The notes beneath the pieces are model-generated. The model did not search any database. It saw only the letters and a program-made list of their open reading frames with translations, and was not told the origin of the DNA. The position numbers and the translations under genes were made by a program. From positions 47,240,966-47,304,965 of the forward strand of contig OW804094.1 in NCBI GenBank assembly GCA_942159475.1: a stretch of DNA of 64,000 nucleotides. Reading direction: 5' to 3'. Source of the stretch: Sthenelais limicola. Taxonomy: Eukaryota; Annelida; Polychaeta; Phyllodocida; Sigalionidae. Every line of letters starts with the position of its first letter. Position 1 is the stretch's first letter. Shown piece by piece: positions 1 through 64,000 of this stretch.

Positions 1-99
1 CTTCCGGTTGACCAGCCATGCTTCCGTTCATGATATAAACGTATATAGATATATACATCACATTTCACAACCGAAAATCAAATGTTTGCCAATAAATAA

Positions 100-570
100 A
101 TTGTGGATATGTGACAGAGAATTGTGGATATGTAAAACTCGAATTATGGATATCTAGAATTGAATTGTGGATATGTGAAATTCGAATTTTGCATATCCAG
201 AATTGAATTTTGGATATCAAGAATTCGAATTTTGGATATATCAAGAATTGAATTTTGGATATCAAGAATTGAATTGTGGATATGTGGAATGTAATTTTGG
301 ATATGTAAAATTGGGTAAAATTAAATATATCCAGAATTGAATTTTGGATATCCAGATTTGAATTTTGGATATCCAGAATTGAATTTTGGATATCCAGAAT
401 TGAGTTTTGGATATCTAGAATTGAATTGTGGATATCCACAATTAATTTTGGATATCCAGAATTGAATTGTGGATATCCAAAATTCAATTCTGGATATCCA
501 AAATAAATTGTGGATATCTGAATTGTTTTTGTAGATATCCATAAAAACAATTCAGATATCCACAATTCCG
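100..570. repeat. degenerate 21-bp satellite (GGATATCCAGAATTGAATTT-like)
   Basis: About twenty imperfect copies of a 21-bp unit built from GGATATCC followed by (A)GAATTGAATTT(T). The unit holds near-palindromic halves, so it reads open on both strands and produces long artefactual peptides of the GYPKFNS / DIQNSIL kind. Unit orientation flips near 470-500. I see no gene here. Confidence 0.9.
506..567. repeat. perfect 25-bp inverted repeat at the satellite edge
   Basis: Positions 506-530 and 543-567 are exact reverse complements separated by a 12-nt loop. The arms are made of the same satellite unit, so an array inversion at its end would explain it. It can form a hairpin or cruciform. Confidence 0.9.
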
Positions 571-2260
571 GAATAAATATACCAACGGCTTCCCATAATT
601 TACCTATATTTTTAAAGGGATTGTATTTAACCGACCAGATATTTACTCTCTTATACTTTTCAGATTGGAGTACAGCCTTCTCCAGGCGTCTGACCATTCT
701 TTCCTCGCGCCAGACATTCTGTTTTGATACAACTTTACTCTGCATTTATTTTCCAATTCTGCCACAGCAAACTTAAATAATTTAATTTTGGTGTAGTCCC
801 GGCGCCCTTTTCTCATTACGGTATACAGGCTTACCATTTAGTAATCGCCAGTTGACAAACACTTGGCATAAATGAAAGCTTGAAATGAAAGCTCATACAT
901 ATAAATATTATGACATAACTTTGATTAAGTCCATGCACTATTAATGTATAGACCGCCCCTACTGTTATGCGATTTCACACAATTGATATTATGTTGAAGT
1001 TTGCATCGGATATTTGTACTAATTATAGCTTCCAAGACTTCCGTTTAATACCACTATTACCTCGAGTTGTGACGTTGCTCACAGGGCTCACAGGTGGCCA
1101 TTTCCGGCGACGTTGAATGATAAACGCTAAACCACGCCCTAATAATAGTAATAGTAGTTATGCAGAGGTTGTGACGCACTTGGATATCAAATGATTTTCT
1201 AAGTAAATGTATGTGGTCAGTTCTCACGAAGTGAGCACACAGGGTATTTTGAAACCCACATGGAAACCAGTTTATTTTACATGTATATGAATAAATGTTA
1301 TACCAAACGATGCACATTATATAGAACTTTCATGGGACATATATACTTTTATGCAGCTAAAATAAAAAATGGCCGCCCTATAGGCTGAAAACCACCTAAA
1401 TTACAGACTTTTCTATAGAGAAAAAAATAATTTTGTCAAATAAAGTTTACTCAGCATTGTACAAAACATAAACTGATTATAACATGCGTCTGTAATAATG
1501 CTCCCACCTGTTTGCTATACATATGTGGTGTTATTGGGTTTGATGCAGCATTGGGGTGGGAACATAAAAAATTGGAACAGAATAATTTCAGTTGAAACAA
1601 GGCCATGTCCTTGAACTTTGGGTGTCAAAAGATAAAGATGATTTTCAAATGAAGTGCCTGAAATAGAAAAATATTTTTTTTCCCCAATTTTCATCCAAAT
1701 ATTTAGTTTGAAATGTTAGCTAAATGATAATAAATAAAAATATTGAAATTTAAAAAATGGCCCTTATTATCTCTACAATGTTTCTATCCAAAAGCATTGG
1801 GGTGGCAACGTTAGTAAATAGATTCCCCACCAAATGCACAGTTCTTAAAATTAGTGTTCCCAACTTTTGTTTTGAACCCTACAATATATATGTACAATGA
1901 TATGTGTAAACGGCAAGTAGTTTCAATGCATTTAAATTTTTAGCCAAAAATACCCCCTTGGGGTGTGCCCATTTCGTGAGAACTGAACATGTATGTACAT
2001 GCATTTTATAAACATAAATGACAGTTGTATACATGTATATATATTCATATTGCTATTTCCATTGGTACAAATTGGTTTACGGTTTTATCACCTGTTGGGT
2101 AGCTGGTTTAACTAACCCACGACTTGCAGACTGTAGGTGTTGTATTCTACGACTACTGTTGGGAAACAAAATGCATGAGGATTCCGCTAATTTCCTTTAC
2201 ACGTGAGATACAATGCATCATGCTAAGTGCATAAGTGATGCACCACGAGGGTCTATATTT
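571..2260. other. intergenic, no supported gene
   Basis: AT-rich. Short open frames on either strand, such as minus 643-837 (64 codons, basic), have no recognisable domain, splice context or repeat identity. An inactive repeat remnant is possible. I see no RNA gene. Confidence 0.5.
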
Positions 2261-2263
2261 GTG

Positions 2264-2375
2264 TTTAGTCCCCGTTGGTTGGTCTGAGCTGGCCCGTTAT
2301 AGACGCATAGAGGGCCAGTGGTCTTCCGGTAAACAGCCCAACTTCCGGTAAACAGCCCAACCAACGGGGACTAAA
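2264..2375. repeat. foldback element with 19-bp arms and an internal 19-bp duplication
   Basis: Arms 2264-2282 and 2357-2375 are exact reverse complements (TTTAGTCCCCGTTGGTTGG). Inside, a 19-nt unit beginning CTTCCGGTAAACAG is tandemly duplicated at 2323-2360, the second copy overlapping the right arm. No coding capacity. It lies directly beside a second, larger hairpin at 2379-2505. Confidence 0.85.
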
Positions 2376-2378
2376 GCC

Positions 2379-2505
2379 ATTAGAGCTTTCGTTTATTGTC
2401 CTCGCTGGCCCTCTACGCCTTTGGGAACCTGTCTCGGCCTCCGGCCTCGACAGGATTCCCGTCAGGCGTAGAGGGCCAGCTCGGACAATAAACTCAGGCT
2501 CTAAT
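2379..2505. repeat. CpG-rich hairpin with loop TCGGCCTCCGGCCTCG
   Basis: A long imperfect inverted repeat. The left arm runs through GCTGGCCCTCTACGCCT at 2405-2420; the right arm runs through AGGCGTAGAGGGCCAGC at 2464-2480 and continues out to ATTAGAG/CTCTAAT at the ends. The apex 2434-2449 is a 16-mer that recurs almost unchanged at the apex of the hairpins at 7.95 kb and 26.6 kb. Confidence 0.85.
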
Positions 2506-2654
2506 TGCCCAGTAGATACCCTAGGGTAGATACATATATACTGGCCCCTTCAATTATATCCTCGTGGATCATATTACACGAAATCACCCATGCATGTGGG
2601 TGTCATGCATTTGGTTATGTGACTATCGTCTGTACTTATTGTGTCTCTGTTGTT

Positions 2655-3070
2655 CTGTTGATAGAATATAGTAATATCAATTGGAAAGAAACATTCAAGC
2701 TGGTGTACAAAATCTCGCCTGAGACTAGACTTCAATCGCTTCAATACAAAATATTACATAGAGTGATTCCGTGTAATCAATATCTGAAGAATATTCAAGT
2801 TAAGAAGTCTTTCCAGTGTAGTTTCTGCAGAGGGAAGGATGATGCAGTGCATTTCCTTGTACTTTGTCCAAAAAAACAAGAAGATATGGTCTAGCCTTTT
2901 CGCTTGGATTTATGATATTGGATCTTTCAATAGAGGTATTAATGATAAAAATATTGTAACAAAATCCAATGGCAGTATGCATATCGACCCAAAGAAAATA
3001 TTGTTTGAAAACTCTTTCACAAAGGGGAATTGACTCTTAATCACCTTCTGCATTTTTATAAATAGAATCT
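2655..3070 (+). pseudogene. 3' fragment of an L1/Tx1-type LINE ORF2
   Basis: The translated piece contains SPETRLQSLQYKILHRVIP followed by a CxxC...HFLVLC cysteine/histidine cluster. It matches in order the C-terminal region of the LINE at 58.2-61.1 kb (STETRLQVLQYKILHGAI, CNQCPEVDTLSHFFVNC). A frameshift near 2870 moves the frame, after which KIWSSLFAWIYDIG through KILFE parallels RIWISILEWIYELE through REILFG of the other copy. The upstream RT and endonuclease parts are absent, so this is a dead 5'-truncated remnant, plausibly of the same or a sister family. The assignment rests on similarity inside this window. Confidence 0.8.
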
Positions 3071-3099
3071 TACACAGAGCTGTGTGTTTATTGTATCTT

Positions 3100-4778
3100 T
3101 TGCTTCATATCTTGATTATAAATGTTTTGTTAGAGACCACTTATAGTAAGGGCCACCAGCGTGTCGTCGACGCAATGGTGTATTGTTACCCTTACGTTTC
3201 AACTTGTAATGTGTGGTAGGGCTTGAAATCCGACCTATGTTGGGAGCTTAGACCCGCCGACATTTTCCTTAAGACACAATAAAAGTATAAACAACAACAA
3301 CATTGAACAACAACAATGCATGATCTAAGATTCAGATGTGATGTAACTATCAGAGCTGCGACGATCAACGCCAACAGAAAATTTAGTTCTCTTCCATGGA
3401 GAAGACTAAAGGAATATATATTATAGAGTAAATAGAAGGCGTTCCCTGTACAGTTGTAAGAAAAAAAATATATGTATAGGTGAAGAAACGAAACAGCTGA
3501 GGTACAAAGCGGTTTCACGAGATAAGCGCGTTGCCGAGGAGTTTTTGATTAGATATTCTACCACCCCCCTCAAGCTATACAACTATATACAATATACTAC
3601 CGATTGTAGCAAAAATCAGAGGCTAGAAGGGAACAACTGACACAGAAACGGTATCGGTCATGGATAGATATGTTTATTTTGCAGCAACAACACACGATGA
3701 GGAGAGCAGTGAACGGAATGTATTTCTAGATGTGAACCGTTCAAGTGGGTTTGTTGATATGAATAAAATGTTTGAATCGTAAAAAAAGATATGGTACGTT
3801 CAAAGAACTGTTGGACAAACTAGCAATAATTTTTGATATGAGAGCAATCAGAAGTATCCGAGATTTTGGTCTTTCCGATTATGCGCACAGCGCCTCACCC
3901 ATACCTGATAAAAAAATTGTCACCAATTTGTTATCATGTTCTTATCTTATTACTTGTAAAACCCAAAAACATGCTGTATATTAATGTAAACCACTTTTTA
4001 ATTTAAAAATGTATAATGTAAAAATAAGGGTGTACCAGTGATTATTCTAAAGGTAAATAAGGATTATCGGTAGATGTTCGTTATGGACATATAGACTCAT
4101 AATTATGTATGATCTGCTTTTAATTGATGTTGTAATTTACGTATATCAAGGTAACGTTTTTGTAAAGATAGACATACGCTGAAAACAACATACATATATG
4201 AGAGCTTACGATAAAGATCAAACAAAAACAAACAAAACCTTGAATGAACAATATTCGGCTATCAAAACGATTGTATTATTGATATGAACAGCTGATGATA
4301 TTGTACATACTGGTATAAGTCACTTTGGTTTATATACCTATATCCGGAAGGTTGAGGCTATAATATCCCAATGAGAGAGACCCGAAGTATTGATCAATAT
4401 GTCATGTATAACAATGAAATGATATAGATCGAAGCGTTTGCTTTGGGTTTGGCTTCTCCCGTCCCTGCATCCCAGTTCTTTGTTGAGTATTTTATATATC
4501 ACCGATTTGTGTTTTATTACAAATTTGAATTAAAATAAAGTAGTAAACGCATGATTTATGGGGAGCTTTTCACTACTTTGACAACCTTCTCGGAAAAAAT
4601 AGTTTTCATTTGGCAGGACAGCAATTTGAAATCCTACAGGCTACTACTTCCCAGTAACTATATCACAATTTTAGCCATTCGTAATAAGCATTGAGTAACA
4701 ACAATTAACTGTTTTTCCGTTGCCGGATATATGCCTACATATCATATTTATATTATACTTGATAAAATAAGCACTTAC
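3100..4778. other. intergenic or unresolved 3' side of the PEBP gene
   Basis: The remaining minus-strand exons of the PEBP gene should lie here or beyond the window, but I could not find an HRY/GTG-type PEBP exon. On the plus strand, 3660-3780 encodes a 40-codon ORF (MDRYVYFAATTHDEE...). Another open stretch follows at 3772-3982 (MNRKKRYGTFKELLDK...), in a different frame. The two could be one frameshifted old gene, but I do not recognise the protein. Otherwise nothing is seen. Confidence 0.4.
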
Positions 4779-6550
4779 GGGTACATCAGCCACAGTCCAA
4801 TGCATCCAGTAACATGAATGAGAAGCACCTGCACAATTGGGAGCATCTGGATCAGCCATGATGACCATATACTTTTTATCCTGAAATAAAGATTTTAATA
4901 ATAACCCTTTTTTTACATCCCAAAATATCACGTTCGTTGTAGTGCAAGGCTACCGAAAATGACCCAAGTCCAGAAAAATTATGAAAAAAATAAATTTCTC
5001 CCAACTCCTTCCATTCTTGAGCAATGTTTAGCTCACATGTTTAACCCTTTAATTCCAGAAAATTGGCATGTATAGGCCTACACTTCATTTTAAAACGTTT
5101 CGCGGGCTTTCAAACGGTATAATGTCTGGTTGCAACTTAATTGCATGAAAACCATGTTGAGTTCGCAAGATTCATGTAGAAAATGATAAATATTAGGATG
5201 GATTTATTTCTCCTGAACTTAATTTCCGCCTATTCTTAAGAAGATATTAGCTTTCATTCTTTTGCTATCGTTCTTTTATTATTTTTTTTGGTCTTATTTC
5301 AATATATTAAATAAGCTAAAATTGACCCTTTTCACTGCTTTTATCCTTTGTAGATATATTTTGTTAAATAATTACAATCAGTGGCGCCTTATAATCCTAA
5401 AGTTTGGTTGTGTTATGACAGCTTTCATTCCTCTTTACCCAATTATTGAATTATTTTTTAGTTTTTCCACTTATTTCCTGTCTCCCAACTACCCTACAAC
5501 AAGCTTCTCTGATCACCCCTATCGAACACAACACCCCTTGGTAAACACAATATGCCTGAAAAATCATTTGAAATGTCATAATTTAGTACAACTGTCCCTA
5601 CCACAAATAACAATTCTGACCATCAAATCTCATTTTTCTTGTTTACAACCACTACTTTTTTTTCTTTACAACCACTCTATAGCTACTCTTCCAAACACAA
5701 GAACCCTTATTGAACACAACATGCATGGGAAATCCATTAATGAACACAACAACATGGATATAATCATTCGAATTGGCACAACTGCCCCTATATCAAATAG
5801 CAAATGTGACCAAATTTCTCATTTTTCTTGACATTCTATAATTTCAGACCCCCCCCCCCCTATAGCTAATCTTCCAATCTATCGAACACAACACACCCTG
5901 GTGAACACAACATGCATGAACAATCCATCAAGCTGTGACTGATCACTCGTCCAAGTCTAAAATTCATATCATGTATTTTAACAAATTATCTGAAAATTAT
6001 GATACTAACAAATTAACAATAATTATTAACACATTAAATATACGTTAAGGCTTGATTACATGTATAACCAAATGAAATAACTGAGTACTTTTCATTTTAA
6101 TTATTGGGAAAGACCCACATAGAAATACTAAGTCACTAAGTTTGGTGACCTTTGACCCGTTCCCTGGATCCGATTCCCATAGAGAGTTTATATAACGGAT
6201 GTTTTTTTCATTACAGGCTGTGCAAATGTAATACAAAATATTATTACCTTGTCAACGCCACTATATTTGACTGTGGGCTGAAGGTCTGTTATTGACTTGG
6301 GCACGTGTTTGTTACATTCACTAATATGTTCACCGCCAAAGGTAATCACTATTCCACTGCTTGATCCACCGTTGCATGTACATGGCCATTGGTAGAAATG
6401 TTTGTCAGAGTTGACAGAATTCTTGATGCATTCATCTCCCTCTTTCGTATTGATAACGTTACATTGTAAGCCTTGGCTGTTGGATTTTGTTGCTGAAGCT
6501 GAGATGATGCAAATGCTTGCTAACACCAGACTGCAGAATGAAGACTTCAT
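4779..6550 (-). CDS. secreted PEBP-family protein, exons 1-2 (partial gene)
   Basis: Two exons join in frame. Exon 1 (6550-6248, 101 codons) starts at MKSSFCSLVLASICIISASA, a clear signal peptide; the upstream in-frame Met codons would lack one. Exon 1 has a cysteine-rich stretch (CNV..GDEC...WPCTCNGG) and ends LQPTVKYSGVDK at donor GTAATA. Exon 2 (4880-4779, 34 codons) follows a TTTATTTCAG acceptor and carries the PEBP signature MADPDAPN then CYWMHWTVADVP, ending at donor GTAAGT. In known PEBPs, DPDAP and the downstream HW line the anionic ligand pocket that binds phospholipid headgroups. The signal peptide and even cysteine spacing suggest an extracellular, disulphide-bonded form. Expected later parts (GTG.HRY, C-terminal helix) were not found, so the gene is incomplete here or broken. 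The intron holds a local tandem repeat. Confidence 0.78.
5505..5935. repeat. imperfect tandem repeat inside the PEBP intron
   Basis: Three diverged units of roughly 190 bp share the landmarks ATCGAACACAACACCC, GAACACAACATGCATG and CTATAGCTA. They are separated by C- or T-rich runs, including a 13-C run near 5850. The plus-strand open frame across it (5262-5831) is an artefact of the repeat. Confidence 0.65.
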
Positions 6551-6735
6551 GGTTGGGACGTCCCCTCGTATGTGCATGGGAGCAGACGTGCGTATGTATA
6601 CATAGATGGCTTTATTGACCAATTAGTCAAATACAGCTGTACCGTAGATATACGGAATCTATATATATTTAGAATCGATCTGATGAGATTCTGGGAGGTT
6701 TTTTTTCTTTATAGATTCCCTCTAAACCACTTCCG

Positions 6736-6962
6736 TCCCCATAGATCCGTCCCTATAGATCAGTATCAGTCCCTATAGATCAGGCATAGATCAGTATCAA
6801 GACTTCCGTCTCCATAGATCAAGACTTCCGTCTCCATAGATCAAGACTCAAGACTTCCGTCTCCATAGATCAAGACTTCCGTCTCCATAGATCAAGACTT
6901 CCGTCTCCATAGATCAAGTCTCAAGAGTTCCATAGATCAAGTCTCAAGAGTTCCGTCTCCAT
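6736..6962. repeat. 22-bp tandem array (ACTTCCGTCTCCATAGATCA units)
   Basis: Five or more near-identical 22-bp units built on ACTTCCGTCTCCATAGATCA, preceded and followed by shorter variants (CAGTCCCTATAGATC, GTCTCAAGAGTTCC). It lies just upstream of the PEBP start on the minus strand. On that strand it directly follows the tRNA-like segment at 6986-7057, so it could be the tail of a SINE-like element. Confidence 0.85.
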
Positions 6963-6985
6963 GAGAATGAAAAACAAGCTAAAGG

Positions 6986-7057
6986 ACCTGACGAGGCTCG
7001 AACCGTCAACGTTCTCCGCCGAAGGCGAACAACATAACCACCACGCTATGGTGCTGG
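6986..7057 (-). repeat. tRNA-like Pol III promoter segment (SINE head or tRNA pseudogene)
   Basis: On the minus strand, TAGCGTGGTGGTTA resembles a tRNA A box and GGTTCGAGCC matches the B-box core, with about 30-45 nt between them. The acceptor ends (CCAGCAC and GTCAGG) do not pair, so this is not a functional tRNA. The 22-bp array follows it in the transcription direction, as expected of a SINE body or tail. Confidence 0.45.
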
Positions 7058-7104
7058 TGGATAATGGCGGCTGAATTTTGCTAGCGTACTGAAACCATAC
7101 ACAG

Positions 7105-7587
7105 GCTTCTGAACTCGCCATACATTTATTACTTGATTCCCGTCGACTAAATCTTCGCTATCGGGCTCAAACACTATTTAAAACATTTCTACCGATTCAA
7201 ATCTTTTATTTATTTCTTTTTTAAGTCCCTAGACACACGGACACGGCATTCGTAAATCGGAAGTCTGATGCTTCGTTGGTTGACGTGCGGGTCACTTTCG
7301 AATGAAATCCTCCGTGCGCTATATAGGCCACCGTACACAATGCAACGCCAAGTGAATGTGCACATGAGTCGCTATGCCGAAGGGTCTCCACATCTCTTCC
7401 GGTCGCACGTATAGCTTCTGAACTCGCCATTCATTTATTGCTTGATTCCCGTCGACTAAATCTTCGCTATCGGGCTCAAACACTATTTAAATCATTTCTA
7501 CCGATTCAAATCTTTTATTTATTTCTTTTTTAAGCCCCTAGACACACGCAACACGGCATTCGAGAACCGGAAGTGTCCGATGCTTGC
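7105..7587. repeat. direct repeat of about 165 bp, two copies 309 bp apart
   Basis: Copy 1 (7105-7274) and copy 2 (7414-7587) share GCTTCTGAACTCGCCAT, CTTGATTCCCGTCGACTAAA, CTATCGGGCTCAAACACTAT and the end GGCATTCG...CGGAAGT, with few differences. The spacer and the DNA after copy 2 are also loosely alike: both end in CTTCCGGTC. This makes it a tandem duplication of a promoter-like CpG-rich block rather than a clear LTR pair. Confidence 0.85.
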
Positions 7588-7624
7588 CGCGTTAGTCGGA
7601 AACTGTATGATACCACGACGGCTG

Positions 7625-7775
7625 GCCAAGTGAAGTGGGCGGGGCTTAGCGGAGAAACAGCCAATCAGAGGTGCGTATTCGCTAATGTTTACGTTCAGCC
7701 AGCCGCCGTGTTTTCGCAAGGTTCCGCTGCTTGCTATCCAATAGGGAAATCACTTCCGGTCTCATAGAAAGGCTG
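7625..7775. promoter_or_regulatory. CpG promoter-like cluster
   Basis: Within 150 bp lie a GC box (GGGCGGGGC, about 7637), two CCAAT motifs (AGCCAATCAG about 7660; TCCAATAGG about 7738) and an ETS-type CACTTCCGGTC (about 7752). This is typical of a housekeeping promoter. No convincing downstream exon is visible on either strand: the first plus-strand ATG opens only a few codons. It may belong to the duplicated block just upstream. Confidence 0.45.
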
Positions 7776-7900
7776 ACGACTCGCATGGCTTTTGCCTGAT
7801 ATTTTGGATGTTTTTGGGTGTTTTTGGACGGAATAAAGAAGGTTTGTCTATCTTTTTTGCTCTAACATTAAGGAAATCTCATCAATTCTCTTCTAAAAGC

Positions 7901-8019
7901 AATAATTTCCTCGGATTTTTCTGCTCGCGGTGTCTATAGCGTCAGGGAATTCTCGGGCTTCGCCCTCGAACTCCCTGACGCTATAGACACCGCGAGCAGA
8001 AAAAACCTCGGAAATTATT
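7901..8019. repeat. CpG-rich hairpin with 28-bp perfect arms, loop TCGGGCTTCGCCCTCG
   Basis: 7921-7948 and 7972-7999 are exact reverse complements (CTGCTCGCGGTGTCTATAGC plus CGTCAGGGA side), extended by T/A runs and an AATAATTTCC/AAATTATT outer part. The apex 16-mer at 7953-7968 matches those at 2434-2449 and 26606-26621. It has no coding sense. Confidence 0.9.
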
Positions 8020-9950
8020 CCTTAAATAACGTTTTTAAGTGGACGCGGGATGCCACCAGCTGCAAATGAGTGTGACCCTTTTCCTCCGCGCGAGAAAGGA
8101 TGCTTATATATAAGTACCCTTCTATTGCACTGCCAGGAAAGTGTTTCAGTGAGCAGGCCTTATTAAATTTGGAAAAAGATAACAAATTCCAATAATAATA
8201 ATAAATGTTTTATATAGAATATATACTGTATTGACTCATAACATCGAAGTATTTTTGACAGCCCACTTGTAGCTTTACCCACCTGAGAACTATTGTAGAT
8301 CTTTCCTCGGGGAATACATATTCAGTCTAGGGCCAAACATGGGAGAGTCCCTTCAAACGAAGGGAAAGTCTCTCGCCTCAAACCACAAAGTGCCATTGTA
8401 ATTCCATTAAGACCGCAAAATGTCATTATATTCCCATTAAAACGCCGAGTCTTAGGCGAGGAGACCGATTAGCGAAGCAGGCTGACATACCATTCTTATC
8501 TGATCTGAGGGTTTGGACCTAGAGTGTATTGTTCATCAATAAAATCTGATTATAATTGTCCATATGTGTTATAGTTTATGGCAGGATAATTAAACAACGG
8601 TGACTTCTCTCTGATGTTGATGTGTGGAAGAAGGAATACCATTGGTCCCTGTTAATCAGTTAACATCTCCATAAAAGAAAACCAGCTGAGCCATGGCCTT
8701 GGCTCGCCTCTCTCGACCCAATTTGGGGGAAAGTTCCTCCTGTCTTGGCTTTAATCCTCTCCCGCCATATCACATAGCCGGCGTTTAATGACCCTTAAAT
8801 GACCAAAGCATCTAGCCTCCCCCTTTCCCTCTTCCCCCTCCCTGTTAAGAAATCCAGCGCCAAACTATATTGGACCGTCAAGGGGAATGTTCCAGACATA
8901 ATATTAAGTCATGACAGACGGAAAAAAGTATAGCGGAGGGCTTTACAATTTAAGCTAGTTTGGCCATATTTCTGGTACCAATATAATCTAAAGGTATCAT
9001 TATAATGATAGGCCCAGCTACCGGTATGTAGGCCTATACCCCAAATTATGATGCGATTCCTATTCGCTTTTTACCATGTATAAATTATATTATGGAACAT
9101 GAGAAAGATTATGTGTCCCCGTCGATCCGTGGGATTGTCAGGGTATTCTGGATGATTCTAATTCTAGCTAATAGATCCTTTGGACAAGTGTTGCTCCGGT
9201 TTGCTCCAATTTACCATCAAAATAGGTGCGGGAAAGGTCTCTGAGATCACAATATATTACATACGTTTTAACCGTACCTATTCCTATCAACATTTGTCTC
9301 CAAGGTCCGGAATTCAACAATTACCATATATTATGCTCGTCGGTGATTTATTTCTATTATTTCTATTTTACCTCAAGGTTAGACCTTTACAGTATCGTTG
9401 ATTGGTAGATAACATCGTTGATTGGTAGATAACATGTGAATAGTAAGATGGGAGCATTAAAAACCATGATAAACGTGCGGTACATAGTAATTTTTTGTGT
9501 TTGACTCGAAGTTCAACGAGGATCTCATTGCATGATATATCTCATCACTATTTAAAGAAGACATGAATTAGGAGGATTTGAGGAAAGAGGGGCAGAGGGA
9601 AATTTTCCTCGGTTAGCAACCTGAGACCCGTAATGTATTCCTGTATTGAGACGAGGAAAATTCGTATTATTGTCAAAGGTTTATGGACGAATATGATAAA
9701 TATAATATGCCTAGAATTTAAATGATTTTAAATTCTGACTCATTACGTCGTTATTTAGGCAGGCACTTGCTATAAAATTGATGGTCCCTCACATTGGCTG
9801 CATGTTGCTATACCTCCGCAGGAAAAGACCCATGATTCTATAAATATTCATACTTAATTAGGCCTCTCAATTTCACGCTCTAGCAAACTGTTATCACGCT
9901 ATTAGTCTTGTTCTATTTGCAATGCATGTTAAGTTGCAAACATTTCTCTT
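8020..9950. other. intergenic, no supported gene
   Basis: Low-complexity, AT-rich with a pyrimidine-rich patch near 8820-8850. A 20-bp unit (CGTTGATTGGTAGATAACAT) is tandemly duplicated at 9398-9437. Short open frames around 9180-9408 lack domain or splice support. Confidence 0.5.
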
Positions 9951-9956
9951 AAAATA

Positions 9957-11790
9957 ATGCTAAATTGTTATACGGTATTATGCCGCATCATGCATTTACC
10001 CTCTTGGCTGCTGAAGAAAGTCTTAATTACACTAGCAAAACAGTTGGTTGAAATAATTAACTTAACATACACACAAAGCTTGATTCCACAAGAATGGAAA
10101 CGTTCCAAGGTAACTCCCCTCTACAAGGCTGGCCCCATGACAAACCCAAGCAATTATAGACCGGTCTCCTCTATTCCCTTGCCAGCAAAATTATTAGAGA
10201 AATCCATGCATAAACAAGTCATGTATTATTTAGAGAACAACAACTTGCTATTCAATGGTCAGTACGGTTTCAGACAGGGTCGGTCAACGAAAGATGCTTT
10301 AATAAGTTATATTATGGAAATATATTCCAATATGAACGAAAACAAAGTATCCAGGGCAGCCTACCTCAACTTCAGAAAAGCTTTCGACACAGTAAATCAT
10401 TCGAGACTCATAGATAAACTAGAAATTATTGGCATAAGAAACAAAGAATTAGATTGGTTCAAAAATTATTTATCACATCGTTTTCAATCAGTGGAAGTAA
10501 ATAAAACAAAATCGAAACTAAACCCAATAACCTGTGGAGTGCCACAAGGCACAACATTAGGCCCACTTTTATTCACTGTATATATAAACGACATGCCAAA
10601 ATTCATACATAATTCAAAAATTCAATTATTTGCTGACGACACCATAATATATGCAACGGGCACTGACGTCCTAGAAGCTACAAACCTGCTTCAACAGGAT
10701 TTAAGTGCCCTAATATTCTGGTGTAAAAGAAACAAAATATCAATTAACTATGAAAAATAAAAAATTCAAACATTTTTCGGAAAGCAAAGTATGAGGTCGA
10801 GGTGGGCTGAAGGTGAACAACCCCAAATAAGTGAAAACATTTTGAAACTGGATGGTAATCCCATGGAAGAAGTAGAGATCTATAAATATTTAGGAGTAGA
10901 AATTGAGCGGAGTCTAAAATTTAAAACATCAGTAAATAAGCTGATAAATACCATGAACTATAAATGTTGGCAAATAACTAAACTTAAAGGGAAAATTCCA
11001 CAAGATACATTATTACTCATATATAAAGTTATGGTATTGCCCTTGATCGATCAAACAGATATTTTTCATGATTCCCACACAACAACAGGGACAAACCGAC
11101 TCCAGATAATCCAAAATAAGATACTTCGGAGAATCTATGGACTTCCATCCAGAGCAAATGTTGACGATTTACATGTAAAAAAGAACCTACTGACTTTAAG
11201 ACATAGAAGAAGACTTCATGTTTTGCAGGCAGGCCATGCTCTGGCGAGTAACCCAAGATATATTGATATAAGAAATTTAAATACCAGAAATTTTGCTACA
11301 GGCAGAAAGCCACTAAAACAAATTCTACCTAAAAACGAACAATTACAGAAATCAATTCTCCACAGAATTCCTTTCACTTGGAATTCTCTCCAGACCATGG
11401 CCCATGGGATACAGGACCCAAAATCATTTAAGACATTAGCAAAGAAAACCCTGATATGGTCAGACCAATATTTCATAGAATAACGCAATGATCATCCATT
11501 GACTTAAACATTTTCTTACGCCTTATTCCTATATATATTACAGATTTGAGGAAATCTTTATATAAGTTCTAGTGCGCCTTTACCAAAATATAAATACTGT
11601 AAAAGACATACAATAATGATATTAACAGTGGGCTCCTTTCGTCAATGACGACTGGAGTATTGTTCACTGTTAAGAAGAAAATGTAAAACAACAGGAAGCG
11701 TGCGATCCTCCCTTAAGCTGGAGATATGCCTCCTGAAAGCGACAAGTCGGAAATAAATGTATCTTAATCTTAAATCTTACGGTACATAAT
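9957..11790 (+). pseudogene. Jockey/CR1-superfamily LINE reverse transcriptase, 5'-truncated and dead
   Basis: One frame runs from 9957 to the TAA at 11481-11483, broken by one TAA at 10758-10760. Visible in order: IPQEWKRSKVTPLYKAG, NYRPVSSIPLPAKLLEK, QYGFRQGRSTKDAL (RT motifs 0-2), NFRKAFDTVNH (motif A), CGVPQGTTLGPLLF (motif B), LFADDTIIY (motif C), YLGVEI (thumb side) and the C-terminal linker. Motif A should start with the catalytic Asp of (L)DFRKAFD but reads NF, so the polymerase is inactivated in addition to the stop. No endonuclease part is present. The 3' region ends at ATCTTAATCTTAAATCTTA near 11760-11780, like the short repeat tails of CR1/Jockey elements. Exact clade (CR1, Daphne, L2) is uncertain. 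Confidence 0.88.
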
Positions 11791-12029
11791 AATTATAACA
11801 ACCATATAAAATATATGCCGATAGGCCTAGCATACGAAATGTTAACAACTTTTTAAAGTACGGTATATATAATTATATGATCCTCATATCACTACATTCA
11901 TAGTGTGTGTTGCTGGCCAAATAAGCTATATTCAAAGACAAAACCTCACCACTGTAAATCTTTGTGTACCGGTAGGACTATAATGTACTGTATTGTGTAT
12001 TGATTGAGCCAGTATGATTTCTAATTATG

Positions 12030-12102
12030 TTAAGGAGAATATTTGAATGTTAAGGAGAGAATATTTGAATGTTAAGGAGAATATTTAAGGAGAATATTTG
12101 AC
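12030..12102. repeat. short tandem repeat (ATGTTAAGGAGAATATTTGA)
   Basis: Three to four units of about 20-22 bp with small indels. No gene nearby. Confidence 0.85.
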
Positions 12103-12312
12103 ATGGGGAATATGGTTCTAGAAGAGCGCAATGTGTAAGAAATTACCGAGTATTATAATCATATAAAAAGCTTACTAGCTTTTACTCTTGTGAATTTTAT
12201 TATTGCCACCTGCGACGATTTACATTCTCAAAAATTCTCAACTCAAAAAAGTGGAATTAAGATGAGAGGTTTTGGGGGTTATATATCTTGAAAATATATA
12301 TATTCTCCTCTA

Positions 12313-12328
12313 CAGGGGCGGATCCAGG
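12313..12328. repeat. transposon-terminus-like CAGGGGCGGATCCAGG
   Basis: This 16-mer looks like the 5' terminus of a non-autonomous DNA transposon as widely seen in animal genomes. I did not find the matching inverted end, so the element boundary is open. Confidence 0.35.
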
Positions 12329-14859
12329 ATTTTCAAAAGGAGGGGGCGTGCCGCTTTCAAATTTGATTTTAAAGAACATATTTATATGTTATATTCATAT
12401 CCGGTATATAATTGAATTTGTATTTACGATTTTTATTCAGCAACATAATCATTTTGCAACAATTATAATATTCTCAAGCCATGCTGTTAAATATATATAT
12501 AGGCCCTACCGAAATCAGTGTACAAATTATAATCTAATATAATGTTGGAGTGGGAATTAATGGTATTCGTTATTTGACCACTAGGAGGAAGAGGGGGAGA
12601 TGATTGGTTACTGGGGGCCTATTCGTCCCAAAGTTGTTCTAAGTTAGGCTCAATTACCCGACGGGCAAATGAGCGCGATTCTGCACGATTTTTAATGCGC
12701 AATAATCTCGCCAGAGTTCCGTGATGAGCGTGGACGCTTTTCACGCAATAATTATTGCGCAATGATCGCGAGATGGTCACGCTAAGGGTATAACGCAATA
12801 TCATTGCAAAAAATAGCAAATTCTTATTGCATTTTGAGCGTGATATTATACTACCAATTCCTTAGATTAAAAACATCTGAAATAAATAAAACAGTTCATG
12901 TTAGTTTTAATTTTCCTGCTCTGACTGTGGCAGTATATTTTTTCCCACAGAGAGGTTTAAAGGTTATCATTATTCCCTGTGTTGCCCTCTCTTCTTATGC
13001 ATCATTTTATTTTCATCAATTCTATCATCTTCTTTGTGAGTCCGATGCATAGGAGCCTTTCATTAGATGTGTTTTAGTTGTTTGGTTGCTTCGCCTTCCC
13101 CAAGCCACTAGGGGCAATCTATATGTACAGTCATTAGGGTATTTGGATCACAGCATTTTTCAATAACAAACAGGTATATAACAGATATAAACTATACATG
13201 TATATCACTTATAATATCCCTGTGTACATGATGTGGAATATCTATACTGGTATGAATGTCACATAAGTGTATTGGCGGCAATCTCATTGTAAAAGAATTT
13301 GTAAATGCACCCCAGTTCCCAATTTGCGCCACCTGGTGAAAACAGTACTGCCACACCTGGTGAGAACAAGTCGCATAATGGTAAGGGCTATTGACTAAGG
13401 GTGCCTATTCCCATTATTTCGAACATACTTTCCCTATAAACTTCCCTAAGTTCCACCAATATTACCTTCCTTATTTGATTACAGATGTTGATAAAATTAA
13501 ATACATAGGGGTAAAAAAGCATGCTCTTTCAGAATTTAAACATATTGGCAATGTATTTCCAGTAGAAACAGCGTTTTTTAGTACTTTGCGGGAGCGTAAT
13601 TTCCCTGCGATGTGCCTGCCACAACCCAATAGGGTCAGGTGGTCAGAAAATGAACAATTGTCGGCTCTACACATTTAGTAAATCTTGAATGATATAAACG
13701 ATCGCTAGTGTATGAAAGCAAACGTGAATCTCATGAATAGATACGGAGAATTGCTTACTATAAACAATGATAATTGATATGTTTTATAGAATTGCCCGGT
13801 TTTTATCCTTGCGGTGAGCTAGCTAAATCGTCTCGAATGACCAAACTAGATTTGTTTCCAGTCACAATTTCTGTTCTGGATATGTCGACATGCAAAGATC
13901 TGCCTTACATTTGTGATTTGTATTTGGATTATTGGAAACACCTCAGCAGTTTTGTCTATAACTTGTCTATTGACGACATATAAGGTATGTAAATGGACGT
14001 TTGTAGTAGTCCCAGTAATATAATGTAATCTCTGATACACAAGTACCATCGATTGTGATTCCTTACTATAATTTAGAAAGCATGGGCAACGCATGAAATA
14101 TAGCTGCGTGGACAGTTATGCATATTTTTCTACTTCATGATAATTTTGGACGGTGAGCTAAAAACAATTGTTGAGCATAGGCTGTTAAAGGTATTACTTA
14201 TGGAGCGATATAGAGAATGACTTGGCCAATAAAAATATTTTTTTAAAAAAGTACTTTCTTTTAGTAATATGGAACTAGGCTTACATCATTTAGCTTTGTG
14301 TGTAGGGGTTTCTTTGACCTGGTATCAGAGTATGAGTGTCGGAGAATGGAGTGTCAGATGCGCGAAAGTAAGTGTGAATGCTAGGTGAGTGAGCAGTGCC
14401 AGGTATGTCTTGTTGTGGCTGCTTTATAATGAGTATTTAGGCGCGATTTTGAATGCGCATTATATGCGCAATTTAGATCACACCCATAGGCCTATCATGG
14501 ACTTTTGAAGAAAACATGTATTTGCAGATAAAATTGGTTGAGTAACACATGTTTAATAACAAACATAAATGAATATGAATGAGAACTTGACCCAACACAA
14601 GTGTGAGACCACTAAAAACATAGGAGGAATTAGACGCAATGGATTTCACACAATGGTTGCTAATGCTATGTCTATTTCACTGTGATTCAAAGCCATAAAA
14701 ATCACACTTCACTAGTTTGCAGTCAATCACAAAATGATCGCATTGCTATCCCACTCAATTGCACTCAGTGCCCGTCGGATACATGGTCCATTCCAATGGT
14801 CAGCTATCAGGGGTAGCACAGCAGCTTAGCACAGAAGAGGGACTTAGCGATATAAGTAA

Positions 14860-15362
14860 CTTAAGTAGGAAAGGTACTCGTGACCTTGGGGTTCAGACGG
14901 CTCGGCCCGCGCTCGATCTAGTCAGACATCAGAGAAGAGGAATATGGTTTTCAGCAAGGCTTTATTCTCCACACACAGGCTCACATCATCATCCAAGGAA
15001 TGGTCAACAGGGAGTGACAATTTCACATGGCCCACACTGGGCCTTATATACAACATAAGCAATAAAATAGACATAAAGTGGGAAAGGGTGTTAGTAGGTT
15101 AAGTCGTCCCACCCGTCCCATACATCCATGGACGAGTTAAAGACAGAGGTGTGGATAGATTTATGTATGGGGACGTGTGGACTGAGTGACTTCCAAGAAC
15201 CCAGGTCGCAGAGGTCATTCTAACAAGGGAGACTTGTCTGCCTCCTGCTACAATAAGTTCATTTATCCAAGGTAGCCTACATTTATATAAATTGAATAAT
15301 GATAAGAGCATTACGAATAAGTAAGAAGGAAAGAATAAAATCAAACACCAGCGGCGTGTCAT
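14860..15362 (-). mobile_element. possible LTR (solo) on the minus strand
   Basis: Read on the minus strand, a segment starting TGACACGCCGCTGG contains TATATAAGGC at 15050-15041 and an AATAAA at 14966-14961 about 80 nt downstream. A GC-richer tail follows (toward 14860). This TATA-to-poly(A) order fits an LTR U3-R-U5. No reverse transcriptase, primer-binding site or second LTR was found, so it is only a candidate. Confidence 0.3.
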
Positions 15363-16479
15363 ATTCTAACATTCAAATTGGGTGGATCTTATTTATGTAT
15401 ACATATTGTAAACGGATATAATTAGGCCTCGGTTACCCCTTTATTTAGGATAATTAGACCATCCTACAGGAAGGATTTCTTCATCTACTCATATTTCCAT
15501 ATACATGTATCTCCCAGTCTCAATTTGATGTTGATGCTAATATAACGCTAAAAAAACACAATTCATATGAGCAGATATGAGCAGAAAGCCAACGCCCCCC
15601 TCACCCTCACCCATCCAAATCTGTGGTGTCATGAGAGGTATAACAACATTTTGCTCAGAGACAGAGTGACCTCACTATTTAATAACATATAGGGAGCTTA
15701 TCAAAGTCAAGAGCCTACATCACCCCTTCAAGTCACTCACTTCCCCCTTTACAGAGGGATGTTGTGGTTTCACCCCCCACTGAGCTCAGCTCCTGGGACA
15801 GACCAACAGCTGCTGCTAATCTATATGCTTTGAAGACCCAACTGGACATTGAGATTAGGGGGTTTGGGCATGTGGCACCATGCAGAGCTGTCACATAATT
15901 GTGGTTAGTCCCAATAACCTATTTCCAAGTACTGCAGGTCGGCCATGGTTACTATGGCAACGCGCAAGGGTCTGTGAAGCTCATGGGGTCATAGGGGTTG
16001 AACTGACCACTATAGCACTGGAACCCAGTAGAAGTAACGTATATGAACAGTGTAAAACTTTGTCATTTCTTCTTCGGAAAGTTTGCTCTAATAAAGCAAA
16101 GTAAGTCCAGAGATGAGGTCGCTAACATTGCTTTTTCAGTATGGCATGTGTGAGCCTACCAAATATTTGTAAGCACAATGATATGTGATGGGAAATGTAT
16201 GTAGGCTATGTCCGGAGATGTCCCGACTTGCAGAGTTGTTGGCGGTAGGTAGGGCCTATCTATGAGCACCATGGGCCCGGGTCACTACCCTGTCAAACGG
16301 CCGCTATGCTGCCTCTGAGACAGTGTAGCAGCCGTAAATTTATCCCCAAATACTAATATCACACAGGGATATATCCCCCTGTATAAACTAGACATTTAAA
16401 TGGCATATGAAATACAGAAAAATCACCAATATCTAGCATATTTTCCATAGCTATAACAAAAATTGTAAGGTCGTAAAAT

Positions 16480-16527
<48 letters not shown>

Positions 16528-17690
16528 GGAGAGTGGAGAGACTTAATATTCAATGATAATTCCCTTCATGCCTTTCACAATCAATAAAACAATATCATCG
16601 CAGTTACTACATATCTGTCTCTTTTATAGGCCTACCGATCTTCTTTGAATACTGATCACTTATGTATCATACAATTAGTTGATTTGTTATTCTGTAATGG
16701 AAGGCTGGTAGCCACACATTTCTTGTGCATCTATATGGCATTACATACCATGCTTTCATTTCTAGGCCTAGGCCTACCTCCAATATGTCAAGATCTTTTT
16801 CTTTAAACATTTATTTCAGGATTCATTTCTGTTGCCTAGTTTATTGTATGAAATATTGTCCAGGGCAATAATTTAGTTAAAGCTTGACATTGTTTAAGAG
16901 ACATTTCTCCGCCAAATGTATGCATTGGGCCTATGCTCTGGGTGGTTGCTATGGATGAGCATCCCAGACCTAGCAACAAGGTGGCCGACTTCAGTGCCAC
17001 CACCGGCCATTTTCATGCTACTCACAAGTGGGTTATTCAGATAGAATTCCATATGTTGAAGACTGGCTTGAAATTTGTGAGTGCACATGTAAATAACTTT
17101 TTCTTTGCCCTAGAAATCATGTCTAAAATTTGATTATGAATTACCCATTTATATGAGAGGAAGCTACACTTGTGCTTACAATACTGTAGGTATTAGAGAT
17201 TGAAAGATGAAGGCTTTCCTTGGGAAATGAAGGGTTTTGCTATCCTCAGTGGCATCTCAGTGTATCTAGCACTGGACCTATGCTGGACAGCTGTACCAGT
17301 CCCTCTCCTGACGTCACAAACCACCATGTTTTGCCTGAATATAGCTCCAGTGGCACCCTGCTGTGATTTTTCTCCCTCACCACTTTAATCGGCTATTTTT
17401 ATAATAGAATATCAAATAAACTTTTAAGTTGTGAGAGGAAGTTAATCACATTAATAGGAACTAACAGAAAGTGGAAAGTTGCCCTAAACTTGCTTGATAC
17501 CCTTTAACCCTGTGCGCCACTGCTGCCAACAGGACGAGTATAGAGTGTAGTTTGAACTCATACCCAGGATATCTTTCATTTTTATATATGCTGACAACTT
17601 AACCTAACTGCTATTCATAATCAATATTTGGAATAACTTTCTTATTCTTTGGCCTCTAAATTGGGAGCATAGTAAACAGGTGTGACATAC
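15363..17690. other. intergenic
   Basis: A (GA)n microsatellite, with one interrupting C, occupies 16481-16526. Several TAGGCCTA palindromes lie at 16627-16776. Open frames at 15880-16104 and 16894-17388 have no support beyond length. Confidence 0.5.
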
Positions 17691-17700
17691 AACGATGCAT

Positions 17701-18740
17701 TTAACCCATTCACTGCGGGAACCACTCGGCGGGTAACTAGTGTCATATCCGGGTACTGCGCAGACGTTATCTCGCGTGATGGACGGGAGCGAACCAGATT
17801 GAACCGGCCTGGCGGCAAAACCGGTGTTTTCAAGTCAGGCGTGCGGAAGATTATTCGATATATTACGGAAGATTTCCAAGAAAAGGAACCTTGCTGGAGT
17901 TAAATCAGTTCATAGACTATTCTTCATGGCCATTTTAGAAGCTGACATGGTTTATTTGAGTGATTATTTCGATATTGTCGTCTTCACGCTCAACCGTCAT
18001 CTTTCAAGATTTTTCCAAGATGGCGGAGCCGGCAACTGCATCACCGCAGATGGATATTTATTCACCGACATCCCCATTGAAGTATTCATCAGGAAACAGT
18101 GACAAAGCGGCAAAACAACTGGAAACAAGATATAGAATGGCCTCACACATCTGTTTTTAGCAGTTTCATTGGATATTATGGAAATTTGGACCGAAAACAT
18201 TGCCAAACCAAATGTAGGTCACCACATTTAGACGAAAAAGAAAGAAGCCATTCCCTTGATCAGCTGATCGGCCACTCGCTCTACGTATGGAATATTATTC
18301 ATCATTATCGATATATTTCTTGGAATTTATATGAAAAGGAACCTCACTGGACTTAAATCATGTCATGAACTATTGTTTGTGATACTTTTAGAAGTCGATA
18401 TGATTCATTAATCTGAACTAGATCGATCTAGTTGGATATTATTGTGGCTGGGCCCAACTGTCAATGTGCGACATTCCATCATGGAGATCTGCGCAGTTGT
18501 TGTCGCAGATAGGATATTTTATTCACCAACATCCCCATCAGGAAACAGTGACAAAGCGGCAAAACAGGAAATAAGACCTAGAATGGCCTCACACATCTGT
18601 TTATAGCAGTTTCATTGGATATTATGGAAATTTGGACCAAAAACTATATGTAGGTCATCACAGCTTTAGGCCTTCAAGAGACCTAGACCTGACCTAGATC
18701 AGCTGTTCTCCTGATCGGGTCACTCAGTGAATGTGAAAGT
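17701..18740. repeat. duplicated block, possible DNA-transposon derivative
   Basis: 17880-18235 and 18335-18668 are diverged direct copies. Both contain AAAAGGAACC...ACTGG, ACATCCCCAT, CAGGAAACAGTGACAAAGCG, GGCCTCACACATCTGTTT and CATTGGATATTATGGAAATT. The block begins with TTAACCCATTCACTGCGGG, and a partial inverted match (CAGTGAATG) lies near 18727. A TTAA-targeting non-autonomous transposon is conceivable. Open frames within are repeat-derived. Confidence 0.6.
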
Positions 18741-20390
18741 TTTCTACATCGTCGCAGATTGGATTTTATTCAAGCCCTATGATCTTGGACACATTGGAAT
18801 ATTAATTCTTATATTTCTTTTTTTTAATCAATTTTATTTTCAGAAGAGATAACATGAAAATTTTGCAGAAGTAACCCCCACTTACATCAGCGCATTTATA
18901 GGTTATCTGCATAGATCGGCAAGTGTTATATAGAAAATATGTGTATAAATGATTCAGGATAGTTCAGACATAAGTGGAAGCAGCTAGAAAAGTACACAGA
19001 AAGAGAAATCAGACATTACAAAATTCCTGCCGACTAGGACTGAGATTATCTGGATTATCGCCCATCCACCAGCTAGCAGGATTATCCAAGTGCTATACAC
19101 AGTGGCGCTACCTCATGAGAATAATTGACAGTGCTAACCATAGGATATTTGCCAGTGCTGCCATCTGGCGGATATAGTGTCATCTATTAGCAAGACTTTA
19201 CCAAGCGCCTTTCAAGAGAAGCGTTCTATTGTATCAAAAGAGGATAAATGTAATGAAAAAGAGAATCAAGGTAAAAATAATATTAAGAATGATGCATAAT
19301 ATAATGGAGTTGATCGCGTATTTAATATCTACAGTGATCTAATACTTCAAAAGAAATTATATAAATTGTTAGTTCTAGTTTTCATGAGGTAGGCCTATGC
19401 TTTATGGATTTTGTAAATCATGAAAATTGCCACCGGTGTAGATCATTTGTAAAAAGATACTTCAATGATTAGATATGGAGAGATAGGCTACATAGTATAT
19501 TTGTGAGCCGAATAAGAAAAATGTGAAAATAATACTGGGTTATTACCATTTTATTTCTTTTAAGTATTGCCAATAATGATGATTTAGCAATGTATATGCC
19601 CAGATTGCAGGTGTTTTTGAATAAAGGATTTGTGAAAAAAACAAAAAACAACAACAACATAGATCGAGGTTATTAAATCAAATAAAAAAAAAACAGCATC
19701 TCCCAACCCCAACCATCTGATCTTTCTGCTATTATCAAACATCTCTTTTGTTTAATAAAGTTTATTCTACCAGAAACACTATGCCAGCAAGAGCACTATA
19801 CTCAGTTATGATAGTTACATCTCGATAAAAGTAGAAAGAGACTCAATTAATTTCACAATCTAAGAAAAACATTGTTAACAGTCAATCAATTATTGATAAT
19901 TAATAAGACCAGTTAAAGTCTGATAAAAAGTGCAAAAATTCCACTCCATAACTCTCTTTTTCAACCAAGTCATAAGCTCAAAGAATCTGAAATTCAGACG
20001 GTTGGCAACACCCCTCCTAACATCTTAATAAGAAACAGTTCTTGGCATAATTCTTTCATATTTTTTAGAAATAGCTTTTCGTCTTCTATTGCTCTAGTCG
20101 CAGGGGTAAGAAGTTCCACAGAACATTTATCCTTCCTACAAAGCTTTTTCTAATATTTTCTCTATTCCATCATTCTTGGTCCCTAAAATTATAAAAACAT
20201 GTAATGGAAAATACAAATTTTGTTGATATGTCCAAATAGTTAATTGCTCAGCTTTTATTCTACAATACATTAAATATTCAGAGATGCCACTCACTTGTTT
20301 TAAACCTAAAATCGGCCATGATGAAAGTACTAAATAATCAAGTTATATAATCAATTGTAAAGAATTGCAATTCTTGAGAGTTGAATTTAC
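18741..20390. other. intergenic, nothing recognised
   Basis: AT-rich with short A/CAA runs near 19640-19690. No exon, RNA gene or repeat boundary could be supported. Confidence 0.5.
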
Positions 20391-20399
20391 CACTAAAAT

Positions 20400-20660
20400 G
20401 GCTGCCCCCCCCTCCCCCTCTCCCCCCCTCCCCTCCGCCTGGGCCTCGACCGCCACGCGGGACCTGGGTGGAGCGGGGGAGAGCGGGGCGCTGGACATCT
20501 GTTGTTATGTGTCTACCTGTTTGATTGTCTTAGCAACCGAAATAGCATCACCTCTTGTTCTCCTGTGTGACTCTCATTAGTGGGTGGGGGGAAGGGACTG
20601 GGGGAGGGAGGGGACGCTACATGCTTGGGTCAGGGATAATTGGAGGGGAGGGGAGGTTGA
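20400..20660. other. strand-asymmetric C-rich then G-rich tract
   Basis: 20404-20440 is a nearly pure C/T run and 20580-20660 a G-rich run (GGGTGGGGGGAAGGG, GGGGGAGGGAGGGG), with quadruplex-forming potential. It lies immediately upstream of the TATA promoter-like region. Confidence 0.7.
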
Positions 20661-20699
20661 GGGCAAGGGATCCTCCACGCATGCGCACAGCGCATGACC

Positions 20700-20890
20700 T
20701 TGGCGTGGGAGAGCGCTGGGGGTCATGATCATGTGGCAGGAAGATCCCCCTCAGCCAATCATAAGGGTGGATCGCCAGGAGTGCATTTTGCTATACCCAT
20801 TTTGATGCTAATGAATAATTAGCGTGTGACTATAAATAAAGGGGACAGAGTAAGCTTGGACACACCTTGCTGCCTGGCCGAAGACTACTA
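20700..20890 (+). promoter_or_regulatory. TATA-type promoter-like region
   Basis: CCAAT at 20755-20759 (AGCCAATCAT), a homeodomain-like ATGAATAATTAG, then TATAAATA at 20831-20838 with a purine-rich GGGGACAG just after. A start site would be expected near 20865. Downstream I see no open reading frame or RT, so the transcript could be non-coding, an LTR, or a gene whose first coding exon is further away. Confidence 0.45.
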
Positions 20891-20899
20891 TCATCCGAC

Positions 20900-23800
20900 T
20901 TCTCTGACTTCATCATTTCCATACCGAATCTCTGGGCAAATTGCCATTGCATTCTCACACAATACCAAGAATATCAGTATTATTATAGAAAAGTAAAACA
21001 ATTAACAAGAGAAGTAACCAAGACAAAATAAAATACATCACAATGAATGATATGAACCGAATAAGAATTAAAATGTTTTTGGATAAAAGCGCCAAATTTG
21101 CTGCATGTATAGACAAAAATGTGCTGATTAATTCTATCCCTTGCAACAAGTAATCATGTCACTCGAACACCCTAATTCGGCCATTTTTCAATATTAGTCC
21201 TGGAGATTTGAGTGAAAAAGGGCTGAACCTAGAATTTTTTTTTTATTCTAATTGCAACTGAAGGTTTCTCAATGGTTATGGGTAGTCTCAGTGCCCCTTA
21301 TCAGCATACTAAATTCCTGGAAGATCTAGCTGGGGGAACATGCCCAAAATTGAGAAAAACCAAAATGGCTGCCACTAAAACTTTGAAATGCCATAACTCG
21401 GGGGAATATTAACATATTATTAAGTGTGAATACATTTTTCAATGTCTCTAAGCAGGGGGTATCTATTGAAATATGTATGAAGTCAATATAATCAATATTT
21501 AGCTAATTAAGACTACTAATACAGAGAAAAACATGAAAAGAATCCTCCCTTAAATGAAGCTTGTGAAGCGAAAAAAAACCCCTTAATTTAGGTTTTATAA
21601 AGGCCTTAACAACCAAAGGTATCAGGAAAGATATTTCTGTAGTCAAAAGTTTAATGCAACATTTTTGTTAATCATAAATGTCACCAAATGCCTGAAATAT
21701 AGACCATGCTATGGAAAAATATCAATATGTCTTTTGTGTAAGATAACTGTCATGTCCTCCTTACTTTCATCATTGACATCTGAGCTCTTTGCATCATTGT
21801 TGCAATAGCAAATTAAATGTTATGGAAGAAGTCCCCTGCTGCATTCACTGACACTTGCAGCGAATAATTTTGTACTAGCTGTTTAGGGGAATACCCCATT
21901 GTTGGTACTAATGGTAGATCTATATATACAGGTTGGGATGATCCATCTGTGAATGTCCATCTCAACTTTTCTCACGAAAGGTGAACACCCTTCCATGCTT
22001 GAATTTGATGATATATTCTATGGCTATAGGTTTTTTTATTAGCAGCAGAAGTAAGGGGTAGTATCTGTAATCTGTGGTTTTGTAGCAGCAGCAGAAAAGA
22101 GGGTCAAGCAGCCAGCTGATTAACTAGCAGGAAGCAATCAGCAAGACACAATCACATTCCTGGCTTTCCAATTGTGGAAACATATGCCTGTCCTGCATAT
22201 TCAGCCACAACATGCACTGCAACTAAGTGCATCCCATGGTCTGACAAAACCAAACGGTGCCAAATGATGTGGCAGACACCAAGTTTGTGCAAGGAGCAGG
22301 TTTTTGATAAATAGCTCTGTTGTATTTGGCTTTCCATGAACACATGGTATTTAGAAAGATATCCAAATATGTGACTGTGATGATATCTACTTCAAAGAAC
22401 CTCTCGGAGCTAACAAATATTGTCTGTTGATCTTGTGCATAGACTAAGCTAAATTGATTAGCTTCTTGAAAATGGAAAATGGTGTTTCACACAAAGCATG
22501 AGGGTAGTAACATTGGTCAAAATCCAATGTCACCACAAAATCTGAAGTTTATCTGTGATCTTGATTGAAAAAGGTTGAGGGTCTATTGATGCTGAGTGAC
22601 CTAAAATTCATATTCTAAACTGTCCTCTGAGGATCACATTCTTTCCACAAGTGTGGAACCGTTCTCCCATCCATTGTCTCCTAAGTATGCTTCTCCAATA
22701 TGTTTACCCAATCAACATTGAGAGGCAATGTGTGCCATTGCACTAGTAGCAAATTTCTCAAGGTCTGGTCATAGCTCTGAAGATATGAAGAGGAGCTATA
22801 GTCTGACAATAGTCACCTGGATTAGAGTATCAAGTGGTAAGTGCTTGTATAGAATGTTTTTTTTCAACACATGTGTACATGCAGTCATACTCAAAGGTTG
22901 AGGGCTATGTAGCCATTTCAGTCATACTTTTTACTTCTCAATATTGTGTCACCATAAGAGTTCAATGAGTCGATCAGTGCTTGCTCAACTCATGATACAC
23001 AAGTATGTGCATTCATTTATTCTAATTCAATCATATTCAGGGGATGTAACTAGATTTTGTCACATCATAGTCTTCAACTGTTGCTGCAAGGAAAGGAAGC
23101 ATTCCTGATATTGATATAGATTGACAAGCCTGGCAGCAGAAGACACATACAACATCAAAATACATTGTTCTTCTCCTGTGCTGGGTGCCTCAATGAATTG
23201 GCTGTGGGGCTTATGTATGAAGCTCACATTGTTTTCACAAAATTACCATGAGTGACATTCAGGCTTCATCTGCTGGGCAGGGCACCTCATCAGCTTGCTG
23301 CGCCTAGATCATTTAAGCTGGTCTTCTCATCTTCTGGTCTTTTCAGAGCATCACACATAAACAATATATTGGGAGCTCAATCAGTGAGATGGTGGGTCCT
23401 AAACATTCTTGAATAGGTCTTTCCTTCAATCATGCACACCAGAGCATTTAGTGGCACATTTATATCTTTCCTCGCCACCTTCTAGAACCAGTCATCAGGT
23501 TGTTGTATTAAGTACAGAAGGTTATATCAAAGTACATGTATATATGAATATATAACAATTGACTGTGCTCAGCCATTCACTTAAATATGGACAGCTTCTT
23601 CACCAAAGGAGTTGGAAGTACATTGGGTGTGATCTCATTTGGGGGTATCATGTTTTCCTTAGCAAGATTAAAATATTAGAGCAAAGGTTGGGAATATGAA
23701 AATGATGGAAGAAAAAGATTTAGATATCAGATTGAGCATTGTTTATCTATAGGATAGTAGAGTGTGATATAATATGTATTAATTGTATTATCATGTATTG

Positions 23801-24960
23801 ATGTCACAATGTTCTCTGACATGTCTCACATTCTGTGGCATGGGGAATGACATTGCTTAGATGGTTCTCAACGACAGAGCTTCCCAAATGGATATAGAGA
23901 AAGCTGGAGATGATTCTACATGTACAATGAGCTGCTAATAAATACCACTGCCGTAGAATAAAATTAAAATATGGAAGGGTGTTCCTTCCTAGAGAAAGCT
24001 GGAGATGGAAGTCCACAGACTGTATCCACCTACATTGACTCCTGCCGCTGAAGAGATAGTACAGAATTGTTCACTGCAACTGTCAGTTGAATGAATGCAG
24101 CAGTTTGAGGACTTCTTCCCCCAAAATGAATTGGCCATTGCAATGATGATGATGTCAACAACTCAGGGGCCAATGATGAAAGTCAGGGGCCATTGCTTAC
24201 CATCCGGCCTATGATGCACAGGGTTGTCACTATCACTGCAGAAGTGCAAAAGCTAAGCAAAGCAATCCACGAAGGACTCAACTCTCTTGAAATTGGGTGA
24301 GATGCTTTGAAAGACCAAAGACAATGCATTTAGCCAGTAATGTATCAACAGGTATGTCAAAACTGGAGTTTTGTCTCAGACTTATGCTTTCACTCACTAC
24401 GATCATCAAAATGGTCTGTAATCGTAGTTTTGGCGGCCATATTGGATAAATACTAACAAGCTTAATCAACACTATTAATGTATTTATGGAATAAAGTATG
24501 GTAGAAATATTTATACAAGCTATGATGAGGGTTACTATCCATATATGCTCCAAATGTAAACATATTATATTTTTTCGGTGGCCATTTTGAAAAAGTGTCG
24601 AAAATTGGTGTTCCAGGGATTTTATTTCTTGTTGCAAGGAAAAATATTCAAAGGTATACCCTTGCCTACATGTGTACCAACTTTGGTACTTTTATCCAGA
24701 AAATAAACGTTTTGACCTTAAGGCACCTGACTATATTATCAAATCCATTGCTGTTAGATGGTAAGATCTGATACTAAGTTGTAAAAATGTTTCAAAGTAT
24801 TTATATAATCAGACAAGAGAAATGAGAAACAAAACAGAAGTGAAAACAATGATAGTTTGATTTTCTACCAACTGCTATTGAACGTTTTCTACCAACTGCT
24901 ATGGTTGACGTTCGAACTCGGGACTTGAAATGAATAAACCTATGAGTTGTTTTTCTGACT
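20900..24960. other. 4 kb gene desert with old repeat
   Basis: Includes phrases such as AAAATGGCTGCCACTAAAAC (about 21361) and GGCGGCCATATTGGA (about 24433) that look like pieces of a dispersed repeat. A TGGAGATG motif at 23900 and 24000 marks a minor duplication. No exon with splice sites or domain was found on either strand. Confidence 0.4.
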
Positions 24961-24979
24961 TTCGTTATTTGCCTATTTT

Positions 24980-25020
24980 AACCAACGTTTTGGCTAACTT
25001 GGTTAGCCTTCATCAGGGTC
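24980..25020 (-). repeat. Penelope-like terminal remnant with hammerhead-like core
   Basis: On the minus strand: CTGATGA (25016-25010), a 7-bp stem GGCTAAC/GTTAGCC with short loop, then AAAAC where a hammerhead ribozyme has GAAAC, then GTTGG. Penelope-like retroelements carry hammerhead motifs in their terminal repeats. This copy has lost the conserved G, so self-cleavage is unlikely. No Penelope RT is present nearby. Confidence 0.5.
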
Positions 25021-25383
25021 AGACAAAGAAGTCAAAACAAGTGAAAACCAGTATACTGTCAGAGAAAATTCAAATCGAACATATTCAATGTATCAGGGAA
25101 TCCCAGAAGACCTGTGCTGCATCACAGAGGGATTAGTCCAGCAGAATCTCAGAAAAGCGTGTTTTGTGGTCTGGATGATGTTTTATGGTACATTCTGGTA
25201 CGGTAATATAACATGTCCTGAGCAGGAATCAGCTGGGTGCCATTTTGGGACTCTTAGGGGGAAAAATTTATGGGCCAAATACAAAATGGCTGCTGGTCGA
25301 CTGTATTGTCAATCATAAATACACCATATTAAACTTCCTTATTATTGGTGCTAGAAACTTGATCTTGATGTACAATCTATGTT

Positions 25384-25647
25384 AGGGCTCCTGAGGGGGT
25401 ATCTAATTTCTCTTGTCGCTACCAAAAGACAGCAATTGTCATTTGTCACTAAGAAAATTCTTTTGTCGTTTGTCGCTATATTTTCGTAAACAGCCAGACA
25501 AAATTTTTGTCACTAAGGACTATTAAGGTCTTTGTTGATTTGCCAGGCTAATAAAGTGTCTTTGTCGTTTGTCACTAGCTGCCTTTGAAAGTTGTCGATC
25601 TAAGAAAAGGCCATGTCAATTTGTTGAATTAAGGCCTCAAGAGCACT
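25384..25647 (+). mobile_element. MITE copy A (AGGGCTCCTGAGGGG family)
   Basis: 264 bp, beginning AGGGCTCCTGAGGGGG and ending GGCCTCAAGAGCACT. It is flanked by an exact 6-bp target-site duplication TATGTT (25378-25383 and 25648-25653). The interior is rich in TTGTCGTTTGTCACT-like phrases and non-coding. It is the most diverged of the three copies. Confidence 0.85.
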
Positions 25648-25699
25648 TATGTTTTCAGGGTCTAGGAAGTCATATATATTGTTACAGAATCGCATAAAG

Positions 25700-26010
25700 G
25701 GGGAATCACTTTTATACGAATCGCTTGTCAATTTCTCTTAATGCTTATGAATGTTACGATTCGTTAAGAATCGTTACCCGAATCGTTACGATTCGCAGTG
25801 TCTTGTGTGATTTTATAAATATTTCTTCAGATTCGCCTAACACAATTCGCCTGATCTGACCTGCTTTGGGTCCGCACTTTGTGTATAAATATAGGGTAAA
25901 TTGATTATGTGATCATTAATAAACCTGGCGTTACTCTAACACCTTGTTTGCACTCCTTCATCAGTAAAAGCACTACTAGTCGATTAAGCCAAACATTTAG
26001 TCCCTTATAA
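25700..26010 (+). mobile_element. possible LTR or TATA promoter with GATTCG repeats
   Basis: Repeated GATTCG/CGAATC motifs (25680-25860) precede TATAAATA at 25884-25891 and AATAAA at 25918-25923, with a TGGTTCGAG phrase near 26016 that could be a primer-binding site. The layout resembles the U3-R-U5 of an LTR retrotransposon. No gag/pol was found downstream except a short ORF. Confidence 0.35.
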
Positions 26011-26117
26011 GAATTGGTTCGAGAGATAGACGATAGATCAACTAGACCTCCAGACTTGGACGATTCTGATCCACCAGATCACCAGACTCATAAACAACTC
26101 GCTACTGAAGTATCAAT

Positions 26118-26234
26118 ATGAGCTATAACGCAACCGCCTCACTAGAAAACCTCTGGGATGAGGACGAGCCTCTCCCCTATATTCCCCATGATCCTTTCTT
26201 CATCCGCAATAATCGCTCCCTCAACAATATATAG
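26118..26234 (+). CDS. short hypothetical ORF (38 aa) after the LTR-like region
   Basis: ATG at 26118 opens 38 codons (MSYNATASLENLWDEDEPLP...) and stops TAG. It is acidic and proline-containing with no known domain. Its place 200 bp after a TATA/AATAAA module would suit the start of a degenerate gag-like frame. Chance is equally possible. Confidence 0.2.
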   Translation: MSYNATASLENLWDEDEPLPYIPHDPFFIRNNRSLNNI

Positions 26235-26540
26235 TGACAACTCAGGATATTGGGGAAGACCGGGCTTGCCCGACCCATATATATTTACAATTTTTCACTG
26301 GCATATGCCTCGCTCAGAACCTGAATAAAAATATGTTAAAAAAAATTAGTTTAACATATTTATTCCATGATTTGGCCGTGAGCGTACAATATAATCGATA
26401 TACTTGCCGCTCACAAGGTGTACAATATAAACTCACTGTATTGTACAGTGACGTCACGACCGTTCGAGAGTATAAGGATAACACAGTTTGATGAAATTAA
26501 TGCAAATAAAGTTGTTTTAGGGTAAGAATCATGGAATAAA

Positions 26541-26684
26541 AGCAAGAATAGCAAAGTATCGCATCTTTGGGGGCCTATATTCTCCTCGTATGGCCGAAAA
26601 ACAACTCGGCCTACGGCCTCGTTGTTTTCGGCCATACTCGGAGAATATAGCCCCCCTCATACGCGATACTATGCTGTTCTTGCT
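26541..26684. repeat. CpG-rich hairpin with about 70-bp arms, loop TCGGCCTACGGCCTCG
   Basis: An imperfect inverted repeat from AGCAAGAATAGCA (26541) to TGCTGTTCTTGCT (26684 side). It pairs GGGGGCCTATATTCTCC with GGAGAATATAGCCCCCC and TATGGCCGAAAACAAC with GTTGTTTTCGGCCATA. The apex 26606-26621 is shared with two other hairpins in the window. No coding sense. Confidence 0.9.
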
Positions 26685-26902
26685 ATAATACCATACCGTA
26701 CTAGAAATGAATAAAATTGAACCTGAGATGAAAATATTGTGAAAAAAATGTGCAATTTTTTCAACAATTCTAATCTAATGAAAATCACTATGTAGGCCTA
26801 AGTATAACACATCATCCTTAACAAACACCAGTGTCTATTATTACCTGTCCTTAACAAAAGTAGGCCTAATGATAAAACAGCCAAATAATTAACACCTATA
26901 TA

Positions 26903-26963
26903 AATAATGACCAATATGCCAATATCAATACCCGGTATTGATATTGGCATATTGGTCATTATT
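26903..26963. repeat. perfect palindrome with 30-bp arms and a 1-nt centre
   Basis: 26903-26932 and 26934-26963 are exact reverse complements with a single C between them. It could extrude as a cruciform. It may be a young foldback insertion or an artefact of assembly, since such perfect arms are usually unstable. Confidence 0.92.
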
Positions 26964-28880
26964 TTATCGACCGGGGTGAGTAAGGCTAGGAAATAGAATT
27001 ATAGGGAGATGATGATTGGGTGATTGGATCATCTGAAGGCAACATTGATTTGATAATGAGAGTGTGGCGCTACCTGACGATGTTATGTACCATCATTTGG
27101 TTTGGACCACTGTGCTTTCAGGATAAGTTAATTAATTATATGTATCATTACAAGACTTAACAAATCCAACTGGTAATTAGAAAAGATATAACTCATGGTT
27201 TTAGCTATATGTGGATAGATTCGATGTATCAAATTTAAGTAACGGCACAAAAGAATAAAAAGAGGGTTCTAACATAAATGACTTGGTTGAGTTTAAAATT
27301 ATAATTAAAAAATAGTCAGGGGTATATATGATAGGTAACTGTTCATTACTGTATCTTTGTTCATTGCATTTATAACATATCACCTTCGGGAGCATGAAAC
27401 GTACCATAATGTCCATATTGTGTGGAATTGTTTTTCAAAAAAAAAAAATGTTTAAAAAAAAAGTGAACAATGTTATACATACGGTATCAGAATTCTATCA
27501 CAAATTTATAGTTATAAAACAATTTCTTTTTCATAAAGAACCCGTCCCATATAGCGTCCCATTTCTCTCTTGGTTGTGTCCCATTTCTCCCTGGAGTCTG
27601 GACTGTCCCATTTTTTCCCATTTTGGGCCGAAATTTAAAAAAGATTATAGGAAAAAGAAAAAAAGATTAGGTAATCAATTAAGGGTTCTCGAGCCTATTG
27701 AGCGCAGTTCGGTGGTGGCGAGTTCTGGAACTATTACCTGACTATGGAAATATAATGGTTTTGTTTTTGGTGTATGGCTCTGCTGATATCATTAGATATG
27801 CATATTTGAAGTATAGGCCTATGAAAGTGATAATATCAATTTAACAATATCTGGGGAGTTTCTGGACGTGATAATCATTAAAGATCAAATTTTAGGGTCA
27901 ATTCATGTACCGTACCCTACTACCATACCTTTACCCCCACCTCCTATCAATATGAATGATACGGTACAAAATTGATTTCACTTTTTAAATCACTTAGCTC
28001 CACATGCATTGTACCAACACTCGTACATTTGTGTTCGGAACCAATTTTGCGATTTGATTACAATTTTGACTAATATTAAGAGAAAAAAATCTGTATTTTT
28101 GCTATTTCATATATTTCAGGACGCCCTCACAAAAAAACTAGACGGTGAAAACTATAAGCTACTATAGGCTATTTTTTTCTTTTATAACAAAGAAGACACT
28201 CCCAGGCAGTAGGCTATAGGCCTATATTACAGCCGGAAAAACATCTGATGATGGGTTCTTGGGGAGAAATAGGAATATGTTTTGAAAAATCTTCATTTTC
28301 CATAGGAACCAATAGTAAAAGGATCAAAATATTTGCCACCTCACATTTTAAAAACTAGTCGGTGAATTGATTTTAAAAATCATATGTGGCCTTGGTATGA
28401 TCACGTAGTTATATGTAGGCTTAGAATGATTCAAGTTTAGGAAAAATCTGATTATCTTTTATAATAGGCTCGAGAACCATAACAATATAGGCCTACAAAG
28501 GAGTGATCCTATATGTCCCTCAGGCAAGGTATACCGCATTTTGCTATAGTAATATCTTCCATTCATAAAGCACAAATAGGCCTACTGTGCACCACTCGAG
28601 CGTCAGTGGAAGTCCCAGTTCTCCCCGCTCTCCCCTACTAAGTAGGCTAGCATGTAGGCCTACGCCCGGGGCCTACGCTACGGTATTTTATCCGTTTTCA
28701 GTTGATTATCCGCTTTTAGCCCTGTTTTAGCTATGATCACCCTTTGATCTGGACCATTCATTATCTATTCCCATTTCCCGAAGCCCCCTCAATCCCCAAA
28801 CCCAACACCAAAATACGTCCTCTTTCCCGAAAAGTAGTTCTTTAGTTGAAGTAACCCAAACCCGACTCACCGGATTACCA
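26964..28880. other. intergenic upstream of the TTC31-like gene
   Basis: Contains a run of GTCCCAT-type phrases at 27540-27620 and six TAGGCCTA palindromes between 27.8 and 28.7 kb. No exon is supported. The minus-strand frame 28727-28936 overlaps the promoter and is not convincing. Confidence 0.5.
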
Positions 28881-28904
28881 TACTTCAAAACCATGGGTTT
28901 TGGC

Positions 28905-29000
28905 GCGGACACGTGTTCAGTCACTTCTCGTGGCACGTGACCAACGAGATTTCGTCAACGCAATATGGCCGCTCTGCAGTCTAGGAAAGTCGCGAGCTAA
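28905..29000 (+). promoter_or_regulatory. promoter of the TTC31-like gene: two E-boxes and a YY1-like site
   Basis: CACGTG occurs at 28910-28915 and 28934-28939 (the second in GCACGTGACC, a USF/MiT-type context). GCAATATGGCCGCTC around 28960-28974 fits a YY1 site, a common initiator-proximal element. The start codon is at 29071. No TATA box, as expected of a broadly expressed gene. Confidence 0.55.
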
Positions 29001-29070
29001 CAAACCCTAGTTAACTTCTCAATTATTTCTTTCTTGTTTCATTCATACCATAGATAGACTAACCGAAACA

Positions 29071-31157
29071 ATGGGACTTACCCGGAAAGAAGCCTACGAA
29101 ATTTTAGAATTGCCAAATGGTAGGTGTTCTTTGAAATTTTCTACTTGAGAAATCGTAGCGCTCATGACCGTACACAGTAGTCTTCCAATATTTGGTGACA
29201 CAGTGTCAAAAGCTGTAGCGGCACGACAGAAAAAGTCATAATATTAGTTATATTTAATAATGAAAGAAACTTCCAAGTCTCTCAACTTGTTTACGTGAGT
29301 TATATTCAACGTATTGGTGATTTATTTATTCGATATATGACGAGAATCGAGCGTAAAAGGCGAATGTGTTGCCGTTCGTGTGACACCGCGGCCAGTTCAT
29401 GATAGCTTCATGATAGCATGATAGCTGACCATATTCTTAACATGTGTTGTATGTTTTTGGAAAATTGCCATAGTCTTTAATTCTCGCTCTGCTTCCCGGT
29501 CAGCGCCACTGCTAGTTATCTTCTGTGGTATTTTGACTGGCTCTTTTATGACCCATGGCTTCAACCTCAAGTCACCATTTCCCTCGCAAATCCAGTTGTA
29601 GCCGGGATTTTATACTTAGAAAGTTAGATATATTTTAATCACTAGGCCTAGGCAGGTCAAACAAGCTGTGCATATGTGATTGTTTTTCTCTCAATGGACC
29701 TGTGACTTGTGGCAATTAACATAATGTATATGCTATTTCCGGCCTACTCTTTTTCTATTATTTCGCACATAACCAGCGAGAGTTCTCGAAAATTGGGTCA
29801 TGAAACATGTATCATGTTGCCGGTCGTTGATTGAGATTTAGGCTACTACACTTTCGGTAAAATTGTAATGAATATTAATATAATAGACTGTTACAGTACG
29901 CTACCGTACGGTATACTATTTACATGTGAAACTTGAAAGTACTTACGGTACCTATTATTTTCCACTGATTTTAACCCTACACAGTTTAACTCAGCACTCA
30001 ATTCATTATGGGACGGATCTATTCTAAGAGCATTTCCCCATTCCGTACGAAACTCGAAAGGAGAGCACCTCGATCTCTCCAAGAAACAGATGTACGGTAC
30101 GGTATTCAATATATTATTGCCACATTCTTGTTTGTGTCAGTGATATATCAAACAAATGGGTCCATGCCAATTAATTACGCTTATGTGTCAAAATCATTGT
30201 ATGAGTTTATCCCAACTTGAAGGTTGATCTTCGAACAAAAAATGATGCATTTAAGGGAGACAAATATAAATACTGGTACCGTACATACATTTTTGCCATA
30301 TGGTGTTCTACACTAAATAAATACTGGTATATAGAAGGGAGCAAATATAAATGCAAAATCATGCGTTTGCAGTTGTATGTTTGTTTACATTAGGATTGTG
30401 TCATCATTTTCATGTGTGTATTGTGTGATTAAATGAATAAATTTATGTGTAAAGGTTAGGAACAATGATGCAAATAAAATACGATACCGTACATTACTTT
30501 CCCCAGGGGCGGATGAAGATTCTATTCGCACCGCTTATAAGAGATTAGCTGCCAAGTGGACTCCTGGTGCGATTACTGCTACAACAACAGTAAGTCGAGG
30601 GATTACCCTAATTATATATATTTCCACTAATTGATTTCTTTCTTTCTTGCCCGATTTTAAGCCGGACAGTGAATTAAGTTGACCTTTTATCTTTCAGAAT
30701 TTTAAAAAGATTAGTTTGGCGTATAAGAAATTATCGGACGAAGATTTTGACACGGACGACGAACAACAGATGCCTTTGGTAACTTACTGTGTCTACTTAC
30801 GTCATTCTAATTTGCATTTTAACTTCCCATCTATGATCTAACAAAGTGTACTCTTTATAAAATTGCTGAAACACAACACATATATATGAATCATAAATGT
30901 GAATAATATATCCTCAGAAGGCTGATAGTAGAAGGCAACCTGGCAAGTTCCAAGACCATGACCAGTGAAGTGTATCAGCTCTTGTTTATTTCCTAACGCA
31001 TTAAATCGGTGTGAGTGATCACATGCTTCCAAGGGTCTACACTGACTCTTGACAGTGGCAAGTCTTTTTGTGCAATATCTTATCCTGCCGACTCGGTTCT
31101 TCTTTCTTTTGTTGTAGGACGATATGTATCAACTCTATCAACATACAATTAATCGTG
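29071..31157 (+). other. exons 1-4: J-like domain without HPD
   Basis: The joined exons read RKEAYEILELPNGADEDSIR then TAYKRLAAKW, then TPG, and later FKKISLAYKKLSDED: helices I-III of a DnaJ fold. At the loop where a true J domain has HPD, the sequence is TPG, so Hsp70 ATPase stimulation is not expected. It is better seen as a J-like protein-interaction module. Start codon choice: first ATG after the promoter, and the J fold begins within five residues of it. Confidence 0.75.
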
Positions 31158-34100
31158 GTGAGTTTTGTTATCCGCACGATCTCCTTTAAATTATTGTTAC
31201 GTATACATTGTTTCATCCGATCTTGATAAATTAGTTTCATCTTATTACAAAATTGTTACTAGTCTTCGCCCATGATTCGGGATAGATAGATTCTATGATT
31301 GATAGTTCACAGTTTTCCTGCAGTTAACCAATTGAATCTTATTACAAAGTTATCACAAATCTTCGCCCCAAACGTTGACAAAGACCTGAAATGATATTCA
31401 TTTACTTTATTATTATAACAGGAGAATTTAACAATGCGAATGGCTATGACTCTAGTGACGATGAAGATGATGACGACGATGATGATGATTATTATGAGAA
31501 TAATTTAAAACTGATGCGCCAAGGTAAACATTTGATTCTGTTGTTCTTACCAATTATACATTTTTGTTATGATTTGACTAACACGTCCCTACATTAAGTG
31601 GACTTCGTTGTCAGTTTTTGCCTAATCTGACGTCAGCCATCACCTTTGCCATTTGGTTGGCGTTTATTAATGGTTATATAGTATAATACAGAACAGTTTC
31701 TTTAGAATCACCATCTTGAAAGTCTCGGCTCATTATGTGGGTCATCAGCTGATATCAGCTCACCCAAAGTTTTATTATAGAAAAGTGGTCCGAAACGTCG
31801 GGAATTGTACCGCCATACTGAATAAAACCACCAGAAATTTATTTGCTGCCTTCTTCACATTCAAATCAACCAACAAACCGGGCAAAGACCAGTTTGTAGT
31901 GCGCCCCCTCTTAAGTTCTTCATAGAAACTATTCGGCCGATTATTGTACTTCCTATTCCTCAACAAAAGCCATTTTCAATCTATTGAGCCAATACTGTGG
32001 AATGATATATTCGGCTGTGGCTATTCGGCTATATATGTCATTTATAAATACCTCAAACGTCAATCGTTTTGAACTGTTAACCTGTCTATACTATTATGTA
32101 GAAACTTCTCATTTCACACATCGCCTTGATTAATATTTCCCTCCACTTTTTCCTCTCTTCAGGTGCCCCAGGATCTATTCTCACTGCTGAGGTAATTTTT
32201 CCTTACTTTTAGCCCTGTGGAATGAGTGGATCAGTGTTCAAAGATCCAATTACAAGTCGGTTGAATTAGTGTGTTCAGTATCGCCCTGGACTTCAGAATT
32301 ACCGATAGTTTTCAATTAATAATAATTTCCCATGTTTCAGGAAATAGAAAAGAACGCAAATGAATTAATAACAGAAGAGGAAAAGGAGAAACGAAAAGCT
32401 GAGAAAAGAAGAGCTAAGAAAAAGGTATTCGAACATTATTTAGTTTTTAGTTCTTTAGAGAGAGAAAAACAATTAGTATGCCATTTGTTATTAAATATAG
32501 AATTGTATGTTATATTTAGAAACTTAATTGATTTATTTCTCTTCAATCTGCCTTGAACAGCGACAACGTGAGAAAAAACGTTTGGAAAAAGAACAACAGA
32601 AAAAGGTATGGTGTATTTTGAAACCTAACAAATACCTTGTTATCGTAGATGACAGAAATTTTTAATTGAGCAATATACAGCAGTTCACCGTTGCATAATC
32701 TGAAATTGCCATATTCCTGTGCTTATCGTGTATGGTCATTTACAGCTTGAAGACGAACAGAATAAAAAAGGAAGTGGGAAACAAAACGGTGAAGTTAAAA
32801 CAGAATCAAAAAAGAATAAAAAAGATAAAAAGTAAGTATACGTACTGCGTTTGTTAATATCACCCTAGTAAAGAAATGTTACAGGCTGGACCTAATAGAA
32901 CTTTTGCGCAGATTTCTATTATCTGAAACTATAATGGACATTTATATTTTTCAGAAATAAAGACTCGTCTGCATCAGATGGAGAAGTGAGTTGGAATTTG
33001 TTATGAACTTGGATTTTTTTGTGTTCGTTTTGTTCATAATTCTACAGATTGATGGACGCTTCTTTGAAGCTTTGTTAATAACATGATTGGGGATATGTGT
33101 TTGGAGATAAAATGTTTTCACATCTTATTTGCAGGAATTTGATGAGAGTGCAGCCTTTTTCACTAAAGTCGTTAATAAAAAGAAGAAAGCAGGAATATTA
33201 CCTGATGCTACAACTAATGGAAAAGCTAAAACGAAAGAAAAGACCAACACAGTTAGTAAAGAAGAAGATAATGTAAGACCTTTGTTTAATACCAGACCTC
33301 TCCATGTAATGAGCTTATTAAGTCTTGGGAAACGTTTTTATCAATTGCAGTATTAATAAAAGAGAGATGTCTCGACAGAAAAATGATTATAAATACTTTC
33401 CCTTCCAGATGTCAGATCTCGTTCTTCGAAGTAGAAAACTGGCAAGTAAGTACCCTAGACTTCTCTGATATTTGATTTCATTATTGTATTTTACGATTTA
33501 CGTTCCCTCACAATTTCATGTTCATGAAACAAACTTTAGTTCTTAGCATACCCAACTATTTATTATATTTTTTTTTTTCATTATTTAACCTGCGTAATAT
33601 TGAATTCATATACTTGCTGAAGTGCTTACCTGCTCATGTGACTTCTTTTTTTCTAGTTCGTGGAAATCAAATGGCCAATGCTGGTCACTATCAGGCGGCG
33701 ATTGATCTTTTCACAGAAGCGATAAAACTAGACCCTAAAGATTTCAGGTAATCATAAATTATTGACTGACAAATTCTACAAATTATTGATTCCAACTATA
33801 TTCATAACCTCTGATGGGCGCTATGACATTTATTTTATATCAGTTTTGTAGATTCTTGCATTTCTGACATGCTAATCTTCCATTACAGATTTTTCGGCAA
33901 CCGATCATATTGTTATGATAGGCTCCAAAATTATGACAGGTGAGATTAAAGGCGGGTGCACACCTACTCTGATGGACTTACCGATGTATTTTCTGATAGG
34001 CTTTCCTGATAGACCGCAAGAAAAAACCCATTGCGAAGTGCATCGAGAAGCCTACTGGGACCAGTGATCACATCACATTCTTATTAACCTATGATAAAAT

Positions 34101-37100
34101 CACTGCTGTAACACTTGAATGCAGTGCAACTATTTCTTATTTACTAGTACTTTGAAGGCGTCAGGATTTAAAACTCTTACTTATTTAGTATTCCCAATAA
34201 TATCGTAGTATGTGGGGTACTGGTTTCCACCAGGAACTGAAAGCCTTGCTCGGGACACACTCATTTTCTCTGTCACAACTTAGTTCATTAATATGGATCC
34301 AGGACATGAGTAAATAGTGAATATTTGTTCCGCTACTTCCAGAGCACTGCGAGATGCAGATAAAGCAATATCAATAGCCCCTGATTGGCCAAAAGGTTAT
34401 TTTAGAAAAGGCAGAGCTTTAGCTGGACTAAAGGTAAGTTAGCTGATTTTCTGCTCATTGACTGCCCACATTGATATTCTACAAATTATATTATTAGGAG
34501 GCTAGCCTCTGAGTGTTTTTTTGTTTTAAGTTGTATTTTGATTGAATGGGCGCAGCCTCCTTTTAGTATCACTATAGGAAAAGTATACTATACTCTACTC
34601 TACTCAAGACTTTGTCACACCCCTGGGGCAGTCTAAATTGGAGGGGTGGCTTAACAGTGGCCACATGGGTTTGTTTTGACTGTGTGGGCTGGTGCTGTTA
34701 AGTGGAGGAGTGTATTGGCTTGGCCTGTTTGCTGTGAGTGACAGGGAGGGAGGTATACAGACTGAGTGAGTGAAGCCTGTTGGCTGTGATTGACAGGGGG
34801 TTTACTAGGCATTCCTACTAGGCAAGGCCTATTATGTGTACCTATTATGCTTTAATGTACAATTGGCAGCTGTACACATTGAGTAAATTCTGTTAAATTA
34901 GGCTGCAATTTGGTCAATACTTAGTAAATTCGAGTATATTTGGCATTGCATTGAGTTTAGCAATCTGGTTGTGTTGAACTGTATTTTGAACTTTATTTTC
35001 GTCTGAAATTTGGGTTATTTGAGAAGATTGGTGAAGTTAAATTGTACATTTTCTGGAAATATGACCCATATACAAGAAGAAAAGGATGTAACAAGTGTGA
35101 TCTGACAAGCTACATCCTGTAAGATCTTTATCTTTGGATCTGTAGACTGTCATCTGTACATCTGTGTAAACTGATTTCAGTGAGAGGAAATATCTGAGGA
35201 GATCATCAGATAAGTTATGTAACTGAAGTGTAACATCACTGTGAAATGCCTCCTGCTGATTGTGGCCCAGAGTGGAGGAGGCCAGGTTTGGAAGTGAGTG
35301 ATGGTTGCCATGACAACATCCATGTGGAGTCATATTCATGGCAATGCGGGTTAGTGCTGATGAGCAAAGTGATTTAGTTTTGTGATTTAGTTCACAGTCT
35401 AGCTGTAAATGATACATACTTCTTATACTTTCATATTGTAGGGTATTGATGGGATAGAGGTAGGAGCACAGGTGGTATTTAGGTTTAAATGAGGTTAACA
35501 AGTTTGGAACTGAAAGAGGCCTGATCTTAAATACTTATGAGCTAGGGGGAGAGTAACCCTGGAGAGGGGGACCTATGGCCTGCATGTTTGCACAGGTCTG
35601 CATGTATACATGGCTGGTGCACCCTTAGACCACCCCTCCCGCTCTACTTTTTTCTCCAACTATCTCGACTTTACGATGGGCTATCTCGACTTTACGATGG
35701 GCTATCTCGACTTTACGATGGGCTATCTCGACTTTACGATGGGCTATCTCGACTTTACGATGGGCTATCTCGACTTTACGATGGGCTATCTCGACTTTAC
35801 GATGGGCTATCTCGACTGTTTCAACTATGCAATCAAATGTAACACTCAGCAATCGACTGTTCAACTAATTAATCAATAAAAAACTGAATTACACGGAATG
35901 AACTCTATACTAAATAATGAAAGCAAAAAGTAAATAACAGTTACGCTAATCAGCTGGGCTAGCCTCCTAGTATCGAAAGATACTGTAGCAATTGGCAGTA
36001 GTATGTTGTCTTGTTTAAATTAAAATAAATACCGGTACTTAATACAACTGACTTAATTGACAACAGTATTTTTATCATACAAAGCAATCGTGCCTCAATC
36101 TCGAGTAAGACACCGGATTAATGTTCACAGTTTTCTTGTTGGTTGATTGATATCTGACAACTATTCGTGAATTCTTCATTTGAGACTTGCATTTATAATC
36201 TCCAGGAATATGCGGATGCGGAAACGGCGTTTACTCAAGTATTAAAATTAGATAGAAATTGTGAAGAGGCTATAACTGAACAGTTACGAGTTAGAACGCT
36301 TCAGCTTCAAGTGAGTAGTTGTCCCACATTTGTGTCGGAGTTGTTATTTCTACTTAAGTCATACCCAATAATTCTGTTTGTTTAATATGGGTCTGGTGCC
36401 TCTAAAAATCTTCTGGATGTACTTTTCGTGAATTGATCTGGACGTAACCGAAGTAGAATCTAAATTCACATATCTATGTGAAACTGCCTTGCATGTAGTG
36501 ATTTGTTTTGTTATGTAACTTTCAGGAAATGGGCTTTTCCCGTCAACAAGCTGAAGCCGCAATAAAACAGTACGGCTCTGTCCAACAAGCATTAGATTCA
36601 CTCCTTGCAGGCCACAGTATGTATATTTTCAGCCTTTGTAAAATCACTATCAACCTGATTAAATGTGTTGATTAAGGTCTTATCACTTATATACATTGGG
36701 GTGGGTGGGTGTTGGGGCGTGCCGCATTTAAGACTTGAAATAAATGAAGTACATATTGAATTGGTGTGTTTTTAAACTAAAATAACTATTTCTATATTTT
36801 ATATTAGAATAACCTCATCCTGATCCAGGTGATAGCTTTAAAGTTACATGTCTGTTCATGAGTAATGAAATATTATGTTTAAATAGAAGTGTGTCATTTG
36901 AGAAAATGCTGAATATTTTCTCTTTAGCCGAAGGAACTTTAGCGGGTGAAGTTTTTATGTCTGACGATGACGATGATGCACCTATTCAACCTACGGCACA
37001 ACATGTACCCATAATGACATCCAATTACCAAACAGCCCATCAAAATGCCAAGGGGGATGTAAAAATGGAGTGAGTATTTCAAATGCAGATGTTGGTACCG

Positions 37101-40100
37101 TATATAACATTAGTTTATAGATAATAATATAATATTATATAATATAATATGTAAGATTCATGGGATACGAAAGTATTGTGTAAAACAGGACGTAATGCCA
37201 ATAATCTGCCCCGCCCCCTCTTCAGAACTCGATGCCAGAGAATCTGACTATTCTGTATTTTATCACGATTGTTTCTATAACTCCTTTTACCTCTGTTTGC
37301 GCGTGTATGACCTGTTTAATAATTGTAAATGGCATAGAGCCGAATAAGAGAAAATAGCATCGTCTTTACCAGAAAAATGAGATAGGTTACTGATTTATCA
37401 ATAAAGTTACTAATTTTGCCTAGTGTATCTTTGGCAAGAACACATTAAAATAAGTTATGGATTTTATCCAGGCGTATATACTCTGTTGTCATATTTTGTC
37501 ACCCTTCTTTTACAGTTCTTCGAATCCAGAAGGTCTTACTGCTTTGTGGGTAGGCAACGTTTTGCGAGAAGTAACAGAAGATAAACTTAAAGCAATGTTT
37601 TCAAAGTAAGGCTTTGACTTGATATTACTTGGTGTGGAACTGGAATATGTTCTATGTATATTATAAATTCCAAAGAATGTTACTTCACCCTCGAAATTGT
37701 ATCATATGAAAAAGGCGAATATACTTGTAAAATTGACTGGAGCCAAAAAAGCAAACCTTTGTTTCAACACGTATTTTCTGGAATCATCACCACTTTAATC
37801 CACGATCTATTGGTTAGCAGTACTTTTCCCCATCATAATTTAATCATATTTACCAATCGCATAAGTGTTATGCGATTATGACATATTTTAATATATGCTT
37901 TTTATCTCCGTTGTAGAGATTCTAATTCTGTAACACCTGGTGCCACTTGATTTCCTTTGGTTCCTCTGCCTAGTCTTAATGGAGCTATACGTATCTAAAC
38001 CATTAGAATATATAGAATTACTCTGAAGCTCGTTGTTTGTTTAGCCAAGTCTACTGTACTTCCCAGCAAAAATGTGGCAGGTTTCTAATGATTAGTTGTA
38101 TTTATTGTAGATACGGAACTGTAACGAGTGTACGATGTTTACCTGACAAATATTGTGCATTCATTAACTACAAATCTAAAGAATCAGCTGGGAAAGCAAT
38201 GTTTGCTCTACAGGTAAGTTGTGTAGATTAGTTTTTAATATCTTATTGATATTGAAGAAAGTAGTTTGTGCCCACCAAAAAGGGTTGATTGCGAAATGAC
38301 CATCTATGATGACTCTTTTCACCACGTCCTATTGTTGATATATATTTGCCACTTGTAAAATCTCGATAGGTTTGCCTATCTCGATAGCTTTAAATTGGTA
38401 TCGACTAGCTTGTTTGGCGAACAGGTGTTCATCTTGATAAAGAACTAGACTTGCTCTGAACGTTCCACTAGCCCACACATTGCCCCCTCACAAATTCCTA
38501 TCAGAATCGTAATATTATATTAATCTTAACACTTATTAGAGGGATATTCTTTTGGCCATTTCCCGCTCTGTAAACTCTTTTAAATATTCTCTTCCTTTTC
38601 GAACCTTTATAATTTACTGTGGCAATGAACATTAAAGTGTTCTTTTTCCATTTTAGTATTGTAATACATGATTATATTGCAATGCTAAATAAATAATGGA
38701 AGTACAGATTCAATACTAAGGCGTGTAATGCCTCATTAATAAGATCGATACAACGATAAATTTCTTTATTAAATGTTTAATTTGATGAGAAAGAAGAAGG
38801 AAGAAAGTCCCTCATTAAATGGACTACTATACAAAGAAGCGTATAGACTGACACTATGTCAAAAAGTAACAACTCGCGCCAACACTGTTTAACATGTACC
38901 TATTCCTCTGTTAAATTCTAATTCACCTAAACTGTTAATGTAATGATTGCCAGGTAAATCTGAAATGTAAATACAGCACTTCAACTGACTGTACCATTCT
39001 ACTGTAGTTCTTGAGAAACTGTAATTGTAACTCGATCACCTTGCACTTTACTGTAATAATCAGCGAGACGAGGTAACAATATGTATTCTCTTATACTCTT
39101 GTAATTAATAGTCAGCGAGAAGAGATAAATCTAAATCTGCATACTATTGGCACATAACGCGGACTCAATGACACTCAAAGGACAATGCCACTTCTCTTTC
39201 TCAAATTGACAGCTAGCCGTAACCATATATTGTATATTTAACGATTGACGTGTAATCTCCATTATACTGTTATGTGATGTCCTTATACTTATTGTTTTCT
39301 GGTGGGATTCCGGGAAGAACTCAGGGTCCTGGACGCTGAGAGGGCCGATCCCATTTCAGTCGCCATTTACAATTTATTGTACATGTGAATTGAATAAAAG
39401 TTTATATATATATATAATAGGGATAATATTTTTATTTTATTTTAGTTTTTTTTAAATCATTGAGATACTTCTTACACAATTTCTAGGGTCACGAGTGTGC
39501 CGGCCAGAGGCTCCTTATTAAATTCCCCGACAATCCAATCGTCAATGGTAATGTTGTCTTAGCAGGAAAGGCGCCTATTACTAAGAGGTAAGGCATGGTA
39601 ATAACTCTTAGTTTCAATCCCTTAGAAGACTCACAACTAACAACAAAGTTAATCCCTAGCATAACTGCTCTTTTAAAGTGCATTTAAAACTCCGCCTTTC
39701 CTTACTTGGTGTGGTTCTCTAAGGGTTAGCTGTGTGATTGATTTTTATGGCCATTAAATAATTTAGTACTAATAACAAGGATGTGTTACGAGAAATATAA
39801 TATTTTTTAAGTGATACTAAGCAAGTTTCAGAATTTTTAACCCGCGCCTTTAAAACACAAATGAGGTCCCTGTTCTCAGGTTTTAAGCTGGCAGTCTGTA
39901 GAACTAATCTTGTCTTGGCATCTCACTATTTGTGGAACACTTGGCGTCTTTCTAACACAGGCAACACCAAACGCATTTCACTGTTTCAATAGGAAAACTT
40001 GATTGTTGCTAGTAGAAGTATATTGGTTCCCAACGGCTAGTGATAATGTCCATATCCAAACAAAAAGCATGGGAGCATTATGACGTTGTGTTTCTAATGT

Positions 40101-43100
40101 ATAGCCGATGTGAACGATCAAATGTTTTACGTTTTTTTATCATACCAGGAACTATGGTCGCATTAGTAGATACAATAAGGTAAACTAAAACCACTTCAAG
40201 TCAACTGGCCTCGGATCTTCACAGTACGGCCGATCCCCCTCTGCCCTGTACAAATATGAACTTGCTTTTCAACTCACTACCTAGTCTGTTTCGGTGTGCT
40301 GCGCCACCAGCCTCAGCTTAATTTTCTCTTCTCTCTCCATGTGCTTCTTGGTCATTTGCCTATCCCTATTCCCGTGAAAATATTCCTCAAATAATTGAAG
40401 CAGAGTAAAATTTCTAAAAGCAGTAGAGTGATAGTGAACACATTATCCCCTCCACCGGAACGTGCCAGAACTTATGTTGACACTACACAACATGACTGTA
40501 AGCTATGAATTGAAGCACTCTGAGTGGATTCTATCCCTGTTATCCTCTGAGATTGGTATAATATGCTGTGAATCCATAAGATATTGACTGGTATCAAGCC
40601 CCTAGATATATAGGCGGGGCGGGGAGGGGGTGAACCTCGCAGGCACATAATATTAGAGTGAGATACCAAGGCAGACTTGCTAATTACACGCGCATACTAC
40701 TTACATTTCAGGGGGTCCTGAGTCTACTTTTACAAACCTTGAATACCATATCATAGTTAAATTATTTGGACACAATTACACTGGGTCATACCTTCTAAAG
40801 TATCTTAAAAATTCAAATTCGTCCTATTCACCTATTCCCTAGTTCGCCCAATATATCGGAAAAGAATTTCTTGAATTAATGTACACCAATTATAAGGGTC
40901 GACGAGACCATATTTCGTCCCGCAGAAAATTGTTATTTATTGCACAAAGGGAGATATAGCTAAGTAAGTTAGTTTTCTTCCTCACACAGACGAAACCGAA
41001 ATGAGAAATAAATTGGGGTAAGTGCCGTTTCTTCCATAGCGTATGGCCATGTTATACATACATACATTTATATCAGAGATTTTTATTTCCAGCTATGCGG
41101 TTATTTTAAATTCCATATATACCTACTGCTCGCGGAGTTAGATGGTTATTTTAGTTACACTGCTGCATGCTTTAACACTGTTGTCTTCCCCCAGTCATCC
41201 TCCAGTCCCGTCCCCATATGTGTGTATTGTATCTTTCATCGTAGGTCTTACATTTTGGAAACCTATTTCAGTAGGATCGTCCTACGAAATACTATTTCGC
41301 CTCTCATTTTATAACTAACTGGTAAGAGATAGCCGATCGCATTTATTTTGATTAATACATTCTTATCATAGAAATCCACTGAAGTGGTAATAGTCTGAAG
41401 GCCATTTTTCACTGATTTCTCAACCGATAGATTGTTGAAATATGGGGGAAAGTTCGAGTGATGATGTATTATATTTTGCTCCAATTGGAACAATTATTTA
41501 CCAGCTGTGTATATCCTTATCATAGACCGAGCTTCGGTCACAATGATAGGTAAAGGATCGCATAGTATATTCTAGTATCTCGTCAATATTCTTGAATAAA
41601 GACCAGCTGTTGTTTAATATGTTCATGCTATAGATTTTATGTATTTGAGCTAATATCGAACCTCCACGAGTTTGATCAGAGAGAGATCAGTTGTAGTTTG
41701 AATGTGCCTGTTTCCATATTTGATAGATGTTTTAATTGTAATTCCTTTTCAAAGATACTCGTTAGTCCGTCTCATGTCTTATGTTGGTCTGTAAATGTAT
41801 TTTGGGGTTTGACCAGTGTATACGTATAGGTAGAAAACCGGCAGGGTGGGCCCATTTAAATCTACTCTATCTTTCTACATTATTCTGGGAGTAAATCTTC
41901 ACTACAAATAAAATGTACTATGAAAGGGAAATAACTTGCTTTAAGCTGAATAACAAAATCTGTATGTGTAGCTATCTTATATGTGTTTGTATTTTGTTAG
42001 CCTTTGTATTACGTCATTACTTTGACTGAATTTGATAGAGCTCTTTCGGTTTGGGGACGATACAAGACTCCAATATCCACAATAGAAAGTACTGTAGTCA
42101 TCGTTTTAATATAAGTAGCACGTAAGAGACTAATAGATAATGGACATTATGTCCCAAGTTTATATCTACGGCCTGACTAGGGTCATAAAATGTAGCACTC
42201 AAACAGGCCTTGAGGCTTCTAGTAAGGCCGATTATAATTAGAGCAATGTAGGATCACAAAGTATCTCATCATCTAACCTTGTTTGGCTTTTAGTTTCGGT
42301 ATAATTGTGTCTTCGTCTGTACTTATCAATTAGCTTCAGTTGTAAAGTCAGGGAAAAAAATAATCAGAAGATCGTACTTGTCATTCAAATGAAGCTAACA
42401 TATGTCACTCCTTGTATATATTACTAACATCACTAAATCCATATAGTGGCGCATAACTGATCCATTGGCTTGGTCCAGCTTAACACCAATTATAGGCCTC
42501 ACATTTTTCTGTATAATATTAAGGGGTGACCAACATCTTTGGTGATTAAGAAGACCAAGAAATTGCTTAGGGCAAGACTTGGAAGTTTAGTGCATGCCGG
42601 TTATAATAGGCAGGTTAGGGGTATTTTCCAATCACATTTCAAGTGCAGTCGTATTATAGGTTAATGGAAATGCCTTTATGGTAAATGTATAAATGGCCCC
42701 ATAGACAATTACTTTAAGCATTCATTTGAAAATAATTTCTACTTTTCCGCACTATTTATTTGTCGCTTCCTTAAGATTTTATCTTAAAATATTTAGATTT
42801 GAGCCTATATAATGTGTCCTACTGGCACGAGTGAATTTTGTTGTTGTTTACATATAATATTTTTTCTGTCTCTGCTGTGTTTTCCCCGTGAACCAATTAA
42901 TCCGAGCCATTGCTTTATTAAAAAAATCACTTTACATTAATTGTATCATTCGAAGATAACATTTGACTTAGATCCTGATGGAATACCATGTTGCCGTTCT
43001 GCTGATCTCTCTTCCCGTCTCAAGGAAAGAAAAATGCACCCCTTCTCCTTACATAAAACGCATTTGTTTTATGTCTTGAAACTCCCTCAAATGTAGTTCC

Positions 43101-43274
43101 TTTCTGTTGTTCAGTTTCATCCCCCCGGACGACCCGAAGGTAACTGGACCAGTCAATGGAGATGAATGCTATTTCTGGAGAACCACGGGGTGTATCTACG
43201 GTGATAACTGCCGATATCGTCATCTACCATCTTCCAAAGGTGTCGACAAAAAGCCATGGCAAAAGTCGCCCTAG
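29071..43274 (+). CDS. TTC31: TTC31-like J-like/TPR/UBA/RRM/CCCH protein, 22 exons, 609 aa
   Basis: Exons: 29071-29119, 30507-30589, 30698-30778, 31118-31157, 31422-31523, 32163-32191, 32341-32424, 32561-32605, 32746-32831, 32955-32985, 33135-33272, 33409-33445, 33657-33747, 33889-33939, 34343-34433, 36206-36310, 36526-36616, 36928-37069, 37516-37605, 38111-38213, 39487-39587, 43115-43274. All introns are GT-AG, phases agree throughout and the total is 1830 nt. Domains by residue: J-like 5-70, Asp-rich 95-106, charged Lys/Glu-rich 130-200, three TPRs 262-365, UBA 382-411, RRM 470-540, CCCH finger 575-593. The TPR block and the preceding ELITEEEKEKRK-type basic segment resemble vertebrate TTC31; the RRM and zinc finger are extra relative to the human protein as I remember it. 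Probable role, inferred: a nuclear or cytosolic adaptor linking chaperones, ubiquitin and RNA. Introns carry mobile debris. The name is by resemblance. Confidence 0.88.
31736..31900 (+). repeat. intronic Penelope-like terminal fragment
   Basis: AGTGGTCCGAAACGTCGGGA (31783-31802) is the typical tail of Penelope-like terminal repeats, where GAAAC belongs to a hammerhead core. An upstream CTGAT (31749) is not a full CTGATGA. AATAAA occurs at 31822. It sits in the intron between exons 5 and 6, and no RT is seen. Confidence 0.4.
34498..35968. mobile_element. possible 1.47-kb DNA transposon insertion in intron 15
   Basis: The two ends are inverted copies of GGAGGCTAGCC, each next to TA (34496-34497 TA|GG...; ...CC|TA near 35969). 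This would fit a TA-targeting element. The TIR is short and contains the palindrome GCTAGC, so chance cannot be excluded. The interior holds no transposase, only the 21-bp tandem repeat and short open frames. Confidence 0.35.
35660..35817. repeat. 21-bp tandem repeat, 7 full identical units plus 11 nt
   Basis: Units built on CTATCTCGACTTTACGATGG (plus G), exact copies in register from 35660 to 35806, then a partial unit. Since 21 is a multiple of 3 and no stop occurs in several frames, it appears as three open 7-residue-repeat peptides (LSRLYDG, YLDFTMG, VEIAHRK). It is inside an intron and not exonic. Perfect identity implies recent expansion and likely length polymorphism. Confidence 0.95.
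36526..36616 (+). other. exon 17: UBA domain
   Basis: EMGFSRQQAEAAIKQYGSVQ followed by QALDSLLAG is a compact three-helix UBA with the canonical MGF loop and LL end. UBA domains bind mono- or polyubiquitin. It sits directly after the TPR block and occupies a single exon. Confidence 0.85.
37516..39587 (+). other. exons 19-21: RNA recognition motif
   Basis: RNP2 is LWVGNV (exon 19), followed by helix VTEDKLKAMFSKYGTV. RNP1 is YCAFINYKS (exon 20), with helix AGKAMFALQG and a final strand RLLIKFP (exon 21). Aromatic RNP1 residues are kept, so RNA binding is plausible. Confidence 0.85.
39241..39420 (+). repeat. possible LINE 3' tail in intron 20
   Basis: A block with GGGATTCCGGGAAGAACTCA...GCCATTTACAATTTATTG ends at GAATAAAAG followed by (TA)n at 39404-39417. 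This resembles the 3' UTR and simple-repeat tail of a non-LTR element. No coding part is recognisable. Confidence 0.3.
43115..43274 (+). other. terminal exon 22: CCCH zinc finger and stop
   Basis: After acceptor TTGTTCAG, the exon completes codon AG|T from exon 21 and encodes FIPPDDPKVTGPVNGDE, then C-x7-C-x5-C-x3-H (CYFWRTTGCIYGDNCRYRH). A short basic tail follows to the TAG. Joining exon 21 directly is the only option I found that keeps frame. A candidate mini-exon at 40149-40179 would force an early stop. Confidence 0.85.
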
Positions 43275-46200
43275 TGAACCAACTTCAGCTTCTGCCTCAC
43301 TACCTACTCTCATCGTCTTAATGTATAAGCCAAACATTTGTGTATAAGCCAAACATTTGTTCCTAAAGATCTGTTTAACCTGATTTATCTTTTGAGTTAG
43401 AAATACCACCGACGGGGTCTTAACGGCCGCTATTTAGCGAAAAGAAAGGAGATCTTGCATTAAGTTGTGCTCTGTCTTGGCTATTGTCATCTGTATGTTG
43501 TTGCAAGAAAGATAACGCCATGTTTATCTTTTTTTTTTACAGAAATAATTATGTGTTTGTGGTTGATCTGTGGTCATCTATTATGACGCGTTGACTACCA
43601 AATATTCATCTTCACTGATATGTTTTCCATCGATGGTCCTGGTATTTAACTTTAACGAGCCTTCATGCTCTTAACTTAGCAATCTTGCCCGCCTTGATAT
43701 CCCATGTATGAATTATATTTATACTTTGTTTAACTTCAATATGGTAATCGACTGGAACTGTAACATAATAAACCTTTATTGTCATGAAGGGTTCTCCTAT
43801 GATTTTGAATCGATCGTGGTCGGAGTTAATACTTTGAGTATGTTTTATTACTTGCATTTAGGGCTAGGGTATGTATATATATTTAAAATGAAATATGACC
43901 ACTCAAATTTCGGGAATAGGTATTAATTAGTTAGTATTCTTTCTTGGCATTTTATGATTTGCTCCGACCCGTGGCAAAACTCTGGGAGAGAATCTCTTCT
44001 TGGTGATCAAACACGTGCTGAGTGGGCCATGGCTTAAAGAGAGTCCTGATTCCAATCTCTGCAGCTGTATGTGCATCTTCTGCCGAGCTGACTATGATGA
44101 GTAACACTGTACCTTATTTGGCCATAGTTTCCTACTTGTGAATGTCGACGAAAGTAACGATCATGTGATGTCTCCCTCTCCTGTCTTATTGTTACGCTTT
44201 CTTTTCCTGCTTCCCTTGTCCATTCTTCCCTCCCTGTTCCTCCGCCCCTCCCCTCGATAGTTGCTGTATATTTTAGGCGATTGAACTCATTTTATTCTCT
44301 GGAGGTTGTTTGTCTGGATGTTATCCTTTACAAGCTCAGTATCTACCCATCCGCCCACACCAGACTCTGCTGGTCAATGCTCCGTATATAACAGTTATCC
44401 CACTGCCGCCTCTATTTTTTTCGTTAGAATAAAACGAGACACACTATGCAGTGTCATCAGACTTGGGCATAGTAATGGAACTGACTTTGAGGAGAGGAGT
44501 CTTCCATCTAAGCCATAACATTTGCACCCCAATCATGTTAAATGAAAAGATGAAGATTGCAAGACTTAAGAAAATTAATGAGGCCTCTGTTTGAGGTGTT
44601 ACCACTCTCTCCTCCTGAGTAAGGGAACCGTGTTAATTGAAAATACATAAATGTGCAGCCCCACCCTTAGATCTGGGAATTCATCCTTTTGGTTTGGTTA
44701 TTACATTTATTTCATTATGAGTCGAGGTGTACTGTTTTATAACACCTAAGCATAGGTCTGGATTTGAATTTATGTACTTATGTGGCTGACATGACATTCC
44801 AGTACATGATAAAAAAGGGGCTGGGTATGATTTTGATGGACCCATATTCTTGGGTAATTTGAGAAGATTAGATTGAGTATATTTACTGAATAACAGCCTT
44901 ATGCCACGATGATTGTGACCGATCTAGGATAACTTCGGAGTGTTATTTTCCGTGCCCATCACCGTTTAGGCATTATGTACAATTTTGCAATACTCTCATT
45001 AAAAAAACCTGAGTCAATATAAACGAATTTGAAACGTTTTACTAATATTGAAGATGTATTTGTGAGTTTTATTAGCGGTGGGTTTGGAAACCTGACCGTG
45101 GATTCGATTAAATAACCTGTAAATTGTCATTTGGATGATGTTATTTTGTGGGAGTGAGGTGATTCCCGAAAATATTTAATGTTTCAGGGTCTTGATACGG
45201 AAATATTACCGCTTTAACAAAGAGATTTTGTATGGCGTAAGGGTCGTTCACATGAGATGGGTTCAACGGTATGTGTATGTATACATGTATTTGTAACCTG
45301 TTAATACTGCGCCTTGAAATACTGGTATTATTTGAGTACGCTTTGCTCTTGCATTCAGTCATCAAACATGTCATGGTCTGTTGATAGGAGGCCAGATATA
45401 ATATATAGCATATTTATCTTTTATGATCATATTTCATTGAATATCATGTCTATACAGATTTAGGGTTATGTTATTTTAGGATGTGTCACAATCCAATTCC
45501 CCTAAGTACTACTCCCTTTTCCTAAACCCATCGACTTGTGAACGGCCCAAGTACTAAATATATATGTGATGCCTTTATTTTTACTTGGTACGGATTCTGT
45601 TGGAGCAATGTCATAATGGCGCTATTTTATACTTGCGATACATATTTAACTACTGGTTAAGGGTGTGAGAAGTGATACCATATTCATCGGTTGTTATATT
45701 TGTGTTAAATGACAGCCCTACAAAATACGTATTCATGTTTGAAGTATAGAAGATCCGTCTTTCAATTTTTACCTGCTGGTTTAATTAATTCGTTCTTCCC
45801 CTAAGTGTCTCAAATTACCTTGATATATACACTCGTATATCTGGCTCTCTTATTAGAAGCATCTATATCCCAGGTGGTTTTCAATTAAATCTACTGTAGG
45901 CTAGTTGTTACTTGGGACAACCTTTGACTTAGTATTCGTAATCTAGCCATTCGCAGACGGATAACTGCGCGTAATCATTGTAAATTTGTTTAGAGGACAA
46001 ACAAAATGCTATGTGTTACCCTTAAGTGTTTGACTGGATGTGTTCCCTGTAAGATCCGATTGTTTCATTTGTCTGCATATTGAGCTGCTTATGTGTAAAG
46101 GAAAATATCCCCTTGGTAAACTCGATTTGAAGTAAGATTTTGCTGCACCTTCACTGACGAAAAGATGAGAGGGTAACCCGAATAGCGTTTTTTATTGGTT

Positions 46201-47180
46201 TTTGAGACTAAAATGTTTGACAGGTACATAGCGAGGCTTTGTTATTGTAAGGGACCTTTATTTTGTTCGAATATTGAAGAAACTTCTGATCGAGAAAAAG
46301 AAATTGTTTTTTTTTCCTGTGGTAGCACTGCTTTAAGTTCGTACCTTCATGCAATTTGAGATTTTCAATTTTGCGAAGGATGTTGGGTTAATTGGATAAA
46401 GTTCTTTATGAATAAACAATTGGAATAGAGTTCTCTTTGCACTCGTATCGATATTGGTGTGTTTCTTTTCATGAAGCCTTATGTGATTGATTCAAGATCG
46501 AGCTCCATAATATTGATGAGTCAAAGGTGCAATAAATGCTGAGAAAACTGGAACCGTCTTTCTTGTTTTCATTTAGTAGTCATTTAGATTAGCTGTGATC
46601 CATCTTTTTAATATTCACTATTTTTGGCGGATTTTAATGCCTTTGGCATTGGTAAATAAACCGACATCTCTTTATCCGTGGAGGTATAAACACAGAACTG
46701 TATTAATATCGTACCTACATTCAAATGATTACGTCACTTATTCAGTTTATTTAGAATAATATATATTTTATAATGTTTGTGATTGACAAGAGCGAGTCGA
46801 GATTTGTAATATATGAAACCTAGCTGAATATAAATTTTGACATGACCATTGCAATCAAATTTCCAAATGAATAATATACACTTCTCTGGTGGGACATCCT
46901 GGCTCTATACTGGTTGGGAACGTGTGGGTTTCCTGAATGTGCAACCATAACCTGAATCTGCGCGGATTCAGATCGAACATTCCACCTGTCCTCGCCTGGC
47001 TCTATATTTGTCTATAATTCCTTTTAAAATCTATAAATATGAAGCTGAAATGGCAGCATATTTTTTGTATAGGGAGCTTTCTTAAAGGTGACCTTTTGAC
47101 TTTTTAGACTTAAAATCGACACATTCTTAAATTTTGGTGACAGATATCAAAAGTGGATACACCTCTAGGATGATTCAAAT
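43275..47180 (+). other. 3' UTR and gene-poor DNA downstream of the TTC31-like gene
   Basis: No further exon was found. The first good poly(A) signal is AATAAA at 43767-43772, and later ones occur near 46530 and 46655, so the 3' UTR could be 0.5 or over 3 kb. A 19-bp unit TGTATAAGCCAAACATTTG is tandemly duplicated at 43322-43359. The rest is T-rich with short meaningless open frames. Confidence 0.45.
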
Positions 47181-47585
47181 TCATGTATGTAGTGGGTCTG
47201 CCTATCACATTGCTGCTGACCTCACCTACCAGCCTCCAGCGGCAACAAAGGGCACCTCTACTAGAGCCGTACATGTTCAAGCCTGTTCCAGCAGGGGCTG
47301 ACTACACGCAACACAACACTCATCGCTCCTCAATGGGATCCGGCCTTTGCTTGACACTACAGACTCATGCCGCCCATGGACCGAAATCTTTCTGTTGTTC
47401 AAATCAAGCTTGTACCTACATTGCTTTGGTCCTATATTTCTGAGTTATTCGGTGCAAACGAATATTTCTTTTGTTGTTCTTTCACAGAAATCTCTTCTCT
47501 AACCCCTAAAAATCTGCAGTTCACTACATTGGTGCTGTAAGCCAAGGGGTCTGAGTAGGGATCTTCCTGAAAGGATGACCTAAGG

Positions 47586-48746
47586 ATGGGCAGCCCTAAA
47601 AAGGCTAAGGAGACGAAAGGCTTGGAAGGCCCTGCAAAGCTTGCTTCCAACGCCATCATCCAGCTGTTCTTGGACAGACGGCAGGGCGCACAGGTCTTGA
47701 GTTTTTTAAGCTCATAAAGGACTTACAAGATGTGGGTGCACCTGTGGACAAAGGTTTACGTATGGCAGGCAGCCAGTCAGCTTGCGGAGGCTGTGATGGC
47801 ACTACTCCCGCAACCCTGTGTGTTGCTCATGAAAATCTAAATTTTAATTCAACTTCCAGGTAAGTCTCTAAAAATTCCAAAAGATAAGACTCGCCTGAAA
47901 TCAGCAATTAAGAATGGCAAAAGGGAGGAATGCCTTGACAAAGGTGGAGCAACGATCAAAAAAACATGACTGTCAACAGAGGCGGTGACAAGAACAGTGA
48001 GAGACGTACGGTTGGGAGAGTCTGAAAACCTGTTGGACCAGCACCATGCATCCAGCACATGCTGGACAGCTGGGAGCCACCCTTAAAAGGAGTACCAAGG
48101 GTTTGGGGCTCAAAAGTAGAGAGCAAGGTCCCCATTACACCAGATCTGCTCCATGTGATCAAAGCTCATTTAACCCCAGGAGACAAGAGGGATGTAGCGA
48201 TCTGGGCAGCATGCTTCTTAAGGAAGTGTGTTCTATGATGTGCAGCTGTCAAATGTGACACCCATAATGACAAGTGATGTGAAAGTTATACTCAGTGTCA
48301 TTGTCATTGTGTGGCCAAAAACAAACCAGTACAAAAATAACGATTATGAGGTGACTTTACCTAGGATAAGAAGTCATGACCTCTGCCCTGTGAGGGCTGT
48401 GTTCGCCATGCTCAGGTCTCTACCTGACATGCCCCCTGATACACCAGCACTGGCCTACATGAAGGGTGACCGTGAGAATTTGTGGAGCAGGTAAGGTTTA
48501 CCCTGAGAGGCAAAGTGAGTGATCTAAGTTCTATCAGCTAGCTGTCACAGTTTCCGTCGTGGGTTGGCCACCTGGGCCCACAAATGTGGCATTGATCCTG
48601 ACTCAATACGTCTACTGGGTAATTGGAAAACCGAGTGTTACAGAAAAAACTTGACGAACAGCGACCGACCCGCCCTCTTGAGGGCGGAAAGCCCCTCTTG
48701 GAACTCCCTTCTGTCGCCCCATCAATCAGTGTCAACTCCCCACTAA
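47586..48746 (+). mobile_element. decayed tyrosine-recombinase element (DIRS/Crypton-type)
   Basis: Frames switch several times, but the fold is readable. LKGVPRVWGSKVESKVPITP and DLLHVIKAHLTPGDKRDVAI (48083 on) is the recombinase core start. FLRK follows, then VWPKTNQYKNNDYEVTLPRI and LCPVRAVFAML (48228-48494), then CHSFRRGLATWAHKCGIDPD and LLGNWKTECYRKNL (48543-48660). The catalytic set R (FLRK), HxxR (HSFR), W (GNW) and Y (ECY) is visible. A short upstream ORF (47586: MGSPKKAKETKGLEGPAKLA) may be its leader or gag-like part. Frameshifts and stops near 48236, 48494 and 48500-48540 make it inactive. No reverse transcriptase was found, so Crypton versus degraded DIRS cannot be decided. Confidence 0.75.
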
Positions 48747-50024
48747 GAGACGACCAGGATTTCTGGCTCAATTTTCAGTGTTTTCCCATGTAAGTGGCGA
48801 CCAGCTGATCGTTTCAAATGAAACTTGTGTTAGGTAGGATGGCCTTTTGTGGGAGGACTTATATATCATATGGTACACAAAACTTGTGCTTTTAAATCTA
48901 AAAATAGGCGGGAACCTGGGTTGAGACCTCTGTTCCTCTGTTTTTGCACACGTTACTACTACTGCACCCCTGCGGTACCTCCCTGCTTGCAGTGGTAGCC
49001 ACTACCATGCAGTGGTAGTGGCGGTGGTATGTATGGAACACTGGCAGATAGAGGGGGGGGGGGGGGTAGAGGTTGGCGGGGGTAGAGGAGGGCGGGGGGA
49101 TGATAACAAACATAATCTTCCTAAATTAACCTTGCAAAACGTTCCTAAGCTTTCCTATCCCTTGTGCGGGTCACTTTTCTGGACTCCAGATACCATGGAC
49201 AGATTGGCTACAACTGGAGTTATGGCTGAGAGACTCCCCTAAAATCACTACTCTACACAGGTTTTGGGGTCAGATGAGGAGTCGCGGCGATTTATTTCTT
49301 GCTTTGACAAATGTTACATCAGACTCTAATTGGACAATTGGACACTTGATTACCAACGAAATATTTAATTGTTCTGTAATTGCTCTGTTCATGTTATGTA
49401 ACTTTCTCTAACCTTGGATCATTGTTATTCTCATTCTTACTGGCGCGCGTGCAAAAATATGTATTGTATTTTAGAAATTAGTTGAGTTGAATAAACTCCC
49501 TGAACCCACATCTTGTTTGAGTTAACTGGTTAAGATAGTTTCGCATAAGAAACCTATCAGCCTGAATATTAAGGGCAAGTCAGCAAACTATGATGAACAC
49601 AAGCGTACAGAAACAGCTTTGCTTAATCTATGGACATTAACTGTGACCTATCTGTTCATACAGGCACTGATGCCATAGTTGACACTCTCTACGAGTTGTG
49701 GGATATGCAGAAGCACATAACCGTGAAAACCATGCATAGAACCAAAGGTAATCCAGACAGATGGAGGGCCTGAATTTGATGGGTTCTTGTTCAAAGAAGT
49801 CTGTAACCTCTAAGACACGACCAAACAGACAATGCTTCCATGTTATGTGGATTATGGCACTGATGACGGGGATTCATACATACTGTGCATCGCCAGTACA
49901 TACAATACATGTAATACCATACACACAAGTACAGGGGATACACTGTATTTGGAATTGAGTCATACACACCGGCTGATCTAATCCATGGCGTGCCTTGTGA
50001 TGTTCTGGACTTCCCCTCCTATTC

Positions 50025-50287
50025 AGGGCTCCTGAGGGGGGTGTCTATTTTTTCTTGTCGCTACCAAGAAACAGCAATTGTCACTTGTCACTAAGACAAT
50101 TCTTTTGTCGTTTGTCACTTAATTTCCGAAAAAATGGCCCGTTTTTTGTCGGTAAGGACTAATAAGGTCTTTGTCGATTTGTCAGGCTAAGAAAGTGTTT
50201 TTGTCGTTTGTCACTTGATGCCCATGTCGATTGTCGATCCTAAGAATAGGCCTTGTCGATTTGTCGAATTTACCCCTCAAGAGCCCT
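50025..50287 (+). mobile_element. MITE copy B (AGGGCTCCTGAGGGG family)
   Basis: 263 bp with terminal inverted repeats AGGGCTCCTGAGGGG / CCCCTCAAGAGCCCT and an exact 6-bp TSD CTATTC (50019-50024, 50288-50293). The interior is repeats of TTGTCG(T/A)TTGTCA type, non-coding. Confidence 0.9.
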
Positions 50288-50475
50288 CTATTCAGGCTTC
50301 ATAGAGGATCTTCATTAAAAGTTATGCAAGCCACACAAGTATGTGCGGTGAACTTGCAAATGCTAGGTCCTGGTTGTTTAAAGTGGGTGACTAGGTGTAT
50401 AGATACTACCCACCAAACCCTACCCTACCCTGCTCTTTTTCAGACCTCTTGTGGGCACAAACAAGTACGTCCTTT

Positions 50476-50742
50476 AGGGCTCTTGAGGGGTAAATTCAAC
50501 AAATCGACATGGCCTATTCTTATGATCGACAATCGACATGGGCATCAAGTGACAAACGACAAAAATACTTTCTTAGCCTGACAATTAAATCAACAAAGAC
50601 CTTATTAGTCCTTACCGACAAAAAACGGGTCATTTTTACGGAAATTAAGTGACAAATGACAAAAGAATTGTCTTAATGACAAGTGACAATTGTTGTTTCT
50701 TGGTAGCGACAAGAAAAATTAGACACCCCCCTCAGGAGCCCT
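50476..50742 (-). mobile_element. MITE copy C, inverted relative to B
   Basis: 267 bp, about 90% alike to copy B in reverse orientation. Ends AGGGCTCTTGAGGGG and CCCCTCAGGAGCCCT, with an exact 6-bp TSD TCCTTT (50470-50475, 50743-50748). Separated from copy B by 188 bp. Separate TSDs show independent insertions rather than one inverted duplication. Confidence 0.9.
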
Positions 50743-51902
50743 TCCTTTCGCAAGCTTGACAGTTTTTCATTACCAACGCCAATTACTAACGCCAATATGT
50801 TATGTGAATAACTCAAGTCGGCAGTTTACTGTCTACGGACAGTACAAGGATGCTTACCTAGATCCCCATATCACGACATCAAAGGAGAAGCGTTAAGCGT
50901 TGGTTCCTCAAACTGAGTTGGAGGTCCTGCCTGAAACTGTGGCAGAGTACCACAAGGACCTCAACAAACCAAAGATTTTCCTCACAAAACATCTGTTCAT
51001 GAGGCATGTCTGCAAGGTACACACCCCTCTAACACCAACATACAGGTGGCCCATTGCCCTGTGCAAGATCCAGATTTAATCCGACATGTGGGTCACTCCA
51101 ATTACAGTTTGAAGAGGAGAGACGCCACAACGAAGGTCTGCCTTCACTTTCGTGATAGGCCTATGGAATGTACCATACAGTATGGCTACAAGGGCACTTT
51201 ACACTTGGCCACCGTGGTTCACGAGTCGATCAAAGAACATGTGAAGAATGAGAAGTGGGAATCTAAAGTCCAAGACTTCCAAGAAACATGCTAGCGAAAC
51301 CTCATCTTCTAATGCTAAACGACCATGGAAAGAGTCAAAGGGGAAGGCAGAAGAGGCTGAGAAAGCCAAATTTATCCCAGTCCTGCCACCAAAGACGAAC
51401 ACATGGAACAGGTTTTCACCAAGCCAGTTGGAACACAAGTTCCCCAACCTTTTTTTTTTTTTCCCCAACGCCGGGTGTTTATTCAGCCTTTCAACAAATC
51501 TTAGCTTCGGGGCCGATAACACTTATTTTTACATCAAGCCCACTTCGTCTCTGCTTCTGTATCGCACGTAAGGATTTAAGAAACCACCGACCTGAAATTG
51601 TCTGTGGTACTAATTATTATATTTTCCACCTTATTTCTAACATGTTGCGTGGAATTCATAGCACCCATGGATGTATTCACATGTTTTGACTAGATCGTGA
51701 GTTATGTCATTGACTAGCACCTCGTATATTATTTCTAACATAACATTGTATTACATCGTTGAACATTTGTTGTGGAATAAAATATGACATGTGTGTTAAG
51801 TTTTCTTCGTTTATCGATCAACCACGACTAGTTTTAAGAGAGACTACTATGTGTGAAATTTGAATACCTCTGTCACACATCTACCTCTAATTTTTTAACG
51901 AC

Positions 51903-54900
51903 TTACAGTTCGTTATAAAACTTCTCCCATCTTGCCCACTCTCTCTTGTGGGTGGAGTTTGTGAAGGAGCCGTCGTACATAATTCTCAACTTAAACTTCA
52001 GCTCTCTGAGAAACTCAAAAAAGCATAACCGATTCTTTTTAAAGATTTTACACTTGTAAATATAGAATCTGGCCAAGAGTAATACGAAATTCCATGTACA
52101 GTATTTCTCCTCTATGTTGGGAACTCCAAATAACATAAAAATAACATTCATATCGTCTGTGATTTCACTGTCTAAATGATTGTTCCTTTTGGCCCAGTTT
52201 ATCAAATGGTGCCAAAATGAGCAAGCATTCTCACAATCTATAAAAAAGTGAAACAAGTTATCCACAGAATCGCAATAGCTACATAGGTTATTTGGCTTGA
52301 GATCCATATCACTCAAATGTACGTTACAAATGATCAATCTGTTTAGCACCTGATATTGAAATGACTGTAGACGCACATTTCTAGTGCAATTGAACGGTAG
52401 ACAGTACCAAATCGAGAACTCAATATTTGATATATCTATGTTCTTATCTAAAAACATGTTTGCCCACTCGACATTCCTGTCTCCCTTTGGGTTAATGAAC
52501 ACTCTGACGGCGTGATAAATATCGCATGTAGCTGCAGAGAGAATATCAACGTCTACTGTACCTATCTGACAGATTAGTTCCTCTCTATAATTTTGCACTT
52601 CTTCTTCAGCAATTGTCTTGAGCCACCTTGCTGGTATTTTCTTACTCAAACTAAGTTCTTCTAAGTAGTTGATGGTAATGCCAAACTTGCATTTTATTTC
52701 GTTCTTATTTTTTACTCTATTATTTGTGACTAGATCCTCTATCTTGTGAATCTCTTTTTTTTTTCACAAGTGAACTCTGCACAGGGCGTCCTCAAGCTTT
52801 ATCCATCTGTTGTTCCAGATACATTCACATAGGATGCTTTTCTTATTTTTTTTTTTTTATTAAGAGTATTTGTCAATCGATACAGGAACAAGTACATGTA
52901 TAAGTAAACATAACAAAGTCAATATACATAAGATATCACCTGTATACAAGAGGTAGGAAATAGCCTCAGTCCTAGTGAAACTAGGTCTGGTATGATTGGC
53001 CATTACCTGATGGTAAAACATAACTATAACTTGTAGCATACACATGGAAAAAAAATAGGGCTATCTAGGTGGGTATTACGTGGCTCTTGCGAGCTATAAA
53101 ATCGATTCCAAGTTTTAAAGATTTCTGTATAGAATTCTGAGAAGTCACCACTAATTTGGTTTCTAAATCGCATTAATTTTTTGAGATCATACCCTACATT
53201 TTCTCGAACAAGAGCAGACCATTTAGCATGCGGGTCCACCAACATTCTCTGAGCCCATTTTATCCTACATGTGATTAGCTTAGATCTAACGTCGTGTAGT
53301 TTGAGACCGCCTTCATCAATTTTTCTACACAAATAGTGCCAGGCAACTCTGTGCTTCCCTTTTCTCCAAATAAAGTCGGCTACCATTTTTTGTATCTTAC
53401 ATATCATGTGCTCTTCAATGACGATCAGGTTTGCGACATACATAAATAAAGGGATAATTAAGACATTAGCAATAACTACTCTGCCTTTTATAGATTTATC
53501 TCTCTTACTCCAGTGGTTGACAACCACGCAAGCCTTTTCAAAGGCGGTTTCAAAATTAATATTATTCTGTTGTTGCTTGTCATACGGATAGAGTAAATGA
53601 ATACCGAGAATTTTCATAGAATTGACCCAGTCTATGTTCTGAGACACTTCTGGAAGAGTACCATTTCGCCTATATTGAAGCCTTTGGTTTTACCGGTATT
53701 GAGTACTAGGCCGGATACATTACTAAATTCACTGATTATAGCCATCATTTGCAACTATCGTCATGTCGTCCGCGAATTGTATTATTTTGTTATGGACACC
53801 ACCAAATATTACACCTTGACATTCTGAATCGGTTCTTATCATCTCGGCTAGTCTCTCGACAACAATAATGAAGAGCAAGGATGCTATAGGGTCACCTTGC
53901 TTAACCCCTCGCCCAATACTAAACCATTCAGATATGTGACCGTTATTTACAATACACGATCTGGACCCTATCATGAGTCTTTTGATCCAATTCAAGAAAA
54001 ATTGCCTATGTTTATATCCTTTAGACATTTAAATAAGAATTCCCAGGAGATCGAGATCTATATACCTGCCCTTAATAAAACCGTACTGATCCTCGTTGAT
54101 CGCTTTGTCAATACACCCTTTTAGCCTGTTGCTAAGAGACTTAGATATTATTTTGTAGTCTGTGTTTAACAGTGTGATTGGTCTCTAGCTACCAATGAGT
54201 TTTAAATTACAGTCCTTTTTAGGGATTAGGGAGATAACACCTCTGTACATTTCATGCGATAGGCTATTACTCAGGTCACATTCTCTTAGTACCTCGTCGA
54301 ATATTGGTTCTAATACGCTCCATAAACACTTGTAGAATTCTACAGGTATACCGTCTGGTCCAGGAGCTTTGTTGCTCGCGAATGAGTCAAGTGATTTCTT
54401 GATCTCATTTTTATCAAAACCTCTGTTAAGTATCTCATTATCCATTGAATCAAAGGTAAAACCATCGTGTTCGGCCAAGAAGGAGTTATGTTCAGGTGCG
54501 GTCATTTCTTTTTCATGATATAAATTTTGATAGAATTCTTTCTTTTTCTTTAGAATTTCGCTAGATTCGGTGATATCAACACTGTCGACTTCTAACTGGG
54601 AAATTACTTTTTTCTTGAAATTTCTTTTTTCTAAATTTAAAAAGTAGGCTGTGGGTTTCTCACCCTCCACTAGCCATTGTGCTCTGCTACAAGCCATCGC
54701 ACCCTGAGCTTTTATAATCTGTTCTAGACGCAACTCGTCTTGTAAATTCTCTATCTCTTGACTTTCGGTCTGGTTTAATACACCCTTTTGGAATAATACT
54801 CTTATTCGTTCTCTGTACTCTTTTTCGACCTTTCTCTTCTCTCTATTTTTCTGTTTTGTATAACTGATGGTTTCGACTCGAATTATATGTAATCCCATTT

Positions 54901-55776
54901 GGCTTTAATACATCCTAAGCCTTCCATTTCATATGCTTCAATTATTTTTTCTTTCATCATAGATACATACTCCTCGTTATTCAGTAAATATTTATTAAAC
55001 TTCCACATACCAGGGCCTCTGGCCTGTTCATTAGATTTAATAGAGAAAGAAACTAACGAGTGATCTGAATGCTCACACAAAACATTATCGAGACACTTAA
55101 CCTCAGGTCTGAGCGTGGAATCAATCATACAATAATCCAATCTAGATTTTTGAGAGAGGGAGTTTCTCCCCCAAGTGTTTATATTTGCCGTACGCGGCAG
55201 CATCTCTTTAATAATATCACATAATTCGAAATCATGCACTATTTTTATCATATCTCTCAGCCCTACATGTCTTGCATGCTGGCTGTCACTCAAGTTTAGA
55301 AATTCTTCTTCTGGCATTATATCCAGATTAAAGTCACCCATGACAATTAATGATCTTTCTATTTTACCATTCATTATTCTCCTTAGAGAGGTACACATTT
55401 CAGCTTGCTCCTTATAAGCATCTTTTGTTGGAAAATACACTGAGAATATTGACAGTTCTTTTTGTTCTAACGTTAGATCCACAAATGCGATTCTACCTAG
55501 ATCGTCACCCCCTTTATGCTTAATTTCTACATTCAGATCTTTAGATATTAAGATGGCAACTCCTCTTGCATTTCTTTTGCCGTGGACAAAATGGGCATTA
55601 CCCTGCTATTGATTTCTCCATATTTTGATATCACTATTTACCCTGTGTGTTTCTTGTAGTGCGAATATGGCTCTTTTCTTCTTATTCAAAAATCTAAATA
55701 ATGCCTTTCTTTTTTTCAGACCTGCTAATCCATTTACATTTAAGGTGTAGAAGTTTATATTATTCTCTTCAATCAT
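51903..55776 (-). pseudogene. LINE ORF2: AP endonuclease, reverse transcriptase, Cys/His C-terminus
   Basis: Start ATG 55776. Endonuclease motifs: NVNGL, LQETH, MGDFNLDI, NTWGRNSLSQKSRLDY, SDHSLV. One TAG lies at 55608-55606, and the frame shifts near 54890. [54 protein letters not shown], then directly ISWEFLFK. The roughly 40 residues with catalytic motif A (DFxKAFDS) are deleted at about 54050. Motif B GRGVKQGDPIASLLF and motif C IQFADDMTIV follow. More frameshifts lie near 54000 and 53720. The C-terminal region LQSFQYQVLNRLI and LCSYCDSVDNLFHFFIDC ends at the stop by 51903. Clade L1/Tx1 by RPITLLN..YK. Dead copy. Confidence 0.88.
52846..53045 (-). mobile_element. 200-bp poly(A)-tailed insertion inside LINE ORF2
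   Basis: On the minus strand the ORF2 frame leaves after HLDSPIFF and resumes at SILCECIWNNRWIKLEDAL near 52838. The DNA between ends ACTCTTAATAAAAAAAAAAA, i.e. a poly(A)-tailed, non-coding, SINE-like insert or a truncated LINE 3' end. No A/B box is evident and I could not fix a TSD. It post-dates the host LINE. Confidence 0.55.
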
Positions 55777-56008
55777 TTTGGATTTTGGGGACGCAGCTCA
55801 CCCTCCAAGATTTCTGTCTTATAATTATATCAGAGTACTTACAATATATTTTCGCATCATATAAGTTAGCAGTACATGTTAAGTGTATATCATCAACTCT
55901 TATTTTCATAACTTCTGTGTTGACGGGTGTATTACAGACACTTGTTTTAGCGTCGACCCGTTTTACAATTGTTATAGAATACATTTTGTTATGATAATTT
56001 TTAAACAA
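55769..56008 (-). CDS. small ORF (79 aa) between NADAR and ORF2
   Basis: Begins ATG at 56008, 31 nt after the NADAR-frame stop, and its TGA (55771-55769) overlaps the ORF2 start ATG (55776-55774). The peptide (MYSITIVKRVDAKTS, VMKIRVDDIHLTCTANLYDA, WRVSCVPKIQND) looks beta-rich with four cysteines but matches no family I know. The 8-nt overlap suits termination-reinitiation used by some LINEs to express ORF2. It could also be the degraded end of a longer ORF1. Confidence 0.4.
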   Translation of the reverse strand: MFKNYHNKMYSITIVKRVDAKTSVCNTPVNTEVMKIRVDDIHLTCTANLYDAKIYCKYSDIIIRQKSWRVSCVPKIQND

Positions 56009-56039
56009 TGATCACCACTAATACACAAACTATTCCTGT

Positions 56040-56564
56040 CTATGATCTGCTTGCAGCAACCTCCATCTTGTCGCTCTCATCATCATCTCCATCTTCCGCT
56101 TTCTCTTCTGCTGCCTTGGCTACAAGTCTCTCCCTGACCCTCATCCCAGAGAGGCCCAAGAGATTTCCCTTCTTGTTCCATTTCTCTTGCACCAGTACGT
56201 CGGGGTTGTATAGTCCCATTCCTATACCCCATTTGGAGATGTTAGGGGATGCCTCCCCTATGGTCTTGTCTCCTGTTGCCAGCAGGTAATTAGCAACCGA
56301 CTCGTTGTATTAGACTTTTCTTTTCAAGCCTCTCATTAGAGTAGATTCGAGGTTGTCATCCCATTGGTCCCATACCTCATCGGACACGTAGGAGTCCAGA
56401 GCAACTTTGCATCGTACTGGGTCTTCCAGCGTCAGTATGAAGTCAGCTTTCTGCATATCTTGATCCATTACAGCCTTAGAAAGAGCAAGGTATTGCTCAA
56501 TGCAAAAAAACCATCTTTTGTCTACCTTGAATTTCGCTTCATAATGATTTAACAGGGGGCGCAC
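56040..56564 (-). pseudogene. NADAR (YbiA/COG3236-like) domain carried by the LINE
   Basis: 175 in-frame codons with one TAA at 56310-56312. The first half reads RPLLNHYEAKFKV, WFFCIEQYLALSKAVM, KADFILTLEDPVRCK, SDEVWDQWDDNL, TLMRGLKRK. After the stop come NYLLATGDKTIGEASP, KWGIGMGLYNPDV, KWNKKGNLLGLSGMRVRERL. This is the NADAR order: E in the xEQY helix, K of the following helix, W-D..., LLxTGDxxIxEAS, WGIG, and NxLGxxxMxVRxxL, all present. Domain length (about 155 residues) is normal. It ends with an acidic tail (EEKAEDGDDDESDK). Known NADARs act on ADP-ribose or nucleoside glycosidic bonds; some reverse guanine ADP-ribosylation. The frame joins ORF1 after FVFFTRE by a one-step frameshift, so the ancestral ORF1 was probably an ORF1p-NADAR fusion. 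Confidence 0.85.
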
Positions 56565-57457
56565 TCCCTAGTGAAGAACACAAACGTATATTCGTCTTCT
56601 TTTTTGGCGAGGAATCCAGGTGTGAACTGCTTTGGGAGCATTTCTAATTGATCATGCTTATAACGTCTCTGACCTAGTATAACATCGCCATATGCGTTAA
56701 CGACAACAGGGTATCTTTGCGACGCTCTTGCTGCCGCGACGCACTGCCTTGCTCTGGTAATCCTCTTTCTTACCTTGTCTGGTAGATCTTTCCTTAGCCA
56801 GTATAGTCTCTTGGTGTTTTCATTGACCTTTTTACCAAGATTGTCCCTCTTACCCCACACGTCCTTCATATCTGTCACATTCTCAAACACGATCAAGACA
56901 GGTGCTGCCTTACCTCTTCCAAGCCTCATAGTCGTGTACTGTACTGCTTTAGAAACTCCCATGTGTTCCTCCAGTACCACTGCAACCGTATTTCCAAGGA
57001 TTTGATCATCCTCGTTGTCCTCCTTTTTAACTCCATCCAAGATTAGGTTCAGCTCCTTATCTTTTATCTGTTGCCTTAGCTGTTCCTCCTCATCCCCGAT
57101 CATGGCCATGTATATGGCAACGAGTTTCGGGTCGTTCTTTTTCACCATGTTAATCCTGATGAGCTCCATTTCCTCGCGTTGCTTCTTCAATTCTTCCTCT
57201 ATAATGTCTGCTCTCTTATCTCTATGAAAGTTCTCACCTTCCATTACACCGAGTGCGGTTTTGATTTCGCCTACGTCCTTTTTAGTGTCAGATGCGGCGT
57301 CACTTATTTGAGTTTTTAACGCATCAAACATTGTTTTGATTTCATCATTAGTTATGGACGACATCTTGCTTACTTGCTTTTTACTAGGCTGGTTGTTCAC
57401 GCCCTCCTCCATCCTTTTTCTCTTTACTGAGTCCGTATCTTTTGTCACACTCATCAA
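56549..57457 (-). CDS. LINE ORF1: coiled coil and RRM-like nucleic-acid-binding protein
   Basis: 302 codons from ATG at 57457. Residues 1-35 are basic (KRKRMEEGVNNQPSKKQ). Residues about 40-150 are heptad-rich and charged (EEELKKQREEMELIR; GDEEEQLRQQIKDKEL), a coiled coil likely to drive oligomerisation. An RRM-like fold follows (LNLILDGVKKEDN; VQYTTMRLGRGKAAPVLIVF), then a C-terminal nucleic-acid-binding region (RLYWLRKDLPDKVRKRITRA; VVVNAYGDVILGQRRY) as in L1 ORF1p/Transposase_22. The last residues, KKEDEYTFVFFTRE, already look like the first strand of the NADAR domain that continues in another frame. The stop after ECAPC is therefore probably a frameshift product rather than the original terminus. 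Inferred role: RNA packaging into the retrotransposition RNP. Confidence 0.8.
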   Translation of the reverse strand: MMSVTKDTDSVKRKRMEEGVNNQPSKKQVSKMSSITNDEIKTMFDALKTQISDAASDTKKDVGEIKTALGVMEGENFHRDKRADIIEEELKKQREEMELIRINMVKKNDPKLVAIYMAMIGDEEEQLRQQIKDKELNLILDGVKKEDNEDDQILGNTVAVVLEEHMGVSKAVQYTTMRLGRGKAAPVLIVFENVTDMKDVWGKRDNLGKKVNENTKRLYWLRKDLPDKVRKRITRARQCVAAARASQRYPVVVNAYGDVILGQRRYKHDQLEMLPKQFTPGFLAKKEDEYTFVFFTRECAPC

Positions 57458-57759
57458 TAATATTCTTTAGCAACTGTATTCGTGCCGAAGAGTCTCAGAG
57501 TTACTGCCGGATGTTTATACTTCAGAGCTTTCTTCCGGTTCTACTAGACCTGCGCACATACACCAGTAGTAGAAATGGGTCACCTTGACCTATTTATCAC
57601 AACTGCTTTTCGGTAATCAGTCTAATCCCCACATGTAACGTACAAGCAATTATGCGATGAGACACAATAGTCAGCTTTTATATTTACCACTTTGCCACTC
57701 CATGTCAGAGTGTTATGTTTTGATTGAGCATCAGAATGCACCGATCGAGCTGTATGTAC

Positions 57760-58040
57760 TTTGCCGCGTGTACTCGTTGCGTACTGCGCGTGCGCGGCGG
57801 CAGTTTCAAATTCAGATTTTTGTTTAACAGATTGCCGCCTCTATTTTTTCCTATAGTCCAAACGTATGTTCCGTTTATGCACTTTAGTATTCCTTCTACC
57901 TTCCACTGCTATTGTCTTATTTCCTTGTCAGTGTCACCTCTCGCAAGTCACTTTTACAAGTTTAGCCCTGGAGATGTTCAGGAGGCAATATGGCCGCTCG
58001 ATATACCAGCGTGGTGTCTAAGCTTCCACTTCAAATCGTA
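57760..58040 (+). promoter_or_regulatory. CpG promoter-like region with NRF1- and YY1-like sites and a candidate first exon
   Basis: GCGCGTGCGCGGCGG near 57786 resembles an NRF1 site. GCAATATGGCCGCTC at 57985-57999 is the same 15-mer as in the TTC31-like promoter. Its ATG (57990) opens MAARYTSVVSKLPLQI and ends at a possible donor (ATC|GTAAAT, 58037). The peptide could be a mitochondrial presequence or N-terminus. No second exon was found, because the 58.2-61.1 kb LINE has inserted downstream. If real, this gene's first intron hosts the LINE. A LINE 5' UTR on the minus strand is an alternative for part of this region. Confidence 0.4.
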
Positions 58041-58167
58041 AATTTTTCCACGATTGTCTGGACTATCTTCCCTGTGTTTTGTTCTACGTACTCTCTGTAT
58101 CTTCACTGAACCTTAGTGCATTTCTGCATTCTATCGGTTGGGTTTGGCTGAAATAAAAGGGGACAAC

Positions 58168-61125
58168 AAGACCGATAGCAAGGGGAAGGCTAAATATGCT
58201 GGACAAGAAAAAAAGATTAACCATAGAAGAAAGAAACAAGCGAACAGAGCTATTAGAAGAAATAAGGGAAATAGAACTTAAGAAGGCAGAGGGTTCCCTA
58301 ATAAGGTCAAGGGCTAAATGGGTCAAAGACGGGGAGAAACCAACTAAGTACTTCTGCGGTCTAGAGAAATATAGAGCGGAAAAAAAATCTATCACGCTGC
58401 TTAACATTAACGGGAATCTTTCCTCAGATCCCAAGCAAATTTTGAAAGAAGGGGGGGATTTCTATATGGGTCTGTACAATGAATGAGATACAGATAGCAA
58501 TGCAGCTAAAGAGTTCTTAGATAGTTCACTCTTAACTCAGTTTGATGAGGGAGATAGTGGTTTCCTCTGTGATCAGATCACAGAGGATGAGGTGGAAAAA
58601 AATCTGAAAACAATGAAGAAAAACAAGTCACCGGGGTGTGACGGATTTACCGTAGACTTTTACCAGAAGTTTTGGTATGTGCTTAGGGGGAAATTCATGG
58701 ATATGTTGTACGAATGCCTGGATAGTGGGGAAATGACCGAGAACCAAAAAAGGGGAGTAATTAGTGTAATCCCGAAAAAGGGTACCGACCCAGCCTTTAT
58801 TAAAAACTACAGGCCGATAACACTACTCAACGTAGACTATAAAATGATCTCAAAAACCCTAGCAGTACGTCTAAATAATGTTCTCCCAAGCGTGATCAAA
58901 GATGATCAGTTTGGCTTCCTTAAAGGAAGATACATAGGGACGGCAATCAGAAAAGTCGACGATATCATTTCATATTTAGAGGAGAATAATCAAAATGGAA
59001 TTATTGCATCACTAGATTTTGTTAAAGCATACAACTCAATTAGCTGGTCATTTTTAGAAAGCTCCCTTCTTGCAGACGGAATGGACCCCAGATTCATTAA
59101 CTGGATCATGGCCCTATTTAGAGATTCAAAAGCAACCTTCTGCAATAATGGCAACACCTCTGGCTGGTTTCAGATAAAAAGGGGAGTTAAGCAGGGGGAC
59201 CCCATATCATCTTCCCTCTTCCTGCTGGTTGTGGAAAAATTAGCTGAGCAGATAAGATACAACCAAAACATAAAAGGTATAACCCTGGGTAATAACGAAG
59301 CAAAGTTAATCCAATTTGCGGACGATATAACGGTCACCTGTGAGGACGAATTCTCCCTTCTAAATACTATCAGGCTGATCGATAGATTCGGCTCAGCCTC
59401 GGGCCTTAAGCTGAATCCGTCCAAATCCAACGGGCTCTTGATAGGAACAGTCTCGCTCACAAACAGAGAACTTCTCCAGATTAATTGGGGGGACCAAATG
59501 AAAACCCTGGGGGTTACCCTGCTTTATCCAAGGGACGAAGCTAAACTGGTTAGAATAAACACCGAAAGGCTAATAGAAAAAGTAAAAAAAACGCTTAACG
59601 AATGGAACAACCGCTTTTTAACACTCAAGGGAAGAATCATAGTGTCCAATACCTTCTTGCTGCCAATATTTTTGCATACCTTGTCATGTATCTACCTAGA
59701 CCAAAATGTTGTAAAACAAGTAAATGACATTATTCTCAAATTTGTGTGGAAAAACGGCTCTAACAGAGTCAGTGCAGACTTCCTGACCCAATGTATCGAG
59801 AAAGGTGGTATGGGATTAAGGTTACTAGGTGAAGTCTGCGAAACCAATAGGATTAAATGGATAGAAAGAATCCTGTACTCAGGAAGAAATAATTGGTTCG
59901 ATGTCCTAGAAGCGGTCCACGGAAGACCCAAAGAAGAAATATTTTTGGCGAGATTCAAACCAAGTTACCATTTAAATGTATTTTATCAAAAATTGTTCAA
60001 AACTTGGAACGAGTGTTATTGCAAAAATTCTCCCTCAACGGTAAACCAGATTAGGAAAGAGAGATTGTGGACAAACAAAAGCATCAAATACAAAGGTAAC
60101 CCGACAAGGTGGCAGCACTGGATCGATCGTTCTATGAGATCAAAGCGATTAAAAAAGGTATCCCAAATGAGTGGAAATGTAAACTGAAACTAGAAGAACC
60201 GAGGTTGTGTGACGGATCTATAGATTTCAAGATAGGGGAGAAGGAGTTGAAATTAAGAGACTGCCCCTCCAAAGTAATATACCAATTGTTGATAGAAAAA
60301 AGAAAGCCAAAGTGGGAAAAATTCCAAAAATGGAAAAGTTTGCTTAATCTAAGCGACGATCAGTTTGAGGAAATTGTCTGGAAAAATGTATTTACCATCC
60401 CCTATAGATGCTCCACAGAGACTCGTTTACAGGTTTTACAATACAAAATTTTACATGGTGCAATTACAACTAATAAATGATTGAAGGAAATTGATGTGAG
60501 GGACAACCCATGTTGTAACCAGTGTCCTGAGGTCGATACGCTGAGCCACTTCTTCGTCAATTGTATCAAAACAAAAAGAATCTGGATATCGATCCTGGAA
60601 TGGATATACGAGCTTGAGTACATTAATGTCAAAACAAACGGTGAAAAAATAATAAACAAGAGAGGTAATAGGGCGATCCTTTCAGCTAGGGAAATACTGT
60701 TTGGAATAGAACAAATAAATGCTCAATCCAAGATAGTGAACTGGAGTATTCTCCAGATCAAGGCATATATTCATAGACAATGGTGTAATGAGTATGTTAA
60801 TGATTATGTATGAATTGAAAGCAAGAGCCACCCTAGTAATAATCAATATTGGATATGCTGAGAGGAAAAAAGAAGAGCGAAAAATATGGCAACGCTTCCT
60901 TGATGACATAATAGAATGTATTGAGAAGCTTAAGGAGTAAAACATGTATCGCCCTACAGCTACCATATATGAATGCGCAAATGCGCCCTGATAACACTGA
61001 TCTTAAAATTACCTGTGTTTTTTTCCAAAAATCTCGAACCTGATTATCCTAGATGTAATACCATGAAATCGATCACTTGTACTGAATAAAACGATGTCGC
61101 AAAAACAAAAAAAAAAAAGACCGAT
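58168..61125 (+). mobile_element. 5'-truncated L1/Tx1-type LINE with poly(A) and 9-bp TSD
   Basis: Flanked by AAGACCGAT at 58168-58176 and 61117-61125. The second copy directly follows the A-rich tail (61101-61118). The body starts inside ORF2, after the endonuclease, and ends in the poly(A). The 5' truncation, poly(A) and TSD are hallmarks of target-primed reverse transcription. The TSD overlaps the A-tail, so its exact length is ambiguous by a few bases. Confidence 0.88.
58177..60940 (+). pseudogene. LINE ORF2 reverse transcriptase and C-terminal domain
   Basis: In order: KWVKDGEKPTKYFCGLEK (58317 on), KNKSPGCDGFTVDFYQKFW, VISVIPKKG, NYRPITLLNVDYKMISKTLA, DDQFGFLKGRYIGTAIRKV, ASLDFVKAYNSISWSFL (motif A; catalytic Asp present, the usual AFD is AYN), KRGVKQGDPISSSLF, IQFADDITV, ILKFVWKNGSNRV, STETRLQVLQYKILHGAI and CNQCPEVDTLSHFFVNC. 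Breaks: TGA at 58484-58486, a frameshift about 60110-60180, TGA at 60478-60480, and a frameshift near 60810, after which LKARATLVIINIGYAERKKE runs to TAA at 60938-60940. The long uninterrupted RT frame (58487-60187) shows it is fairly young. It belongs to the same clade as the minus-strand LINE but a different family. Confidence 0.92.
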
Positions 61126-61346
61126 GTCTTTTAGGCGTACCCGTTCTACTTCCCAGCTAAACCGGAAGTTCCCCAACCTTCCTAATAAACCAGAGATAAC
61201 CTCGCTGGGAAAAAACTCAGCCAAAGGTTACTGCATCTGCATTGTCTGTTAGGCAGAAGGTGACACCTGCTACGGTCGGTACCACTGCGACCGTCACTGA
61301 CCCACCCCCAGAGGTAAACAGGGAAGCAGTGACTGCTATGTGCACA

Positions 61347-61894
61347 TTTTTTTTTAAAATATGGATTTATTGACAAATTTCACATTTGTGATATGTTTCA
61401 TTGACCTTAACATTGGTTAATAACCATGCACACACGCCAAACAATAGTGTGCGCGGAGCCTTGCAGAGGTTCTGTCATGATGTCACTGAGATGTACCAAT
61501 CCTTGGATGGTGTTATCAACTAGGCAGTGATGGCAACAATCATAGCCAATCTGAAGCATTCCTTCACTTCGCTGGTTAGGCTCTGCATGAGGGTAAATGT
61601 GTTGGAGGTGGAAAATGACAACCTCCGCCATGACAATGAAGTGCTGAGGCTGAGGCTCTTCTTGCAAAGTGACCCAACCTCCTCTTGGGGGTCTTCCTGT
61701 GAAGACATTCTGGAAGGGAACATAGTGTCAGTCAAGCAGATGACGCCTTTTTACTTTTAAATATGGTTTTATTGACAAATTTCCCATTTGAGATATGTTT
61801 CATTGACCTTAACATTAGTTAATAACCATACACACACGCTATACAATAGTGTGCATGGAGCCTTGCAGAGGTTCTGTCAGAACGTCATTGAGAG
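61347..61894 (+). repeat. 148-bp direct repeat (two copies, 400 bp apart) around a coiled-coil ORF
   Basis: 61347-61494 and 61747-61894 share TTTTATTGACAAATTT-type starts, GATATGTTTCATTGACCTTA, ATAGTGTGC(G/A)(C/T)GGAGCC and TTGCAGAGGTTCTGTCA. Between them, 61527-61760 is open. Read from just before, it gives RFCHDVTEMYQSLDGVIN, a stop, then ANLKHSFTSLVRLCMRVN and VLEVENDNLRHDNEVLRLRL: a leucine-rich coiled coil, perhaps gag-like. A Pro/Thr-rich piece (PIPPPVTPLSEPAKTLP) follows the second copy at 61900-62090. Unrecognised mobile element. Confidence 0.5.
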
Positions 61895-62250
61895 ATATTG
61901 CAGCTCCCATACCACCTCCGGTAACTCCACTGTCAGAACCTGCGAAGACTTTGCCAAATTCCTCAGCCACTGCTGCACAGACTCAAACCGAGGCCAGTGC
62001 AGCAGTTACTACCAATGGGGTCGGACAGCCAATGGCTGGGGTCAGACCTCCTCCTGTAACTCCTCCTTTACTCCACGGTGAAGTGTTTATCACACAACAT
62101 TTCTATGTAGAGGCATGTGGTACATACTGTGTGGGACATTGTTTTGTACCACATGGGTGGGGCCTATCAATGTGAAAAAAAAGCTCATTTGATTGGTTCC
62201 CATCTACCTGAACATACTCAGGCCACACCCCCTAACAACAATGATAGGCT

Positions 62251-63735
62251 GATCAATGACCCTAAAGATTATGACAATGGAAGTAAATCACTAAAAGAAA
62301 TTTTGACTTATATATGTACAAGAAAAGAAATATTTCCCTTGAATCCTGTTTCTATAGGGCCCATAAACAAAAATAGAACCCCCTCTGTTATATAGGCATA
62401 TAGCCTCCCCACACCTCCCAATGAGGTGTAGGGTTACCCACGCTCATTGATATACATGTATGTATTCTACCAGGAGCGCCCAAGTCTCAGTACCATCAAC
62501 GAGACTATATTAACACAGAGGTCCACCTCTACAGCCCTAAACTTCTAAGGCAGAGTGTATACCTTATCAGGTATAATTTATCTAACCACAAGACCCACAT
62601 CAGAGTCCTCCAGTGCCACACAGCATGAAACCACAGGCCAGGCGGCAATCCTTTAGTCCCGAGCTTGTTTTCAGCCTTAAACTCCATTAGAAGCCCCTGA
62701 CCCACATAAACTTACAAGAAAACAGGGTTACTTTGGGCCCAGGTTGTGGCCAGGTTGCTTATGATATCTATATGGTAAGTATTTGGTGTGAATCCCCTTG
62801 TCTTTAGCTTTCAGATGGTATGTTCCCCATCTCAAAGGACCAATATAACCCAGATCTATTGACCTGAGTATTAAGGTTTCAAATTCTCATGAATATTTGT
62901 AATTTATATAATGTTCCGATCTGGTGAAAGCATATTCATTACTTGGACATGTGTATAATTAATAACTTAAGGTGTTCAAACTTATCCCTTCATTTTCACC
63001 AGATCGGAAGGTATCAAAATAGCAAAATTAGTGAGCCAAGGTAGGGACAACATGCATGAGCCAGTGGTAAGCAGCTGTAGATGGGAGGCATGTACCCTTA
63101 CTAAAGTGACCACATCTCCCGACTTCCAAGAAAACCACATACCACTATCTAGCATTAGTGCTTAATGAGTGATAAAAATCGAAAACAAGCTCGACCCAAG
63201 TGTCCCCATATAGGCCCCTTCAGTCAGACCTCTGTGTTAATATAATCTCGTTGGTACCATTAAACACTCTTACAAATACTACCATCGTGTGAGGGTCGTT
63301 CTTACTTGTTCTCTTCATATTCATCTACAATAGCCCTTTAGGTCTACATAACATATTGGTGGAGATACCCTTTAAGATCCTTATGTGGAACATCGCTCAC
63401 ATCTAAATAGATAATCAAAAAGTGGAAAAGGATTTTCAAAATATTCAGAACTATTTTTGAAAAATCCTCCTAACTTACATCACCTCAATTCTCACTCCCC
63501 ATGACCGGGTTATACAAACCTGAGCCTCTAAAACCAGTGAGGAAGCCTGCTGGCCCAACGAAAAACTTAATGTGCAATCCTTGCAGGGGGATGATGATCA
63601 ATGATCCTAAAGATTATGACAATGGAAGTAAATCACTAAAAAGAAATTTTGACTTATATATGTACAAGAAAAGAAATATTTCCCTTGAATCCAGTTTCTA
63701 TTATAGGGTCCATAAACAAAAATAGAACCCCCCCC
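62251..63735. repeat. nested repeats: 135-bp direct repeat, inverted ends and a hairpin
   Basis: Direct copies at 62251-62383 and 63596-63730 share AAAGATTATGACAATGGAAG and AAGAAATATTTCCCTTGAAT. Inside, 62490-62522 and 63216-63248 are inverted copies (CGAGA(C/T)TATATTAACACAG). 62914-62929 and 62994-63009 form a perfect 16-bp inverted pair (TTCCGATCTGGTGAAA). A 22-bp unit (ATGTGCAATCCTTGCAGGGG core) recurs at about 63570 and 63754. The layout suggests a foldback or DNA element bounded by direct repeats. No transposase seen. Confidence 0.7.
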
Positions 63736-63759
63736 CCCTCCCCAACCCACCATTAATGT

Positions 63760-64000
63760 GCAATCCTTGCAGGGGGGAAAGCGGTGTCAAGGACTCTTAC
63801 TTGCGTTACAAACGTTGCATCATTTAGAAGACATTATGACACACATAATTGCATTATGGCCGGTGCGGCATGGACTGTCAGAGAAAAAATGGAAGAGAAA
63901 ACATCGTAAGTAAATAAAGGACCTTGTGTGATCATTTATAATTAATCTATCACCATTGTGTAGTAAAAATAGTACCACATATCGTAGCTGGTCTGCGGTA
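63760..64000. other. window end, nothing recognised
   Basis: Non-repetitive AT-rich sequence. The phrase ATTATGGCCGGTGCGGCATG near 63853 opens a short plus-strand frame (MAGAAWTVREKMEEKTS) followed by a GTAAGT-type donor at about 63907. It could be a first coding exon running out of the window, but nothing further can be checked. Confidence 0.3.

Follow-up and report, generated by a model that had tools for sequence, protein, structure and literature searches.

The locus described here raises the question of whether a NADAR domain can be a proper part of a LINE and, if so, what a retrotransposon might do with it. It lies in a stretch of 64,000 nucleotides from the polychaete Sthenelais limicola (contig OW804094.1; hereafter the window), for which an earlier note, made from the letters alone, had described a NADAR domain carried as cargo by a LINE, fused to ORF1 and separated from it by a single frame slip. 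Our analysis confirms that this observation is real and that it was understated. The features of the element are collected in Table 1.

Table 1. Features of the NADAR-bearing LINE copy, with positions in the window
Feature	Position	Strand	Observations
ORF1 frame, 305 codons	56549..57466 (stop included)	-	first ATG 57454; open frame; 131 scored genome places match, itself included
ORF1/NADAR frame overlap, 19 nt	56549..56567	-	single frame of relatives lost in window copy
NADAR domain and acidic tail	56040..56567	-	frame next to that of ORF1; PF08719, TIGR02464, fold of 8BAU/2B3W
In-frame stop within NADAR domain	56310-56312	-	single one
Stretch between ORF1-NADAR and ORF2	55798..56039	-	GC 0.31; one 80-codon open frame
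ORF2 endonuclease part	54883..55797	-	PF03372 2.3e-7, PF14529 2.5e-6; stop at 55606 ends first piece
ORF2 reverse transcriptase part, several broken pieces	53024..54904	-	RVT_1 2.9e-9; L1 ORF2p 3e-12
ORF2 C-terminal part	51903..52763	-	weak zf-RVT PF13966, E 5e-4, 21 bits, below cut-off 27.5
Run of 13 A	51450..51462	-	possible 3' end of element

The NADAR domain and the LINE copy that carries it

Profile and fold confirm that the domain which directly follows ORF1 on the same strand belongs to the NADAR superfamily (PF08719) and to its YbiA subfamily. Joined across its stop codon, which was read as X, the domain scores 66 bits against PF08719 (E 6e-18; curated cut-off 35.1), and its two in-frame pieces taken separately score 20 and 34.6 bits, each below that cut-off. 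The top NCBIfam match is TIGR02464, 'riboflavin biosynthesis intermediates N-glycosidase', at 72.5 bits and thus just under its cut-off of 73.7. The AlphaFold2 model of the domain, for which the stop was read as Q and an alignment of 57 rows was used (pLDDT 89.7), has two matches in the PDB at E <= 0.001, 8BAU (TM 0.69) and 2B3W (TM 0.65). Its residue E105, in the last strand, is the equivalent of the catalytic glutamate E125 of 8BAU and is neither D nor H, and S59, L73 and I110 stand where 8BAU has its ADP-ribose contacts R79, R93 and D130, which are not required for NADAR membership.

A protein-database search with the window NADAR alone gave no match, and one with the whole ORF1-NADAR fusion gave a single match, a NADAR protein without ORF1. 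A two-row NADAR profile matched 376 proteins; among the 120 of these that were listed few are named, the one named animal being Patella vulgata. Four of the matches listed (P0012, P0013, P0015 and P0033) combine NADAR with PF13532, a 2OG-Fe(II) oxygenase domain that we take to be AlkB-like, in one chain. A scan of viral contigs found no relative, and in a tree built with 62 profile-matched proteins the window NADAR sat on a branch of 3.9 changes per column and so had no placement.

ORF1 is laid out as a coiled-coil-like helix followed by an RRM/CTD-like part and ends where NADAR starts. The label 'L1-type' given to it in the earlier note is plausible by this layout, coiled coil, RRM and CTD being what we presume for an L1-type ORF1p; as to a direct match, searches of Pfam and the PDB with the window ORF1 yielded nothing useful and no L1 ORF1 profile or structure, and an AlphaFold2 model made without an alignment, of low quality (pLDDT 40), shows a long helix followed by a mixed part. 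The last ORF1 residues had further been said to fit the first NADAR strand. The window copy taken alone gives a weak signal for this, as the tail adds 3.8 bits, a value equalled or beaten by 4 of 287 other ORF1 14-mers and by 64 of 500 shuffles, but relatives that read ORF1 and NADAR in one frame decide the matter in its favour. The NADAR frame of the window copy starts directly after a stop and has its first methionine not before residue 34, so that no start codon lies ahead of the active-site residues E24 and K31, and as it stands the frame would hardly be a gene of its own. Third-position GC is similar in ORF1 (0.49) and NADAR (0.52) and lower in ORF2 (endonuclease 0.33, reverse transcriptase 0.37, C-terminal piece 0.44).

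NADAR indeed lies ahead of ORF2 on the same strand, with the PF03372 endonuclease downstream of it together with a reverse transcriptase (RT) piece whose five PDB matches are all L1 ORF2p or named RNA-directed DNA polymerases (50 bits to L1 ORF2p). Both pieces of the endonuclease part have relatives in the genomic locus L029. With an APE-type endonuclease and an RT nearest to L1 in its ORF2, the element is classed, as far as sequence can tell, as a LINE of the L1/Tx1 type. A search for a target-site duplication around it gave no convincing match. A second L1-like LINE, which lacks its 5' part, lies head to head with the NADAR LINE (58157-60940, plus strand); its RT is related to that of the NADAR LINE and scores 200 bits to human L1 ORF2p versus 89 to R2. 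The window further holds another LINE RT at 9933-11483 (plus strand; RVT_1 2e-31), frames without a Pfam match at 48001-48746 (plus strand) that we take by motif to resemble a tyrosine recombinase, and a repeat at 50025-50287, 50476-50742 and 25384-25647, the inverted copies of which are 94% alike and the third copy about 82%.

Relatives in the same genome and a second group of LINEs

The genome searched measures 1.13 Gb, and the contigs encountered include nine of 68 to 162 Mb. A search with the ORF1 part only gave matches at all 131 scored places (2356 first-look candidates), and frames of at least 430 aa, that is ORF1 with room for NADAR, are present at 112 of them. Besides the window, seven near-full-length places are 93-97% identical to the window ORF1, and five of these (L030-L034) read ORF1 and NADAR without a break in an open frame of 474 aa. 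The frame slip that the earlier note had invoked to explain a split ORF1p-NADAR protein is therefore peculiar to the window copy, and the single frame of the intact relatives identifies slip and stop as decay of that copy within a family that is still live. Twenty of the ORF1-found places, picked by hand over the identity range and mostly with long frames, were fetched, and all 20 have NADAR in the frame of ORF1. The NADAR match spans at least 138 residues in 19 of them, the frame of the remaining one (L036) being broken inside the domain, and the ends of two others (L035, L041) are altered. NADAR is thus carried by this LINE as a part of its own, as had been claimed. One locus, L025, holds an unbroken first-group ORF1-NADAR of 489 aa; 43 bases downstream of it begins an L1-like ORF2 of 1248 aa (L029) that is likewise unbroken.

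Intact relatives without NADAR, which would have spoken for a chance insertion, were sought by a search blind to NADAR. It used the RT of the second window LINE, for which 77 places were scored of 13101 candidates; 12 were picked by hand for long ORF2 frames, and 2.2 kb upstream of ORF2 were fetched. In ten of the 12 the upstream stretch holds ORF1 and NADAR as a single frame of 222 to 602 aa. The other two, L051 and L052, whose RTs share 99% and 98% identity with the RT of the second window LINE, show neither ORF1 nor NADAR in these 2.2 kb; each has a 154-aa frame upstream, and that of L051 looks by eye like the end of another LINE. The sample chosen by ORF1 thus bears NADAR throughout, and the two places found by RT suggest that not every L1-like family in the genome need carry it.

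A genome search with Pfam NADAR put all 150 scored places over the cut-off (5561 first-look candidates), and matches were also present in three of 14 control genomes. The profile used for scoring loci was built from the window domain together with the listed database proteins shorter than 200 aa; in all six ORFs submitted to Pfam (L009, L015, L016, L026, the first-group ORF of L025 and the plus-strand ORF of L018) NADAR was confirmed, and the PF08719 scores of the relatives range from 78.6 to 119.1 bits. The top-scoring places mostly belong to a second, non-L1-like group of LINEs. At 19 of 20 loci picked by hand from the 150, a LINE ORF2 frame (E <= 1e-10, up to 1002 aa) lies downstream on the same strand. 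Both second-group ORF2s submitted to Pfam (L009, L010) contain an RT, and their endonuclease is over the cut-off in L009 and just under it in L010. The RTs of this group are 21-27% identical to the window L1-like RT where they can be aligned at all, and the RT tree separates them from it (100/100), with the window RT at 9933-11483 on their side; as a PDB match of the L009 RT, L1 (50 bits) does not outscore R2 (58 bits). Judged by eye, second-group ORF1s consist of a coil, an RRM/CTD-like part, NADAR and a long low-complexity tail, and the RRM/CTD parts of the two groups match each other (hhalign probability 97.9, E 3e-13, 143 columns, 11% identity).

Other NADAR frames were met on the way. The twentieth locus, L025, is centred on a stand-alone NADAR of 162 aa (L025:5495-5980, minus strand), and NADAR occurs in 162-aa frames at two more places on contig C1. 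A 572-aa frame in L018 (6944-8532) and in L050 (plus strand) joins NADAR, with the catalytic glutamate changed to histidine, to a weak GDSL esterase match and overlaps another frame, which combines RT with GIY-YIG in the manner of Penelope-like elements. This is one case, and perhaps one of NADAR in a third class of retroelement.

Selection, active site and history of the LINE NADARs

Selection on the fusion was estimated by the method of Nei and Gojobori from 19 first-group copies, leaving out L036. The median dN/dS is 0.13 for NADAR (13 of 171 pairs in the usable dS range), 0.07 for RRM and CTD (14 of 171), 0.10 for the N-terminal part (13 of 171) and 0.58 for the tail (15 of 171), values that come from few usable pairs which are not independent. 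In six of seven listed pairs between subfamilies the dS of NADAR is saturated at a dN of 0.13-0.30, and the seventh pair has a dN of 0.07 and a dS of 1.05. Measured on the sequences in this way, the NADAR of the first-group LINEs is under purifying selection.

The active site was compared in 50 readable LINE ORF1 NADARs, 31 of the first and 19 of the second group, near-copies among them and L036 cut off, with positions mapped on 8BAU (numbering offset 2). E43, K75, W89, E125 and W133 are identical in all 50, and position 50 is K or R in all 50; the NADAR-GDSL protein, counted apart from these, has H at E125. Two of the 50 have R at position 79, the residue that contacts the pyrophosphate in 8BAU. 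R93 is retained in 13 of 31 first-group and one of 19 second-group domains, and D130 in three of 31 and 18 of 19, respectively. Given the replacements at R79 and R93 and, in the first group, at D130, the ligand or the affinity may differ from that of 8BAU. In the E. coli C7 NADAR, efficient removal of ADP-ribose from guanine depends on the equivalents of K50 and E125, a K-to-R exchange at the K50 equivalent keeps activity in vitro, and at the E43 equivalent a Q mutant is inactive and an A mutant only mildly affected (PMC11543638; cited, like the other papers below, from the accessible part of its text). Guanosine RNA lost its ADP-ribose with all NADARs tested, the only tested family to act in this way (PMC11833690).

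How the two groups came by the domain was approached with a NADAR tree of 63 rows, without L012, L032, L033 and L036, which are near-copies or cut off. First-group NADARs form one clade (100/99), and those of the second group fall into a cluster (87/92) that also takes in one NADAR-GDSL protein and the stand-alone NADAR. The test does not reject a common clade for all LINE NADARs (p-AU 0.43), and when all LINE NADARs and the stand-alone NADAR were held together (p-AU 0.62) the tree was better than the free one. Within the second group three main clades are common to the NADAR and the RT tree, from the latter of which L012, L013 and L023 were left out: one of L009, L011, L015 and L028, one of L010, L020, L021, L024, L026 and L027, and one of L014, L016, L017, L018, L019 and L022. 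This agreement suggests that NADAR has long travelled with its RT in that group. The whole may go back to several captures or to a single one, after which the ORF1 module would have moved.

Possible roles and comparison with known systems

The family of the window element and many of its sister families keep the ORF1-NADAR fusion, which evolves under purifying selection and retains its catalytic core residues. What follows from this for its function is predicted, both as to activity and as to substrate. The reading that we favour, with moderate confidence, is that the window element derives by decay from a LINE in which ORF1 encodes a protein with an RNA-binding part (coiled coil, RRM/CTD-like) and with NADAR at its C terminus, and that this protein acts as an active hydrolase, tethered in the RNP, which reverses a host mark or lesion. 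The enzyme would be active as part of the ORF1 protein, which would tether it to the element RNA in the LINE RNP. There it would hydrolyse adducts of ADP-ribose, or related N-ribosyl adducts, that guanine carries in element RNA, in nascent cDNA or in target DNA, and would so undo a host mark or lesion that might otherwise block reverse transcription or integration. More tentatively, and with less confidence than we place in the reading just given, the RRM-CTD-NADAR cassette common to the L1-like and the non-L1-like group may be seen as a retrotransposon anti-ADP-ribosylation device, a predicted guanine ADP-ribosylhydrolase that selection would keep because hosts use ADP-ribosylation to mark or damage retroelement RNA, cDNA or target DNA.

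The chief rival, which we regard as rather unlikely, is that NADAR is a non-catalytic module that binds RNA, a cap, NAD-like RNA ends or free ADP-ribose derivatives and so helps ORF1p to package RNA or holds host factors. It would agree with the position of NADAR next to a presumed RNA-binding part and with the replacement of R79 in 48 of the 50 domains and of D130 in 28 of the 31 of the first group. It has a precedent, too, in the nematode NADAR protein SNA-3, which works with an RNP and in whose NADAR domain 1 key residues are not conserved (PMC9303266). However, the six core positions E43, K/R50, K75, W89, E125 and W133 are kept over deeply split families, which is more than a scaffold needs. 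Less probable still, in our estimate, is an enzyme directed at small molecules, such as soluble ADP-ribose derivatives or intermediates of the riboflavin pathway, rather than at nucleic acid. TIGR02464 as the best NCBIfam match would fit such an enzyme, and soluble ADP-ribose derivatives have been proposed as targets of phage NADARs (PMC9503650), but the score of that family model falls short of its cut-off and the fusion to ORF1p points to a target within the RNP.

Two further explanations concern the junction. Programmed ribosomal frameshifting between ORF1 and NADAR in the window family, suggested by the overlap of the two frames at a run of C, is very improbable and is ruled out by the close relatives (93-97%) that read through in one unbroken frame of 474 aa. 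That NADAR is a chance insertion or host gene fragment beside a LINE, with a meaningless junction, could be read from the split frames and the stop of the window copy alone, but it has next to no probability and is ruled out by intact relatives, given NADAR in ORF1 of 20 of 20 and 10 of 12 fetched relatives and purifying selection.

Returning to the tethered hydrolase that we favour, a selected ADP-ribosylhydrolase core kept in the ORF1 protein of a selfish element, in many families and two groups of LINEs within one genome, suggests that retroelement nucleic acid is under some pressure in this animal. The roles of NADAR across eukaryotes, animals included, have been called unclear (PMC11125620), and as unbroken genomic copies exist, the enzyme is open to direct expression and testing.

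The statement of the earlier note that it knew of no described LINE of this kind has to be corrected, since several Tx1 LINE families of the oyster Crassostrea gigas have been reported to carry NADAR in ORF1 (PMC12477816). These families resemble the window LINE in having a NADAR of the YbiA family within ORF1; in the accessible text the case takes up one sentence, without anatomy, selection or active site. The same paper reports NADAR in the Pol of Gypsy elements of the brown alga Ectocarpus and suggests processing of RNA intermediates as a role. Like the LINEs described here, the brown-algal Gypsy elements keep a retrotransposon-borne NADAR in several families; they differ in being LTR elements with the domain in Pol and with NADAR blastp matches that are almost exclusively bacterial (PMC12477816). 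A literature search found no further report joining NADAR and retrotransposons; the accessible text of one mollusc LINE paper (PMC11203168) has no word beginning with NAD or YbiA, and that of another (PMC10294476) does not contain YbiA.

Nidoviruses, hepe-like viruses and picornaviruses of annelids and bivalves are likewise RNA-based replicators from invertebrates that have acquired NADARs; different from the LINE domain, these lie in viral polyproteins without fusion to an ORF1p (PMC9503650). Among single proteins, LOC126817334 of Patella vulgata (P0008) contains two NADAR domains and part of a third, the first being 30% identical to that of the window, but has no ORF1 part and no match to ORF1 beyond chance. 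With the NADAR of Phytophthora nicotianae in complex with ADP-ribose (8BAU) and with E. coli YbiA (2B3W) the window domain shares the fold and E43, K50, K75, W89, E125 and W133 of 8BAU; it differs in overall identity (29% and 22%, respectively) and in the replaced R79, R93 and D130, and neither of the two proteins has an ORF1 part. The novelty of our observations is partial, as the oyster Tx1 ORF1-NADAR was already reported (PMC12477816). What seems to be new is the second group of LINEs, the extent of the phenomenon in one genome, the evidence from selection and active site, and the ORF1 module that the two groups share.
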